Part shown: positions 1 through 64,000 of the stretch, one piece after another
Position numbering within the stretch: the stretch's first letter is position 1
How the letters are laid out: each line of letters begins with the position of its first letter
Source of the DNA: Phycisphaerales bacterium
Lineage (GTDB): Bacteria; Planctomycetota; Phycisphaerae; Phycisphaerales; SM1A02
Direction: 5' to 3'
Assembly: GCA_022447205.1 (NCBI GenBank)
Contig: JAKVBQ010000010.1
Span: 1-64,000, forward strand
DNA: 64,000 bases
Position numbers and translations under genes: made by a program
The notes under the pieces: model-generated
Database searches by the model: none
What the model saw: the letters and a program-made list of their open reading frames with translations, nothing else
What the model was told of the DNA's origin: nothing

Positions 1-2
1 AG

Positions 3-1376
3 TCCGGTGTCGGTCACATGGTCTATGACGCAGGAACCGACGCCTATCGAGGCGAGCTCAGCCGGGACAGCGTCACGATCGCGGAAGTCCTCGGGAAGAA
101 CGGATACGCCACCGGGATGAGCGGGAAGTGGCACGTCACGCACAACCTCGGCAAGCCCCGGGAGATGGTCGAGCCGGAAGAGCGCACGAACTGGCCGACC
201 GATCGTGGTTTCGAGTCCTTCTACGGAACGATCCACGGAGCGGGCAGCTTCTTCGATCCGGTCACGCTCGCACGTGGTGAGGACTACATCGAACTTGATC
301 GGGAGGACTTCTACTACACCGATCGCATCAACGAGGAGGCGGCTGACTACGTCAAGCGCCTCCACGCGTCGGGAGATGATCGTCCATTCTTCCTCTATGT
401 CGCGCACACCGCACCGCACTGGCCGCTCCACGCCCGGCCCGAGGACATCGAGGCCAATCAGGGGGAATACGATTCCGGATGGGATGCGATGCGTGCCTCG
501 CGACTCGAGCGCATGCGGAAGATGAAGCTCATCGATCCGAACTGGCCCCTGACCGAACGGGATTCGAGGGTGAAGGCCTGGGACGAGGTCGGGAACAAGG
601 CCTGGCAGGCACGTCGCATGGAGGTCTATGCCGCGCAGGTCGAATCGATGGACCGTGGCATCGGGCTGATCGTCGATGCCCTGCGTGCGACTGGCGAGCT
701 CGACAACACCATCATCATCTTCCTCGCCGACAACGGAGGTTGTGCGGAGGAGATCACGTCCGGCTGGCGGAGCCTCAGCATTCCGGAGAAGACCCACGAT
801 GGCCGTCCCGTCGCCAACGGGAACGATCCCGAGGTCATGCCGGGAGCCGAGGACAACTACCAGAGCTACGGCGTGCCCTGGGCGAACGCATCGAATACGC
901 CGTTCCGTCTCTACAAGCACCATGTCCATGAAGGCGGGATCGCCAGTCCCTTCATCATTCACTGGCCCGATGGTTTCGAGGCACGAGGCGAACTGCGTCG
1001 TTCGCCCGGCCATGTCATCGACATCATGGCGACCTGCATCGATGTCGCCGATGCCCGCTATCCCGAGATGCACGGGCCGCATGCGATCGAGCCGATGGAA
1101 GGCACCAGTCTCGCTCCGGCGTTCACCGATACCGCGTTCCAGCGCGGTCCGATCTACTGGGAACACGAGGGGAACCGTGCCGTGCGCGAGGGTCGCTGGA
1201 AGCTGGTGGCACGACACAAGGGGGACTGGGAGTTGTACGACCTCGTGGCGGATCGCACCGAATCGAACGACCTGTCCGAGTTGCAGCCAGATCGGGTCGA
1301 ACGCATGACATCCATGTACACCGCATGGGCGGAACGTTGTGGCGTTGAGCCATGGCCTCTTTCACGCAAGAACTGA
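3..1376 (+). CDS. Arylsulfatase-type sulfatase, 5' end outside the window
   Basis: The open frame enters from the left edge (S-G-V-G-H-M from base 3), so at least 457 C-terminal residues are seen and the start lies outside. The motif G-V-G-H-M followed by T-I-A-E-V-L and S-G-K-W-H-V is the stretch that follows the formylglycine site in family S1 sulfatases; the C-x-P-S-R site itself must lie just upstream of the window. Further family marks are L-A-D-N-G-G-C near residue 240 (metal-binding Asp/Asn), H-V-H-E-G-G-I with the second substrate/metal segment, and a C-terminal domain with Y-W-E-H-E-G-N and W-K-L-V. It should hydrolyse sulfate esters, probably of polysaccharides, outside the cytoplasm. 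The next genes are a sugar transporter and a mutarotase, which fits a carbohydrate-use locus. The exact substrate cannot be told. Confidence 0.93.
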   Translation, partial: SGVGHMVYDAGTDAYRGELSRDSVTIAEVLGKNGYATGMSGKWHVTHNLGKPREMVEPEERTNWPTDRGFESFYGTIHGAGSFFDPVTLARGEDYIELDREDFYYTDRINEEAADYVKRLHASGDDRPFFLYVAHTAPHWPLHARPEDIEANQGEYDSGWDAMRASRLERMRKMKLIDPNWPLTERDSRVKAWDEVGNKAWQARRMEVYAAQVESMDRGIGLIVDALRATGELDNTIIIFLADNGGCAEEITSGWRSLSIPEKTHDGRPVANGNDPEVMPGAEDNYQSYGVPWANASNTPFRLYKHHVHEGGIASPFIIHWPDGFEARGELRRSPGHVIDIMATCIDVADARYPEMHGPHAIEPMEGTSLAPAFTDTAFQRGPIYWEHEGNRAVREGRWKLVARHKGDWELYDLVADRTESNDLSELQPDRVERMTSMYTAWAERCGVEPWPLSRKN

Positions 1377-1475
1377 CCACATCCGACCGGTCCAGTCCAC
1401 CATGGCATCGGTTCGTGGTACGTTGCCGTCTCGCGGCCTCGGCGTTCCGAGGTCGGTCAGAAAGGATGTCCCTCG

Positions 1476-2525
1476 ATGAAGATCCGTCACCTCGTTCTGT
1501 TCTCCCTGATCCTCGGCATGGCAGCATGTTCCGGCGGTTCGAACGAATCCGCATCCTCCGGGGAGTCTTCCACGGAAGCGAGCACACCTCGAGTCGCCTT
1601 CGTGACCAACGGCGTCGCGGACTTCTGGGTGATCGCCGAGAAGGGTGCCGAGGCCGGTGGTGCGGAGTTCGGTGCCGACGTCTCGGTGCACATGCCTCCG
1701 GCCGGGCTCAGTGACCAGCAGCGCATCCTCGAGGACCTGATGGTGAAGGGTGTCGACGGCATCGCGGTGAGTCCCATCGACCCCGCGAACCAGACCGAGT
1801 TCCTCGACAAGGTCGCGGCTCGAACCGACCTCATCACCCATGACTCCGACGCACCGGATTCCGATCGACTCGTCTACATCGGCATGGACAACTACGACGC
1901 GGGTCGGATGTGCGGAAAGCTCGTCAAGGATGCGCTCCCCGAGGGCGGTGAGGTCTTCATCTTCATCGGGCGTCTCGAGCAGGACAACGCACGTCGCCGC
2001 CGCCAGGGCGTCATCGACGAACTGCTCGATCGTGATTCCGATCCCATGCGTTACGACCCGCCGGGAACCGCACTCGAAGGCGAGAAGTACGTCATCCTCG
2101 GCACCCTCACCGATCAGTTCGACCTGACCAAGGGCAAGGCCAATGCGGAGGACGTGCTGAGCAGGTACCCCGACGTCGATGCGATGGTGGGCCTCTTCGC
2201 CTACAACCCGCCCCTCATCCTCGAGGCGCTCAAGGGTGCTGATCGAACGGGTGAAGTGAAGGTCATCGCGTTCGACGAGGACGACAAGACCCTCCAGGGC
2301 ATCAAGGACGGAACCGTTGCCGGTACGATCGTCCAGAATCCCTACGAATACGGCCGTCAGTCGGTGAAGATCCTCGTCGATCTCGCGGGAGGAGACGACT
2401 CCGTCATCCCCGAGGGTGGCATGATCAACATCCCCGCTCGAACCATCACCAGCGAGAACGTCCAGGCGTTCTGGGACGACCTCCGGACGAAGACCGGCAA
2501 GGCCGATGGTGGAAACGAGGGTTGA
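1476..2525 (+). CDS. Sugar ABC transporter substrate-binding lipoprotein (RbsB-like)
   Basis: 349 residues. The N-terminus has a short hydrophobic stretch ending M-A-A-C (Cys about residue 18), a lipoprotein signal, so the protein is expected to be membrane-anchored outside the cytoplasm. The rest fits the periplasmic-binding-protein type I fold used for ribose-like sugars: R-V-A-F-V-T-N-G at the first strand, G-I-A-V-S-P-I-D-P near residue 97, and a hinge segment with V-I-A-F-D-E-D-D. An AAAGGA ribosome site precedes the ATG. It lies 6 bases before the ATPase gene and is clearly the first gene of a three-gene transporter operon. The sugar bound is unknown; ribose, xylose, galactose or inositol-type ligands are all possible in this family. 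Confidence 0.9.
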   Translation: MKIRHLVLFSLILGMAACSGGSNESASSGESSTEASTPRVAFVTNGVADFWVIAEKGAEAGGAEFGADVSVHMPPAGLSDQQRILEDLMVKGVDGIAVSPIDPANQTEFLDKVAARTDLITHDSDAPDSDRLVYIGMDNYDAGRMCGKLVKDALPEGGEVFIFIGRLEQDNARRRRQGVIDELLDRDSDPMRYDPPGTALEGEKYVILGTLTDQFDLTKGKANAEDVLSRYPDVDAMVGLFAYNPPLILEALKGADRTGEVKVIAFDEDDKTLQGIKDGTVAGTIVQNPYEYGRQSVKILVDLAGGDDSVIPEGGMINIPARTITSENVQAFWDDLRTKTGKADGGNEG

Positions 2526-2531
2526 GTCCCG

Positions 2532-4040
2532 ATGACCGAAGCTGGTCGAGGATGTCTCCTGCGCGCACGTGGAATCTCCAAGCGGTTCCCGGGAGTGCAG
2601 GCGCTCGACTCCGTGGAGCTCGAACTCGGAGTGGGGGAGGTCCTCGCCGTCGTCGGTGAGAATGGCGCCGGCAAGAGCACCCTGATGAAGATCCTCGCCG
2701 GTGAGCAGCGCGCCGACGAGGGTTCGATCCTGCTGGATGGCGAACCCTTTCATGTCCGTTCGGTTTCCGAGGCGATGTCATCCGGGATCGCGCTGATCCA
2801 CCAGGAGCTGGCCCTCGCCGAGAACCTCGATGTCGGGTCGAACGTGCTTCTGGGTCGGGAGCCGAGATCGTTCGGCTTCATTCGGAAGCGTCAGGCGGAT
2901 GATCTTGCACGGCAGGCCCTTGCGCGGGTGGGACTGGACGTCGCGCCCGGGACCGAGGTTTCCGGCATGGGGATGGGACAGCGCCAGCTGGTGGAGATCG
3001 CCAAGGCTCTTTCCTCCGAGGCGCGCATCCTCATCATGGATGAGCCGACTTCGAGTCTCACCCTCGCTGAAACGGAGACACTCTTCCAGGTCGTCGACCT
3101 CCTTCGTGCCCGGGGGACGAGCGTGATCTACATCTCGCATCGTCTTGGTGAGGTCGAACGGATCGCGGATCGTGTCGTCGTGCTTCGTGACGGTCGGAAC
3201 GCGGGCAAGCTCGAGAAGAGCGAGATCACGCATGATGCCATGGTTCGATTGATGGTCGGCCGCGATGTGAGCCGGGTCTTCGACCGAACTTCGGCAGGGC
3301 AGGAGGAGGATGCACTGGCCCTCCATGGGATCAGGACGATGGCGCACCCTGCCCACCAGGTCTCCCTCCGAGTCCGTCGTGGCGAGATCGTCGGTCTTGC
3401 AGGGTTGGTCGGAGCCGGTCGCACGGAACTGCTACGAGCGGTCTTCGGCATCGAACCCGCCCTTGAAGGCACCGTCGAGGTGGCTGGTCGGCAATGCCGG
3501 ATCAGGACGCCTGGCGAAGCGATGGAGGTCGGTCTGGCATTCGTTCCAGAGGACCGCAAGGCGGACGGTCTCCTTCTCGAGGAATCCGTACGCACCAACA
3601 TGGTGCTTGCCAGCCTGAAGCGCCTGGCGAGGGGGATGTTCACCAGTCGGACCCGGGAACAGGATCTTGCCCGGAAGATGATCGATCGCTTGGATGTCCA
3701 GGCTCCGGGGGACACGACGGTGGTCGGTGGCCTGTCCGGGGGCAACCAGCAGAAGGTCGTTCTCGGGCGGTGGCTGGCACGAGACCCCGAAGTCCTGCTG
3801 CTCGACGAGCCGACCCGTGGCGTCGACATCGGTGCCAAGGACGAGATCTACCGGCTGATGGATCGCAGCGTCAGCAAGGGTCGTGCGGTACTCTTTGCCT
3901 CCAGCGAGATGGAGGAACTGATCTCCCTCGCCGACCGGATCTGCGTCATGCATGAGGGGCGCATCGCCGGTGAACTCCTCCGTGAGGAGTTCGACGAGGA
4001 GACGATCATGCAGCTCGCGACCGGAGGAGTCCGTCCATGA
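2532..4040 (+). CDS. Sugar ABC transporter ATP-binding protein (RbsA-like, two ATPase domains)
   Basis: 502 residues, the usual length for tandem-domain sugar import ATPases. First domain: Walker A G-E-N-G-A-G-K-S-T near residue 42, a signature region that reads G-M-G-M-G-Q-R-Q instead of the usual L-S-G-G-Q, and Walker B I-L-I-M-D-E-P-T-S. Second domain: a degenerate Walker A (G-L-V-G-A-G-R-T-E), a complete signature L-S-G-G-N-Q-Q-K, and Walker B L-L-L-D-E-P-T-R-G-V-D. This asymmetric pattern is typical of RbsA/MglA/XylG proteins. Its stop overlaps the permease start by four bases (ATGA), indicating translational coupling. It powers uptake through the adjacent permease. Confidence 0.95.
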   Translation: MTEAGRGCLLRARGISKRFPGVQALDSVELELGVGEVLAVVGENGAGKSTLMKILAGEQRADEGSILLDGEPFHVRSVSEAMSSGIALIHQELALAENLDVGSNVLLGREPRSFGFIRKRQADDLARQALARVGLDVAPGTEVSGMGMGQRQLVEIAKALSSEARILIMDEPTSSLTLAETETLFQVVDLLRARGTSVIYISHRLGEVERIADRVVVLRDGRNAGKLEKSEITHDAMVRLMVGRDVSRVFDRTSAGQEEDALALHGIRTMAHPAHQVSLRVRRGEIVGLAGLVGAGRTELLRAVFGIEPALEGTVEVAGRQCRIRTPGEAMEVGLAFVPEDRKADGLLLEESVRTNMVLASLKRLARGMFTSRTREQDLARKMIDRLDVQAPGDTTVVGGLSGGNQQKVVLGRWLARDPEVLLLDEPTRGVDIGAKDEIYRLMDRSVSKGRAVLFASSEMEELISLADRICVMHEGRIAGELLREEFDEETIMQLATGGVRP

Positions 4041-5032
4041 GCGCGTCGACCAAGAAGGTGCTCGGTGTGTTCGGACTCCTGATGGTCACGTGCATCGCGA
4101 CCTCGATCTTCAGTGACGTCTTCCTGAGCTCGTTCAACATCGAGAACCTGATGCGTCGTACCGCGCTCTTCGGGATCATCTCGATCGGTGCGGCCTTCGT
4201 GATCATCGTGGGGGGGATCGACCTGTCGATCGGTTCGGTCATCGCCCTCGTCGGTTGCCTGCTGCCCTGGCTCCTGACCCAGCATGGCTGGTCGCCCTGG
4301 GCGGCGGTCCCCTTCGTGCTCGGTCTGGGGCTCCTGCTGGGGCTTCTTCACGGGCTCCTGATCACCCGGCTCGGAATACAGCCCTTCATCGTGACGTTGT
4401 GCGGGCTGCTCATCTATCGAGGGCTCGCTCGCGGCATCACCGGTGACCAGACCGTCGGTTTCCAGGGGAATCACCCCGACCTGCGCTTCTTCGGTGACGG
4501 CGGCATCCCCATCACCGAGAGCTTCGCACTGCCCGCGCCGGTTCTCGTCCTCGTCGCGGTCGCGGTCCTCTCGATCGTCTTCCTTCGCATGACGGTCTGG
4601 GGCCGCTGGATGTTCGCGATCGGACGAAGCGAATCCGCGGCTCGTCACAGCGGCATCTCCACCTCCACCATGACGATCCTCGCCTACACCATCTGTGCGG
4701 GACTGTCCGGACTCGGTGGGGTCCTCTTCGTTCTCTACGTCGGTTCCGCGCAGCCCGTCGATTTCGGGAGCTTCTACGAACTCTACGCGATCGCCGCCGC
4801 AGTCCTGGGTGGCTGCAGTCTCCGTGGTGGGGAGGGTGCGGTGATCGGCGTGATCATCGGAGCCGCTCTGATGCAGGTGCTTCGGAACGCGATCACCCTG
4901 ATCGACTGGATCAACGACAACGTCGAATTCGCGGTGATCGGCGTGGTGATCCTGGCCGGGGTCATGGCGGATGAAGTGCTTCGCCGAGCGCTTGCCGCCC
5001 GAATGGTCCGCCAGCAACGCAAGCAGGCCTGA
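4037..5032 (+). CDS. Sugar ABC transporter permease (RbsC-like)
   Basis: 331 residues, mostly hydrophobic, with eight or more predicted membrane segments. The segment G-G-I-D-L-S-I-G-S near residue 60 and A-A-A-V-L-G-G-C-S-L-R-G-G-E-G near residue 255 are hallmarks of the BPD_transp_2 family (RbsC, XylH, AraH). The start codon sits in an ATGA overlap with the ATPase gene. With only one permease gene present, the transporter presumably uses a homodimer, as ribose importers do. It is the last gene of the operon; about 125 bases separate it from the next gene. Confidence 0.95.
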   Translation: MSASTKKVLGVFGLLMVTCIATSIFSDVFLSSFNIENLMRRTALFGIISIGAAFVIIVGGIDLSIGSVIALVGCLLPWLLTQHGWSPWAAVPFVLGLGLLLGLLHGLLITRLGIQPFIVTLCGLLIYRGLARGITGDQTVGFQGNHPDLRFFGDGGIPITESFALPAPVLVLVAVAVLSIVFLRMTVWGRWMFAIGRSESAARHSGISTSTMTILAYTICAGLSGLGGVLFVLYVGSAQPVDFGSFYELYAIAAAVLGGCSLRGGEGAVIGVIIGAALMQVLRNAITLIDWINDNVEFAVIGVVILAGVMADEVLRRALAARMVRQQRKQA

Positions 5033-5157
5033 CCCGCCCCCCGGAGGGCCGGATCGGCCTCCGGCGCGTTGTCGGGTACCCTGTACGGCACAGGTAGGAA
5101 TCACGAGGCCGATCCGGGCGGGCCTGCATCGAACGACTCGGCTGGAGAGCATTGAAC

Positions 5158-6297
5158 ATGAAGACAACGGAATTCGCCGCACCCCTGTGTGGACTCATCC
5201 TCGCAATGGTGGCGACCAACGTCATGGGACAGGGAACGATGAGCATCCAGTCGGAACCGTTCGGCAGTGTCGACGAGCAGGACGTCACCCTCTACACGCT
5301 GGTCAACGAGAATGGCATGACCGCCACCATCACCGACTACGGTGCGACCGTCGTCGGACTCGTGGTGCCGGCCGAGACGGGGCATCGTGACGTGGCACTC
5401 GGGTTCGATTCGATCCCCGACTACCAGGAACGAAGCCAGTACTTCGGATGCATGGTCGGCAGGTTCGGCAACCGGATCGCCGGAGGGCGCTTCGAACTCG
5501 ATGACAAGCGATACGACCTGGCCACGAACAACGGACCGAACCACCTCCACGGTGGGGATCGGGGTTTCGACAAGCGGGTCTGGGACGTGCTCAGTGCGGG
5601 CCTGACCACCGACGGTGTCGGCCTGGTGATGCGGTACGTGTCGGTCGACGGCGAGGAAGGCTACCCGGGCACGCTCACCACGATCGTCGAATACGAGCTG
5701 ACCAATGACGACGTGCTGGTGGTGGACATCAGTGCGACCACCGATGCCGCCACACCGGTCAACGTCGTGCATCACTCCTACTGGAATCTCGGTGGTCACG
5801 ACTCCGGAACGATCCTCGATCACGACCTCCAGCTGGATGCCTCTCGTTACACGCCGATCGACGACACCTTCATTCCGCTCGGTCATCTCGAGCCGGTGGA
5901 AGGCACCGCCCTTGATTTCCGGGCGTCCAAGCCGATCGGACGTGACATCGGAGGGTTCCCCCCCGAGGGGGATGATCCCGGAGGGTACGACCACAATCTC
6001 GTTCTTGACGGGAAGCCCGGCACCTTCCGCCGTGCTGCACGACTGAGTGACCCGCAGTCCGGGATCTCGATGGAGATCTGGACCGATCAACCGGGCATCC
6101 AGTTCTACACCGGCAACTACCTGAACGACATCGTCGGCAAGAGTGGAGTCGTCTATCCGAAGCACGGCGCACTCTGCCTGGAGACCCAGGTCTTTCCCGA
6201 CTCGATCAACCGGCGTGGTGGCATCGGCTGGCCCGATCCCGTGCTGCGCCCCGGGCAGGCCTATCGTCACCGGATGGAACACCGCTTCACCTACTAG
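5158..6297 (+). CDS. galM: Secreted aldose 1-epimerase (mutarotase)
   Basis: 379 residues from the ATG at 5158. A TTG six bases earlier is in frame, but GGAGAG at 5144-5149 is spaced eight bases from the ATG, so the ATG is preferred. The N-terminus is a signal peptide (hydrophobic stretch ending near V-M-G-Q), so the enzyme works outside the cytoplasm. Family motifs: F-G-C-M-V-G-R-F-G-N-R-I-A near residue 98, L-H-G-G (substrate binding), V-V-H-H-S-Y-W-N-L with the catalytic His, and L-E-T-Q-V-F-P-D-S with the catalytic Glu near the end. It interconverts alpha and beta anomers of aldoses, a natural partner of the sugar importer just upstream. High confidence in family; sugar preference unknown. 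Confidence 0.94.
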   Translation: MKTTEFAAPLCGLILAMVATNVMGQGTMSIQSEPFGSVDEQDVTLYTLVNENGMTATITDYGATVVGLVVPAETGHRDVALGFDSIPDYQERSQYFGCMVGRFGNRIAGGRFELDDKRYDLATNNGPNHLHGGDRGFDKRVWDVLSAGLTTDGVGLVMRYVSVDGEEGYPGTLTTIVEYELTNDDVLVVDISATTDAATPVNVVHHSYWNLGGHDSGTILDHDLQLDASRYTPIDDTFIPLGHLEPVEGTALDFRASKPIGRDIGGFPPEGDDPGGYDHNLVLDGKPGTFRRAARLSDPQSGISMEIWTDQPGIQFYTGNYLNDIVGKSGVVYPKHGALCLETQVFPDSINRRGGIGWPDPVLRPGQAYRHRMEHRFTY

Positions 6298-6308
6298 GAT
6301 CGAGTCCG

Positions 6309-7664
6309 ATGGCGAGCAACCGGACATTCCAGGCCCCGAAGGGAACGCGTGACTTCTATCCGCCCAGGATGGCGATTCGTCGTCACATCGAAAGCGCATG
6401 GCACGGTGCCTCGGTCGACTCCGGTTTCGAGGAGATCGAAGGGCCGATGTTCGAGAGCCTCGAGCTCTACACGGTGAAGAGCGGCCCGGAGATCGTGTCC
6501 CAGCTCTTCTCGTTCAGGCGCGACGGTGGTGATGATGACTACGCCATGCGACCGGAATTCACCCCGACCCTCGCCCGCATGGCTGCAGCCAAGGGCAAGT
6601 CGCTCTCGATCCCGACCAAGTGGTATGCGATACCCGCACACTTCCGGGCGGAGCGTCCCCAGCGTGGCCGGCTCCGCGAGCACAACCAGTGGAACGTCGA
6701 TCTCATCGGGACCACGGGTGCCTCAGCGGACATCGAGGTGATCTCGACCGCACTGCTCGGCCTCGAGCGACTCGGTCTCACGCCCGACGACGTGAAGGTT
6801 CGGCTCAGTCATCGAACATCGGTCGCGAACATCCTCGGCGCACTCGGAGTCGGTGAGGAACAGCTGGGACCGGCGTTCCAGCTTCTGGATCGCCGTGACA
6901 AGATGGACGACGCCGAGTTCCGATCCCGAGCTGCCGAACTCGGTCTGGACCAGGACGGCGTGAGCCGTTTCGATGCCGCCGCCAGGTCGACCGCATCGAT
7001 GTCGGCGCCCTTGTCGGACCTTGCCGACGGGCTCGGGGTTCCGATCGCTGCGCTCGAGGATCTCTCGATGCTGCGCGAAGGGATCGATGCCGCGGGTCTC
7101 GCGGACTGGTGCGTGTTCGACATCGGCATCGTCAGGGGACTTGCGTACTACACCGGCATGGTCTTCGAGATCTTCGAGACCAGTGGGGTGGAGCGAGCCG
7201 TCGCGGGGGGTGGTCGCTACGACCGCCTGATCGAACTCTTCGGAGGTCCCTCGCTCCCCGCATGCGGATTCGGGATGGGTGACGTGGTTCTCGAACTGGT
7301 GCTTGCCGAGAAGGGGCTGCTCGGTGATGACGATGGTGAGGCCTTCATGCCTCGTCCCGACGTCTTCGCAGTCAGTACCTGCGAGGAGGCCGATCCATTC
7401 GTGGAGGGTCTGCTGGTCTCCCTGCGTCGGAGCGGCCTGCACGCCAGGCGTTCGTACAAGTCGACCAGGAACGTCGGGAAGCTGCTCTCTGATGCGGGGA
7501 AATGCGGCTCCAGGACCGCGCTGATCCTTGATCAGGGCGCAGCCGAGGGTGTCGTCTCGCTCAAGGATCTCGAAGGTGGTGACCAGGTCACCCTGCCGGT
7601 CGATGAGCTTGCTGACACGATCCACCAGCTTGTCAGGAAGCGTGACCAGGCATGCGACTCCTGA
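6309..7664 (+). CDS. hisS: Histidine-tRNA ligase
   Basis: 451 residues, the normal class II HisRS length. It charges tRNA-His with histidine using ATP. Visible marks: P-K-G-T-R-D-F-Y-P at the N-terminus, motif 2 region R-P-E-F-T-P-T-L-A-R and the following F-R-A-E-R-P-Q-R-G-R, R-G-L-A-Y-Y-T-G (histidine-specific motif A), and G-G-G-R-Y-D-R-L-I motif with a C-terminal anticodon-binding domain from about residue 345. It begins 11 bases after the mutarotase gene and its 3' end overlaps the next gene by 13 bases. Essential housekeeping gene; there is no sign of a second, paralogous role. Confidence 0.97.
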   Translation: MASNRTFQAPKGTRDFYPPRMAIRRHIESAWHGASVDSGFEEIEGPMFESLELYTVKSGPEIVSQLFSFRRDGGDDDYAMRPEFTPTLARMAAAKGKSLSIPTKWYAIPAHFRAERPQRGRLREHNQWNVDLIGTTGASADIEVISTALLGLERLGLTPDDVKVRLSHRTSVANILGALGVGEEQLGPAFQLLDRRDKMDDAEFRSRAAELGLDQDGVSRFDAAARSTASMSAPLSDLADGLGVPIAALEDLSMLREGIDAAGLADWCVFDIGIVRGLAYYTGMVFEIFETSGVERAVAGGGRYDRLIELFGGPSLPACGFGMGDVVLELVLAEKGLLGDDDGEAFMPRPDVFAVSTCEEADPFVEGLLVSLRRSGLHARRSYKSTRNVGKLLSDAGKCGSRTALILDQGAAEGVVSLKDLEGGDQVTLPVDELADTIHQLVRKRDQACDS

Positions 7665-8281
7665 TCATCGTCGCGGTGGATCGGGAGGCGGATGCATTCC
7701 GATCGATCTCCGATGCGGTGGTCGTGGCGGGGGGTGTGGGAAGGACCAACGCAGCCGTTGCGACGACCCGGTCGATCCTCGAGGAAGGTCCCTTCGATGC
7801 GGTCCTTTCGATGGGAATTGCGGGCAGCCTGCCCGGCCGGGACTGTTCGATCGGGGATGTGGTCGTCGGTTCCCGAGCCGTCTACTTCGAAGAGGGGATC
7901 GAGACCCCCGAGGGCTTCTCCGATCTCGCATCCCTCGGATTTCCCTTGGGTGACTTCGAGGGCAACGAAGTGCCAGCGGATCCCGCTCTTCTCGACCGTC
8001 TCAAGGGTCTCGGCATCCTTGCACCGATCGCCACCGTCGCCACCTGTTCAGGGACCGATCGAGCCGCTGGAATCGTGGCGCAGCGGACCGGTGCCGTGGC
8101 CGAAGCGATGGAAGGGGCGGCTGTGCTCCATGCCGCACGCGTCCTCGGTGTCCCGTCGCTCGAGCTCCGGGTGATCAGCAACACCACCGGGAATCGTGAT
8201 GAGCAGGTCTGGGACCTGCCTCGAGCCTTCGAGGCCTTGAGCGACCTTGCAGCAGCCCTGGCCCTCCACACCACCGATTGA
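7652..8281 (+). CDS. mqnB: Futalosine hydrolase-like nucleosidase
   Basis: 209 residues with the purine nucleoside phosphorylase/MTAN fold. Marks: M-G-I-A-G-S near residue 56, E-A-M-E-G-A-A-V near residue 150 (Glu contacts the ribose), and L-R-V-I-S-N-T-T-G-N-R near residue 172 with an Asn where MTA/SAH nucleosidases carry Asp (S-D). The size and the S-N-T-T-G-N-R motif fit futalosine hydrolase, which removes hypoxanthine or the aminodeoxyfutalosine base in the alternative menaquinone pathway. The gene overlaps hisS by 13 bases, so the two are probably co-transcribed. Other mqn genes are not in the window, so the assignment rests on sequence alone; another MTAN-type nucleosidase is possible. 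Confidence 0.8.
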   Translation: MRLLIIVAVDREADAFRSISDAVVVAGGVGRTNAAVATTRSILEEGPFDAVLSMGIAGSLPGRDCSIGDVVVGSRAVYFEEGIETPEGFSDLASLGFPLGDFEGNEVPADPALLDRLKGLGILAPIATVATCSGTDRAAGIVAQRTGAVAEAMEGAAVLHAARVLGVPSLELRVISNTTGNRDEQVWDLPRAFEALSDLAAALALHTTD

Positions 8282-8403
8282 ACGCGGTCCGGAAGCGTTT
8301 ATCGGCCCCTGAATCCACCGCAATCGGAATGACCTGCATTGCCTGCACGGTCGGACTGAATCTCCGTCCTGATCGGACCGATTACTACCTCCGTCACCAC
8401 TAC

Positions 8404-8430
8404 GCGCCTGCATCCAGGCGCACACGGAGG
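8404..8430 (+). promoter_or_regulatory. Small inverted repeat next to the pilM ribosome site
   Basis: GCGCCTG (8404-8410) and CAGGCGC (8415-8421) form a perfect 7-bp stem with a CATC loop, ending four bases before GGAGG at 8426-8430, which is spaced five bases from the pilM ATG. The hairpin could affect translation of the pilus operon, but no regulator is known and chance occurrence is possible. Confidence 0.3.
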
Positions 8431-8435
8431 AAAGC

Positions 8436-9698
8436 ATGCGATTTTCCATGCTGCCATCGCAGCTCTCGCCAATCGCCATCGACATCGGGACCGCCTCGGT
8501 GAAGATGCTGCAGATCACCGGCGGAGAGCCTCCCGTCATTCATGCGCTTGCCGAGCTCGAGATCCCCGAGACGATTCGCGGCGACCTCGAGAAGCGTTTC
8601 GATTTCCTCGCCCAGGAGATTCCTGGTGCGATCCGTGCCCACGACTTCAAGGGACGACGGGTGATCTGTGCACCGCTCGCCTCGCAGGTGCTCGTGCAAC
8701 CGGTGCAGATCGAACGAGTCAACGGCGGGGACGAGTCCGCGCTTGCCGCAGCCCAGTTGGAATCGCAGCTTGAGTGCATTCCCGGCTCTCTGGTCGTTCG
8801 GGCCAGGGAGATCGCCCAGGGCTCTCGTGACGGCCGGATCTTCACGGAGAGCCTCTGCTGGGCGATGGCGCGAGAGGATTCCATGCGCTACGTCGATCTC
8901 TTCAAGTCAATGCGGTGCCGATTGGTCGGCATGCATCCCCAGGTCTGTGCGATGGTCAACGCCTTCTCCCACCTGAACAGGCGGGCGAGTGACAGCACCG
9001 TCTGCACGATGTACGTGGATCTCGGGTGGGGCGGCATGAAGATCAGTGTCGCGCACGGGAACGAGATGGTCTTCGCGAAGCAGGTCCAGATCGGTGGTCG
9101 TCAGCTCGACGGCCTCGTTGCCGAATCCTCGGGTTGCGACATGGTCACTGCCCGCATGAGGCGGGTGAACGAAGGCATGGTCGCGAGTCCCGCGCCCGCA
9201 TCGACCGCACGAGACAGATCGGTCGCCACCGAAGGGCTGGCGATGCTTCGTGCCGGCATGGGGCAGGCCGGTGAATCCGCACTGGAGCCGACCGGCAACG
9301 ACACCCCTGCGATGGTCGAGACCGACCGCCGTCGGGGGAGCGCTCCCTCGGAGTTCGCGGGAACCGTCGAGGGTGCCTGTGACAAGATGCTCGTCGCCGG
9401 TGTCGACTGTTCGGAACTCGTCGAGAGCATGGCTGATGAATTGACGATGTGCGCCCGGTACCACGGTTCACTCTTCGGTGGCCAGAGGATCGATCGTGTC
9501 GTCTTCCTCGGCGGCGAGTCCAGGAGCACGATGCTCTGTCGCCGTCTTGCCGAATCACTGAACGTTCCCGCGCAGCTCGGCGATCCGATCGCCCGGTTCG
9601 CCGAAGGGCCGTTCGACCAGAAGCTTCCCGATCCGGGCAATGCCGCTCCGGGTTGGGCCGCTGCCTGTGGGTTGTGCACTTCACCAGTCGATTTCTGA
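8436..9698 (+). CDS. pilM: Type IV pilus assembly protein PilM (actin-like ATPase)
   Basis: 420 residues. The N-terminus I-A-I-D-I-G-T-A-S-V-K is the phosphate-1 motif of the FtsA/PilM actin-like fold, and a second nucleotide-binding segment M-Y-V-D-L-G-W-G-G-M-K lies near residue 192. Near residue 357 there is F-L-G-G-E-S-R, the adenosine-binding motif. Between about residues 245 and 315 sits an Ala/Pro/Arg-rich insertion of low complexity that is not part of the standard fold. PilM is a cytoplasmic protein that binds the PilN tail and links the inner-membrane platform to the motor. The ribosome site GGAGG is well placed. It opens a five-gene run: pilM, pilN, pilO, a PilP/GspC-like gene and pilB. 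Confidence 0.88.
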   Translation: MRFSMLPSQLSPIAIDIGTASVKMLQITGGEPPVIHALAELEIPETIRGDLEKRFDFLAQEIPGAIRAHDFKGRRVICAPLASQVLVQPVQIERVNGGDESALAAAQLESQLECIPGSLVVRAREIAQGSRDGRIFTESLCWAMAREDSMRYVDLFKSMRCRLVGMHPQVCAMVNAFSHLNRRASDSTVCTMYVDLGWGGMKISVAHGNEMVFAKQVQIGGRQLDGLVAESSGCDMVTARMRRVNEGMVASPAPASTARDRSVATEGLAMLRAGMGQAGESALEPTGNDTPAMVETDRRRGSAPSEFAGTVEGACDKMLVAGVDCSELVESMADELTMCARYHGSLFGGQRIDRVVFLGGESRSTMLCRRLAESLNVPAQLGDPIARFAEGPFDQKLPDPGNAAPGWAAACGLCTSPVDF

Positions 9699-9734
9699 TC
9701 CGACCGTCCACGAACCATCGTGCGGAGTTCCTGA

Positions 9735-10523
9735 ATGAACCAGTCAAGTCTCATCCCTGACGAATACGTGGCCGATCGGGTCGAGATTCGTCGCACCGTT
9801 CTCGGTGTGGTCCTCTTCGCCGTCGTCATGACCTGCGTGGTCGGTGCCTTCTACGTCACCAACAGCCAGTGGGACACGGTGCGTGCGCGTCAGTCCGAAG
9901 TGAAGCTTCGATACGACGATGTGAGCGCGAAGATCGTGCGGATGGAGGAGCTTCGTGCTTCCAGGGATGATCTCGTGAAGCGTGCGGAACTCGCATCCGC
10001 CCTCGTCTCGCGTGTTCCCAGGTCCTACCTCCTGAGCGGACTCGTCGAACGGATGCCTCCCAGGGTCAGCTGGACCTCGATGACCCTGAAGTCCAAGGAG
10101 ATCCAGGAGCCGGTGGAGCGCCCCATGGGAGGCTCGGATCGTCTCAAGCCTCGAGGTCCCGCAGCAGCGCCGGTCCGTACTCGAGGTCCCGGAGCAGTCA
10201 ACAACGACGCCTCCGAGGAACTCCGCCCCAAGCGATACCAGACTTCGGTGGTGCTCACCGGACTCGCGCCCGATGAAGTCGACGTCTCGATGTACGTCGC
10301 GGCACTTCAGGAGTTCAACCTGTTGAAATCCGTCATGCCCGACTCGACCGAGGTCGTGGAGATCAATGATGTCCGCATGCGCAGGTTCACCCTGACCATG
10401 TTCATCGATGCCGATGTCGAAGCCAGCTACGAGGTCCGGCAGGTCGGGGGCGAGGAATCGATCGCTTCAGACTTCACCGTGACCGACCGGATGGTCACCG
10501 TGTCCGATCGCGAGGAGAACTGA
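9735..10523 (+). CDS. pilN: PilN-like pilus assembly protein
   Basis: 262 residues with one membrane segment at about residues 20-42 after a short cytoplasmic tail, then a helical, likely coiled-coil stretch (residues 45-90) and a small periplasmic alpha/beta domain. A Pro/Arg-rich linker lies near residues 120-150. Sequence match to PilN is mostly by architecture and position; the N-terminal tail L-I-P-D-E-Y would be the part that contacts PilM. It begins 36 bases after pilM and is followed one base later by the PilO-like gene. Confidence 0.78.
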   Translation: MNQSSLIPDEYVADRVEIRRTVLGVVLFAVVMTCVVGAFYVTNSQWDTVRARQSEVKLRYDDVSAKIVRMEELRASRDDLVKRAELASALVSRVPRSYLLSGLVERMPPRVSWTSMTLKSKEIQEPVERPMGGSDRLKPRGPAAAPVRTRGPGAVNNDASEELRPKRYQTSVVLTGLAPDEVDVSMYVAALQEFNLLKSVMPDSTEVVEINDVRMRRFTLTMFIDADVEASYEVRQVGGEESIASDFTVTDRMVTVSDREEN

Positions 10524-10524
10524 C

Positions 10525-11100
10525 ATGAACCACACCATACGACAGGTCGCCTTCTTCGCGGTCCTTCTCGCAGTGCCTCTCGGGGCGTGGGCCTTCGTGT
10601 TCAAGCCGAGGAACACCGAGATCGCCATGGCTCGTGCCGACGTGGATCTCCGGCTTGCGCAGCTCGACGAGCTCCGCGAGGTCGAGTCGATCAATGACGA
10701 TCTCGAGAAGACACTGGAACAGCTTGACCTCGCATTGAACGAACTGCGAGCCAGGATCCCCGATGCCGCCGGCATCGAGGACATCCTTCGGCGGATCGCC
10801 GAGATCACCCAGGAGAACCGTCTCGTCGTCCGGTCCTTCAAGCGTGAGAAGACCATTCCATCCGCACACTACGTGGAGATGCCGCTCAAGACGGTGATCG
10901 AGGGCTCCTTCGAGGGCATTCATCGGTTCCTGGTCGATCTCGAGCGCATTCCCCGGATCACGAGGATTCTCGACATGAAGATCGAGAATCCCAACTCGAA
11001 TCCCATGTCTCGAAGCAACGGCCAGGTCGCCCAGGGCGATGTCCGGGCGGAGATGACGATCACCATCTACGCCGATCTCGAGAAGGAGACCCAGGGATGA
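10525..11100 (+). CDS. pilO: PilO-like pilus assembly protein
   Basis: 191 residues: membrane segment at residues 8-28, a charged coiled-coil region (about residues 35-75 rich in Glu, Asp and Leu), then a ferredoxin-like periplasmic domain with I-E-D-I-L-R-R-I-A-E-I-T and P-L-K-T-V-I-E-G-S-F-E-G-I-H-R-F-L, which is the typical PilO core. PilO pairs with PilN in the inner-membrane alignment complex. Its stop overlaps the next start (ATGA). Confidence 0.82.
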   Translation: MNHTIRQVAFFAVLLAVPLGAWAFVFKPRNTEIAMARADVDLRLAQLDELREVESINDDLEKTLEQLDLALNELRARIPDAAGIEDILRRIAEITQENRLVVRSFKREKTIPSAHYVEMPLKTVIEGSFEGIHRFLVDLERIPRITRILDMKIENPNSNPMSRSNGQVAQGDVRAEMTITIYADLEKETQG

Positions 11101-11786
11101 TTCCCAAGGAAGCCTACGACGACATGCATGACTCGGACGCCATCCACACCGACCAGCCGACCAGTTCGATGGACTTCGACAACGATGGCGTGTTCGGCCT
11201 GAGCACGACCGAGTGTTCCGGACGTCGACTCGATCGGAATGCAGTCGCGCTCGCCGTGATCGTTCTCGCCGCGATCGTCGGCCTCTGGTCGATGCGGACG
11301 CTTTCCCCGGGTCATGCGGCGGACCTCGAGACGAACGTCCTGCCCGAGAGCGTCGGTGTCGAACCTCTCGACGACGGTCTCATCGATCGTCTTGCCGCTC
11401 CGGCAATCACCGGTTCGGACATCTCGGTCGACCGGGATCCCTTCGAGATGTGGAAGCCGGCTGCAATGACTGATGAGGCCGCACTGATCGAGGAGTTCGT
11501 CGACGACGGCATCGTGGATCGCGAGCTCATGTGCGCGGACTGGAAGGCCGAGGTCGAGCGCATCTCCGCGCTGCTCAAGCTGAAGTCCGTTCTCGGTGGA
11601 GGCACTGCTCGTGCCCTCGTCAACATCGAAGGCGTCCTGCTCACTGTGGGGGAGACCTTCGACATCGCGGGTACGGAGTTCGAATTCACCGTCGAGGGCA
11701 CGGGTCGTCGCTCGGTTCGACTCGGTTCCTACAACGCCGGCATCGACTGCTGGCATGAAGTCGAAGTTTCGATGGATGTCGACTGA
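11097..11786 (+). CDS. PilP/GspC-like inner-membrane protein
   Basis: 229 residues. An acidic N-terminal cytoplasmic part (about 40 residues) precedes one membrane segment (residues 42-60). The C-terminal 60 residues, with V-N-I-E-G-V-L-L-T-V-G-E-T-F, resemble the small beta domain of PilP or the HR domain of GspC, which bind the secretin. No lipobox is present, unlike classical PilP, so a GspC-like arrangement is more likely. Position between pilO and pilB and a four-base overlap with pilO support a role in the same machine. Assignment by context and weak similarity. Confidence 0.6.
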   Translation: MIPKEAYDDMHDSDAIHTDQPTSSMDFDNDGVFGLSTTECSGRRLDRNAVALAVIVLAAIVGLWSMRTLSPGHAADLETNVLPESVGVEPLDDGLIDRLAAPAITGSDISVDRDPFEMWKPAAMTDEAALIEEFVDDGIVDRELMCADWKAEVERISALLKLKSVLGGGTARALVNIEGVLLTVGETFDIAGTEFEFTVEGTGRRSVRLGSYNAGIDCWHEVEVSMDVD

Positions 11787-11807
11787 TTTCCGAAGGCAGG
11801 GTGACTC

Positions 11808-13745
11808 GTGGCCAACTTCCGTTTCGATGAACTGATGAAGGATCTCGGGCTGCCCGGCGGCCAGGGGCGCGACTCCGCCCCGACGGATGAGGCTCGGGGT
11901 GATTCCATTTCCGCCGGGCGACCGGATCTTGCCGGTTCCGGGCTGGGAGAAGCCGTTGCTCCGCTGCCGGAAGCCGATGCCGCCCAGATTCTTCCTGATG
12001 ACGCACTGAGCGAGCTCTGGACACCGAAGGAGGCCACCGCTTCCTCCGGTGACCTGTCGGTGATCGCACTGGATCGTGGTTGCATCACGACGGAACAGCT
12101 CGAGACCGCGCGACGCATGCAGCCCCAGTCACCGGGAAGAACGCTCTGCGAACTCCTGGTGGATGCCGGTGCCGAAGAGGCGGCGATCCAGCAGATCGTG
12201 GCGGAACTCGCCCGGATTCCATTTGAACGTCTGGCCCCTGGTTCCGCAGCCGACTGGGACCAGGCTTCCCTGCAGCGACTCGGATCCGATTTCTGTCGCG
12301 ACCGACTCGTCCTTCCGCTCAGGCGTGAAGGTTCCAGGATCGTCGTCGGCACCACCTCACCTGACGACCTCTTCCTGCTCGAGGACGTGAAGCGACGACT
12401 TGGTGTCGCGGTCCTCAAGCATGTGCTGATGACGCGCACCGACATCCTCGCCGCCGTGGAACACCATGGTGAGACCGACATCGAGGAGATCGATGTCGAG
12501 GATCTCCTCGCGAACGTCGAGGGGGATGACGTCGAGGTCGAGGAGAAGGATGAAGAGTTCACCGACTTCGAGGCGGAGGCGGAATCATCTCCGGTCGTCA
12601 AGTACGTCAACCACATCATCCAGACCGCGGTCAAGGAAGGTGCTTCCGACATCCACATCGAGCCCGGTGAGGACACCCTCAAGATCCGCTTCCGTATCGA
12701 CGGCGTGCTCTTCGAGATGATGACGCCGCCGCGCAAGATGCACGGTGCACTGACATCCCGTATCAAGATCATGTCGAACCTGGACATCGCCGAACGAAGG
12801 CTGCCCCAGGACGGAAGGATCTGCGCCACCGTGATGGGCCGTCGCATGGACCTCCGCGTGTCCACGGTGCCGACGCCTCGTGGCGAGAAGACCGTGATGC
12901 GAATCCTCGACACGCGGTCGATCAATGTCACGCTCGACGACCTCGGTTTCGCTCAGGACGAACTGACGGTCTGGAAGAACCAGATCTCCCAGCCGCATGG
13001 CGTCATCCTCGTCACCGGACCCACCGGATCGGGCAAGACCACGACGCTCTACTCGTCGATTCGACAGATGGATCGACGTCGCCTGAACATCTCCACGGTC
13101 GAGGATCCCGTCGAATACCACCTCGACGGCATCACCCAGATCCAGACGCATGACATGATCGGCATGGACTTCGCCACGGCACTGAAGTCCCTGCTGCGCC
13201 AGGATCCCGATGTCATCCTGGTCGGTGAGATTCGCGATCTGAACACCGCGACCACCGCCATCCAGGCCTCGCTGACCGGTCACCTTGTCCTGAGCACCCT
13301 GCACACCAACGACGCGCCGAGTTCGATCACCCGACTCATCAACATCGGCATCGAACCGTTCCTCGTGGGCGCAGCCGTCAACTCGATCCTTGCACAGCGC
13401 CTGGTGCGCAGTATCTGCCCCGACTGCTCCGCCGAACAGCCTGTTCCCACCGACATGGCCGAGTTCCTGTCGGCACATGGCGTGCGTCGGCAGACGCTCG
13501 CCTGTGGTGCCGGGTGCAGTGCATGCAGGGAGACCGGGTATGCCGGACGAAGCGGGCTCTACGAACTCCTCGTGCTCGACGACTTCCTGCGCGATCGGAT
13601 CGCGAGCAGTCCGAACGTCACCGAGTTCAGACGGCTCTGTGTCGAGCGCGGCATGAGCACGTTGCGTGATGACGGTTTCGCGAAGGTCCAGGCCGGAAAG
13701 ACCACCGTCGAGGAGGTTCTCCGGGTCACTGAAGCGACGATCTGA
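11808..13745 (+). CDS. pilB: Type IV pilus extension / type II secretion ATPase
   Basis: 645 residues from a GTG start. Residues 1-60 are a variable Pro/Ala/Asp-rich leader, followed by an MshEN-type N-terminal domain (about 75-215) and an acidic linker. The ATPase core shows P-T-G-S-G-K-T-T-T-L near residue 405, an Asp box E-D-P-V-E-Y, Walker B with D-P-D-V-I-L-V-G-E-I-R-D and the His box T-L-H-T-N-D. A zinc-binding segment with paired C-P-D-C and C-S-A-C motifs lies near residues 540-585, typical of GspE/PilB and absent from PilT. No retraction ATPase (PilT) or platform gene (PilC) is in view. This motor drives assembly of the pilus or pseudopilus. Confidence 0.93.
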   Translation: MANFRFDELMKDLGLPGGQGRDSAPTDEARGDSISAGRPDLAGSGLGEAVAPLPEADAAQILPDDALSELWTPKEATASSGDLSVIALDRGCITTEQLETARRMQPQSPGRTLCELLVDAGAEEAAIQQIVAELARIPFERLAPGSAADWDQASLQRLGSDFCRDRLVLPLRREGSRIVVGTTSPDDLFLLEDVKRRLGVAVLKHVLMTRTDILAAVEHHGETDIEEIDVEDLLANVEGDDVEVEEKDEEFTDFEAEAESSPVVKYVNHIIQTAVKEGASDIHIEPGEDTLKIRFRIDGVLFEMMTPPRKMHGALTSRIKIMSNLDIAERRLPQDGRICATVMGRRMDLRVSTVPTPRGEKTVMRILDTRSINVTLDDLGFAQDELTVWKNQISQPHGVILVTGPTGSGKTTTLYSSIRQMDRRRLNISTVEDPVEYHLDGITQIQTHDMIGMDFATALKSLLRQDPDVILVGEIRDLNTATTAIQASLTGHLVLSTLHTNDAPSSITRLINIGIEPFLVGAAVNSILAQRLVRSICPDCSAEQPVPTDMAEFLSAHGVRRQTLACGAGCSACRETGYAGRSGLYELLVLDDFLRDRIASSPNVTEFRRLCVERGMSTLRDDGFAKVQAGKTTVEEVLRVTEATI

Positions 13746-13750
13746 TCCGT

Positions 13751-14350
13751 TCAGAGCCAGGAAATCCGCACGAACGCCGAGACACTCAGGATCACCCAGA
13801 CCATCAGGGCGCAGGGGAGCTTGGCCAGAGTGCCCAGCACCCGGCCGACGACTGCGCCAGCCGCCGGCTTGAGGGTGTCCTTGAGTTCGATCTCCTTGGA
13901 GTTGTTCAACTCGCCCAGGATCGCACCGCCCGCGCATCCGACGAGCGCACCCACGAGCGAACCCACCAGGGGAATCGGGATGAGGAACGTGCCGATGATG
14001 GCACCCATGACCCCACCGAGCAGGGCGCCCAGCATGCCCTTGCGCGAGGCGCCACCCTTCTTCGCCCCGAAGGCACCCGCCACGAGTTCCAGCAGTTCAC
14101 CCAGGCCGGCAATGAGCACCACGACCACGAACACCCAGATCGGGAACATCCAGTCCGAGCCGGGAGCGGCCCAGAGTCGCTGCAGGAACTCGAGACCCAG
14201 TGCGATGAGGATCATCAACCAGGTACCGGGAACTCCGATCAGCACGGTGACCAGGCAACCGGCCCCGAGGATCGTGAACAACGTCGCCGCGATGTAGTCG
14301 ATCCAGTCCAAGGTCGCTCCGATCTTCTGCTGTGGGACGTTCCATGACAT
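13751..14350 (-). CDS. DUF456 family membrane protein
   Basis: 199 residues with several hydrophobic segments and Gly-rich stretches (G-A-L-L-G-G-V-M-G-A-I-I-G-T). A G-x-P-G-T-W motif near residue 45 and the repeat of small-residue helices match DUF456 proteins, whose function is unknown. It converges on pilB with five bases between the stops. No operon partner is evident. Family call is good; no function can be given. Confidence 0.8.
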   Translation of the reverse strand: MSWNVPQQKIGATLDWIDYIAATLFTILGAGCLVTVLIGVPGTWLMILIALGLEFLQRLWAAPGSDWMFPIWVFVVVVLIAGLGELLELVAGAFGAKKGGASRKGMLGALLGGVMGAIIGTFLIPIPLVGSLVGALVGCAGGAILGELNNSKEIELKDTLKPAAGAVVGRVLGTLAKLPCALMVWVILSVSAFVRISWL

Positions 14351-14412
14351 CCATGGGAAGCGACCACCTGCGATTTCACCATCAGCCTATCGGCTGACGA
14401 GGTGTTGGTGGG

Positions 14413-14916
14413 TCAGCATGCGCTGTCCTGCGTCCCTGGTTCTTCAAGACGTCGCAACCGGGATCGGTTCCCGCCTGTCTCTCGAGCGCACTCCAGTTCA
14501 AGGAGGGTTCTGCTGCCATCGGACCATCCGATCTCAAGGGATCGAATGCGGGGGGTGATCCAGTGGACCGCCGCCTCCCCATGGGCGAGTGGGCTGAGTA
14601 ATCCACGGTTACCGTCAAGCTGACGTGGCGCTCGGAGCTGGAGGTAGCATCCCCGGTGTGGTGGCGTGGGGATGATGTCGACCCAGGTCCCGGGCGCCAG
14701 TGTCCTGGGGTCGCAGGGCACCCTCCAGGAGCCCAGAACCCGATCATCCTCACCGAATGCAGGGTTCTCGGGGGCGAGGAAGAGATCCACGTGGGGGGCT
14801 TCTCCCGGGGGGGCGTGTCGGCACAGCGCAATCGCCCGAAGTCCGGGTGTCGGGATCATGGTGGATGAATCGGGGGTCTCCCCTCGTTCAGGTGGCATCT
14901 CGATATCATCGGGCAT
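14413..14916 (-). CDS. Hypothetical protein, unknown
   Basis: 167 residues. I do not recognise the family. The frame has a balanced composition, with segments such as L-R-A-I-A-L-C-R-H-A and G-T-W-V-D-I-I-P-T-P-P-H-R-G-C-Y and a C-terminal I-R-S-L-E-I-G-W-S-D-G-S-R that look like real protein, unlike the Arg/Ser-rich shadow frames around it. No signal peptide or membrane segment. The start could also be at a Met within the first 20 residues. It is divergent from the TPR lipoprotein gene with 47 bases between the starts, so the two may share a control region. Confidence 0.55.
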   Translation of the reverse strand: MPDDIEMPPERGETPDSSTMIPTPGLRAIALCRHAPPGEAPHVDLFLAPENPAFGEDDRVLGSWRVPCDPRTLAPGTWVDIIPTPPHRGCYLQLRAPRQLDGNRGLLSPLAHGEAAVHWITPRIRSLEIGWSDGSRTLLELECARETGGNRSRLRRLEEPGTQDSAC

Positions 14917-14963
14917 CTCAGCGGGGATGTCCCCCCGAAATCCCGAACCTGGAGCGATCGTCG

Positions 14964-15641
14964 ATGCGTTCAGTTCGATCCACCTGCCTCAGTTGCCTTG
15001 TCCTTGCCTGCACCTTCTCCGCGATCATGGCGGGGTGCGCCACCTCTCAGGCCCCCCTGGTGGTCCTGGAGGCGAAGGCGGATCATGAATTCGAGTACAG
15101 CCGTTGGCAGAAGGCCTCCGAGTACTACGGGGAGATCGCCCAGCGAGACCCCAGCAACGGACATGCACAGTTCCGGTACGGGGTGTCCCTGATGAGGGTG
15201 GGGGAGTTCTCGAAGGCGGAAGCACCCTTGCTCACCGCCCATGCGCTGGAACCCCGCAATGATGAGATCGTCTACGCGCTCGCCGAAGTGATGCATCAGC
15301 GTGGCGAGGATGCCAAGCTCTTCTCCATGCTGCGCAATCGCGCCCATGACAATCGAAGCGTCACCACCTGGATGGTGCTCGTCGAATACGCACAGAAGCT
15401 CGACGACTACGATTCCGCGCTCGAGGCGGTCAGGAACGCCTGTTCCATGGAGACCGGCGACAACCCCGAACCCTACTATCGAGCAGCAGTCCTCCTTGCG
15501 CGGATCAACCAGGATGACGAGGCGATTCGTCGTCTTCGACAGGCCTACGCGATCGATCCTGATCACGAGCAGGTGAACACCCTGTTGCTCGAGTACGGTG
15601 AAGTCCCAGGTCCGACCCTCGGACTTGCGCCCGGCCGCTGA
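14964..15641 (+). CDS. TPR-repeat lipoprotein
   Basis: 225 residues from the ATG at 14964, chosen because GGAG at 14951-14954 is well spaced and a lipoprotein signal (hydrophobic stretch ending I-M-A-G-C) starts there; the open frame extends upstream but is not protein-like. The mature part has about four tetratricopeptide-like helical pairs, including G-E-F-S-K-A-E-A-P-L-L-T-A-H-A-L-E-P and A-I-R-R-L-R-Q-A-Y-A-I-D-P-D-H. Such lipoproteins act as scaffolds in the envelope; the partner is unknown. It is followed 21 bases later by the regulator gene. Confidence 0.85.
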   Translation: MRSVRSTCLSCLVLACTFSAIMAGCATSQAPLVVLEAKADHEFEYSRWQKASEYYGEIAQRDPSNGHAQFRYGVSLMRVGEFSKAEAPLLTAHALEPRNDEIVYALAEVMHQRGEDAKLFSMLRNRAHDNRSVTTWMVLVEYAQKLDDYDSALEAVRNACSMETGDNPEPYYRAAVLLARINQDDEAIRRLRQAYAIDPDHEQVNTLLLEYGEVPGPTLGLAPGR

Positions 15642-15662
15642 CCTTCCGGAAGGGAATCGGGC

Positions 15663-16610
15663 ATGCCGACGGCCGCCCGCACAAATCGCGAGGACTGGCT
15701 GGCTCGACTTGCTGCATTGAGTGATCGTTCGCGCATCCGGATCATGAGGGTGCTCGAGCAGGAGGAGCTCAGTGTCGGGGAGTTGTCCCGCGTGGTCGGG
15801 ATGCCGCAGTCGACCGTGAGCCGGCACCTCAAGCCGCTCCACGAACTGCATCTGGTCAGCAGGCGCACCGAAGGGACCACCAGCCTCTATCGATTCGACA
15901 TCAGCGATCCCGCCGCTTCGGGGCTCTGGTCGGTCACCAACGAGCAGCTCGGTGACTCCGAGGACTTCGATGATGATGCCGCGCGCCTGCGGAAGGTCCT
16001 GCTCGAACGACGTGGTGACAGTCGCTCGTTCTTCGGCCGCATCGGAGGTGAGTGGCAGTCGGTTCGACGGGACCTCTTCGGATTCGGATTCAGCGAGGAT
16101 GCCCTGCTGGGGCTGCTTGATCCCCGGTGGGTGGTCGCGGATCTCGGCTGCGGGACTGGTGATGCCTCCGAGCGCCTGGCACCCGTCGTCAAGCGGGTGC
16201 TCGCCGTCGACCGAGAGGCTTCGATGATCTCGGCCGCCAGGCGCAGGCTGGAAGGCTTTGAAAACGTGGATTTCATGGAGGCGGACCTCCACGACCTCCC
16301 GATCGAGGCCGGAACCGTCGATGTCGCGGTCCTGATGCTGGTGCTCCATCACCAGGATGATCCGAAGGGGATCATCATGGAGGCGGCGCGAACACTTGTC
16401 GAAGGTGGGCGCATCCTCATCGTCGACATGGTCGCGCACGACCGGACCGAGTTCGCCCAGGAGATGGGGCATGCCCATCTCGGTTTCGACATGGATGTCC
16501 TCTCGGGGTGGGCATCCGAATGCGGGCTGGACCTTGGTGGCCATCGCCGTCTGCGACCGTCGACCAGCGGGCGTGGTCCCGCGCTCTTTGCGGCCATCCT
16601 TCGGAAGTGA
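15663..16610 (+). CDS. ArsR-type regulator fused to a SAM methyltransferase domain (SahR-like)
   Basis: 315 residues. The N-terminal ~90 residues form an ArsR winged helix: L-A-A-L-S-D-R-S-R-I-R-I-M and V-G-M-P-Q-S-T-V-S-R-H-L as the recognition helix; no Cys pair for metal binding is present. The C-terminal part is a class I methyltransferase fold with the SAM motif V-A-D-L-G-C-G-T-G near residue 160 and L-M-L-V-L-H-H-Q-D-D further on. Regulators with this fusion include SahR of Proteobacteria, which senses S-adenosylhomocysteine and controls methionine-cycle genes. ahcY lies 1.8 kb downstream with a palindrome in its leader, which supports a SahR-like role by inference. GGAAGGGA is the ribosome site. 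Confidence 0.88.
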   Translation: MPTAARTNREDWLARLAALSDRSRIRIMRVLEQEELSVGELSRVVGMPQSTVSRHLKPLHELHLVSRRTEGTTSLYRFDISDPAASGLWSVTNEQLGDSEDFDDDAARLRKVLLERRGDSRSFFGRIGGEWQSVRRDLFGFGFSEDALLGLLDPRWVVADLGCGTGDASERLAPVVKRVLAVDREASMISAARRRLEGFENVDFMEADLHDLPIEAGTVDVAVLMLVLHHQDDPKGIIMEAARTLVEGGRILIVDMVAHDRTEFAQEMGHAHLGFDMDVLSGWASECGLDLGGHRRLRPSTSGRGPALFAAILRK

Positions 16611-16629
16611 CCGGTTCCATCCATGAAGA

Positions 16630-16656
16630 ACGCGCCTCGCCGAGGGCGAGGCGCGT
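16630..16656 (-). terminator. Intrinsic terminator between convergent genes
   Basis: A perfect 12-bp stem, 16630-16641 with 16645-16656, and a GAG loop. Read on the minus strand it is followed by TTCTTC, so it best serves the Cys-repeat gene ending at 16689. It may also stop transcription from the regulator gene on the plus strand, where no T run follows. Confidence 0.75.
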
Positions 16657-16688
16657 GGTCGCACGTGGAGTCCCGGAAGCTGTCGTCC

Positions 16689-17375
16689 TCAGTTGGAGGT
16701 CTTCGTGCTCTTCGCCTTGCGTGCGTCGTCGAGCTTGGCGATCGAGGCGGTCGGATCGTTCTTGACCCTGGAGGCGCACCCTCCACAACAGGTCTTGACC
16801 AGTCGATTGGCGACGACGAACTCCTGCGGGTTGTCGCCGAGCGGTCGACCCGTGATCACGCAGACTTCCATCGGATAGGAGGCCTTCTGCTGTTCGATCA
16901 CCAGCTTGTCGAGTGCGTCCCTGTACGGCTTCGGATCCTTCTTGAACCGTCGGATGCAGGCCTTGCAGCAGAACCTGTACAGCCTGTTGCCGTAGACCAC
17001 GTTCTTGTCCTCCATCGCCTCCGGGCCCCTCGGGTCGGACAGTTCGTCATCGGGCATCACGATGCAGTTGGCGTCGGGGTAGAACTTCAGCTGGTCCTTG
17101 ACGATCTTTTCGTCGAGCTTGGCCATGTTCGCATCGGCGTCAGCCAGGAAGCGGCTCTGGCATCCACCACAGCAGAACTTGAGCTCCCGCCCGTTCATGT
17201 CCTCGTCGGGCATGTCCTCGAGGATGACGGTCACGGGGTTCGCACCGAGTGCTCGCTGGGAGACCGGGCAGATGGTCAGGGGATAGGGATCGCCGACCCG
17301 CTTCTTGGTGTCCTGGGTCCCCGCCAGGAGCGCGAACATAGCGGTTCCGAGCAGGATCAGTGGCAGTTTCTTCAT
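16689..17375 (-). CDS. Secreted protein with three YHS-like Cys repeats (CCxxC)
   Basis: 228 residues from the ATG at 17375, which has an AAAGGAGA site upstream and starts a signal peptide (K-K-L-P-L-I-L-L-G); the longer open frame is not protein-like. The mature protein holds three copies of a unit of about 60 residues. Each starts with a Cys (C-P-V-S-Q-R-A-L, C-I-V-M-P-D, C-V-I-T-G-R-P-L) and ends with a Cys cluster (F-C-C-G-G-C, F-C-C-K-A-C, T-C-C-G-G-C) followed by a short charged helix. This resembles YHS/TRASH-type metal-binding repeats common in planctomycetes. It is the second gene of a pair, overlapping the upstream lipoprotein gene by four bases. Metal storage or sensing in the envelope is an inference. 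Confidence 0.82.
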   Translation of the reverse strand: MKKLPLILLGTAMFALLAGTQDTKKRVGDPYPLTICPVSQRALGANPVTVILEDMPDEDMNGRELKFCCGGCQSRFLADADANMAKLDEKIVKDQLKFYPDANCIVMPDDELSDPRGPEAMEDKNVVYGNRLYRFCCKACIRRFKKDPKPYRDALDKLVIEQQKASYPMEVCVITGRPLGDNPQEFVVANRLVKTCCGGCASRVKNDPTASIAKLDDARKAKSTKTSN

Positions 17376-18232
17376 TTCGAGTTCTCCTTTGCCTCGAGCA
17401 GGTTCGTCTGGACCAGCAGCTTCTGCTGCTGGAGCATGTTCAGCTTGTTGAATGTTCGCGCCGCGTCGACGTTCCGGGTGCCTATCAGCTGTCCGTTCAC
17501 CTCGATGATCGGTGAATCGAGCCTCAGCGGTCGGTTGGTGATCGGGCACATGGTATTCGAGACTCCCCGGGAAGGCAGGATCACGCCTGCCTTGATCTCG
17601 TTGCGCACGTCGGGGTTCGACCCCTTGAAGTCCTCGAGTGCCTCTTGATCGAGAAACCCGATCTCGATCTCACTGCTCGAGATCGTCGGACAGCCGACCT
17701 GGAGGGGCTCACCCGTGATCGGGCACCTGATGTTCGACACGCCGCTGGCCCTGACCAGGTACGGCGCGAGGATCACTTCCTGGACGTCTGTCGGGACCTG
17801 CTGGAACTGGTGGAAGGCCACCTGGTTCGAGAAGCCGATGGGAACGTCGTTGAAGGCGACGACCACCGCATCAATGGGGAGTGCGCGGCTGTTCACGAGG
17901 CAGGCTTCATTCGCAACGCCTCGTCGTGCCATCACCTGACGAGCCGCCTTCACCCGCTTCTGCTCCCCTGGAAGTTCGTCGAAGGACGAGGCCTGCGCTT
18001 CCGTCAGGAAGAGAACGGCATGGCCACCGAACCAGCGGTTCGCCGGATTCATGCCCAGTTGCTGATGACTCATCGGACACTGGTTGGCGCGTTCCCTGGC
18101 CCCGGTTGCGGTCTTCTCCAGGCCCAGACCCGCTCCCGGACTGGTGGAGTTCCTGCCTTGCGTGCACCCATGGAGCAACACCGCAAGGATCAGGCAGGCT
18201 GGTGCGATGTGGTGCATCTTCATGCGGGGCAT
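17372..18232 (-). CDS. Lipoprotein with four degenerate YHS-like repeats
   Basis: 286 residues from the ATG at 18232, supported by AGGAG six bases upstream; a lipobox (L-L-H-G-C) follows a short hydrophobic stretch. Four repeats follow, opening C-P-M-S-H-Q-Q-L, C-L-V-N-S-R-A-L, C-P-I-T-G-E-P-L and C-P-I-T-N-R-P-L, each with a beta segment and a F-x-x-L-type helix. These match the first halves of the repeats in the next gene, but none has the second CCxxC cluster, so metal binding as in the partner seems lost or shared. The stop overlaps the next start (ATGA). Function unknown; the pair probably acts together. Confidence 0.78.
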   Translation of the reverse strand: MPRMKMHHIAPACLILAVLLHGCTQGRNSTSPGAGLGLEKTATGARERANQCPMSHQQLGMNPANRWFGGHAVLFLTEAQASSFDELPGEQKRVKAARQVMARRGVANEACLVNSRALPIDAVVVAFNDVPIGFSNQVAFHQFQQVPTDVQEVILAPYLVRASGVSNIRCPITGEPLQVGCPTISSSEIEIGFLDQEALEDFKGSNPDVRNEIKAGVILPSRGVSNTMCPITNRPLRLDSPIIEVNGQLIGTRNVDAARTFNKLNMLQQQKLLVQTNLLEAKENSK

Positions 18233-18350
18233 GCTCGACTCCTGGTGCCCACTGCCGTGCAGTGGACCGGCTGAGCGTACCACCCTGATGATCGAGGTGG
18301 GGCTGTCCAGAGACTTGCCTCATGCCCTTGATCTGCCTACCATCAGAAAC

Positions 18351-18376
18351 CATCCGATCATCCGGATGAACGGATG
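18351..18376. promoter_or_regulatory. 26-bp near-perfect palindrome upstream of ahcY, candidate operator
   Basis: The left half CATCCGATCATCC and right half GGATGAACGGATG match as an inverted repeat at 12 of 13 positions; the core TCATCCGGATGA (18358-18369) is perfect. It lies about 67 bases before the ahcY start and is not followed by a T run, so it is not a terminator. A weak -10-like TATCTG (18388-18393) lies just downstream. An ArsR-type dimer site is the simplest reading, and a SahR-like regulator is encoded nearby. Binding is inferred, not shown. Confidence 0.6.
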
Positions 18377-18443
18377 AAGGGGTCCGGTATCTGTACCAGG
18401 GCTCCAGCTTCGCTCCTTACTCTCTCTCCTAGGGAACAGCGCC

Positions 18444-19949
18444 TTGACTGCTCAGTCCACCACACCATCTGCCACGTTCATGTCGACCAATCTTCCGCTT
18501 GATGCCGGTCTTCCCTACAAGGTCCAGGATCTTTCGCCCGACACGGTTCGCTTCGGGCGCAAGGAGATGGAGCTCGCCGAGCATGAGATGCCCGGCCTCA
18601 TGGCGCTCCGCAAGGAATACGCCGGGAAGAAGCCCCTCGAGGGCGCTCGAATCACCGGATCGCTGCACATGACGATCCAGACCGCGGTCCTCATCGAGAC
18701 CCTGACGGCGCTCGGTGCCGAGGTCCGTTGGGCCAGCTGCAACATCTTCTCCACCCAGGACCATGCCGCAGCCGCGGTTGCGGTCGGACCGAACGGGACC
18801 GCCGAGAACCCCGCGGGGATCCCGGTGTTCGCCTGGAAGGGTGAGACCCTGGAGGAGTACTGGTGGTGCACCTTCCAGGCCCTCAACTGGCCGGACGGCA
18901 AGGGACCGAACCTGATCCTCGACGACGGGGGTGACGCGACCCTGCTCGTCCACAAGGGGCTCGAATTCGAGAAGTCCGGTGCCATTCCGTCCCCGGACAC
19001 CACCGACAACGCCGAGTTCAAGGTCGTCCTCGAGCTGCTCGCCGCCGTGCGGGATCATGACGATGCCTACTGGAGCAGGACCGCTCCCAACATTCGTGGC
19101 GTCTCCGAGGAGACCACCACCGGCGTGCACCGTCTCTACCAGATGGCCGAGGAAGGCTCCCTGCTCTTCCCCGCGATCAACGTCAACGATGCCGTCACCA
19201 AGAGCAAGTTCGACAACCTCTATGGCTGTCGTCACTCCCTGGTCGACGGGATCATGCGCGCCACTGACGTGATGCTCTCGGGCAAGGTCGCTCTGGTCTG
19301 CGGGTACGGTGATGTCGGCAAGGGCTGTGCCCAGAGCCTTCGTGGGCAGGGATGCCGGGTGAAGATCACCGAGATCGACCCGATCTGCGCCCTTCAGGCC
19401 TGCATGGAAGGGTTCGAGGTGGTTCGCCTCGAGGACGAGGTCGACAACATCGATCTCTTCGTCACCACCACCGGCAACTTCAACATCATCACCGCGGACC
19501 ACATGTCGCGGATGAAGCACAACGCGATCGTCGGCAACATCGGTCACTTCGACAACGAGATCGACATGGCCGGTCTGGAGACGACCTCCGGCGCGGAACG
19601 CATCAACATCAAGCCCCAGGTCGACGAGTGGAAGTTCCCCGACGGTCACTCGATCATCGTGCTCGCCGAGGGTCGTCTGCTGAACCTCGGTTGCGCGACC
19701 GGTCACCCCTCCTTCGTCATGAGCGCATCCTTCACCAACCAGGTGCTCGCTCAGATCGAGCTGCATGACAATGCCGAGAGCTACGATCGCACGAGCGTCG
19801 TGACCCTCCCCAAGCACCTCGATGAACGCGTCGCCCGTCTCCACCTCACGCAGCTCGGTGCGAACCTCACCACGCTGACCCAGGAGCAGGCGGACTACAT
19901 CAGCGTCCCGGTCGACGGCCCTTACAAGCCCGAACACTATCGCTACTGA
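18444..19949 (+). CDS. ahcY: Adenosylhomocysteinase (S-adenosylhomocysteine hydrolase)
   Basis: 501 residues. It splits S-adenosylhomocysteine into adenosine and homocysteine, keeping SAM-dependent methylation running. Marks: [11 protein letters not shown] near residue 70, the substrate-binding N-C-N-I-F-S-T-Q-D-type segment (here [13 protein letters not shown]), and the NAD motif [10 protein letters not shown] near residue 288. The C-terminus ends K-P-E-H-Y-R-Y, as in the family. The start is TTG, eight bases after AGGGA; the first ATG is 36 bases further in and has no ribosome site. A palindrome upstream suggests regulation. It stands alone between its own control region and a strong terminator. 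Confidence 0.97.
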
Positions 19950-19975
19950 ATCACCTTCTCCGGATATCCGATCAC

Positions 19976-20010
19976 GAGGCGGGAAGCCATCGGCTTCCCG
20001 CCTCCTTTTT
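19976..20010 (+). terminator. Strong intrinsic terminator after ahcY
   Basis: A 13-bp perfect stem, 19976-19988 with 19992-20004, closed by an ATC loop and followed by CTTTTT. Confidence 0.95.
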
Positions 20011-20055
20011 GTGTCGTGTACCATCCATCCGGTTCCTGACCGATGGAGGCCATGC

Positions 20056-20841
20056 ATGCCGTCATTCCTGCACTTCCTCGTCCTGTGCCTGTATTCGGGC
20101 TTCCTGTCGGTCGCCGGTGCGGCCCAGGACACCGTCCGTTCCTTCACCCCGACGGCCGACTACGAGGTCCACGACATCCGGGGCTGGACGGTCCGTGTGA
20201 ATCCCGAACTGACCGACCACGACCCAGGTCTCGAGCGCGATGTCCTCGAATTGATCGATCACCAGCTCTACGGCGTCACGCGGGTGATACCGGCGCCCGC
20301 GCTCGAACGACTTCGGGACGTGGAGATCTGGGTGGAGCTCGACATGCACCTGACCGAGTGCATGTGCTACCACCCATCGAAGGGGTGGCTGATCCCCAAC
20401 GGCTACAACCCCGACAAGGAAGGGACGGTCGAGGTCGGCAACGCGCGTGCCTTCCTGCAATGGACCCGAGGCCAGCCCTGGATGGTGCTGCACGAGCTCG
20501 CCCATGGCTACCACCACCAGGTCTTCGGCTTCGATCACGAACCGATCGCACAGGCTCACCGCCGCATGCTGGAGTCCGGGATCTACGACAAGGTGCAGCA
20601 CATCAGTGGTGCACTGCGCCGTCACTACGGTCTGACCGATCCCATGGAATACTTCGCCGAAGCGACCGAGGCGCTGTTCGGAACGAATGATTTCCACCCC
20701 TTCGTCCGGAGTGAGCTCTTCGAGATCGATCCCGAGGGAGCGGAAGTCGTCCGACGTTGCTGGTTCGAACCGCCGCAAGAGCCTGATGAAGAGGCATCGC
20801 CGGTGTCAGGCCGGGATGAACCGGAAGGGACTGCACCTTGA
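20056..20841 (+). CDS. Secreted zinc metallopeptidase-like protein (HExxH)
   Basis: 261 residues from the ATG at 20056, six bases after GGAGG. A signal peptide covers about the first 24 residues. The motif H-E-L-A-H-G-Y-H-H-Q near residue 146 is a zinc-binding HExxH site, and a downstream E-Y-F-A-E-A-T-E-A (near residue 200) could give the third Glu ligand, as in gluzincins. An upstream segment Y-H-P-S-K-G-W-L-I-P-N-G-Y is also characteristic. The C-terminal 20 residues are an acidic, probably disordered tail. The substrate is unknown. Its stop overlaps the start of the next gene (TTGA). Confidence 0.8.
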   Translation: MPSFLHFLVLCLYSGFLSVAGAAQDTVRSFTPTADYEVHDIRGWTVRVNPELTDHDPGLERDVLELIDHQLYGVTRVIPAPALERLRDVEIWVELDMHLTECMCYHPSKGWLIPNGYNPDKEGTVEVGNARAFLQWTRGQPWMVLHELAHGYHHQVFGFDHEPIAQAHRRMLESGIYDKVQHISGALRRHYGLTDPMEYFAEATEALFGTNDFHPFVRSELFEIDPEGAEVVRRCWFEPPQEPDEEASPVSGRDEPEGTAP

Positions 20842-21641
20842 CCCGCTGCCTTGCCCCGAGTCTCGCGATCCTGCTGCTCGGTGGGGGATGTGACGAATCC
20901 GCCCAACCCAATCGAGCGGTCACGTCATCCGGCCGAACCTCGGCCCCGGTCGGTGCCGGTACTGGAGATCCCGTCCTCGTCGAGGGGAACCTCCGGCTCG
21001 AGGCCGACCAGCTCTTCATCGGTGAGGTCACCCAGTGCGGGGAGCCCTCGGTCCATTCCGTTCGGTTGCACAACATCGGCGACTCGGACGAAACCGTCCT
21101 TCGGACGATCTCAAGCTGCGGTTGTGCTCGAATCGACCTCGCGCCGGGAACCGTCGTGCCTGCCGGTGGCCACATCGACATCCCGATCATCCTCAAGGCG
21201 TGGGGAGCTGCCCGTCGCAAGGCGCATGACGTCCGGTTGATCCTCTCCGGGGACCGACTCGGCCCGCTCCTCCGCATGGATGTCGAGATCACTTCGCCGC
21301 TGCGGACCATTCCCAGCGCCGCCCAGCAGGCGCTGCATCCGGACGGCAGGGTTCGGGTGGTGGGTTCCTCCGAAGCGACCTTCCAGGTGCTCGGTGTGGA
21401 GCCGCCGCTGCCGGTTCGGATCGAGCCCGACCTCGCTCACGTGGGGGTGGTGTTCGACTGGGACGCGGTCGCCGACTGGACGGAATCACCCGAGGGTCGG
21501 GACCATCCGGCGGTGGCTCGCTCCGAGGACGGATCCTGGGATCGCATCACCCTGCATGTCCTCACCGACCACCCGGAGTGCGAACGCCTGACGCTGGAGC
21601 TCTACGGCCCTCGGCACCAGTCCCCGGTCTGGCTCAAGTGA
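20838..21641 (+). CDS. DUF1573-type lipoprotein
   Basis: 267 residues from a TTG start coupled to the previous stop, with AAGGGA upstream. A short N-terminal signal ends L-G-G-G-C (lipobox). The central part, with F-I-G-E-V-T-Q-C-G-E, R-T-I-S-S-C-G-C-A and V-P-A-G-G-H-I-D-I-P, is the Ig-like DUF1573 domain seen often in planctomycetes and Bacteroidetes; the S-C-G-C motif is conserved. The C-terminal half is a second beta-rich domain. Function unknown. Co-transcription with the metallopeptidase is likely. Confidence 0.8.
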   Translation: MTRCLAPSLAILLLGGGCDESAQPNRAVTSSGRTSAPVGAGTGDPVLVEGNLRLEADQLFIGEVTQCGEPSVHSVRLHNIGDSDETVLRTISSCGCARIDLAPGTVVPAGGHIDIPIILKAWGAARRKAHDVRLILSGDRLGPLLRMDVEITSPLRTIPSAAQQALHPDGRVRVVGSSEATFQVLGVEPPLPVRIEPDLAHVGVVFDWDAVADWTESPEGRDHPAVARSEDGSWDRITLHVLTDHPECERLTLELYGPRHQSPVWLK

Positions 21642-21662
21642 CGCCTGCGTTCCTTCCAGCCG

Positions 21663-22844
21663 TCAGGCCGTCTCGACAAGCATGCTCACCGCGTTGCCGC
21701 CGCCCAGGCACAGGCTTGCGATCCCACGCGTGCCTCCGGTCCGCTTGAGCTGGTGGATCAGGGTGGTGAGGACGCGGGCTCCGCTGGCACCGATCGGATG
21801 GCCGAGCGCGATGCCGCCGCCGCAGACGTTCAGGCGGTCCTCCGGAACCCCGAGATGCTTGATGTCGGCAAGCACCTGGGCCGCGAACGCCTCGTTGATC
21901 TCGAAGAGATCGATGTCCCCGACGGAGAGTCCGTTGCGTTCCAGCAGGGCTTCGATGCCGATCGCCGGTGCGAAGAAGAGTTCCTTGGGCGGGGTGCCGG
22001 CGGTGTTGTAGTCGACGATCGTCGCAAGCGGGGTGGCACCGAGTTCCGCGGCCCGTTCCGCGCTCGTCACGACGAGGGCCGCCGCTCCGTCGGAGATCTG
22101 GCTTGCGTTGCCGGCGGTCACCGACCCTTCCTTGGAGAAGGCCGGCCGCAGCTTCGCCAGTGCATCGGGAGTCGATCCGGCACGGAAACCCTCGTCCTGG
22201 TCGAGGCCTGCCCTGGCCTTGCACTCCTCGGCCGTCATCGGTGCGACCTCGGTTGCGAAGTGCCCGGCCTCCCACGCGGCCTCGGCCCGGTTGTGGCTCT
22301 GGGCGCTGAATCGATCCTGTTCCTCACGGCTCACCGTATGGGCGTCCGCGATCCATTCCGCCGCGTTCCCCATCGGCCAGTTCTCGAACGCGCAGGTGAG
22401 CCCGTCGTATGCCATGTGGTCCTGCATGGTCCCGGGTCCGTACTTGAGGCCGGTCCGCACGTGCGCGAAGTGGGGTGCGAGATCCATGTTCTCCATGCCA
22501 CCGGCGACCGCGACGCCGATGTCGCCCGCACGGATCGCTCGAGCGGCCTGCATGACGGCCTCGAGGCCCGAACCGCAGACCTTGTTGATGGTGACGGCGG
22601 TGACGGTGGGGGGGAGCTCCGCCTTCAGCGCGGCCTGACGGGCCGGGTTCTGCCCGACGCCTGCCTGCAGCACGCAGCCCATGAAGACCTCGTCGACGGC
22701 ATCCGTGGCGACTCCTGCGTCCTGAAGGGCGTGCCTGATCGCGTGTGCCCCGAGGTCTGGTGCCGGGACCCGGCTGAGGCCTCCGAGGAAACGACCGATC
22801 GGGGTCCTGCGGGCGGAAAGGATCACTGGACGGGAATCGCTCAT
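21663..22844 (-). CDS. Thiolase (acetyl-CoA C-acetyltransferase type)
   Basis: 393 residues, the normal thiolase length. Catalytic marks: nucleophile in K-V-C-G-S-G near residue 89, G-H-P-I-G-A-S-G with the catalytic His near residue 350, and the second Cys in C-L-G-G-G-N near the end. Thiolases either condense two acetyl-CoA units or cleave 3-ketoacyl-CoA in beta-oxidation; which one cannot be decided here because no neighbouring fatty-acid or PHB genes are present. Start chosen at 22844 (M-S-D-S-R-P-V-I-L-S-A-R-R-T-P-I-G). Divergent from fbp with about 110 bases between. Confidence 0.93.
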   Translation of the reverse strand: MSDSRPVILSARRTPIGRFLGGLSRVPAPDLGAHAIRHALQDAGVATDAVDEVFMGCVLQAGVGQNPARQAALKAELPPTVTAVTINKVCGSGLEAVMQAARAIRAGDIGVAVAGGMENMDLAPHFAHVRTGLKYGPGTMQDHMAYDGLTCAFENWPMGNAAEWIADAHTVSREEQDRFSAQSHNRAEAAWEAGHFATEVAPMTAEECKARAGLDQDEGFRAGSTPDALAKLRPAFSKEGSVTAGNASQISDGAAALVVTSAERAAELGATPLATIVDYNTAGTPPKELFFAPAIGIEALLERNGLSVGDIDLFEINEAFAAQVLADIKHLGVPEDRLNVCGGGIALGHPIGASGARVLTTLIHQLKRTGGTRGIASLCLGGGNAVSMLVETA

Positions 22845-22955
22845 GGGTGCTCCATCTTGCTGGGGGGGCGGGTTTCCTGGATCAGGGATCATACCGCAGA
22901 CCGAGTGTTGGACGGACAGAGCCCATATGCCGACAATGGAGGTATGGGCGAACAC

Positions 22956-23954
22956 ATGGATTCAATCGAAAAACTTGTCCCGGACAACCTCACCTCCCTC
23001 CAGACCCATGTTCTGGCCGAGGAGGCGAAGTATCCGGAGGCCACCGGTGACTTCTCCTGGATCATCTCCGCGATCTCGCTTGCCGGGAAGACCATCGCCA
23101 ACAAGGTGCGTCGTGCCCGGCTCGAGAACGTCCTCGGGTCGCACGGCACCGAGAACGTGCAGGGCGAGGTGCAGCAGAAGCTGGACGTGATCGCCAACGA
23201 GGTCCTCCTGCGCTGCCTGGGTGAGCGGGCCTCCATCGCGGTGCTTGCTTCCGAAGAGGATCAGGAACCGTTGATCCTTCGCTCCGGGAAGGAGGGCGGG
23301 AAGTACTGCGTCCTCTTCGATCCCCTTGATGGCTCGAGCAATCTCGATGTCGCGGTCGGTGTCGGAACGATCTTCACCGTCCTGCGGAACGACCCCAACG
23401 TGAAGAATGCGGAGCAGACCGTCTGCCAGACGGGCGTGCAGCAGGTGGCTGCCGGGTACATCCTCTACGGGTCGTCGACCATCCTGGTCCTGACCACCGG
23501 CCATGGGGTCGACATGTTCGTGCTCGACCAGGCGATCGGCTCCTTCCTGCATGTGAAGCAGGGGCTGCGCATCCCCCCGGGGAACAAGACCTATTCCGTG
23601 AACGAGGCTTACGCGGAGCAGTTCCCCACCGGCTATCGAACCTACCTGCAGTGGGCGCATGAACAGGGCTACTCGAGCCGATACATCGGATCGATGGTCG
23701 CCGACGTTCATCGGATCCTGATGCGAGGTGGTGTCTTCCTCTACCCGTCGACGACGAAGAACCCGGGGGGCAAGCTGCGCCTGCTCTACGAGGCGAACCC
23801 CATGGCGATGATCATCGAACAGGCGGGTGGCCTGGCCTACAGCGGTCCCCAGCGGACCCTCGAGGTCGTGCCGACCGAGCTCCACGCTCGGGTTCCCGTG
23901 CTCCTCGGGAGCCCCGAGGAGGTCGAAAGCGTTCGCCGTTTCAGTCAGGAATGA
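22956..23954 (+). CDS. fbp: Fructose-1,6-bisphosphatase, class I
   Basis: 332 residues from the ATG at 22956, the same length as typical class I enzymes. It removes the 1-phosphate of fructose 1,6-bisphosphate in gluconeogenesis. The metal site F-D-P-L-D-G-S-S-N-L-D lies near residue 125, and Y-E-A-N-P-M-A-M-I-I-E-Q-A-G-G near residue 280 holds the substrate site. GGAGGT ends directly before an alternative ATG at 22944, leaving no spacing, so the later ATG is preferred though its spacing is long. The long open frame upstream is antisense to the thiolase and is not coding. Confidence 0.95.
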   Translation: MDSIEKLVPDNLTSLQTHVLAEEAKYPEATGDFSWIISAISLAGKTIANKVRRARLENVLGSHGTENVQGEVQQKLDVIANEVLLRCLGERASIAVLASEEDQEPLILRSGKEGGKYCVLFDPLDGSSNLDVAVGVGTIFTVLRNDPNVKNAEQTVCQTGVQQVAAGYILYGSSTILVLTTGHGVDMFVLDQAIGSFLHVKQGLRIPPGNKTYSVNEAYAEQFPTGYRTYLQWAHEQGYSSRYIGSMVADVHRILMRGGVFLYPSTTKNPGGKLRLLYEANPMAMIIEQAGGLAYSGPQRTLEVVPTELHARVPVLLGSPEEVESVRRFSQE

Positions 23955-23963
23955 CCGGCCGGT

Positions 23964-25523
23964 TCAGGAGAAACCGCCTGTTTCCTTGAGTTGGAAGTCC
24001 CAGATTCGTCCGAGCGCCTCGGCGTCGAGCGACTGGAGCCCGTTCATCCGATCGATCACGGGGCCCGGCTCCTCGAGCGCGAGCATGCCCATGTGTTCGA
24101 ATTTCGTGGCGAGGATCGAGTCCAGGTCCGCGCTCGTGTTCCGGGCGTGTCCGGAGGGATACATGACGAGGCTCGAGTCATGCTCGGTGCCGTCGTTCAT
24201 CCGGATCACCATCGAGGTCGGGATGCCGTCCGGGTACCGCCGGTCGTACTCATCACCGCCATGTTCGAACTCGATGCGTTCCATGATGGAACGGGTGCCT
24301 TCATCGAAGAGGGCCTCATCCGAGTAGTCCTCGGGCAGCAGCATCAGCGCCTTCCACACCCCGTCGTTGTCCTTCGGCAGCGAGCCTGCGGCCATCACGG
24401 CCTTCTGAAGCTTCCGGGCGACGATGTAGACCATCGAGTGATCCGCCGACTGGCGATTGCGGGGGTCCCGCTTGGCCGGGTCCCCGATGATGCCGAACGC
24501 CGGTTCGTACGCGACCACCCTGATCGAGGCGATGTCGCCCGGGTTCTCGGCGATTTCAGGATGTGCAATCAGAAGATCCACGAGCCCCTGGAGTGCTCCG
24601 GCTGACTGGTGTTCGTACAGGCCGAGCTTGAAGTGCATCCCCATCACCGCGAAGTCGTCGCCTTCATGGGAGAGCATCAGGTCGAAGGGACTGTCGCCGT
24701 TGGTCGGCTCGAACTGCCGCCAGATCGCCTCCGGATTCCGGAAGATGTCCTTGGGGCCCTGGAAGCCGCGCATGGCGCGTTGCATGGAGATGATCGCCGC
24801 TTCCGTGGAGATCGCGGCGGAAGCTCCCTTGGAATCACTGAGTTCCTTGCCCGCTCGAATCGCGCGCCAGGGGATGAAATGCGCCACGGTCATCCCGATC
24901 GCCGATTCGATCTCTTCCGCCGTGGCCCCGAGCATCGCGCCGTAGACGGCTGCGCTGGCGATGGCTCCATGGACGACGTGGTCGATCTTGTAGCTCTTCA
25001 GGCTGAAGACCTCGGCCAACCTCCCTCGGATCTCGTCGTGGAGCACCATTGCGAGGAGGGCGTCCTCGCCACTCCGACCGGCGAGCTGTGCCGCGGCGAT
25101 CGCGACCGCATAGAAGTCGTTGTGTCCGAACTCGCCTGCGGTGTGCCCGAGTTCGGGTCGATAGCCGAAGTTCGTCCCGTTGGAATCCCATTCCCTGACC
25201 GCCGAACAGTTGGCGAGGATCGCCTTTTCGGGGGCGACGGTGGCTCGTGATCCGAACGGGGGGACCCCGCCCTCCCGACCGTAGTCCAGTGCTTCGTCAC
25301 GCAAGGTGGTCGGGGCGTTCGTGCCCAGTGCAAGCGCGGAGAGACCGCAGAGGACACTGTCCGTGAAGAAGAGCAGGGTGCGATCCAGGACCGCCCTGGA
25401 GGGACGACCGTTTCCCTCACCCGATGTCCCGAGGAACTCGATCGCGAACCGACCGATCCCCAATGCCTGGTTCTCGTTTCCGGGGATCATGGTCGCCGTG
25501 GAAGGAGGGGTCACGCTCGGCAT
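23964..25523 (-). CDS. MmgE/PrpD family protein
   Basis: 519 residues from the ATG at 25523. The sequence matches the MmgE/PrpD fold: A-L-D-Y-G-R-E near residue 80, a central helical segment with H-D-E-I-R-G-R-L-A and G-A-I-A-S-A-A-V-Y-G-A-M-L-G, S-D-S-K-G-A-S-A-A-I-S-T-E-A, and a C-terminal alpha/beta part with S-A-D-H-S-M-V-Y-I-V. The family includes 2-methylcitrate dehydratase and related dehydratases/isomerases. No other methylcitrate-cycle gene is nearby, so the substrate is left open. It converges with fbp, with nine bases between stops. Confidence 0.85.
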   Translation of the reverse strand: MPSVTPPSTATMIPGNENQALGIGRFAIEFLGTSGEGNGRPSRAVLDRTLLFFTDSVLCGLSALALGTNAPTTLRDEALDYGREGGVPPFGSRATVAPEKAILANCSAVREWDSNGTNFGYRPELGHTAGEFGHNDFYAVAIAAAQLAGRSGEDALLAMVLHDEIRGRLAEVFSLKSYKIDHVVHGAIASAAVYGAMLGATAEEIESAIGMTVAHFIPWRAIRAGKELSDSKGASAAISTEAAIISMQRAMRGFQGPKDIFRNPEAIWRQFEPTNGDSPFDLMLSHEGDDFAVMGMHFKLGLYEHQSAGALQGLVDLLIAHPEIAENPGDIASIRVVAYEPAFGIIGDPAKRDPRNRQSADHSMVYIVARKLQKAVMAAGSLPKDNDGVWKALMLLPEDYSDEALFDEGTRSIMERIEFEHGGDEYDRRYPDGIPTSMVIRMNDGTEHDSSLVMYPSGHARNTSADLDSILATKFEHMGMLALEEPGPVIDRMNGLQSLDAEALGRIWDFQLKETGGFS

Positions 25524-25648
25524 CTCTTGGTGCTCCGTTCGGGGTGGTCGGGAAAGGGAGGATTGTACAGCCCAGATCGAATCGGGCGAGTGGATGGAAA
25601 ATGCGAGCAATTGGTGTTGGAACATCAACTTTCCCCTCGAGTTGCGCT

Positions 25649-26803
25649 ATGGTTCCTCAGATGTCCACGACCAACGTCACGGCACCAGAGCAGACCGAGT
25701 CGATCGATGTGATCGACGGCGGGGAGGCCGTGGTCGTGGTTCGGGACGGTGTCACCCGACGATTTCCCTCGCGCTGGCTTCGACTGCTGGTGAGCGGAAC
25801 CGGGAACGTGGATCCGGCGAGCGGGCACCGGCTGTTCGACTCGGTCTCCCTTCCTTCCGAATTCAAGGTCCGTTCCGCCACCTACCTGGAGGAGAGCGGC
25901 CAGTGGGAGATCCGTTTCGAAGGCGAGACCCGAGGGACTCCGATCGATCTCGAGCGTCTTCTCGTCTCGACGGTCATCGAGGAGATCGACGGACCCGAAC
26001 GGACGCCGTTCAGTTCCGCGGATCCGCCATCAAGGGCCGTCGACTACGAGATGCTCGAGGCCCCTGCAGCACTGAGGTCATTCCTCGACACCCTGCTTCG
26101 CCGAGGCTATGCGCGGGTTCGTGACGTGCCCCGTTCCAGCACCGAGCTTGAGCGTTTCACGCGCAGGCTTCGGCTTGAACAGGGCCTGCTCCCGCCGGGA
26201 TGCTTCGAGGAGGCGTTCTCGGGTGACAGGGATGGGGATGATCCTTCTTCCCTTCATGCCTCGGTTCACACCGATTCTCCGTACCGTGACCCTGTTCCGG
26301 CCTTCCATCTTCGACTCTGTCTCGAGTCATCTGGGAAGGGCGGTGAGATGATCGTCGCCGACGGCATGTCGATCGCGGCGACGCTTGCCACCGAGGAACC
26401 CTTCGCAGCGGTCGAGCTGGCACGTTGGCCGATGCTCTTCGCTCGTCAGGGAGCAAAGGATGATCTCCGCAGGGCCGTTCCCATGCTCGAGATGACTCAG
26501 GATGGCGGCTTGCAGCGGATCACCTTCAACGATCGTGCGGCCATCGACTTCACCTGTCCCGATGATCGCCTGCCGGTCTGCGCAGGTGCCTATGACACGC
26601 TTGCTCGGATCGTCCAGCGCGAAGGCCTGCAGAACCGATTCCGGGTCCAGCCGGGAGATCTCCTGATCGTCGACAACGAACGTGTCCTCCATGGTCACCT
26701 GCCCTTGATCGGTTCGGGATCACAGCGGCACGCCTGCGGATACGTGGGGCGCGGCGACCTGATGAGCACCTGGCGACGTGCTCGTTCCGGCCTTCTGGAT
26801 TGA
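25649..26803 (+). CDS. Gamma-butyrobetaine hydroxylase-like Fe(II)/2-oxoglutarate dioxygenase
   Basis: 384 residues. Residues 20-105 match the DUF971/GBBH-like N-terminal domain (W43-L-R, then D-P-A-S-G-H-R), but the Cys ligands that usually bind zinc there are missing. The rest is a TauD/TfdA-type oxygenase: H207-T-D209 gives two iron ligands, and V-L-H-G-H-L near residue 350 with a following Arg region gives the distal His and 2-oxoglutarate site. The family includes gamma-butyrobetaine and trimethyllysine hydroxylases; the true substrate is unknown. No clear ribosome site is visible before either possible start (25649 or 25661). Confidence 0.82.
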   Translation: MVPQMSTTNVTAPEQTESIDVIDGGEAVVVVRDGVTRRFPSRWLRLLVSGTGNVDPASGHRLFDSVSLPSEFKVRSATYLEESGQWEIRFEGETRGTPIDLERLLVSTVIEEIDGPERTPFSSADPPSRAVDYEMLEAPAALRSFLDTLLRRGYARVRDVPRSSTELERFTRRLRLEQGLLPPGCFEEAFSGDRDGDDPSSLHASVHTDSPYRDPVPAFHLRLCLESSGKGGEMIVADGMSIAATLATEEPFAAVELARWPMLFARQGAKDDLRRAVPMLEMTQDGGLQRITFNDRAAIDFTCPDDRLPVCAGAYDTLARIVQREGLQNRFRVQPGDLLIVDNERVLHGHLPLIGSGSQRHACGYVGRGDLMSTWRRARSGLLD

Positions 26804-26867
26804 GCGCGAATCCGCCTCTTTATGGACCGGGGATGCCCTGAATCACCGGAAAACGATGCTATTCGGA

Positions 26868-26895
26868 CCCCTCGCCTTGCGAGGGGTTGTTGTTG
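26868..26895 (+). terminator. Probable terminator after the dioxygenase gene
   Basis: CCCCTCGC (26868-26875) pairs with GCGAGGGG (26879-26886) around a CTT loop and is followed by TTGTTGTTG. The T run is broken, so strength is uncertain. Confidence 0.6.
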
Positions 26896-26927
26896 CATTA
26901 GCCTTTGGGTTCAAGGGTCTGATTGCC

Positions 26928-29696
26928 ATGGTCCACTCACCGTTGATCCCGTTCCTGACGACCATGCTGCTTGCCTGCAGCGTGTGGGCCGATCCTCCAG
27001 AGGGGTTCATCCGTGAGTCGATCGGGCCATCGTTCGAGAATCCGGTGGGGATTCTCGAACGTTTCGATGATCGCAAGGTGGTCTGGGAACGTGGCGGCAG
27101 GGTCTGGTTGCTTGATGCCGATGGCGCTCGACCTGATGCGCCATGGATCGATCTCTCGCCGGAGGTGGGGGGCTGGCGGGATCACGGCCTGCTCGGCTGC
27201 GCACTTCATCCGTCCTTCGAGCAGACGGGCTGGGTGTACCTGCTCTACGTCGTTGACCGACACCATCTGCTCCATGCAGGGACTCCGGACTACGATCCGA
27301 CCGCCAACGACTACTTCTCCGCCACGATCGGTCGCCTGGTCAGGTACACCGCCCGGTCCGAGGACGGATTCCAGACGATCGATCCCGAATCACGGCTCGT
27401 CCTCATCGGTGAGCGCATCGATGCCGGACTTCCGGTGCTCGGTCAGTCTCATGCCGTCGGGTCCCTCGTGTTCGGACAGGACGGGACGCTGCTGGCCAGC
27501 ATGGGAGACTCGGCCTCCTACCTCGCGATGGATGTGGGCGGTGACATGCCCTCCATGTACACCAAGGAGGCGCTGGCCGAAGGGATCCTCGCAGCAGACG
27601 AGGATGTCGGTGCGTTCCGTGCCCAGTCGATCGATTCATTGTGCGGGAAGATCCTGAGGATCGACCCGACGAGCGGTGACGGGGTGCCCGGCAATCCGTT
27701 CTACGAGGATGATGCGCCTCGATCGGCTCGTTCCAGGGTCTGGAGCCTTGGTTTTCGCAACCCGTACCGCATGAACCTGGTGCCGGACTCGGGCTCCCAC
27801 GATCCGATGGATGCGGATCCGGGCGTGCTCCTTGTCGGTGATGTCGGTTGGTTCCAGAGGGAGGAGGTCACAGTCATCGACCGCCCCGGGCTGAACGGTG
27901 GTTGGCCGATCTACGAGGGTCTTCGTGCCGTTCCCTACTACCCTGCATCAGGGACGCTGCATCCCGGGGCACCCAATCCGCTTGCGGGTTCCGGATCCTG
28001 CGAAGCAACCTTCCGCTTCACCGACCTCCTGCGTGAGGACACGCTCGAGGTCGACCCCGTCTTCCTGAATCCATGTCAGGCAAGTCAGGCCGAGGATGCG
28101 GTCATCCAGGGTGCCATGGTCAGGAACATGCTCGTCGGTCATTTCGGGGACGGGTACGTCGATTTTCAGAATCCCAATGGTGATTCGATCACCTGGTCGA
28201 TCGACATCCCCCGGTCCGGGACCTGGGAGCTCGGCTTCCGCTACGCACTCGGTAATCCGCTCTCGACGCAGCAACCAATTCGCCTGCTGGTCGACGATGA
28301 ACCGGTCTCCGATTCGATCCCTTTCCCCGGAACCGGTTCCTGGACCGAATGGGAGATCCTGCCCTGGACGATCGAGTTCGAAGGGGGGGCCCACCTCGTC
28401 ACTCTCGAGACCGTCGGTTCCTCCGCACCGCACATCGACTGCCTGTTCATTCGTGAAGTCGGCGGAGAGGCACTTCTCGAAGTGCCGGAGGAGATCCCCG
28501 TCTTCGTTCATCGCCGCCCGCTCTACGACTCGTGGCATGCGACGAAGCGGGCGATGGTGCCGACCTTCGTCCAGGGCGTCGCCTCCACCGCCGAGATCGG
28601 TACGCCCGGCTCTTCGGTCAGTGGAGCTCCGTTCTTGCAGCTCGCGGTGATCGCCGGGCCGTACATGGATGCCGTCGATCCTGATGGAAACCCCGGGGAC
28701 TGGCCGTCGGAATGGGCAGGGGTCTTCTTCGCGGACTACGTCAATCGCTGGATACGCGTCGGCACGCTTGATGACGAGCACAGGTTGACCGGTGTTCGCG
28801 TCTTCGACACGGGACTCGGTGCACTGACCTTCCTGGGGATGTCCCGTGACCGCAGCAAGCTGTACGCGATCGACTGGTACGGTGAAATCGCACAGTACCG
28901 CTGGGCGCCCGGAGGCAACCAGGCTCCGATCGCACGGTTCAGTCGATCGACCGATCACGGTCCTTCGCCTCTTCTCGTCACCCTGGACGCCAGCGAGACC
29001 CGCGATCCCAATTCCGAGGACGAGGCCGGACTGACCTATACATGGACGTTCTCGAACGGTGACAAGCCGCTGACCGGCAAGGTCGTCGAGCACGAATTCC
29101 TGGCGGCATCCGACGCTCCGGAGCGGGTCGACGTGATCCTCACCGTCACGGATCCCCAGGGCGCCGCCGACATCGTGTCCGGGGTGGTCTCCTTGAACAA
29201 CACCCCACCGTCGGTCGCGATCACGAGTCCGCTCGACGGATCACTCTATGCCATGGACGGACCCACAATGCTCGAGTTGCGGGCAGCGGTCTTCGATGCG
29301 GAGCATGGCCCGGAAGCACTCTCCTACGAGTGGATGGAAGTCCTGCACCACAACACCCACACCCATGACGAACCTCCGATCCTCGAGGAGGAGGCGGCTG
29401 TCAAGATCACGCCGCTCGGGTGTGGCATCGAGACCTTCTGGTATCGCTTCCAGCTCGTGGTCACCGACGCCGCCGGCCTGTCCACGGTCGTTTCGAGCCA
29501 GATCTATCCGCAGTGCGAGACGACACCCTGCGGCCCCGACTTCAATGGTGACGGATTCGTGAATGGGGCGGATCTCAGCCAGCTGCTCGCGGCCTGGGGG
29601 ATGTCTGATCCGGACATCGATCTCGATGGGAATGGGGATGTCGACGGCATGGATCTCTCCGTGCTCCTGTCGCTCTGGGGTCCCTGCGCGCCTTGA
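26928..29696 (+). CDS. Secreted PQQ-type sugar dehydrogenase with inserted CBM, PKD and dockerin-like tail
   Basis: 922 residues from the ATG at 26928; a signal peptide ends near V-W-A-D. Residues 25-350 are the beta-propeller of soluble aldose-sugar dehydrogenases (D-H-G-L-L-G-C-A-L-H-P, G-Q-S-H-A-V-G, S-L-G-F-R-N-P-Y-R-M, G-L-N-G-G-W-P-I-Y-E-G). Residues 385-517 look like a CBM6/35-type carbohydrate module that interrupts the propeller, which resumes at about 540-660 (V-F-F-A-D-Y-V-N-R-W-I). A PKD-like domain (about 665-765), an Ig-like domain with a H-N-T-H-T-H-D stretch, and two EF-hand-like repeats at the end (D-F-N-G-D-G, D-L-D-G-N-G-D) follow. Likely oxidises or binds sugars at the cell surface. 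No PQQ genes are in the window. Confidence 0.87.
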   Translation: MVHSPLIPFLTTMLLACSVWADPPEGFIRESIGPSFENPVGILERFDDRKVVWERGGRVWLLDADGARPDAPWIDLSPEVGGWRDHGLLGCALHPSFEQTGWVYLLYVVDRHHLLHAGTPDYDPTANDYFSATIGRLVRYTARSEDGFQTIDPESRLVLIGERIDAGLPVLGQSHAVGSLVFGQDGTLLASMGDSASYLAMDVGGDMPSMYTKEALAEGILAADEDVGAFRAQSIDSLCGKILRIDPTSGDGVPGNPFYEDDAPRSARSRVWSLGFRNPYRMNLVPDSGSHDPMDADPGVLLVGDVGWFQREEVTVIDRPGLNGGWPIYEGLRAVPYYPASGTLHPGAPNPLAGSGSCEATFRFTDLLREDTLEVDPVFLNPCQASQAEDAVIQGAMVRNMLVGHFGDGYVDFQNPNGDSITWSIDIPRSGTWELGFRYALGNPLSTQQPIRLLVDDEPVSDSIPFPGTGSWTEWEILPWTIEFEGGAHLVTLETVGSSAPHIDCLFIREVGGEALLEVPEEIPVFVHRRPLYDSWHATKRAMVPTFVQGVASTAEIGTPGSSVSGAPFLQLAVIAGPYMDAVDPDGNPGDWPSEWAGVFFADYVNRWIRVGTLDDEHRLTGVRVFDTGLGALTFLGMSRDRSKLYAIDWYGEIAQYRWAPGGNQAPIARFSRSTDHGPSPLLVTLDASETRDPNSEDEAGLTYTWTFSNGDKPLTGKVVEHEFLAASDAPERVDVILTVTDPQGAADIVSGVVSLNNTPPSVAITSPLDGSLYAMDGPTMLELRAAVFDAEHGPEALSYEWMEVLHHNTHTHDEPPILEEEAAVKITPLGCGIETFWYRFQLVVTDAAGLSTVVSSQIYPQCETTPCGPDFNGDGFVNGADLSQLLAAWGMSDPDIDLDGNGDVDGMDLSVLLSLWGPCAP

Positions 29697-29711
29697 TCGC
29701 CGAACAAGTCG

Positions 29712-30239
29712 TCACTTGTCTCGTCCGGCCCTGAGCCCGGCACGGTAGATCTCTCCGTCCTCCTGTCGATGGCAGCAGAAGATGATTTCGCGTGGGGTGT
29801 CATGTGCCCGCATGTCGTCCCTGACCGTGTCGATTGCAACCAACGCCGCATCGTGCTTCGGGTATCCGTAGACACCGGTCGAGATGCAGGGGAATGCGAT
29901 CGACGTGCAGCCCAGTTCCCGGGAGACCGTCAAGGCCCTGCGATAGCAGGAGGCGAGCACCATTCGCTCATTCGCGCTTCCGCCCTTCCAGACGGGCCCG
30001 ACGGCATGGATCACGTGCCGTGCCGGAAGTTGGAACCCGGGTGTCGCCACGGCATCTCCCGGCTCGCAGCCACCGATCAGCCGACATGCCGTGCGCAGTT
30101 GCGGACCGGCGGCATCGTGGATCGCACCATCCACGCCGCCGCCAGCCTCCAACTCGGCGTTGGCTGCGTTGACGATGGCATCCACCTCCAGACGGGTGAT
30201 GTCGTCGACGATGACCGCGATTCGATCCAGTTCGCTCAT
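29712..30239 (-). CDS. Macro-domain protein (ADP-ribose hydrolase type)
   Basis: 175 residues, a stand-alone macro domain. Marks: D-D-I-T-R-L-E-V-D-A-I-V-N-A-A-N near the N-terminus, G-G-G-V-D-G-A-I-H near residue 33 (ADP-ribose binding), and I-S-T-G-V-Y-G-Y-P near residue 120. This is the O-acetyl-ADP-ribose deacetylase/MacroD-like group, which removes ADP-ribose-linked groups. The start is set at 30239, where M-S-E-L-D-R-I begins and a GGAG lies upstream. It follows the B12/GTPase gene by 58 bases on the same strand, with no obvious functional link. Confidence 0.92.
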   Translation of the reverse strand: MSELDRIAVIVDDITRLEVDAIVNAANAELEAGGGVDGAIHDAAGPQLRTACRLIGGCEPGDAVATPGFQLPARHVIHAVGPVWKGGSANERMVLASCYRRALTVSRELGCTSIAFPCISTGVYGYPKHDAALVAIDTVRDDMRAHDTPREIIFCCHRQEDGEIYRAGLRAGRDK

Positions 30240-30297
30240 GTCACGGCTCCGATCTCCCCCTGGAGGATCTCCGAGCATCACGACGATCCGGCGGCGT

Positions 30298-31416
30298 TCA
30301 CTTCTCGAGCAGCTCGTCGAGCAATTCGACGACGCCCTTGCCGAGGGTGGCCACCGTCTCCAGGATCGGCCGGCCTTCCGCGATGTCGAGGAGCTCCCGC
30401 ACCAGCTTCGCCTCACCCGCGTGGTCCGCCTTGTTGCAGACGAAGACATTCGCGATCTCGAGGATGCCCGCCTTGTCCATCTGCACGGCATCACCCATCC
30501 CCGGAACGACGACCACTGCGGTCTTGTCCACCTGGTTCCGGATGGCGACGTCGTTCTGCCCCGCACCCACCGTCTCGATGAGCAGGGTGTCGTAGCCGGC
30601 TCCACCGATCAGGTCGATGATGTCCGGAAGGCTTGCATAGTCCTCACCGACGATCGCGAGGGATCGATAGAAGATGCCTTCATCGATTCGGTTGAAGTCC
30701 ACGCGGAGCCGATCCCCGAGGAGTGCTCCGCTGGTGATCGGGCTCATCGGATCGAAGGCCACGACCGCGATGCGATCCCCGCGCTGCACGGCTTCCGAGG
30801 CCATGGCCGCGACGAGTGTCGATTTCCCCGCGCCGGGCGCACCCGTGATCCCGATCACCTGCTTCGGTCGACGGCGGGGGAGGTCGGTCGGCTCGCCCGC
30901 ATGGGCGAGGCTGATCGCCCTGGCCAGTGCGGCCGTAGGGTGATCGTAAGCGCCGCCGACGTATGGTCGGACCGAGCTGCGCACACCCTCGATGATCTGG
31001 TCGAGACCGGTTCCGGTGTGGTGGACCTGCGCGACACCGGCTTCCAGGAGCGTCTGGACGTCTTCCTGGGGAATGATGCCTCCAACGCTGATCGTCATGT
31101 CCTCCCGGCCGACCTCCTTGCACTGATCGATCAGGCGAGGGACCAGCACCAGGTGGGAATTGCTCATCAGTGAGCAGGCGATCAGGTCGACATCCTCGTC
31201 CCGGCCGCTGATGGCCAGGCTGCGAGGCGTCTGCCAGAGTCCGGAGTAGATGACGTGAATGCCGCTGTCGCGCATCATGCGGCCGATCAATTTCACGCCA
31301 CGGTCATGCCCGTCGAGGCCGATCTTCCCAAGCAGAACCCTCGGTCGGTGGTCGAGATCGCCGCAGCGGTCCGTCTTCTCGATCGGGGTGGTTGGTTCGT
31401 TGGTGGCGCGGGGCAT
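30298..31416 (-). CDS. Cobalamin-binding domain fused to a MeaB-type G-protein domain (IcmF-like front half)
   Basis: 372 residues from the ATG at 31416. Residues 25-150 are a B12-binding domain like the C-terminus of methylmalonyl-CoA mutase: K-I-G-L-D-G-H-D-R-G (residues 31-40, the base-off His motif), a S-x-L segment, and V-G-G-I-I-P near residue 110. Residues 165-372 are a MeaB/ArgK G domain with G-A-P-G-A-G-K-S-T near residue 195, D-P-M-S-P, E-T-V-G-A-G-Q and N-K-A-D. The protein ends right after the G domain, without the helical dimerisation arm of MeaB and without the mutase domain that follows in IcmF. No mutase gene is adjacent. It presumably loads or protects B12 in an acyl-CoA mutase encoded elsewhere. 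Confidence 0.9.
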   Translation of the reverse strand: MPRATNEPTTPIEKTDRCGDLDHRPRVLLGKIGLDGHDRGVKLIGRMMRDSGIHVIYSGLWQTPRSLAISGRDEDVDLIACSLMSNSHLVLVPRLIDQCKEVGREDMTISVGGIIPQEDVQTLLEAGVAQVHHTGTGLDQIIEGVRSSVRPYVGGAYDHPTAALARAISLAHAGEPTDLPRRRPKQVIGITGAPGAGKSTLVAAMASEAVQRGDRIAVVAFDPMSPITSGALLGDRLRVDFNRIDEGIFYRSLAIVGEDYASLPDIIDLIGGAGYDTLLIETVGAGQNDVAIRNQVDKTAVVVVPGMGDAVQMDKAGILEIANVFVCNKADHAGEAKLVRELLDIAEGRPILETVATLGKGVVELLDELLEK

Positions 31417-31546
31417 TGGGCGACTTCCGACTCCTCTACAGGCCTGAAACGGACCATTCCGTTCCGGTCGTGCCTGGTCGGTGACTATACGTGGTCGACT
31501 GGATTTTCGCATCCGTGACCACTGCTGGGGCGGCCCCACGGCGGTT

Positions 31547-32341
31547 TCAGGCCGAGTCCTCGGCCTCCTGCTCGGCCTGCCCTGATGTCCCGTTTGCCGT
31601 CTCCTTCGAGGTCAGGGCTTCGGAAGCGCGGGTGATGCCCTCCTCGATCGGCTCGCCGTTCTCGTCCCAGGTGGAGGGATGGAAGTGGTGGGCGAAGTGA
31701 CCGATGATCCTGGACATGCCGTCCCAGGGATAGTCGTCGAGGACCAGGGTCCTCTTGTCCTTGAGTTCCAGTTTGGCCTGCCAGGTCGACTTGTTGCTCG
31801 CCTGCGGGTTGATCAGGCCACGCCAGGTGCTCATGTCGATGCCCGTGATCTGGTCGCCGGGGATCGTGTCGCCCTTTGGTGTCCGGATCGAGCCGTCCTG
31901 GTCGAGGATCCAGCCGCCGTTGCGGTACTTCCAGATCGGCCAGACCAGGAACGGGATGCCGCTCGCGCCCCCGATGAACCACACGACCAGGCTGATCAGC
32001 CCGTCGTACTTGCTGGGCCGTTGGGGCTTGTCATCCGCGTACTGGCTGAGGATCTGCTCGGCGGCGTTGTACGCAGCCACTTCCTCCTCGGACAGCTTGA
32101 TGCCGATCTCCTGCTTCTTGCGCGAGGTTTCCTCGAGTGCAGCGACCTGCTCGACCGCGGTCATGTACTCGACGTAGGTCCGGTCGCGTTCGGGGATCCT
32201 GAACCAGTACTGCCAGGCTCCGTACACCGCCGACACCGCGCAGAGCACCGTCAGCACGAGGTACTTGGTCCTCTGCCCCTTGCGAAGGTAGGTGCGGATC
32301 TCATCCATGTCGATGTTCCCCCTGCTCATCCTGGTCTTCAT
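31547..32341 (-). CDS. Hypothetical membrane protein
   Basis: 264 residues. One hydrophobic segment at about residues 28-45, a soluble helical loop with many Glu/Lys residues, and a second membrane stretch near residues 115-140 (L-I-S-L-V-V-W-F-I-G-G-A-S-G-I-P-F-L-V). The C-terminal 120 residues are soluble, with a beta-rich part (G-D-Q-I-T-G-I-D-M-S-T-W-R-G) reminiscent of a PH-like domain and an acidic tail. I do not recognise the family. The start at 32341 overlaps the stop of the upstream lipoprotein gene (ATGA); a start at 32329 is also possible. Confidence 0.7.
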   Translation of the reverse strand: MKTRMSRGNIDMDEIRTYLRKGQRTKYLVLTVLCAVSAVYGAWQYWFRIPERDRTYVEYMTAVEQVAALEETSRKKQEIGIKLSEEEVAAYNAAEQILSQYADDKPQRPSKYDGLISLVVWFIGGASGIPFLVWPIWKYRNGGWILDQDGSIRTPKGDTIPGDQITGIDMSTWRGLINPQASNKSTWQAKLELKDKRTLVLDDYPWDGMSRIIGHFAHHFHPSTWDENGEPIEEGITRASEALTSKETANGTSGQAEQEAEDSA

Positions 32342-32751
32342 GCATCAGGCGCATCCCCGTCGCTGTTGCCGATGTCGTAGATGGTGATCCCGGACCAGCG
32401 AGACTTCCACTTCTCGACCAGTTCGACGTGCCTCGGGTCGACGAGGTACGCCTGGTAGCCGGCTTCGTCCTCGAAGGAGACGAGGATTCCGACGGAATAG
32501 TCGCTTGCGATGTTCGTCCTGCCGATGTCATGGTGGCCCCCGCAGGCATAGGTCCTGACTGCTGGGATCGGCTTCAGGAGCCGTTCGCAGTCCGCCTCCA
32601 GTTCAGCGGAGCTTGAAGGATCGGTGAGGCTGATCAGCACCACGTGGTTGATCGCACCCGGGTCGATCGGCTTCGTGAGGTTCGAGCATCCCGCCACGGC
32701 AAGGCAGCCCGCTGCCATCAGGAGCCGTTGGATCACTCGTCGGTTCTTCAT
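32338..32751 (-). CDS. Dabb-domain lipoprotein
   Basis: 137 residues from the ATG at 32751. The N-terminus is a lipoprotein signal (L-A-V-A-G-C). The rest matches the stress-responsive alpha/beta-barrel (Dabb) domain: N-H-V-V-L-I-S-L near residue 35, Y-S-V-G-I-L-V-S-F-E-D near residue 90 and a H-V-E-L-V-E-K-W helix. Dabb proteins are small dimeric barrels of mostly unknown role. Coupled to the membrane protein gene downstream by a four-base overlap. Confidence 0.8.
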   Translation of the reverse strand: MKNRRVIQRLLMAAGCLAVAGCSNLTKPIDPGAINHVVLISLTDPSSSAELEADCERLLKPIPAVRTYACGGHHDIGRTNIASDYSVGILVSFEDEAGYQAYLVDPRHVELVEKWKSRWSGITIYDIGNSDGDAPDA

Positions 32752-33151
32752 CTGGAGGCGGCCTTCCTTCAATGCTGGTTTGTAGAGGGTACCCAAGTCC
32801 ACTTGCTCCCGCCGGATGAAAAATCCCCCCGGAACAAGGTGGGCTAGGTTCCGGGGGGAGGGGGAGATGTCGGAGATGCCCGTTCAGGCAGCAACTCCGC
32901 ATTGTTGAACAGACTCTTGACGCCTGAAGCTGGGTTCCCCGATGGTGGGTTCGGGGGGATCGGAATCCGCGGACTCCGTGCTTATCCGACCCAGGGCAAG
33001 GAGGGTCCATCCACTCGCCGACCGACGCATGCCACAGGTGATGTCTCAGGTCTGTTCCTCGAGGACCAGAGGGGGCAACCCCTGGTCCTTGTTCCGTCTG
33101 GTCTCCTTCCGGGAGAGAACTCCCGAAGCCGTCTCCTCCGTTACGTACTCG
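32752..33151. other. Gene-free interval: nrdJ 3' region
   Basis: No protein-like frame here. Besides the terminator at 32825-32858, two stable hairpins lie close to the nrdJ stop: AGGACCAG (33062-33069) with CTGGTCCT (33082-33089), extended by an inner G/C run, and GGGAG (33111-33115) with CTCCC (33120-33124), extended by CTTC/GAAG. They would be in the 3' untranslated part of the nrdJ message or mark a small RNA. Confidence 0.5.
32818..32858 (-). terminator. Intrinsic terminator downstream of nrdJ
   Basis: An 11-bp perfect stem, 32825-32835 with 32848-32858, with a 12-base loop. On the minus strand it is followed by ATTTTTC. It lies about 290 bases beyond the nrdJ stop, so the message has a long 3' untranslated region. 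Confidence 0.85.
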
Positions 33152-36700
<3,549 letters not shown>

Positions 36701-37028
36701 GGGTTCCGTATCCTTGGAATCTGCTTGAAATCAGAAGCGGTGCGACGACGGGGTCCGGCGTTCCATGCACTTGGCGGGAAGCCGGACAGGGAGGAATCAG
36801 AGGAAAGTCAGAGAGGGAGGGCTTTGCGAGCCCCCTGGGGTGGTGCTCCGCGGGAGGAGTTCCGCCGGACACGATTGCCTCGGGAGACTCCTGCCGAGGC
36901 GACCTTCCAGGGCGATCCGTCACCCTTGAAGGAGTTCAATGCCTGGCAGAAGTGCACCCGAAGTTTGTCCATGCCGGTAATCCATCCGTGTCGGCGCGGT
37001 CTTCTCGACCCGCGGTAACACCCAGTTG

Positions 37029-37552
37029 TCCGATTCCACGTCGGAGCTGTGGAAATCGGAGCGCTCGATCGGCATCCTTGCCGCCGATGGCAGGGGCATC
37101 CGGCCCTTGCCACGTTTCCCGCCGATTGAACGGGTCGCTCGTGTGTGGTCACGTCCGTTCCGGCTCGCTCGACACCCTCGTATCCTCGAGAGGGGTCAGT
37201 TCCCTGGCCGGACCGGCGTGACGACGAACGACCTGTCGCCTCGACGGGACATGAAGCGGTTTCGAGCAGCCGAAGCCACTCATCCTGGGAGCGTGATGGA
37301 CATGTGTGGTGTTCGGAACCCACCGGTTCCGATACCCACGCCCCACGCTCCCCCGGAGGAGCCTGCCCTTGGGCGGGCATCCAAGTCCAGGATGGTTGAA
37401 GCCGCTTCGGCCTTCTTCCATCCTGCGTCAGGTCCCACCAGACTGGCGAGGTCCTGACTCGTCCCCTTGAGCCCTCGCGAACACGAGATGCTCAAAGGAT
37501 TTACGTTCGAAGTGAGCTCGAGGACGAAACGACTGTTTCGCGCTACTCCTCG
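37029..37552. ncRNA. Candidate structured non-coding RNA (strand unknown)
   Basis: Consecutive hairpins: 37029-37060 (11 bp with one bulge), 37089-37111 (8 bp with a G-U pair), 37171-37197, 37313-37332 (perfect 8-bp stem, CACC loop), 37347-37362, 37361-37378, 37388-37425 (8 bp, UU/UU internal loop, then a stem closed by a C(UUCG)G tetraloop if read on the plus strand), 37427-37458, 37465-37498 and 37519-37552. Several are stronger than chance would give even at high GC. The conserved cores of RNase P RNA, tmRNA and SRP RNA were looked for and not found. Whether this is one RNA, several, or leader structure is unknown. Confidence 0.35.
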
Positions 37553-37786
37553 TTCTGCTTGAACGCCTCCAAGGCAGTCGAATCATTCGGTGCCCTGTGA
37601 GGATTGGGGTCAATGTACCGCTATATCTTGTGTTCGCAACGGATCCAGACCCACAATCTTGTGTCTTTTTAAATGAAATATCAAAGCTACAACCGTGTAG
37701 GAACTTACCGCCAAGGCCCCATTCCTGGCAAATGAGGCGGGGTTCTGTGGGGAAGTTGACAGGACTGTCCATCTCTTTGGCCCGGG

Positions 37787-37838
37787 TCTGGACCTGAGTT
37801 CCCGGTTGTTGGAGGTCAGGTCCGGAGGGGTGTTATCC
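37787..37838 (+). promoter_or_regulatory. Hairpin and -10-like element before uvrD
   Basis: TCTGGACCTGA (37787-37797) pairs with TCAGGTCCGGA (37816-37826), 11 bp with one G-U pair; the loop contains GGAGG. TTATCC (37833-37838) could be a -10 box, which would place the transcript start a few bases before the ATG at 37849 and leave no room for a ribosome site. Confidence 0.35.
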
Positions 37839-37848
37839 TTCCGCGCCG

Positions 37849-40143
37849 ATGCTTCACGAACCCTCCAGCCTTCTTGATTCGCTCACACCCGATCAGGTGA
37901 CTGCCGCGTCTCATCTCGATGGTCCTGCACTTGTGCTTGCGGGACCTGGAAGTGGCAAGACGCGCGTCATCACGCGTCGCATTGCATGGCTTGTCGGCAA
38001 CGGTATTCCTGCCTGGCAGATTCTTGCGCTCACCTTCACGAACAAGGCCGCGGGTGAGATGCGCGAACGCGTCGACGAACTCGTTCCGGATGATGTCGCG
38101 GGTCGACGAGGACTCTTTGTCTCGACGTTTCATGCATTCTGTGCGAGGCAGCTACGACTGCACGCGGAGCTCGTCGGTCTTGATTCTGGGTTCTCGATCT
38201 ACGACACCTCCGAGCAACGTGCCGCGATGAAGGAGGCGATCGCGAACGCGGGTCTCGAATCGGGCAACTGGACACCGGCTTCGATGTTGTCCGCGGTCAG
38301 CCAGGCGAAGAACGAACTCAAGTCCGTCGAGGCCTTCGAGTCGGAGGCGTCCGACTTCTACGCACGGACGGTCGCTCGTGCATACGCCGCCTACGAGAAG
38401 GTGCTTGCACGCAACAATGCCGTGGATTTCGATGACCTCCTGCTGAAGACGGCGACGCTGCTGCGCTCCCACGAGGAGGTGCGCTCTCAGCTCCAGGAAC
38501 GATTCCGATACGTGCTCATCGATGAATACCAGGACACGAATCACGCGCAGTTCGTGATCGCGGACTCGATCGCGCGAGCCCACGGCAACCTGTTCGTGGT
38601 GGGGGACCCCGACCAGTCGATCTATGGTTGGCGGGGCGCGGATGTCGGAAACATCCTTGATTTCGAGGCCCATTACCCCGGCACGACGATCGTCTCGCTC
38701 GGCCGCAACTTCCGATCGACCGGGCACATCGTCGGCGCTGCCGCCGGACTCATCGCCAACAACCGGCGCCGCAAGCACAAGGACCTGCACACCGACCTCG
38801 GCGATGGTGAACGCGTCGTCATCCAGCACTGCCGTGACGAGCGACATGAGGCGGAGGTTCTGGCGGAACGGCTCCGGGCGGCATCCGACGAGGGGTGGGA
38901 CTACCGCAACATGGCGGTTCTCTATCGGGTGAACGCACTCAGTCGCGTGCTCGAGGATGCCCTGCGAAGTGCCGGCATTCCCTACATCATCGCTCGGGGC
39001 ACGGCCTTCTTCGAGCGCCGTGAGATCAAGGATGCGCTTGCCTATCTCAAGGCCCTCGCCAATCCCGCCGACGAGGTCGCGCTCTCGAGGATCATGAACG
39101 TGCCTGCGCGAGGGATCGGCAAGAAGACGATCGAGCGCCTCACGCGCTTCGCCCTGCATCACCAGGTCTCCCTGGCGGACGCGATGACCCGTTCAGACGA
39201 GGTCGACGGACTGAGCACCAGGGCGAGGCGTTCGGTGAGTGCGTTCGGAAGTTCCATGGCTCGATGGCGTGCCGCGCTTGAACACGGACACGCTGCGCAG
39301 CTTCCCGGCTTCGTCGCCCAGGTGATCACCGAGAGCGGCCTCGAGGCGATGCACCTGGGTGGGGGAGGCGACGAGGAACAGGAGCGGATCGCGAACCTGA
39401 ACGAACTCGTGAACGCGGCAGCGGAGTTCGAACCGGACGTCGAGTTCGGCGAGGTGCCGGCGGTCGACGAGTTCGCCGAGGTCCCGGGTGAACCCACCGT
39501 CGAGGTCGAACGGGTCGAGGTCCAGCCGACCCTGCTCCAGGTGCTCCGGGGCTTCCTCGAATCGGTCGCGCTGGTGAGCGACCAGGACGTCGTCGATCAG
39601 TCCCGTGGAGCGGTCACGCTCATGACGCTTCATGCCGCGAAGGGGCTTGAGTTCGAGGTGGTGACGGTCGTGGGGCTCGAGGAAGGTCTCCTGCCTCATG
39701 CTCGATCCCAGGAGGGGGAGATGGAACTCGAGGAGGAGCGACGACTCTGCTACGTGGGCATGACCCGTGCCAAGCGGCGCCTGACGCTGACCACCGCTGC
39801 GAGCCGGGCGGTTCGCGGGGTTCGCTCCCTGACCGTGCCGAGCAGCTTCCTTTCCGAGATCCCCGACGAGCATGTGGAGCAGGAGGGGGCCGACGACGGT
39901 TTCGACATGGGTGACGGGTACACCATCGAATACGACGCGGACGTCGTCGACGAGCCCGGTGAGTTCGGGCTTGCCTCCCGGTTTCCCGCCGGCACCGTGG
40001 TGCGGCATCCTCAGTTCGGGGTCGGAACGGTGCGGTCGATCTCGCCGCGAGGCAGCGTGAGTGCCGCCCGGATCGACTTCCATCGGATCGGTGCCAAGAC
40101 CCTCATCCTGGAGTACGCCCGGCTCGAGCGGGTCGTGGAGTGA
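37849..40143 (+). CDS. UvrD/PcrA-type DNA helicase
   Basis: 764 residues, superfamily 1A helicase. Motifs in order: Q-V-T-A-A-S near residue 18, Walker A A-G-P-G-S-G-K-T near residue 30, D-E-Y-Q-D-T (motif II), G-D-P-D-Q-S-I-Y-G-W-R-G-A (motif III), G-R-N-F-R-S (IV), T-L-H-A-A-K-G-L-E-F (V) and Y-V-G-M-T-R-A-K-R (VI). The C-terminal 50 residues form a Tudor-like domain (V-R-H-P-Q-F-G-V-G-T-V), as in PcrA/UvrD that contact RNA polymerase. An acidic insertion lies near residues 520-565. It serves in nucleotide excision repair and replication restart. No ribosome site precedes the ATG. Confidence 0.95.
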   Translation: MLHEPSSLLDSLTPDQVTAASHLDGPALVLAGPGSGKTRVITRRIAWLVGNGIPAWQILALTFTNKAAGEMRERVDELVPDDVAGRRGLFVSTFHAFCARQLRLHAELVGLDSGFSIYDTSEQRAAMKEAIANAGLESGNWTPASMLSAVSQAKNELKSVEAFESEASDFYARTVARAYAAYEKVLARNNAVDFDDLLLKTATLLRSHEEVRSQLQERFRYVLIDEYQDTNHAQFVIADSIARAHGNLFVVGDPDQSIYGWRGADVGNILDFEAHYPGTTIVSLGRNFRSTGHIVGAAAGLIANNRRRKHKDLHTDLGDGERVVIQHCRDERHEAEVLAERLRAASDEGWDYRNMAVLYRVNALSRVLEDALRSAGIPYIIARGTAFFERREIKDALAYLKALANPADEVALSRIMNVPARGIGKKTIERLTRFALHHQVSLADAMTRSDEVDGLSTRARRSVSAFGSSMARWRAALEHGHAAQLPGFVAQVITESGLEAMHLGGGGDEEQERIANLNELVNAAAEFEPDVEFGEVPAVDEFAEVPGEPTVEVERVEVQPTLLQVLRGFLESVALVSDQDVVDQSRGAVTLMTLHAAKGLEFEVVTVVGLEEGLLPHARSQEGEMELEEERRLCYVGMTRAKRRLTLTTAASRAVRGVRSLTVPSSFLSEIPDEHVEQEGADDGFDMGDGYTIEYDADVVDEPGEFGLASRFPAGTVVRHPQFGVGTVRSISPRGSVSAARIDFHRIGAKTLILEYARLERVVE

Positions 40144-40156
40144 CCCGCGTCGTTCC

Positions 40157-40354
40157 TCAGTGCTGATCGTCCCCGTCGGAGTCCTCGGGCGACTTCATGT
40201 AGAGGAACTTCGCGAGCACGACCGCGAGGATGCCCAGGGCGATCCCCAGGGCTCGTTGTTCGGTCAGGCCGATGAGGAGGAATGCCCCGAGCAGGGCTGC
40301 GCCTCCCGCGACCAGTCCGAGGAGCTCCCTTGGCGATCCGCCCCGATCACTCAC
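40157..40354 (-). CDS. Small membrane protein, unknown
   Basis: 65 residues from a GTG at 40354 that overlaps the stop of the peptidase gene by four bases (GTGA); another GTG seven codons earlier is also open. Two hydrophobic helices cover most of it (L-L-G-L-V-A-G-G-A-A-L-L and I-A-L-G-I-L-A-V-V-L-A-K), with an acidic tail. Family unknown. The coupling suggests it is translated with the prolyl oligopeptidase gene. Confidence 0.6.
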   Translation of the reverse strand: MSDRGGSPRELLGLVAGGAALLGAFLLIGLTEQRALGIALGILAVVLAKFLYMKSPEDSDGDDQH

Positions 40355-42435
40355 CTGCAGAGACCCGTCTGCCACATGATGAACGCCCAGGTGTCGACTC
40401 GGTCCCTGATGCGGAGTTCGAGCGGCTTGCCGGAGCCATGGCCTGAATCACGGTCGACCCACAGGAGGATCGGCTTTTCGTCGTGATCGTTCGCCGCGCG
40501 TTCCTGCATGCGTGCCGCCATCTTGCGTGCGTGCAGCGGATGGACCCGGTTGTCGTTCTCACCCGCGGTGATCAGCATCGCCGGATACTGCCGTCCCTCC
40601 GCGATGTTGTGGTACGGGGAGTACGCACGAAGCCATTCGAACTGATCCTCTTCCTCGCTCGAGCCGTATTCCGGCACCCAGAACCGCGCCATCAGGAACT
40701 GGTGGTACCGGATCATGTCGAGCAGGGGGACGTTGGAGATCGCGCAGGCGAAGAGGTCCGGTCGCTGGGTCGCCGCAACTCCGGTGAGGAGGCCCCCGTT
40801 CGAGCCGCCCATCACCGCCAGCCGATCGGGATTCGTCCACCCGTCGCTGATGAGCTGGCCCGCGATCGCGTACAGGTCGTCGAACACGTTCTGCTTGCTT
40901 TCCAGCATGCCGGCTCGATGCCAGGATTCACCGTACTCTCCGCCACCGCGCAGGTTCGCCACCGCGAGGACGCCACCGGCATCGAACCAGGGGAAGTAGG
41001 TGCTGATGAACCTGGGTTCCATCGAGATGTTGAACCCGCCGTATCCGTAGATGAGACAGGGGTTGTCGCCGTCAGGCTCGACATCCTTCCCGTGCACGAG
41101 GAAGTAGGGGACCCTGGTGCCGTCCTTCGATTCGGTGAACACCTGGCTGACCCGGACCGAATCGGGATCGACCGGAACGTCCGGTCGTGCCCAGATGCTT
41201 CGCTCGCCACTGACGAGGTCGACTCGGTAGACCGTTCGCGGTTCGTTGTAGCTCGAGTAGCTCATGAACGCCTCGGTCCGGTCGTCCTCCGTGGCGAGGC
41301 TTGCACTGCCGAGTCCCGGCGTCGCCAGCTCGCCCATGGAGTCGCCATTCATCCGGTACTTCCTGAAGCGGGTGACCGCATCACTGATGTATCTGGCGAC
41401 CAGCATGCCTCGGGCGTGGGAGACGCCGCGAAGCACCATCGCCTCCTCTTCCGGGATGATCGTCTTCCAGTGCTCCGCTTCCGGGAAGTTCAGGTCCACC
41501 GCAAGCACCTCGCCGTTGGGTGCCTCGTGGGTCGAACTCATCCAGACCGTGTCCCCGAGGACCGCGATCGGCCTGAAGCGCCCCTCCAGTCCCACCGCGA
41601 TCTCGACCTCCTGGATCGTGCCGTCGCGATGCCACTGGTCGAAGTTCGCGACCCAGAGGTCGTTTCGGGACCAGCCATCGGTGATGCCGTGGAGCAGCCA
41701 GCGTCCGTTCTTGCTGAGCGAGGCGAATGGGATCCGGCTCGGTTCCTCCTGACGGAAGAGCGTCGGATCATGACGCTGGTTGCGTCCGACCACGTGCCAC
41801 TTGATGACCCGTGAGTACGCGTCATCGGGATCCTCGAGCTTCGAGTAGAGGAACCCCTTGCCGTCGGGGGCCCATCCGGAGATCGATGCCTTGCCGCTGA
41901 TCTCGTCGCTCAGCCACGTGCCGGTCCTCGTCTCCATCAGATGCAGGGTCGTCATCTCGTCCCCGGCCTGGCTGAGCCCGAACGCGATGAGTTCGCCATC
42001 CTGGCTGGGAACGTACCAGTCCAGGGAGATCAGTCCGTTCTCATCCAGGGTGTTCGGATCGAGCAGCGTCCGTGGTTCACCATCGAGCCCTTCCCTGAGA
42101 AACAGGACGCCCTGGTTCTGGGTGCCGGATCGTTCCCTGTAGAAGTACAGGTTCCCTCGCATGGTCGGTGAGGAGATGCTCCCGACGGACATCAGCCGCT
42201 CCAGTTCCTTCCGGAGTTCGGGGCGGCATGGAAGGGCGTCGAGCACCTGTCTCGTGTGTTCGTTCTGTTCGGTCGTCCACGCCTCGACCTCCGCGGAGTC
42301 CGCCTCCAGCGGTTCGAGCCAGCGATAGTCGTCGACGATCACCTCGCCGTGGATCGTCTCCGTCACCGGATCCTTCCTCGTGCTCGGAGGAGGGTCCATG
42401 ATGAAGGCGATTGCGAGTGCGTTGGTGAGGATCAT
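40351..42435 (-). CDS. Prolyl oligopeptidase (family S9A)
   Basis: 694 residues, close to the usual length of the family. The start at 42435 follows AGGAGAG by eight bases. Residues 15-410 form the beta-propeller (D-D-Y-R-W-L-E near residue 37); the C-terminal hydrolase domain holds the nucleophile Ser in G-G-S-N-G-G-L near residue 545, N-D-N-R-V-H-P with the catalytic Asp region, and the His in D-S-G-H-G-S-G-K near the end. It cleaves short peptides after proline. The N-terminal dozen residues are hydrophobic and could be a weak signal, so cytoplasmic or periplasmic location is open. Confidence 0.93.
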   Translation of the reverse strand: MILTNALAIAFIMDPPPSTRKDPVTETIHGEVIVDDYRWLEPLEADSAEVEAWTTEQNEHTRQVLDALPCRPELRKELERLMSVGSISSPTMRGNLYFYRERSGTQNQGVLFLREGLDGEPRTLLDPNTLDENGLISLDWYVPSQDGELIAFGLSQAGDEMTTLHLMETRTGTWLSDEISGKASISGWAPDGKGFLYSKLEDPDDAYSRVIKWHVVGRNQRHDPTLFRQEEPSRIPFASLSKNGRWLLHGITDGWSRNDLWVANFDQWHRDGTIQEVEIAVGLEGRFRPIAVLGDTVWMSSTHEAPNGEVLAVDLNFPEAEHWKTIIPEEEAMVLRGVSHARGMLVARYISDAVTRFRKYRMNGDSMGELATPGLGSASLATEDDRTEAFMSYSSYNEPRTVYRVDLVSGERSIWARPDVPVDPDSVRVSQVFTESKDGTRVPYFLVHGKDVEPDGDNPCLIYGYGGFNISMEPRFISTYFPWFDAGGVLAVANLRGGGEYGESWHRAGMLESKQNVFDDLYAIAGQLISDGWTNPDRLAVMGGSNGGLLTGVAATQRPDLFACAISNVPLLDMIRYHQFLMARFWVPEYGSSEEEDQFEWLRAYSPYHNIAEGRQYPAMLITAGENDNRVHPLHARKMAARMQERAANDHDEKPILLWVDRDSGHGSGKPLELRIRDRVDTWAFIMWQTGLCR

Positions 42436-42503
42436 CGTGTGAACTCTCCTGGTGGCTTCATGTCAAGCGTGTGTGTCGTGTCGTGGCGGTTCATGGACCG
42501 GAG

Positions 42504-43718
42504 TCAGATGATGGTCCTGATCCTGATCGTCTCGGGGATCTTCGAGAGCTCCTCGTGCACCGTCTCGATCTCGATCGGATCGACGTCGAGGATGACGTAG
42601 CTCAGGTCTCCGCTCGACTGCAGGAACTCCGCGTTGATGTTCACGTTCAGTCCCGCCAGGGCCGTATGCATGCGGCCCAGCACACCCGGGACGTTCCGGT
42701 GGAAGTGAAGGATGCGATGCTGGCCCGGTCCCCGCGAAGGCAGATCGACGTTCGGGAGGTTCACCGCGGTTCCGGTCGCCCCCTCGAGCAGGAATCTGTT
42801 CAGTTTGCTGCCGACCTCGCGGGCGATCGCAGCCTGGGCCTCCAGCGTGTTCCCGCCGATGTGAGGCGTCAGCAGCACGTTCGTCCTGCCTGCGAGTGGG
42901 GTGGTGAACTTGGCGTCGCCGCTCTTCGGTTCCTCAGGGAAGACGTCCAGTGCCGCGCCGCCGACCTGACCGGAATCCAGTGCAGCGGCCAGCGCGTCGA
43001 GGTCCACCACGTTGCCGCGGGCGTTGTTGATCAGGAAACCGCCCTGCTTCATCTGTCCGAGCTCGCGTTCGCCGATCATGTTCCTCGTCGCCTGGGTCGC
43101 GGGTACGTGAAGGGAGACGACGTCCGACTCCGAGAGCAATGACTCCAGGTCCCTGGCGGGGTTCGCGTTGCCGATGGGGAGCTTGGCGATGATGTCGTGG
43201 TAGATGACCCGCATGCCAAGCGCTTCCGCGAGCACGGAGAGCTGGGTCCCGATGTGGCCGTATCCCACGATGCCCAGGGTCCTGCCCCGAACCTCGTGCG
43301 AACCGCTCGCTGACTTGCGCCACTGACCCGAATGCATGTCCGCGTTGCGCTGGGGGATCCTCCTCAGGAGCATCACCAGTTCCGCAAGGGTCAGCTCCGC
43401 GACGCTGCGGGTGTTCGAGAAGGGGGCGTTGAAGACCGCGATCCCGTGTTCCGCGGCGATCTTCAGGTCGACCTGGTTCGTGCCGATGCAGAAGCAACCG
43501 ATCGCGCACAGTCGATTCGCGGCTTCGAGGACCGAATGGTCGATCTGGGTTCGGCTCCTGATGCACAGCACGTCGGCTTCGGAAGCGTACTCCTTCAGCC
43601 GGGCCGCATCCGGAGAGCCCTGGATGCGCTGGATCTCCAGTCCGGTTCCAGCCAGAAGCTCGTCGGCGGCCTCGTGGATGCCTTCGAGCAGGATGATCTT
43701 GCCGCTTTGCGTGTGCAT
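42504..43718 (-). CDS. serA: D-3-phosphoglycerate dehydrogenase with ACT domain
   Basis: 404 residues. It oxidises 3-phosphoglycerate, the first step of serine synthesis. Marks: NAD motif G-I-V-G-Y-G-H-I-G near residue 150, R-S-R-T near residue 54, N-N-A-R-G near residue 230, the catalytic H-I-G-G-N near residue 285 and P-E-E-P region before it. The C-terminal 75 residues are an ACT domain (N-V-P-G-V-L-G-R-M-H), which binds serine for feedback inhibition in the E. coli-type enzyme. It lies 12 bases after map on the same strand. Confidence 0.95.
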   Translation of the reverse strand: MHTQSGKIILLEGIHEAADELLAGTGLEIQRIQGSPDAARLKEYASEADVLCIRSRTQIDHSVLEAANRLCAIGCFCIGTNQVDLKIAAEHGIAVFNAPFSNTRSVAELTLAELVMLLRRIPQRNADMHSGQWRKSASGSHEVRGRTLGIVGYGHIGTQLSVLAEALGMRVIYHDIIAKLPIGNANPARDLESLLSESDVVSLHVPATQATRNMIGERELGQMKQGGFLINNARGNVVDLDALAAALDSGQVGGAALDVFPEEPKSGDAKFTTPLAGRTNVLLTPHIGGNTLEAQAAIAREVGSKLNRFLLEGATGTAVNLPNVDLPSRGPGQHRILHFHRNVPGVLGRMHTALAGLNVNINAEFLQSSGDLSYVILDVDPIEIETVHEELSKIPETIRIRTII

Positions 43719-43730
43719 TGTGTGAAGTGC

Positions 43731-44546
43731 TCAGTTGCCGACGATGGTGGGCAGGTCGAAGAGTTCCGAGGTCAGGTTCACGGGACCTTCCTCGGTGATC
43801 ATGATGTCCGCCTCGTAGTGGACGCTCAAGGAGCGGTCCGCGGTGTAGATCGGCCACTCCTTGCGATGTGTGGAGATGTCCGAGCTGCTCACGCTCAGCA
43901 TCGGTTCAACGGCGACGAGCAGTCCCGGCTTGAAGGGCGTGAAGGCATCCGGCCATTCTCCCGGGTGCCTGGGCATCACGTTCGAGATGAAGGGTGGTCC
44001 GTGAAGCTCACGGCCGTATCCGTGCCCACCGAGGCCACGGATCAGCTTGAATCCACGTTCCTTCTCGACGTAGTCGTGGACAGCACGAGCCCAGTCCAGC
44101 AGGGGACGTCCCGGCTGCATCGCATCGATGCCGATCCTCAAGGAGTTCCTGCCGGCATCCATCAGGTCGAGAGCGACCTGATCCGCGCCACCGATCGCGT
44201 ACGTCCAGGCGGCATCCCCGATCCAGCCATCAAGCAGTGAACCGATGTCGATGGAGACGATGTCGCCATCCTTGATCGGTTCGGTCGTCATGTCATGCGT
44301 TCCGTGGACGACGCAGTCGTTCACGGAGAGACAGGCATGGGAGGGGAATGCAGGATGAGGCCTCGATCTGTAGCCGATGAAGGCGCTCCTGGCACCAAGA
44401 TCCGCGAGGCAGTCCGCGACGAAGGTGTCGATCTCCGCGAGCGTCTGTCCGGCTGCGAGCCACTCGACCAGTCGCTGGTGGGTCTTGACGACGCATTCAG
44501 CCGCCCTGGTCGCTCCGCTGATGTCCTTGGGGGAAGCCAATAGCAT
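43731..44546 (-). CDS. map: Methionine aminopeptidase, type I
   Basis: 271 residues from the ATG at 44546. It removes the initiator methionine from new proteins. The five metal ligands are visible: Asp in S-I-D-I-G-S, Asp in I-G-D-A-A-W-T-Y, His in G-H-G-Y-G-R-E-L-H, Glu in A-V-E-P-M-L and Glu in the final I-T-E-E-G-P segment. The conserved H in V-V-H-G is also present. First gene of the minus-strand run map-serA-peptidase, directly after a strong terminator. Confidence 0.94.
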   Translation of the reverse strand: MLLASPKDISGATRAAECVVKTHQRLVEWLAAGQTLAEIDTFVADCLADLGARSAFIGYRSRPHPAFPSHACLSVNDCVVHGTHDMTTEPIKDGDIVSIDIGSLLDGWIGDAAWTYAIGGADQVALDLMDAGRNSLRIGIDAMQPGRPLLDWARAVHDYVEKERGFKLIRGLGGHGYGRELHGPPFISNVMPRHPGEWPDAFTPFKPGLLVAVEPMLSVSSSDISTHRKEWPIYTADRSLSVHYEADIMITEEGPVNLTSELFDLPTIVGN

Positions 44547-44581
44547 CCCGGCATGGTACCGGCATCCCGCTCGGTGCACCG

Positions 44582-44615
44582 AAAACCGGGCGGCATCGTG
44601 GATGCCGCCCGGTTT
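44582..44615 (-). terminator. Strong intrinsic terminator after the 14-residue-repeat gene
   Basis: A 15-bp perfect stem, 44583-44597 with 44601-44615, closed by a three-base loop. On the minus strand the stem runs into TTTTC. It separates the repeat-protein gene from map. Confidence 0.9.
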
Positions 44616-44643
44616 CGCTCGTCTCTCGTCGTCTTGAACGCGC

Positions 44644-45012
44644 TCAGGCGACGTTCGTCTTGTTCATCTTGTCACCGAAGCCGTAGGCGCCGGTGTAGAA
44701 GCTGTTCGTGCCACCCTGGGGGGTGTCTTCGCTCGTGAAACCGTTGGGGGTCGAACCGAAGAAGGGGTTGTTCCAACCAGCGAAGGGACCCTCGAAGCCG
44801 TTGCTCCAACCGGTGAACGGGGTGTTGAAGCCGTTGTAGGTGTTGTTCCAACCGGTGAACGGGGTGTTGAAGCCGTTGTAGGTGTTGTTCCAACCGGTGA
44901 ACGGGGTGTTGAAGCCGTTGCAGTTGTTGTTCCAACCGGTGAACGGGGTGTTGAAGCCGTTGTAGTTGTTGTTCCAGCCGGTGAAGGGGCAGGTGTTCGT
45001 CGTCATGAACAT
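44644..45012 (-). CDS. Small protein made of 14-residue Pro-Phe-Thr-Gly-Trp-Asn-Asn repeats
   Basis: 122 residues. After eight residues come four near-identical units P-F-T-G-W-N-N-x-x-N-G-F-N-T, a fifth shortened unit (P-F-T-G-W-S-N-G-F-E-G) and a sixth diverged unit (P-F-A-G-W-N-N-P-F-F-G). The C-terminal 40 residues are Gly/Ser/Thr-rich and end in a charged K-M-N-K-T-N-V-A. Composition is dominated by Asn, Gly, Phe, Thr and Trp, with almost no charge in the repeats; there is no signal peptide. GGAG sits six bases before the ATG and a very strong terminator follows, so it looks like a genuine, possibly well-expressed single gene. I know of no family; function unknown. Confidence 0.8.
   Translation of the reverse strand: MFMTTNTCPFTGWNNNYNGFNTPFTGWNNNCNGFNTPFTGWNNTYNGFNTPFTGWNNTYNGFNTPFTGWSNGFEGPFAGWNNPFFGSTPNGFTSEDTPQGGTNSFYTGAYGFGDKMNKTNVA
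44806..45000 (-). repeat. Tandem 42-bp repeats inside the 14-residue-repeat gene
   Basis: Units begin at 44806, 44848, 44890, 44932 and 44974, an exact 42-base period equal to 14 codons. Copies share most of their bases, including silent positions, which points to recent duplication or gene conversion. Confidence 0.9.
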
Positions 45013-45221
45013 GGAAATCTCCAGGGTGTTAGGAAAGGGACTCTGGCCGACTGCCGCGAGTGGAGTCGAGGATCCAGATCAATGCGGTCGCCATTCCCGG
45101 CACCGCCTGCGCACACCGGATCGGCCATCCCAAGGTCCGACTTTCGTCAACGTGCTGGAAAAGGTGAGAACTTCCCGAGATTCCGTGGATCGCCGGCATG
45201 GCCCCCCAGGGAATCGGCTTC

Positions 45222-46475
45222 CTAGCCCCCCAGGGGGGTCAGGTCGTGGATCTGACCGGCGATCATGATCAGCCTCGGGCCCGGCATGGCGAACTCCCAG
45301 GCCAAGGCGCGCTCGTCGGTGCTGTCCAGGACCACGAGATCCGCCCGTTTTCCGATCTCGATCGAGCCGATCTCGTCCTGGAGTCCGAGGACGCACGCAG
45401 CATTCCAGGTCGCGGCCGTGATCGCTTCCGAGGGCGTCAGTCGGCACCGATTCACCGCAAGGTGAATCGCGAACGGCATCGAAGGCGTGGGCGCAGAGCC
45501 GGGATTGAAGTTGCTCGCGATGGCGACGGCACCACCGAGGTCGACGAACGCCCTGCCCGACGCGTACCCCTCTCCCAGGTGGTAGCCGCTTGCGGGAAGA
45601 AGCACGCCCATGGTGTCCGAATGCGCCAGTGCACGGAGGTCGTCGGGGGTCGTGGCCTCCAGGTGATCGACGCTCACTGCACCCGACTCGATCGCGAGCC
45701 GCGTCGCACCGAGGCTGTTGAACTGATCGGCGTGGACACGAATCGGGCAGCCAAGCGCCTGCGCTTCCTCGAAGAGTCGGCGACACTGGTCGAGCGACCA
45801 TGCCCCATCCTCGCAGTAGGCGTCACAGGCGATGCCGGGGAATGCCTGTGCCACCGCCGGCAGCGTCTCGTTGATCGTCTGCTCGATGAAATCCGGGTTG
45901 TCCGGGTCGATCGCGTGTGCGCCCAGGAACGTCGGGATCACGATGGGTTCGATCAGCTGCTTCGCGGAGCGGATCGCCTCGAGCATCTTCAGCTCGGCTT
46001 CGGTCGAAAGACCGTAGCCGCTCTTCACCTCGATCGTGGTGGAGCCCAGGCGGGTCATCTGTTCGATCCTGTGCAGCAGGTTCGAGGTGAGCTCCTCGAC
46101 GCTCGCGGAACGAACCGAACGCACCGTGGACATGATGCCACCGCCTGCGGCCAGGATCTCGAGGTAGCTTGCTCCCCTGAGTTTCTCGTCGAATTCATCG
46201 AAGCGACAGCCTGCCCAGCAGGCATGGGTGTGGCAGTCGACCAGCCCGGGCATGACCACCCGTCCCTCGACATCGATGCGCACCTCGTCCGATCCGGCTT
46301 CACCTCCCGGAGGCGTACCTTCGTCCATGCCGGTGATTCGTCCGCTCTCGATCGAGACCCACCCACGCTCGATCACGCCAAGGTGTTCCATCTCGTCCCC
46401 GCGACGGGGTGTTCGAGCTCCATTGCCCTGTGCGAGGGTCACCAGGCGTGCATTTTCAAGGATCGTCGTGCTCAT
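45222..46475 (-). CDS. hutI: Imidazolonepropionase
   Basis: 417 residues, amidohydrolase superfamily. It opens the imidazolone ring in histidine breakdown. Marks: the metal-binding V-D-C-H-T-H-A-C-W-A-G near residue 80, the substrate motif E-V-K-S-G-Y-G-L near residue 150, V-H-A-D-Q-F near residue 245, V-D-H-L-E-A near 270, and N-F-N-P-G-S near residue 322, the family hallmark. No hutH, hutU or hutG gene is nearby, so the pathway is scattered or this gene works alone. The stop lies within a C/G-rich palindromic stretch. Confidence 0.95.
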   Translation of the reverse strand: MSTTILENARLVTLAQGNGARTPRRGDEMEHLGVIERGWVSIESGRITGMDEGTPPGGEAGSDEVRIDVEGRVVMPGLVDCHTHACWAGCRFDEFDEKLRGASYLEILAAGGGIMSTVRSVRSASVEELTSNLLHRIEQMTRLGSTTIEVKSGYGLSTEAELKMLEAIRSAKQLIEPIVIPTFLGAHAIDPDNPDFIEQTINETLPAVAQAFPGIACDAYCEDGAWSLDQCRRLFEEAQALGCPIRVHADQFNSLGATRLAIESGAVSVDHLEATTPDDLRALAHSDTMGVLLPASGYHLGEGYASGRAFVDLGGAVAIASNFNPGSAPTPSMPFAIHLAVNRCRLTPSEAITAATWNAACVLGLQDEIGSIEIGKRADLVVLDSTDERALAWEFAMPGPRLIMIAGQIHDLTPLGG

Positions 46476-46576
46476 GATCGGGTCCAGACGGGCAATGAGC
46501 CTACTGCGAGTCGCGTCAACCTGCCTTCTCTGGGTACACTGTCCTGCGCACTGCAGCCTTCAGAATCGGAGTCCAG

Positions 46577-46963
46577 ATGAGCGCCGCATCCGAGGATCGA
46601 GTTGATAACCCCATACTCGTCGCCGAGTTGAGTGGCTCCGTCCTGCGCATCAGGCCGCATGGCCCGAATGTCGGCCAGAGAGAGGCTCCGATCATCGACC
46701 AGGACGTCAAGCCGCTGCTTGCCAGTGCCGGGTCGGGGCTCAAGGCGATGGTGCTCGATCTCCAGGACGTGGCCTTCATGTCCTCGATGGGCCTGGGGAT
46801 CTGCATCGCGCTTCGGAACGCGGCCAATGCGGTGGGTGCCAAGACCGCGCTCGTCGGCCTGCGTCCAGAGCTTGAATCCCTGTTCAAGATGATGCGGATC
46901 CACAAGCTCTACTCGCTCCAGAAGGACGAGGCCGCCCTCGAGAAGTGGCTGTCCAAGCTCTAG
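46577..46963 (+). CDS. STAS-domain protein (anti-sigma factor antagonist type)
   Basis: 128 residues. The core V-L-D-L-Q-D-V-A-F-M-S-S-M-G-L-G is the SpoIIAA/RsbV-type motif; the second Ser is the residue phosphorylated by a partner kinase in that family. GGAG is spaced five bases from the ATG. No RsbW-like kinase or sigma factor gene is adjacent, so the partner is unknown. A -10-like TACACT (46535-46540) lies upstream. It is divergent from hutI with about 100 bases between. Confidence 0.87.
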   Translation: MSAASEDRVDNPILVAELSGSVLRIRPHGPNVGQREAPIIDQDVKPLLASAGSGLKAMVLDLQDVAFMSSMGLGICIALRNAANAVGAKTALVGLRPELESLFKMMRIHKLYSLQKDEAALEKWLSKL

Positions 46964-47002
46964 GGCTTTCAGTATCGCCTCGGTACACGTTCGCGATCTC
47001 GA

Positions 47003-48013
47003 TCAGGAGTCCGCTTCCTCCGGCGTGTCATCCATCGGATCGATCGGGTCGCTCCCCCGGGGAGCTCCTCCGGTGTAGATCACGAGATCCGCCCGATCTC
47101 GATCCGCCTCCTGCAACGCTCGCCGATCCTCGTTGATGGTCGAGGCATAGAAGACATCGACCAGCGGATTCCGGTCATGGATCACCTCGACGGTCCCTCC
47201 GGCGAAGTCGCCGTGGAAGCGTCCCACCAACAGGATCACCTTCCCGGCGTCGTGGTAGGCGTTCAGGGTCGAGTCCGCCATGGTGGCATCCCAGATCTGC
47301 TGGGCTCGCAGCACGCTGTCGACCCTGTCGGGATCGACGTCGTTGTCGTGCTCCTGCATCAACGCCTCGAGTCGTCGGCGGTACGCCCCCTGGTGGATCG
47401 ACGAGGGGATGACGTAGAGCGCTCGATCGGTCTCCGATCTTCGGGCAAGCGTCTCCCATCCCTCGACGCGTCCCATCGTGACGAATCTTCGTGGGGCGTT
47501 GGCGGCAACCACCGCCGCACCCTTCCGGGCCGCCGCATCCACGATCGGCAGGTAGAACTCGACGAAGCGACTCCGGGCGCCTTCACTTGACGTGACCGCG
47601 TCGAGCAGTGCATCCCGGTCGATGGTGCCGGTGAGATAGGCATCGACGGCCGCCTGCTCGTCACGCTCGAGCATCTCCAGTGCGATCGCGGTGTCCGGCC
47701 AGCTCGCAAGGGTCTGCTCCACCACGGCCAGCTGGAACCTGTGGGCCACTTCGTCATCGTGTTCCTCGCCGAGGACCACGACATCCGCACCAGCCACGCC
47801 CTGCATCAGGTCCGACCAGGTCGCGACCAGACCGGTGTCCCCCTCGAACATCGGCAGCCCGGTGGGTGCCCATGGATGTGCGGGGACGGTTGCGGTCCGA
47901 ATCAAGCCGTCCTCGGTTCGGGGCAGGGGGTGTCCGGGCGTGGTGCAGCCCATCGGTGCGACGGTCATCGAGGCCGTGCAGATGATCAGGATGCTCGTGC
48001 GGTGGTCGATCAT
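47003..48013 (-). CDS. ChaN-like lipoprotein (DUF399)
   Basis: 336 residues. A lipoprotein signal ends M-G-C near residue 23. The ChaN-like domain shows V-V-V-L-G-E-E-H-D-D near residue 80, I-A-L-E-M-L-E near 110, A-N-A-P-R-R near 170 and a late V-I-L-L-V-G-R-F-H-G-D-F, where family members have G-x-x-H. In the characterised Campylobacter ChaN the E-x-H residues bind haem; whether that holds here is unknown. The C-terminus is acidic and probably disordered. Confidence 0.85.
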   Translation of the reverse strand: MIDHRTSILIICTASMTVAPMGCTTPGHPLPRTEDGLIRTATVPAHPWAPTGLPMFEGDTGLVATWSDLMQGVAGADVVVLGEEHDDEVAHRFQLAVVEQTLASWPDTAIALEMLERDEQAAVDAYLTGTIDRDALLDAVTSSEGARSRFVEFYLPIVDAAARKGAAVVAANAPRRFVTMGRVEGWETLARRSETDRALYVIPSSIHQGAYRRRLEALMQEHDNDVDPDRVDSVLRAQQIWDATMADSTLNAYHDAGKVILLVGRFHGDFAGGTVEVIHDRNPLVDVFYASTINEDRRALQEADRDRADLVIYTGGAPRGSDPIDPMDDTPEEADS

Positions 48014-48149
48014 GTTCGGTCTCCACGATCCCCGATCATCCTTCGGCGGTCAAACCGGCACCCGCCCTCGTCCGGGGGCGCACGTATTTCGTGAGTTCAC
48101 GCGTTCTTCTCGCGCTTTCTGCAGGGCGAGCACGCTACACTCTTGAGCC

Positions 48150-49010
48150 ATGGCAAACACCAAGTCGAAGAAGAAGGGCAGCAAGCGCCGCCAGAAGAAG
48201 AAGGCCGGCAAGGGCTGGATGACAGCTGAAACGGCTGATCGTCATGATCTGTACGAACGCTCCGTGCAGAACACCGAATCCGAGATCGACTTCGTCGATC
48301 AGACCTGGATGGAACTGCGCGGTCGTCACGCGACCAGCCTGCGCGAGGACTTCTGCGGAACCGCCCAGAGCAGCGTGGAGTGGGTGACTCGTCGTCCGGA
48401 CAACGTCGCGACCGGCGTCGACCTCGACGAGGAAGTCGTGGCCTGGGGCCGTGACCGCACCGAGGGTCGACTCGACGAGGAGCAGCAGTCCAGGCTCGAG
48501 ATCATCATCGATGATGTCCGGACCGCCGAGGTCCCGCCCGTCGACACGGTCCTCGCGATGAACTTCAGCTACTACCTCTTCAAGACCCGTGAGGGTCTGA
48601 GGGGATACTTCTCCCGCGTGCACGAGGGCCTGGTCGATGACGGGCTCTTCATCCTCGATTCCTATGGAGGCAGCGAGTCCTTCGAGGAGATGGAGGAGGA
48701 ACGCGACCTCGACGGTTTCACCTACGTGTGGGACCAGCATCACTACAACCCGATCAGCGGTGACGTGATCAACAAGATCCACTTCAAGTTCCCCGACGGG
48801 ACGGAGATCGAGAACGCCTTCACCTACGAATGGCGACTCTGGACCCTGCCCGAATTGCAGGAGCTGCTCCTCGAGTCGGGTTTCTCCAACGTGACGATCT
48901 ACTGGGAGGGGACCGAAGAGGAATCCGAGGAAGGTGATGGTGTTTTCGTGCCCACCACCACCGGCGAGGCCTGTGCGGGCTGGATCGCCTACATCGTCGC
49001 GGAGAAATGA
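48150..49010 (+). CDS. SAM-dependent methyltransferase with Lys-rich N-terminus
   Basis: 286 residues. The first 22 residues are very basic (K-S-K-K-K-G-S-K-R-R-Q-K-K-K), probably binding nucleic acid or ribosome. A class I methyltransferase follows: L-R-E-D-F-C-G-T-A near residue 63 (motif I variant), G-V-D-L-D near residue 90, and M-N-F-S-Y-Y-L-F near 135. The C-terminal part is acidic (W-E-G-T-E-E-E-S-E-E). The target is unknown. No ribosome site is seen; a -10-like TACACT at 48136-48141 ends only eight bases before the ATG, so a leaderless message is possible. Confidence 0.82.
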   Translation: MANTKSKKKGSKRRQKKKAGKGWMTAETADRHDLYERSVQNTESEIDFVDQTWMELRGRHATSLREDFCGTAQSSVEWVTRRPDNVATGVDLDEEVVAWGRDRTEGRLDEEQQSRLEIIIDDVRTAEVPPVDTVLAMNFSYYLFKTREGLRGYFSRVHEGLVDDGLFILDSYGGSESFEEMEEERDLDGFTYVWDQHHYNPISGDVINKIHFKFPDGTEIENAFTYEWRLWTLPELQELLLESGFSNVTIYWEGTEEESEEGDGVFVPTTTGEACAGWIAYIVAEK

Positions 49011-49048
49011 GAGGACCGGCCCGGGTCAACTGAATCCTGGTCCGACTG

Positions 49049-50044
49049 ATGCTCCAGACCGCCCCTGAACACATCCAGATCGCCAAGGTCGTCCACCACG
49101 AACTCGAGAAGGTCGAGCGGATCTTCTGCGAGCAGCTCGCGAGCGACCTCCCGGTCGTCAACGACCTCTGTCACCATGTCGAGCGTTATCGAGGCAAGAT
49201 GCTTCGTCCCTCGATGGTGCTTCTCACCGGCCTTGCCGTCTCCGGCGAGCCGTGTGACGGATCCGCGCTCCTTCCCGAGCACCTGACCGTGGCGACGGTC
49301 GTCGAGATGATCCACATGGCGACGCTCGTCCACGACGATGTCCTCGACGAGGCAAGCGTGCGACGTCGTGGCGCAACGGTGAACACCCTTCGTGGGAACG
49401 AGACCGCGGTGATGCTGGGGGACTACCTGATCTCCAATGCATTCCACCTCTGTTCCCGAGCCGGTGATCCTCTGCTCAACGAGATGCTCGGCCAGGTGAC
49501 CAACACGCTCTGTGAGGGTGAGCTCGTGCAGCTCTCGCACCGGGACGATCTCTCGCTCGACCAGGCCACCTACATCGAGATCGTGCGACGAAAGACCGCC
49601 GCGCTCGTCGGTGTCAGCTGCCGCCTGGGGGCACGCTTCTCCGGTGCGGATGACGCTTTGCAGGATGCCATGGATCGCTTCGGCAGTTCACTGGGCATCG
49701 CCTTCCAGATTCAGGACGACCTGCTCGACCTTGCCGGTGATCCGGATGTCGTCGGGAAGTCGATCGGCCGGGATCTTGCCACCGGCAAGATGACCCTGCC
49801 CGTCATTCTCCACCTCGCATCCGAAGTGGGTCACGCTCGCGGTGAGACGCTCAGGCTGATCGAGGCGCGCGATGCCGACGGTCTTCGTCGACGCCTGATC
49901 GAGGATGGCGCCGTGGATCGGGCGCGTGCCCACGCCGAAGAACTGGTTTCGGAGGCCAAGCTCGAACTCGAGCGCCTGCCGATGTCCAGCGCCCGCGACC
50001 TCCTCGGGACCCTCGCGGATGCGGTCATCAGTCGCGAAGCCTGA
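49049..50044 (+). CDS. Polyprenyl diphosphate synthase (trans-type)
   Basis: 331 residues. It builds the long isoprenoid chain for menaquinone from farnesyl or geranyl diphosphate and isopentenyl diphosphate. The first Asp-rich motif H-D-D-V-L-D-E near residue 91 is followed by R-R-G, and the second, Q-D-D-L-L-D-L, lies near residue 227. The K-M-R-P-type basic motif reads G-K-M-L-R-P-S. An octaprenyl/heptaprenyl synthase is likely, matching the menaquinone gene at 7652. The start codon lacks a clear ribosome site. It follows the methyltransferase by 38 bases. Confidence 0.92.
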   Translation: MLQTAPEHIQIAKVVHHELEKVERIFCEQLASDLPVVNDLCHHVERYRGKMLRPSMVLLTGLAVSGEPCDGSALLPEHLTVATVVEMIHMATLVHDDVLDEASVRRRGATVNTLRGNETAVMLGDYLISNAFHLCSRAGDPLLNEMLGQVTNTLCEGELVQLSHRDDLSLDQATYIEIVRRKTAALVGVSCRLGARFSGADDALQDAMDRFGSSLGIAFQIQDDLLDLAGDPDVVGKSIGRDLATGKMTLPVILHLASEVGHARGETLRLIEARDADGLRRRLIEDGAVDRARAHAEELVSEAKLELERLPMSSARDLLGTLADAVISREA

Positions 50045-50074
50045 CCGACGCTTCCCCGTGTTCGCATTTCATTC

Positions 50075-50094
50075 AAGGAGCCTTTGGGTTCCTT
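50075..50094. terminator. Possible short terminator between convergent genes
   Basis: AAGGAGCC (50075-50082) pairs with GGTTCCTT (50087-50094) including one G-U pair, around a TTTG loop. It lies between two convergent genes. No T run beyond the stem, so weak evidence. Confidence 0.3.
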
Positions 50095-50097
50095 CGA

Positions 50098-51276
50098 TCA
50101 GGGACGCTTCCTCGAGGCGAGCCACGCCGACCATCGTGCGGCAGGGGGAGCCATCATCTGGATGGCTCCCTGGCTTTCGACGAGTTCCCGGTTCGCCTTG
50201 ACGATCGGGTCGAGGATGGCCTCGTTCAGACTGTTCGGATGCCCCTGCCATCGCACCACCCAGTCGCTGCTGAGCACGACCACGTGTGGAATGCCCCTGA
50301 CCTGGAAGAAGTTCTTCAGTCTGCTGGAGGTGTCCGTGGCGAGGCCGTAGCGGAAGTCGTTCATCTTCAGGTTCCGCTTGATCATCTCCGCCTTGAAGTC
50401 GTCCTCGTCGGAGAGACCCACGCAGACGATGTCGGTGCCGTATTCGTCCTGCAGCTGGTTCATGTGCGGAATGGCCCTGATGCATGGGCCGCACCAGGTC
50501 GCCCAGAAGTCGATCACGACCACCTTGCCGTTGGCGGTGCTGACCGGTTCCTTCCACATCCGCTCGACGTAGAACTCCGGTGCGACCTCGCCTCGCTTGT
50601 CCGCGCTGGAGCCGACCGGCGTGTCATAGGTCGGGAAGGAGAGCTTCTCGTTCAATGCCTCGATCTCGGTCTCCCTGTCGCGCGGTGACTTCGAGGCGTC
50701 ATGAGGTTCCGCGAGCAGTTTCTCGGCGGCCGGCACGATCTTGCTCGCCTCCAGGCCTGCGTAGCGCACCGTTCCCTGTCGATCGACCAGGTAGGTCAGC
50801 GGCCTCCGGAAGGCGCCCACCGCATCGCACCACTCGCCCTTCTCGTCGACCAGGACGGGGATCTCCAGTTCAAGCATGGGCAACGCCCGCTCGATTCGTT
50901 CGAGATCCTCCGGGGTGTGCACGCCGATCGCGACGAAATCCTCGTTGCCTTCCAGTGGTTCGATCGCTCGCTCGATCCGCAGTGCCGCATTCCTTCCCGC
51001 ACCCCTGGTGCTGAAGGTCTGGACCAGGACGACCTTGCCCCGGAGGCTCTCCATGCTCGGTCCGTCCTGCCCGTGCCATCGACTCGACTCGGGGAACTCG
51101 GGCGCGGCCCAGCCCATCGATCGTCGGACCGTGTCCGCATCCTGCCTGGGAAGCGTCTCAAGCCACCGTCGTTCCTCGTCGGTCATGGTGGCCTGCGGGG
51201 CCGGGGCAGCGTGGATGATCGAGGCCAGGAGCACGGGGGCGAGCAAGGCCGGAAGGAGTCGACTGCGTGGTGTCAT
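50098..51276 (-). CDS. Exported protein with two thioredoxin-like domains (redoxin + TlpA type)
   Basis: 392 residues from the ATG at 51276, after GGAG with seven bases spacing; a signal peptide covers about the first 24 residues. The first thioredoxin fold (about residues 55-190) carries F-S-T-R-G-A-G-R where an active site C-x-x-C would be, so it is probably inactive; Y-L-V-D-R-Q-G-T-V-R-Y closes it. The second (about 230-370) has F-W-A-T-W-C-G-P-C, a full TlpA-like redox site. It may reduce or guide disulfides in the envelope. No cytochrome maturation genes are nearby. Confidence 0.88.
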   Translation of the reverse strand: MTPRSRLLPALLAPVLLASIIHAAPAPQATMTDEERRWLETLPRQDADTVRRSMGWAAPEFPESSRWHGQDGPSMESLRGKVVLVQTFSTRGAGRNAALRIERAIEPLEGNEDFVAIGVHTPEDLERIERALPMLELEIPVLVDEKGEWCDAVGAFRRPLTYLVDRQGTVRYAGLEASKIVPAAEKLLAEPHDASKSPRDRETEIEALNEKLSFPTYDTPVGSSADKRGEVAPEFYVERMWKEPVSTANGKVVVIDFWATWCGPCIRAIPHMNQLQDEYGTDIVCVGLSDEDDFKAEMIKRNLKMNDFRYGLATDTSSRLKNFFQVRGIPHVVVLSSDWVVRWQGHPNSLNEAILDPIVKANRELVESQGAIQMMAPPAARWSAWLASRKRP

Positions 51277-51372
51277 GATGGTTCTCCGAGAATGTCTCTG
51301 TTCCTGCACAGTCTATGGTCCGCGTCATGATCGGATACGGATCCCGCGAAATCGATGCTCCTGCCCACCGGT

Positions 51373-52215
51373 TCAGCCTGGATAGGGCGCGTTGTCGATC
51401 AATCGAAGCCCGTCCAGCGTCGCCGCGATCAGGGCCCGCATCGGTCTTCCGTCGTCCGAGACCGCTTCCAGCGTCTCCGCATCACGGATCACGGCGTACT
51501 GGATCTCCAGGTCGTGGGCATCGAGGACCTCGGCCATGGAAGCCTCGGCTTCCCGAGGCGTTTCCGCCTGTCCGGCCGCCTGCAGTGCACGGTAGGGTCC
51601 AAGTGCGCGCTCACGGGTGTCGGAGGTCAGGCGCACGTTACGTGAACTCATCGCGAGTCCGTCCGGCTCCCGGATGGTCGGGCATCCGATGACCTCGATC
51701 CCTTCGAAGCGCTCCGCCTGTTCCTGGACCATCGATCGGATCACCATGAACTGCTGGTAATCCTTCTCCCCGAAGATGGCGGGACCCGGTCGGACGAGAT
51801 CGAAGAGCCGTCCGACCACCAGGCACACCCCGCCGAAGAAATGGCGACGACAGGCGTCTTCCAGACCCGGCCTGGTCGCGACCTCGGGCAGCTGGATCGC
51901 GGCGGCGCCCCGCTCCGCGGCCCTGGAGCCTCCCGGATACACGACCTGCTCGTCCGGAATGAAGATGACGTCCGCGCCAGCCTCTCGTGCCCGTTCGATG
52001 TCATCTTCCCGGGTCCGCGGGTAGGTCGCGAGATCCTCGTTCGGGGCGAACTGCGTGGGGTTCACGAAGATCGATACCACGACCTGATGCCCCAGTCCGG
52101 CAGCATGCCTGATCAGCGAGACATGGCCTTCATGGAGTGCCCCCATGGTGGGGACGAAGGCGGGGCGTTCCCCCAGGGCACCGGCCAGTTCTGTCTCTTC
52201 GGCGGTCACTTGCAC
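51373..52215 (-). CDS. panC: Pantothenate synthetase
   Basis: 280 residues from the GTG at 52215; the open frame extends upstream, but this start gives the normal length. It joins pantoate and beta-alanine with ATP to make pantothenate. Marks: P-T-M-G-A-L-H-E-G-H near residue 25 (ATP-binding HxGH), V-S-I-F-V-N-P-T-Q-F, G-E-K-D-Y-Q-Q and M-S-S-R-N-V-R-L (KMSKS-like). Divergent from iscS. No panB or panD is in the window. Confidence 0.93.
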   Translation of the reverse strand: MQVTAEETELAGALGERPAFVPTMGALHEGHVSLIRHAAGLGHQVVVSIFVNPTQFAPNEDLATYPRTREDDIERAREAGADVIFIPDEQVVYPGGSRAAERGAAAIQLPEVATRPGLEDACRRHFFGGVCLVVGRLFDLVRPGPAIFGEKDYQQFMVIRSMVQEQAERFEGIEVIGCPTIREPDGLAMSSRNVRLTSDTRERALGPYRALQAAGQAETPREAEASMAEVLDAHDLEIQYAVIRDAETLEAVSDDGRPMRALIAATLDGLRLIDNAPYPG

Positions 52216-52298
52216 CCCCAGAAGATACCCATTCCGCCCTGCGGGACCAATGTGGGGGATGATGACGCCTGCAGATGGTCCTGAACGCCGAACACTGG

Positions 52299-52304
52299 TA
52301 AAAT
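52299..52304 (+). promoter_or_regulatory. Possible -10 box upstream of iscS
   Basis: TAAAAT stands out in GC-rich surroundings, 82 bases before the iscS start. No good -35 box is seen at the expected distance. Confidence 0.3.
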
Positions 52305-52385
52305 GATGCATCAGATCCGTTGGCTGCCACCCATGTCTCGGGCCAGCCGGTGCGGACCCTTGAACTGCTGTAGGAGACCTCCCTG

Positions 52386-53624
52386 ATGTCGATCGAACTC
52401 CCGATCTACATGGACAACGCCTCGACGACCCGGACCGACCCGCGAGTGGTCGAGGCGATGCTGCCCTTCTTCACCGAGACCTACGGAAACTCCGCCAGTC
52501 GGAACCACTCCTTCGGTTGGGCCGGTGAGGGCGCCGTCACCCTCGCCCGCGAGCAGGCCGCCTCTCTGATCGGCTCCGGGCCCAAGGAGATCATCTGGAC
52601 TTCGGGGGCGACCGAGAGCAACAACCTCGCGATCAAGGGCGCAGCCCGCATGATGGCGAAGGGACCTGCCGGCAGCTCCTCCCGCGGGCACATCATCACC
52701 GCGATCCACGAGCACAAGGCCGTCCTCGATCCCTGCAAGAGGCTCGAACGGGAAGGCTTCGACGTCACCTATCTCGAGCCTGGTTCCGACGGGATCATCA
52801 CCTGCGCCATGGTCGAGTCCGCCATGCGGGAGGACACGATCCTGGTGACGATCATGTGGGCCAACAACGAGCTCGGCACGATCAACGAGGTCCCCGAGAT
52901 GGGCGCCCTCTGCCACGATCGCGGCGTCCTCATGCACACCGACGCCACCCAGTGGGTCGGCAAGATGCCCACCGATGTCGAGCGTGACAACATCGATCTC
53001 ATGAGCTTCTCCGGGCACAAGTTCTACGGTCCGAACGGTGTCGGCGCGCTCTTCATTCGCCGTCGCCGACCTCGCGTCCGCATCGAGGCGATGATCGAGG
53101 GTGGGGGGCACGAGAGAGGCATGCGTTCGGGGACACTCAATGTTCCCGGCATCGTCGGTTTCGGCAAGGCCTGTGAACTCTGTGCCGAGGAGATGTCCGG
53201 AGAGGCCGAGCGACTTCTCGGCTTCAGGAACCGCCTCGAAACCGAGTTGAGTTCCCAGCTCGACGTCGTGACCATCAACGGACATCCGACGAGACGCCTC
53301 CCGCATCTCACGAACATCTCATTCGGGTTCGTCGAGGGCGAGTCGCTCATGATGGGTGTCAGCGACATCGCCTGTTCATCGGGGAGCGCCTGCACCAGTG
53401 CAAGCCTGGAACCCAGCTATGTTCTCAAGGCCCTCGGGATCGGTGACGACTTCGCCCATTCCTCGCTTCGGCTGAGTATGGGACGTTGGACGACTTCGGA
53501 GGAGGTCGATTATGCGATCGCCTCGATCGTGAAGTCGGTCAACCACCTCCGTGCAATGAGTCCGCTCTATGATCTTCACAATGAGGGCATTGATATCAAT
53601 GCCATCGACTGGCAGAGCCATTGA
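52386..53624 (+). CDS. iscS: Cysteine desulfurase
   Basis: 412 residues, aminotransferase class V. It takes sulfur from cysteine for Fe-S clusters. Marks: Y-M-D-N-A-S-T-T near the N-terminus, T-S-G-A-T-E-S-N-N near residue 75, the PLP lysine in S-G-H-K-F-Y-G-P-N near residue 215, and the catalytic-loop Cys in S-S-G-S-A-C-T-S near residue 335. GGAG lies eight bases upstream. First gene of the operon iscS-iscU-iscA; iscR, hscA, hscB and fdx are absent. Confidence 0.96.
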   Translation: MSIELPIYMDNASTTRTDPRVVEAMLPFFTETYGNSASRNHSFGWAGEGAVTLAREQAASLIGSGPKEIIWTSGATESNNLAIKGAARMMAKGPAGSSSRGHIITAIHEHKAVLDPCKRLEREGFDVTYLEPGSDGIITCAMVESAMREDTILVTIMWANNELGTINEVPEMGALCHDRGVLMHTDATQWVGKMPTDVERDNIDLMSFSGHKFYGPNGVGALFIRRRRPRVRIEAMIEGGGHERGMRSGTLNVPGIVGFGKACELCAEEMSGEAERLLGFRNRLETELSSQLDVVTINGHPTRRLPHLTNISFGFVEGESLMMGVSDIACSSGSACTSASLEPSYVLKALGIGDDFAHSSLRLSMGRWTTSEEVDYAIASIVKSVNHLRAMSPLYDLHNEGIDINAIDWQSH

Positions 53625-53686
53625 TCGAAGGCTCTTCAGCGCCTATCGTTATCCAGTAATCGTTTAACCAACTGAAGGTGACTGCC

Positions 53687-54109
53687 TTGGCATACAGCAA
53701 GAAGGTCGTTGAACACTACGAGAATCCCCAGAATGTCGGTTCGTTCGGAACCTCCAGCGAGGTCAAGGACCGGGATGACATCGGGGTCGGCATCGTCGGC
53801 GCTCCCGAATGCGGGGACGTCATGCAGCTCCAGATCCGGGTCGGAGACGACGGGGTCATCGAGGACGCACGCTTCAAGTGCTTCGGTTGCGGTTCCGCGA
53901 TCGCCTCGAGCTCCCTGGCCACCGAATGGATCAAGGGGCGCACCGTCGATGACGCGATGAACATCAAGAACACGGAGATCGTGGAGGAGCTGAGCCTTCC
54001 CCCGGTCAAGATCCACTGTTCCGTACTCGCCGAGGATTCCATCCGAAGCGCCATCGCCGATTACAAGAAGAAGAACGGCCACGAAGAGGCCGATTCCCAC
54101 AGTCACTGA
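53687..54109 (+). CDS. iscU: Fe-S cluster scaffold protein
   Basis: 140 residues from a TTG at 53687 (M-A-Y-S-K-K-V-V-E-H-Y-E-N-P), which follows AAGGTGA by five bases and matches the usual IscU start; a GTG nine bases earlier has no such spacing. The three cluster ligands are present: Cys in A-P-E-C-G-D, Cys in C-F-G-C-G-S-A, and Cys in K-I-H-C-S-V-L-A-E. It assembles the cluster before transfer. The L-P-P-V-K motif that HscA recognises survives (L-P-P-V-K), although no HscA gene is nearby. The C-terminus is His/Glu-rich. Confidence 0.95.
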   Translation: MAYSKKVVEHYENPQNVGSFGTSSEVKDRDDIGVGIVGAPECGDVMQLQIRVGDDGVIEDARFKCFGCGSAIASSSLATEWIKGRTVDDAMNIKNTEIVEELSLPPVKIHCSVLAEDSIRSAIADYKKKNGHEEADSHSH

Positions 54110-54125
54110 ACCGGAGTTCCGTTCG

Positions 54126-54494
54126 ATGTCAGTCACCGTTACCGATACCGCAGCTCGAGAGATCGACACCATCATCCGCCAGCAGGAACTCGATCCTGCC
54201 ACCATCCGCCTTCGGGTCGGCGTGAAGGGTGGAGGGTGCAGCGGTTTCTCCTACCTGCTCGATCTCACCGAAGTCCAGAAGGACAGCGATGAGAGCTGGG
54301 CTGTTCCGTTCAAGGTCACCGACAACGGCGAGGATCGCGAGGGCGCCATCACCGTGGTCTGCGACCCGAAGTCCTACCTCTACCTCAACGGGACCACCAT
54401 CGACTTCAAGGACGAGCTGATGGGACGGGGATTCGTCTTCAACAACCCCAACGCCACCACGACCTGTGGTTGCGGTTCGAGCTTCTCGGCCTGA
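54126..54494 (+). CDS. iscA: Iron-sulfur carrier protein, A-type
   Basis: 122 residues of the HesB/IscA/SufA family. The three conserved Cys are visible: in G-G-C-S-G-F near residue 39 and in the C-terminal C-G-C-G-S-S-F. It transfers clusters to target enzymes. It begins 17 bases after iscU and is the last gene before a strong terminator. Which of IscA, SufA or ErpA it serves as cannot be told from sequence. Confidence 0.92.
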   Translation: MSVTVTDTAAREIDTIIRQQELDPATIRLRVGVKGGGCSGFSYLLDLTEVQKDSDESWAVPFKVTDNGEDREGAITVVCDPKSYLYLNGTTIDFKDELMGRGFVFNNPNATTTCGCGSSFSA

Positions 54495-54528
54495 CACCGG
54501 CAGCAGCTCACTGAAACACGACAAGCCG

Positions 54529-54561
54529 ACGGCCCGTACGCGAGCGTACGGGCCGTTTTTT
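54529..54561 (+). terminator. Strong intrinsic terminator after iscA
   Basis: A 12-bp perfect stem, 54529-54540 with 54545-54556, loop CGAG, followed by TTTTTT. Confidence 0.95.
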
Positions 54562-54604
54562 CCGGCAAATCGGTTCATCACAATGCTTCATGCTTCGGAG
54601 GTCG

Positions 54605-56071
54605 ATGATCGTGGGGTACCTTCTGGGCATGTACACGGCACCCTGCAGGAACCTCATGCTCGTCGTCACCTGTTCATGCGCGGCCTTCCTGTCCGCGACG
54701 GCGGAGGCTCAGTGCATCAGGGCACACCTCTTCGATGACGAGGCGATCGACACCACGCTCTTCGGTTCATCCGTATCGATCGACGGTGACATCCTCGTGG
54801 TCGGTGCGATGCTCGACACCGGAGCGGACTGGGGGAGCGGACTCCTGCATGTCTACGGACGCAATGGTGCGGTCTGGTCGAAGCGCCAGGTGCTCGAGGC
54901 TCCCGACGGCGATCTCACCGACATGCTCGGCTCCTCGGTGGACATCGACGGCGGCACGATCATCGCAGGTGCATGGTGGGACGAGGAGAACGGCGTCCGT
55001 TCCGGTTCCGCCTACATCTTCGAGGACGACGGCAACGGGGAATACATCTTCGCGGGCAAGCTGGTGGCCTCCGACGGCCTTCCCGAAGCCACCTTCGGGA
55101 GGACGGTCGCGGTGAGTGGTTCGTTGGCGGTGGTCGGAGCCCCGCTGCACGGGGCGAATGGCGCAGCTGCCGGTTCCGTCTATCTCTTCGAGCGTGGCGA
55201 GGATGGCACCTGGTCCCAGACCATGAGGATCGTTCACGATGAACTGGCGGCAGGGGACCGGTTCGGGATCTCACTCGACCTGGATGGAAACCAGCTTGCA
55301 GTCGGTTCCTCCTGGGCGGATGAGGAACGTGGTCGAGTCGATCTCTTCGAGCTCGATTCCGGCGGTGTCGTGACGCAGGTCGGCACGTTCCAGCCGCCGG
55401 GGATCGATGCAGGTGACCAGTTCGGTTTCGATGTCGCCCTCGATGGGGACCAGTTGCTCGTCGGCGCCTACCTCGACGACGAAGCCGCCGTCGATGGCGG
55501 ATCCGCCTGGTTCTACAAGAGGATCAACGGGACGTGGACGCTGGACCAGGGCCCGCTTGTCGATGACTTCATCGGTGGTGCAGGTGCCCAGCTCGGCGTT
55601 TCGGTCGATCTCCACGGAGGGATTGCCCTGATTGGTGCGCGCTACACGACCAGGCAGGGCGCTCCGGTTCGTTCCGGCGGTGTCATGGTCTGCCTGGACT
55701 TCGTTCCCGACTGGGAACCGTTCTCCTATCTCCTGTCCGATCGTCCCCAGACCGATTCGGAGTTCGGTTGGCAGGTCGGCCTCGATCGGAACTCGACGCA
55801 GCCCGGCAAGTACGCCGTGGTTTCCGCGCTCTACGAGGAGGTCTCGGTCGAGGATGACGGTGCTGCCTACATCTTCGACCTCGATGACGAGTTCTGTGGC
55901 GGGAACGAGATCGGCGATCTCAACCAGGACGGCATCGTGGATGGGGCGGACCTGACGATGCTGCTCGGGTCGTGGGGCCAGTGCGCCAAGCAGTACTGTG
56001 TCGCCGACATCAATCAGGACGGTGTCATCGACGGCACGGACCTGACCCTGCTCCTCGGTTCCTGGTCCTGA
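54605..56071 (+). CDS. Secreted FG-GAP repeat protein with dockerin-like tail
   Basis: 488 residues. A signal peptide ends near T-A-E-A-Q. The main part is a run of six or so FG-GAP-type beta-propeller blades, each with F-G-x-S-V-x-x-D-G-D and L-V-V-G-A or variants. The last 55 residues hold two EF-hand-like repeats, D-L-N-Q-D-G-I-V-D-G-A-D-L and D-I-N-Q-D-G-V-I-D-G-T-D-L, each followed by L-L-G-S-W. The start is uncertain: GGAGG lies three bases before the ATG at 54605, and a GTG at 54611 or an ATG at 54629 is possible. Role at the cell surface inferred; ligand unknown. Confidence 0.85.
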   Translation: MIVGYLLGMYTAPCRNLMLVVTCSCAAFLSATAEAQCIRAHLFDDEAIDTTLFGSSVSIDGDILVVGAMLDTGADWGSGLLHVYGRNGAVWSKRQVLEAPDGDLTDMLGSSVDIDGGTIIAGAWWDEENGVRSGSAYIFEDDGNGEYIFAGKLVASDGLPEATFGRTVAVSGSLAVVGAPLHGANGAAAGSVYLFERGEDGTWSQTMRIVHDELAAGDRFGISLDLDGNQLAVGSSWADEERGRVDLFELDSGGVVTQVGTFQPPGIDAGDQFGFDVALDGDQLLVGAYLDDEAAVDGGSAWFYKRINGTWTLDQGPLVDDFIGGAGAQLGVSVDLHGGIALIGARYTTRQGAPVRSGGVMVCLDFVPDWEPFSYLLSDRPQTDSEFGWQVGLDRNSTQPGKYAVVSALYEEVSVEDDGAAYIFDLDDEFCGGNEIGDLNQDGIVDGADLTMLLGSWGQCAKQYCVADINQDGVIDGTDLTLLLGSWS

Positions 56072-56091
56072 TCGTTCCGACCGCTCCGGGA

Positions 56092-58053
56092 TCAGGTGAG
56101 CGCGGCAAGCGCCCTGGTCGTGTCCTCGATCAACGGTCGTGGGGAGATCGCCCCACCCACCGCCTGTTTCATCCAGGCCGCGGGTGTCAGGCATCCGATC
56201 GAACAAATGCGCTTCGTCTCCTCGGCCACGTCACGAGTCCTGACATGGGCCCGGACCTGATGGCTGATCATCTGCCCGATCGCGTAATCCGGAAGGTAGA
56301 GCGGATGCGCGACCATGTGCTGGTAGGCCCCGAGGATGTGGTAGGGGTCCGGGCCGAAGTCCACTTCGAAGAATTCCGACCAGACCTCGCCGCTGATTCG
56401 AAGCACGGTGTCCCTGAGGGCGGCCGCATCGGCATCCGGATGTTCGTACAGCCATCGCCAGGTGCGCAGCTCCATCAGTGACGGACCCGCGATCTGGCAC
56501 GCCATGAGCATGGTGCTTGCGGTGTTCTCATGGAACGACCGTTCGGCTTCCGCTTCGTCCTCGATCCCGAGGACCCTTTTCGCGAGTGACTGGTAGAGGA
56601 ACGCGAACGCCTCGGTGCATGCGGTGTTCGGCACGCCTTCGAGGATCGTCCTCGGAGCGAAGTAGCACGAGCACAGCTGCTCGAGGTTGTGTCCGAGTTC
56701 ATGCATCGCCGTGTCGAAACCGTCCCAACCGAGCTGGTCCTTCAGACGACTGGTGCGCAGCCAGGCGTCGTACTGACGAAGCATGGGGCGCATGGCGTGC
56801 CCCGCGCCCTTGGCGATCTCGACGCGGACCCTCGTCCCGAGGAACTCGGCCAGTTCCTCGTCGAAGCCGAGGCCTCTCAGGACCTCCGGAAGCTTCTCCT
56901 CGAACGCCTTCTCGTCCTTGAACCTGGCCTTGACCGCGGCATCGAGCTCCGAGTTGTCACGTGATTCGAAGAGATCGTCGAAGTAGATGTCGTGGGCCTC
57001 GAGATCCCGGCCGAGTCGATCCCGCATCATGCCGGCAAGGTCGCGCCTGACATCGGCGGAGAGCAGCTCGACGAGTACGCGTTCCACGTCCGATTCCGGG
57101 ATCTCCCTCTGGAGTTCGCACTTCCGTGCGATCGCGGTGGGGTGTTCCGGGTGGTGCTGATCGAGCTCCCGGGCCACCTCGACCTGCATCATCCAGTGTT
57201 CGTAGCGTTCGAGTCCGACAAGTTCGCCGGGATCACTTCCACCCACGGTGTTCGAGGCAGGATCCCAGTCCTCGGTTCCGGTCCGGTCCATGACGGACCT
57301 GGGAATCGTCCCGTCGATGTGGCGTGCCAGGATCCAGGCCATCGCACGCTGCTTGTCGATGCCGTTTTCATCGTTGTAGCCGCCCTTGAGTTCCTCCCGG
57401 ATGAGCCAGTGAGCCACGAGCTTCCGGTCTTCTTCGAACCATCGCCTTCCCTTCGCATCGACCATGGTGTCCACCGGGACGTGGAAGTTCGAGACCCAGT
57501 GCGAGGCCTTGAAGCCGAGGGCTCGCGCCTTGTCGGAGACCTGCTTGGGAACCCTCGCGCCGAAGAAGCGTGCGATGCGTGTCCTCGCCCACTCATCGTT
57601 GCTCCAGTCCTCCCCTTCGGCGAGCATGGCATCGAGGGTTGGGCGCTCGAGGTTCAGCAGCGCGAGGTGCGCGAGTTTCTGGGTGTAGAGCTGCTCGGAG
57701 AGATCCGGTGCGGGGTCGAAGGTCGCCAGCAGTTCGTCGACGTTCGCAAGCTCGTCGCCACGAAGGTCCGCCCATCGACGCAGGTTGCGACGCATCTCGT
57801 AGAGATGCCCCCGAACCTGGACGATCGCCGTCTCGAGTCTTTGCACCAGGCGTTCGAGGTCCTCCTCCGAGGCGATGAAGTGATCGGTGCAGAAGGCCTG
57901 GAACGCCTCCGCGTCCCCATCCTGCTCCTGCCAGAGAGCGGCACATCGACCGAGCCCGGACTCGATGCGTTCCCGCTGTTCCTCCCCGTGCCTCTCGACG
58001 AGGGCGCTGGTGATCTTCTGGAGGGTCGGTTCGGTGGGTGCTGATGTGTTCAT
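56092..58053 (-). CDS. Large zinc metallopeptidase (M3-like)
   Basis: 653 residues from the ATG at 58053. An H-E-L-G-H motif near residue 450 with C-T-E-A-F-A-F about 30 residues later gives the zinc site and third ligand of gluzincins. The fold appears all-helical, with a D-T-M-V-D-A-K-G-R-R-W-F-E-E-D stretch near residue 200, as in oligopeptidases of the M3/M32 type; exact subfamily uncertain. No signal peptide, so it is probably a cytoplasmic peptidase that clears short peptides. No clear ribosome site. It lies between two secreted-protein genes on the opposite strand. Confidence 0.78.
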   Translation of the reverse strand: MNTSAPTEPTLQKITSALVERHGEEQRERIESGLGRCAALWQEQDGDAEAFQAFCTDHFIASEEDLERLVQRLETAIVQVRGHLYEMRRNLRRWADLRGDELANVDELLATFDPAPDLSEQLYTQKLAHLALLNLERPTLDAMLAEGEDWSNDEWARTRIARFFGARVPKQVSDKARALGFKASHWVSNFHVPVDTMVDAKGRRWFEEDRKLVAHWLIREELKGGYNDENGIDKQRAMAWILARHIDGTIPRSVMDRTGTEDWDPASNTVGGSDPGELVGLERYEHWMMQVEVARELDQHHPEHPTAIARKCELQREIPESDVERVLVELLSADVRRDLAGMMRDRLGRDLEAHDIYFDDLFESRDNSELDAAVKARFKDEKAFEEKLPEVLRGLGFDEELAEFLGTRVRVEIAKGAGHAMRPMLRQYDAWLRTSRLKDQLGWDGFDTAMHELGHNLEQLCSCYFAPRTILEGVPNTACTEAFAFLYQSLAKRVLGIEDEAEAERSFHENTASTMLMACQIAGPSLMELRTWRWLYEHPDADAAALRDTVLRISGEVWSEFFEVDFGPDPYHILGAYQHMVAHPLYLPDYAIGQMISHQVRAHVRTRDVAEETKRICSIGCLTPAAWMKQAVGGAISPRPLIEDTTRALAALT

Positions 58054-58175
58054 GGGGTGATCATATGGGACGCACGGCATCGGATCAGGCTGATGGGCAG
58101 CTTGGGATTGACAATTCATAATCGTGGTGGATCATCGGTTTGATGACCTTCAGACGATCAGGCAGGAGAGAACAG

Positions 58176-60593
58176 ATGATCGACCGGATCCGCATCGCAT
58201 TCCTCACCATCGCGACCCTTTCCATCACCGTTCCGCTCATGGCGGACTGGGATACCACGGATCCTGTCTGGCCCGATCCCCAGGAGATGGGTGACCGGTC
58301 CTACTGGGTGCCGCTGAACGACTACGGCGCCCAGAATCCCGGTGCCGAACCCATTGTCCGAGTCGTGCCTGAACTCTCCAATCTCGACCAGACCACGCTC
58401 GACATCCAGTTGCACGGCTTCTGGGTGCGTGCCTACCGGAGCCGGGATCCCGAAATGGATCGTCGGTTCCATTCGATCGATCTCAATGCATCTCGAAGTG
58501 CCTTCACCGATGCGATCGGCCGTCCGGCGCTTCCGGTCATCAACTCGATGCTCGGGATCGCTCCCGATGGGACGGTCGATCTCTTCGCTCCCGAGGTCCT
58601 CGGTGTCACCGAGTTCACCAATGCCAGGATCGCTCCGGCCCAGCCGGACGAGATCGAGTATCCGGACGGGGCCAATCAGCCCGGGCCATTCATGTTCGAC
58701 GAGAACTTCTACGGGAGCCAGGCGCCCTGGCCGCTCGAACGGGCCGTCCCCCGGGGCGGTTTCGATCCACAGCAACCGAACAACTGGCGCGGTCTCCGCG
58801 TCTGCTCCTTCAACGTGTCTCCGTTCCAGGTGGTTCCATCCGCCAATGTCCTTCAGGTGGCGACCAAGATGCGGATGACCGTCGCCCATCCGGGAAGCGT
58901 GGATCGGATCGTGGAGCTGCCCCGCCGTTCTCAGATCGTGTTCGAATCCTTCGTCTTGAACTTCCACGTCCTGGTCCAGTACGGACTGATCGGTTCGATG
59001 CCGGATGAATTCATCGGCGACTACCTCTTCGTCGGGCCCGAGGATGATCTCCTGGGTGCGCTCGATCTCATGCGCCTGAAGCAGGAGCGTGGCTACCGGA
59101 TCCACACCATGAGGACGGAGGACATGCTCGATCCCCTCGATCCGCTCGCGGTCTACATCGACTTCTACAACTGGTACCAGGGACTTGCCTCCAATTCGGA
59201 GAAGTTCATCCTGATCATCGGTGACGAGACCGTGGTGGCTCCGACCTGGACCTCCAAGAGCAAGACCATCACCGTTCCCGTCGACGATGGGAGCGAGGAC
59301 GGCGAAACCGTCGAGGAGGAGATCTGGGGGATCTCCGATCAGAGGTACACCTGCATGGATTCGGATCCCTATCCGGAACTGGGGATCGGTCGTCTTCCGA
59401 TACGGAACGACTACGACCTCGAGCAGTACGTCGAGCGTGCTCGGGCGTATGCCGAGGATCCGCCCGCGGAGTCCCAGTACTACTCCCATGCCACGCTCGT
59501 CGCTCATCACGGCTCCGAGGAGGAGAACGCCTATCGTGAATGTGCCGACGACATCATGAACGCCAGCTACGACCTGCCGCGTGCCTTCAGCTACATCGAC
59601 GGTCTGCAGAGCTGGGCCGACAACGACCTGATCAACAACTCGCTCGATTCCGAACTCGGCGGCATCACCTGGTATCGAGGGCACGGGTCCACGACCAGCT
59701 GGGCCGGCTGGAATCTCCAGAACGACCCCGATGACGAGAACGACTTCTCGCACCACTACTACTGGCCATCGCTTTCATCGCTTCTCTCGAGCTCGAGTTC
59801 GATGGACGGTTCCCCGATCGTCATCTCGGTCTCCTGCGGGAACAGCGCGATCGATTCCGACGAGGTGAGCTGGTCCTTCGCGGAGATCTGGATGCACCGG
59901 TCGACCGACAAGGGCGCCATCGCGCACATCGGTGCCACGCGGGTCTCCGACCGGCACAAGAACAACCGGTATTCGAAGCGGATGTGGAAGCATCTCCTGG
60001 ACCAGGATCTCTATTCGATCTCGATGGCGAATGAATGTTCCTGGGTCCAGGTGGTCGACGACTACGCGCCCGGCACCCAGGACTACGACACCGCGGTCTG
60101 GAACCAGCAGGTGTACATGCTCCTCGGGGATCCCGAGACCCGGGTCTGGCACGAGGAGCCGATCCGCCTGGAACTCGAGCTTCTCGGCGAAATCATCCCC
60201 GGCGGGATCTTCGATTCAATCGTCCGGAGCTCCGGAATCGGTGTCCAGGGCGTGGCGGTGATCGTGTCGAACGAAGCCGGCCCCATCGTTTCCGGATTCA
60301 CGAACGCCCTCGGCGAGGTCTCCCTGAACATTCCCCCCGGCCTCGCGGAATCCGCAGGCGGTTACGTGGTGCGCGCCTGGAGCGACCAGGTGGACTCCAT
60401 CGATGCCAGGAAGGTCGTCGGTGCCGAGATCGGCCCCGATTTCAACGGTGACGGGGTCGTCGACGGCATCGATCTCTCACTCCTGCTCGGGGCCTGGGGG
60501 ACGGCGTCCCCCGAGTACGACCTTGTCGCTGACGGAGTCATCAACGGTGCGGACCTCGCGGTTCTCCTCGGCGAATGGACGATCGGTTCATGA
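58176..60593 (+). CDS. Secreted C25 (gingipain-type) cysteine protease with dockerin-like tail
   Basis: 805 residues from the ATG at 58176, five bases after AGGAGAG; signal peptide about residues 1-24. An N-terminal propeptide-like part precedes the catalytic domain (about residues 270-690), which has Y-L-F-V-G-P, I-L-I-I-G-D-E near residue 345, the catalytic His503 in Y-R-G-H-G-S and Cys554 in S-V-S-C-G-N-S, the clan CD pair. A beta-sandwich follows, then two EF-hand-like repeats (D-F-N-G-D-G-V-V-D-G-I-D-L and the shorter D-G-V-I-N-G-A-D-L), ending E-W-T-I-G-S. It should cut proteins outside the cell. Its stop overlaps the next start. Confidence 0.88.
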   Translation: MIDRIRIAFLTIATLSITVPLMADWDTTDPVWPDPQEMGDRSYWVPLNDYGAQNPGAEPIVRVVPELSNLDQTTLDIQLHGFWVRAYRSRDPEMDRRFHSIDLNASRSAFTDAIGRPALPVINSMLGIAPDGTVDLFAPEVLGVTEFTNARIAPAQPDEIEYPDGANQPGPFMFDENFYGSQAPWPLERAVPRGGFDPQQPNNWRGLRVCSFNVSPFQVVPSANVLQVATKMRMTVAHPGSVDRIVELPRRSQIVFESFVLNFHVLVQYGLIGSMPDEFIGDYLFVGPEDDLLGALDLMRLKQERGYRIHTMRTEDMLDPLDPLAVYIDFYNWYQGLASNSEKFILIIGDETVVAPTWTSKSKTITVPVDDGSEDGETVEEEIWGISDQRYTCMDSDPYPELGIGRLPIRNDYDLEQYVERARAYAEDPPAESQYYSHATLVAHHGSEEENAYRECADDIMNASYDLPRAFSYIDGLQSWADNDLINNSLDSELGGITWYRGHGSTTSWAGWNLQNDPDDENDFSHHYYWPSLSSLLSSSSSMDGSPIVISVSCGNSAIDSDEVSWSFAEIWMHRSTDKGAIAHIGATRVSDRHKNNRYSKRMWKHLLDQDLYSISMANECSWVQVVDDYAPGTQDYDTAVWNQQVYMLLGDPETRVWHEEPIRLELELLGEIIPGGIFDSIVRSSGIGVQGVAVIVSNEAGPIVSGFTNALGEVSLNIPPGLAESAGGYVVRAWSDQVDSIDARKVVGAEIGPDFNGDGVVDGIDLSLLLGAWGTASPEYDLVADGVINGADLAVLLGEWTIGS

Positions 60594-60973
60594 TTCACCG
60601 ATGCCACGCCCATGGATTCGGGCTTCTCGCACTGGGGCTCCTCGCCTCATGCACGACCGAGCGCATCGATCATTTCAGCGACATCGAACTCGGCATGTCC
60701 CGTGCAGAGGTGCGAGACCTCATCGGGGACCCCTCTTCGACCTACGAGCGGGAGTCGGGACCGGACGGCGGACTGCTTCGCCTCGAGCGATGGCAATATG
60801 GCGACAACCTCAGTTCACTTGCGACCGGTGCGGTCTTCTCGCAGTTTCCCACCACCAATGTGTGGGTCGTGTACTTCGATGAATCAGGTCGGGTCGTCGA
60901 GCTCGGGACACCTGACTGGTCCCACGATGCCCCCGCCGTGCCGGCGGACATGATCCCTCCCCGGAGCCAGTGA
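60590..60973 (+). CDS. BamE/SmpA-like small lipoprotein
   Basis: 127 residues from the ATG at 60590, which overlaps the previous stop (ATGA). A lipobox L-L-A-S-C near residue 21 marks a lipoprotein. The rest, with L-G-M-S-R-A-E-V-R-D-L-I-G-D-P, matches the SmpA/OmlA (BamE-like) domain: two helices and a beta-sheet. In Proteobacteria such proteins help insert outer-membrane proteins; here the role is open. Coupling to a secreted protease gene may be chance. Confidence 0.82.
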   Translation: MIHRCHAHGFGLLALGLLASCTTERIDHFSDIELGMSRAEVRDLIGDPSSTYERESGPDGGLLRLERWQYGDNLSSLATGAVFSQFPTTNVWVVYFDESGRVVELGTPDWSHDAPAVPADMIPPRSQ

Positions 60974-61060
60974 TGCATCATGCTCCTGATTTCCCTCGTG
61001 GATCGGCTGCGTGCGCCTGACCACGTTCCGGATTCGAACGCATCAACGAACGAAGAAATG

Positions 61061-61090
61061 GAAAGCGGCGCTCTCACGAGCGCCGCTTTC
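61061..61090. terminator. Bidirectional terminator candidate between lipoprotein and atpD
   Basis: A 13-bp perfect stem, 61061-61073 with 61078-61090, loop TCAC. Both strands end the stem in TTTC. Convergent genes flank it. Confidence 0.8.
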
Positions 61091-61114
61091 GTCATTCGGG
61101 GGTTGTCGTTCGAG

Positions 61115-62662
<1,548 letters not shown>

Positions 62663-62720
62663 TCAGATCGGGGTTTGTCCCAAGAGTCTTCAGGTTGTGG
62701 GGCTCGGGTCGCCGGGCGGC

Positions 62721-63032
62721 TCAGGCGTCCAGGTCGATCTGGCGGCCCAGGGCGATCTGGGTGGCTGCCTCGACCCGGTCCGCGGCGTTGGTGTAGAGCG
62801 GGAGGCTCGGGGCCTGGACCTTGGGGCCGGAGGAAGCGGCCTCCTCGAATCCCTCACCCCGGTTGATGGGGCTCGAGACCTGGCCAGCCACCAGCTGGTC
62901 GATGCGCTCCCGACCCTTGGCGGCATCGGATTCCGTCGCCACCGCCGGTGGCGTGATGGTCCGTGCACCCGCGTAGGCCTGGCGGGCCGCAGCCGGGAAG
63001 GGAATGGATGAATTGATGCCTTGGACGCTCAT
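62721..63032 (-). CDS. Small hypothetical protein
   Basis: 103 residues from the ATG at 63032; a GTG two codons earlier is also possible. Composition is Ala/Gly/Pro/Ser-rich with a helical middle (A-A-K-G-R-E-R-I-D-Q-L-V-A-G) and a helical end (A-A-D-R-V-E-A-A-T-Q-I-A). No signal peptide or membrane segment. The pattern faintly recalls small export-chaperone or flagellar accessory proteins, but no family can be named. It lies between manA and atpD on the same strand. Confidence 0.55.
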   Translation of the reverse strand: MSVQGINSSIPFPAAARQAYAGARTITPPAVATESDAAKGRERIDQLVAGQVSSPINRGEGFEEAASSGPKVQAPSLPLYTNAADRVEAATQIALGRQIDLDA

Positions 63033-63085
63033 CTTCACCTGAGACTATACCCCGCCCTGCGCAATCGTTCGAACGGCTTCGTGAA

Positions 63086-64000
63086 TCAGGCGAGCGTTTC
63101 CGCGAGGGGATCCGGCGGGATCGCATGCAGGAGCTCGCAGCGCTGGTTATCACGGACCTCGAGCGTGATCTCCGCGGAACCCGCGGCTGCCGGAAGCAGT
63201 GCCGTCGTTCCGCGAGGCAGCTGGATCGAGGCACCGTTCGCCGTGAGCGACGCCGTGCCGGAGCAGCTCATGAACACGTGCGGCATCCCGTTGGTCGGGA
63301 ACGTGAAGCTCGTCGAGTCGTCGCGGCCTGCAGCCGGTTCGAACCGTTCCATCCGGAAGCGATCACAGTCCACGAGCGTGGTGACTTCGAGGCCGTCGTG
63401 CGCGAGGGAGGTTGCCTCCGAACGACGCGTGATCCTCGGCCATTTCGATGCCTGGCCGCTGCCGAGTCGGACGCATTCCAGCGCCTCTTCGACATGAAGC
63501 TTGCGATTCGGGTCGTTGCGGTTCCAGTCCCACACCCGGAAGGTGGTGTCGGATGGTGTCTGGACCTCGGCTGCGACGAGTCCTTCACCGAGTGCATGGC
63601 AGAGTCCGCTTTCGAGGAAGACACAGTCGCCCGCGGTCACTTCGGTGGCGACGAGCAGTTCCCTCACGTTGCCGGAGGCGAGGGCCTCCCGAAACCGATC
63701 GTGATCGACGGCCTCCTCGATGCCCGCGTAGACCAGTGCGCCCGGATCGGCGTCGAGGATCAGCCATGCCTCGGTCTTCAGGTAGGCATCCTCGTGCGTG
63801 TCCGCGTAGGCAGCGCTCGGATGGAGCTGGACGGACAGGTTCTCACGCGCATCGAGGATCTTGATGAGCAGCGGGAAACCACCGTCCGGCCCCGGTTGCG
63901 CCCGACCCAGGATTCCCGTGGGATCCTCCTCGATCAGGGACCGGAGGGTCCTGCCATCGAACGGCCCGCCCGACACGACGGAGCGTCCATCGGGGATCGA
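63086..64000 (-). CDS. manA: Mannose-6-phosphate isomerase, class I, 5' end outside the window
   Basis: 304 C-terminal residues are seen; the open frame runs off the right edge (I-P-D-G-R-S-V-V-S-G-G before the first internal Met), so the start is outside. It interconverts mannose 6-phosphate and fructose 6-phosphate. Zinc ligands fit: Q and H in S-V-Q-L-H-P, Glu in K-T-E-A-W, and His in L-C-H-A-L-G. A cupin-like C-terminal domain with V-F-M-S-C-S-G-T-A-S-L follows. Part of a minus-strand run leading to the small gene and atpD. Confidence 0.93.
   Translation of the reverse strand, partial: SIPDGRSVVSGGPFDGRTLRSLIEEDPTGILGRAQPGPDGGFPLLIKILDARENLSVQLHPSAAYADTHEDAYLKTEAWLILDADPGALVYAGIEEAVDHDRFREALASGNVRELLVATEVTAGDCVFLESGLCHALGEGLVAAEVQTPSDTTFRVWDWNRNDPNRKLHVEEALECVRLGSGQASKWPRITRRSEATSLAHDGLEVTTLVDCDRFRMERFEPAAGRDDSTSFTFPTNGMPHVFMSCSGTASLTANGASIQLPRGTTALLPAAAGSAEITLEVRDNQRCELLHAIPPDPLAETLA

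Follow-up and report, generated by a model that had tools for sequence, protein, structure and literature searches.

A probably disordered, aromatic-rich repeat protein at the hutI-map locus of one Phycisphaerales family, with a sigma-28-type promoter

Short, uncharged repeats of the Asn/Gly type are found in curli CsgA and other repeat amyloids, and the small repeat protein described here resembles them in this respect, although its aromatic content is far higher and neither its unit nor its length is conserved. Other curli-type features were not found: the protein has no hydrophobic N-terminus (Sec signal), and no csg gene adjoins it, its neighbors being hutI and map. Trp-rich low-complexity proteins are reported to be scarce throughout the domains of life (PMC11132505), and a literature search returned nothing relevant on this protein type in planctomycetes. 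Through the present locus such a protein appears to join the flagellar regulon in uncultured marine planctomycetes, a link that gives an orphan protein a testable condition, time and partner machine.

The window (the whole 64,000-nt stretch of DNA analyzed) comes from genome G000 of genus g1. The repeat gene is the sole gene between the housekeeping genes hutI and map in the window, and all three lie on the minus strand. The features are as follows, by window position:

43731–44579, minus strand: map (methionine aminopeptidase-like, function from sequence), conserved right neighbor
44582–44616, minus strand: terminator-like hairpin, GAAACCGGGCGGCATC[CAC]GATGCCGCCCGGTTTT, fold z = −5.9
44644–45012, minus strand: repeat protein ORF, 122 aa of mainly Asn, Gly, Phe, Trp and Thr (MFMTTNTCPFTGWNN...MNKTNVA), with orthologues at the matching locus in seven genera
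44800–44989, minus strand: 42-bp tandem array, 4.5 copies of PFTGWNN[N/T][Y/C]NGFNT, then two degenerate units
45013–45119, minus strand: 5' untranslated region, about 105 nt, not significantly folded in this copy
45019–45022, minus strand: Shine-Dalgarno GGAG, 6 nt from the ATG
45120–45144, minus strand: sigma-28-type promoter AAAGTC-N12-GGCCGAT (−35 hexamer 45139–45144, −10 element 45120–45126)
45222–46475, minus strand: hutI (imidazolonepropionase-like, function from sequence), conserved left neighbor

The GTG at 44579 given as the map start probably lies too far upstream; the ATG at 44546 (MLLASPKD) suits relatives better.

What a sequence-only reading of this DNA had observed is confirmed. 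Its ORF coordinates match exactly, on the minus strand, and its exact 42-base period was recovered by TRF as the strongest array in the window by far (period 42, 4.5 copies, 95% matches, score 338). The array had been called young on the grounds of conserved silent positions, and indeed the best four units are 0–3 nt apart, with silent positions mostly identical. The ribosome site it claimed is the GGAG listed above, and the absence of a signal peptide agrees with an N-terminus lacking any hydrophobic stretch and with only 3% Leu, Ile, Val and Met in the protein. The terminator stem, previously put at 15 bp, is a 16-bp hairpin 3' of the stop codon. Asn, Gly and the aromatics Phe, Trp and Tyr make up 60% of residues, and the regular aromatics described in an uncharged Asn/Gly/Thr background belong to a real protein, predicted to be unfolded. 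Copy number had been expected to vary between strains; it does vary, as does even the unit, but the variation was seen between species. The interpretation offered with these observations is partly supported, and it did not foresee the conserved locus, the sigma-28-type promoter, the structured 5'UTR or the conserved C-terminal residues reported below.

The claim that no known family has this unit also held, as the window protein gave no family match above cut-off in Pfam, NCBIfam or PDB, and an RNA family search of Rfam was empty. LbR_Ice_bind (PF21300) scored 14.2 bits, below its gathering cut-off of 30. Collagen (PF01391) did not match the window protein, whose unit has no triplet period, whereas 2 of 10 members did match it (best E 5e-7). 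When viral contigs, phages, plasmids and genome contigs were searched with single sequences, either no relative emerged or the matches, to VgrG or tail-fibre genes, were compositional only. A multi-core RiPP precursor was likewise rejected: no maturase gene adjoins, and there is no repeated leader/core boundary.

Of 400 genomes searched within the order, only G380 had a convincing relative, with 58% identity and a matching locus; the family was revealed by reading the hutI-map interval in relatives. This interval encodes Asn/Gly/aromatic-rich proteins in about 22 genomes, spread over seven genera of a single Phycisphaerales family: G000 (g1), G003 (g3), eight genomes of g33 (8/8 in that genus), three each of g61 and g28, two of g26 and four of g54. 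Where contigs end inside the array, only one end of the gene is visible. Named records with copies of the g33/g61 type are Phycisphaerales metagenome assemblies, and a profile search across the class detected members in this one family only. In about 43 other genomes the hutI-map gap is about 200 nt or less and empty; the other g1 species (G001) has a gap of 129 nt and no repeat gene, and within g54 the gene is present in some species and absent in others. The best explanation is an ancestral feature of this family that was lost repeatedly. The earlier reading had named missing homologous frames in related genomes, or frameshifts in their arrays, as evidence against it. Homologous frames were found, at the same locus in seven genera; the G285 copy is frameshifted.

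In G285 (L268:290-970) the frame changes just past a 15-bp array (NGFQN x6), by assembly error, decay or possibly phase variation. Many assemblies (L045, L055, L060, L070, and L072) are broken within the array, leaving the gene cut at contig ends. Normal annotation overlooks the gene, both on account of these breaks and because homology searches fail. Weak matches in the first 60 relatives proved to be chance frames across 21-nt tandem repeats; such 21-nt (heptad) arrays, often not obviously coding, occur in related Phycisphaerales (L005, L008, L011, L028, and L034). Two g13 species (L035 and L036) carry a different, non-repetitive short ORF between hutI and map, with shared MNAWxxxRSWH and (E/Y)YDW residues. 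In G032 the same gap contains an ORF of 1.6 kb whose start is lipoprotein/TAT-like (L095:1383-2997), so this junction tolerates unrelated genes.

Across members almost every lineage has its own repeat unit (GFQGWNNPTYTGFNTP, AYAGFNGYSNGWNTP, YFGGFTNGWNTP, NNNWFNGFNGW, NNWNNGLNTG, and WNNGWNNTPNTS). Composition is steady, with 14–28% Asn, 13–27% Gly, 12–24% aromatics and few charged residues. At this Asn content, the residue after Trp is Asn 82 times out of 122. N-terminal Cys clusters such as NNCCGDxxSCxGPCPADY and CNNCPGFDSSDCCGG are shared within groups of genera, and the G026 member has 43 Cys. In each of the 20 C-termini that can be read, the last residue is Ala and the one before it Ala, Val or Ser (TNVA, RNVA, TEAA, TNAA, RSVA, RNAA, and RSAA). 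The proposed comparison of synonymous and non-synonymous change gave Ks well above Ka at the N- and C-termini in g33 (Ka 0.01–0.09, Ks 0.16–0.78), a pattern indicating that purifying selection acts on the protein termini. Structure prediction from a shallow alignment of 10 rows returned a mean pLDDT of 45 and a pTM of 0.14, and the protein is probably unstructured, i.e., intrinsically disordered. The lack of a predicted fold together with the biased composition places it in the intrinsically disordered low-complexity class, and it illustrates clearly how a disordered protein of bacteria can keep its composition without keeping its sequence.

The repeat DNA could instead be a selfish or neutral array, open in one frame by chance; the array is young, related genomes hold tandem repeats with other units, and the G285 copy is frameshifted. 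This account is almost certainly wrong: locus, promoter, terminator and composition are kept, in one frame only, and the selection detected across relatives, together with this conservation, contradicts a neutral repeat. The terminator is a case in point, as a hairpin of 13–17 bp follows the stop codon in 15 of 17 copies including the window's, with its sequence changed between copies. The window hairpin has no separate U-run and was therefore missed by a simple terminator scan.

Upstream, elements of the type AAGTC-N12-(G)YCGAT, corresponding to the −35 and −10 elements of sigma-28, align in all 19 copies with upstream sequence (19/19), 89–163 nt ahead of the start codon. They resemble the published FliA consensus, TAAAGTTT-n11-GCCGATAA (PMC2859248); the spacer exceeds that of E. 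coli by one base and equals that of motA in this Phycisphaerales family. Of 30 family genomes, nearly all without the repeat gene, most have the motif, at this spacing, immediately upstream of motA. It also precedes MSRIN-type flagellins, while MARIN-type flagellins are without it. When a scoring matrix was trained on motA and flagellin sites alone, the repeat-gene site ranked top within 200 nt in 19/19 copies, with individual P mostly 0.03 or less; Fisher's combined P over copies, 3e-38, is overstated because the species are related. The window site was second among the 128,000 positions scored in the window. Of the 12 genomes tested, 11 encode FliA (TIGR02479 above cut-off), G000 among them, and all members outside genus g28 come from motA-positive genomes. 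The motA of G000 itself has no clear copy of the motif. Genus g28 carries the gene with no motA match at E 1e-30; in G028 neither flagellin nor FliA gave a match above cut-off, and in this motA-less g28/G028 case the −10 element is degenerate (GTCGAG). Together, the sigma-28-type promoter, the conservation of locus and C-terminal residues, and the structured 5'UTR place the gene in the flagellar regulon, an assignment that is well supported at the sequence level. The matrix offers a means to list the remaining members of this regulon. Elsewhere in G000 a near-perfect sigma-28-type promoter (AACTGAAGTCGCGCCCGAAACCGGCCGATAA; L144, G000:C3, about 27452) lies 28 nt before an unclassified 210-aa ORF, which adjoins an lpxC-fabZ-like gene.

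Leaders of g33 and g61 copies (110–140 nt) contain a 5' hairpin and a second stem with GGA in its loop. In eight sequences 97% of cells are paired and 8 of 18 pairs are changed on both sides, against at most 2 such pairs in a slid control of the alignment. These leaders look like CsrA control. The window 5'UTR folds no better than shuffles, and the GGA-loop hairpin was not seen there. Leaders of MSRIN-type flagellins (about 200 nt, L116-L121) also contain hairpins with GGA in the loop (GCGGA-GGA-TCCGC, for example), a feature that control by CsrA would predict. Titration of CsrA by flagellin mRNA, together with CsrA-FliW, is reported for Campylobacter (PMC4894983). The active part might then be the mRNA, whose 5'UTR hairpin and repeated UGGAAC motifs would titrate CsrA. 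The covarying GGA-loop hairpin in two genera fits such titration, as does the presence of csrA in 14/14 genomes tested (one beside flagellin), and GGA lies inside every Trp-Asn codon pair. GGA counts nevertheless equal those of synonymous shuffles, which lend no support to a CsrA sponge, and no significant structure appears in the window's 5'UTR; Ka/Ks well below 1 shows selection on the protein. We regard titration by the mRNA as highly improbable.

We propose, with about even confidence, that the gene encodes an intrinsically disordered aromatic-sticker protein of the late flagellar regulon that self-associates and is possibly exported through the flagellar apparatus. The gene would act as a self-contained cassette between hutI and map, comprising sigma-28-type promoter, 5'UTR, ORF and terminator. 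RNA polymerase with FliA would transcribe it alongside motA and one flagellin class, so that the protein would be made late in flagellar assembly. An aromatic sticker every 4–8 residues, usually Trp then Asn, among Asn/Gly/Thr spacers in a nearly uncharged chain, would give the protein many points of contact with itself or with a single partner. It could then exit via the flagellar type III apparatus and coat the filament or pole as a sticky layer. No export signal is recognizable in the protein; the absence of a Sec signal, the flagellar promoter and the very many Cys in some species would make flagellar export the most likely route. From these features we infer the function of the protein, including FliA dependence in vivo, self-association, export and biological role; adhesion or condensate formation, suggested earlier, we likewise infer. 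Swimming does not require the gene, which many motile relatives are without. The results suggest that swimming marine planctomycetes have a component, not described before, of their swimming machinery or of the swimming-stage cell. A fuller version, tentative and, taken as a whole, rather unlikely, is a lineage-specific flagellar accessory protein: a disordered Trp/Phe/Asn repeat polymer, exported by the flagellar apparatus as an adhesive or protective coat of the swimming cell, with fast turnover of the unit and a fixed composition, promoter and C-terminus.

The same disorder and sticker-spacer pattern, and the same lack of a signal peptide, would suit a cytosolic condensate or polar scaffold in swimming cells, in which the aromatic repeats would phase-separate or dock one partner many times, with the [AV]A tail as a ClpXP-like degron removing the protein at settling. 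The tail resembles the ssrA degron, and if the conserved AA/VA ending acts as one of ClpXP type, a cytosolic protein would be favored. That reading of the tail draws on resemblance, however, and Cys-rich members such as that of G026 would be odd in the cytosol; we consider the scaffold possible but somewhat doubtful. A further question is whether FliA itself reads the promoter. Another alternative sigma factor sharing FliA elements would make the link to the flagellum indirect, e.g., through a general motile-to-sessile switch, and could accommodate FliA in genomes without a motA match, retention of the gene in flagellin-less G028, and the extra spacer base relative to E. coli. Yet one matrix fits motA and flagellin, the classical sigma-28 targets, with equal spacer length, and such a factor seems improbable.

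Among known structures, the best PDB score for the window protein was to the passenger of the trimeric autotransporter adhesin BpaC (PDB 7o23, E 0.0024), through 14-residue G-x-N-S/T repeats. The match is compositional only, and the matched BpaC repeats are without aromatics; at 122 aa the window protein shows no signal, head, YadA-type membrane anchor or Pfam match of a trimeric autotransporter. The sigma-28 (FliA) class 3 genes motA and fliC share its promoter elements, spacing and presumed expression timing, whereas the repeat gene lies outside any flagellar cluster, is absent from many motile relatives, and encodes a disordered protein without a known flagellar homologue. Prion-like or aromatic sticker-spacer proteins (FG-nucleoporins, CsgF-like condensates) are similar in composition, aromatic spacing and predicted disorder, but the present proteins are Trp-rich, share no sequence homology with them, and consist of the repeat region as a whole short protein instead of a domain. 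The family is undescribed, of a known general kind, the disordered low-complexity proteins, and in a new setting.
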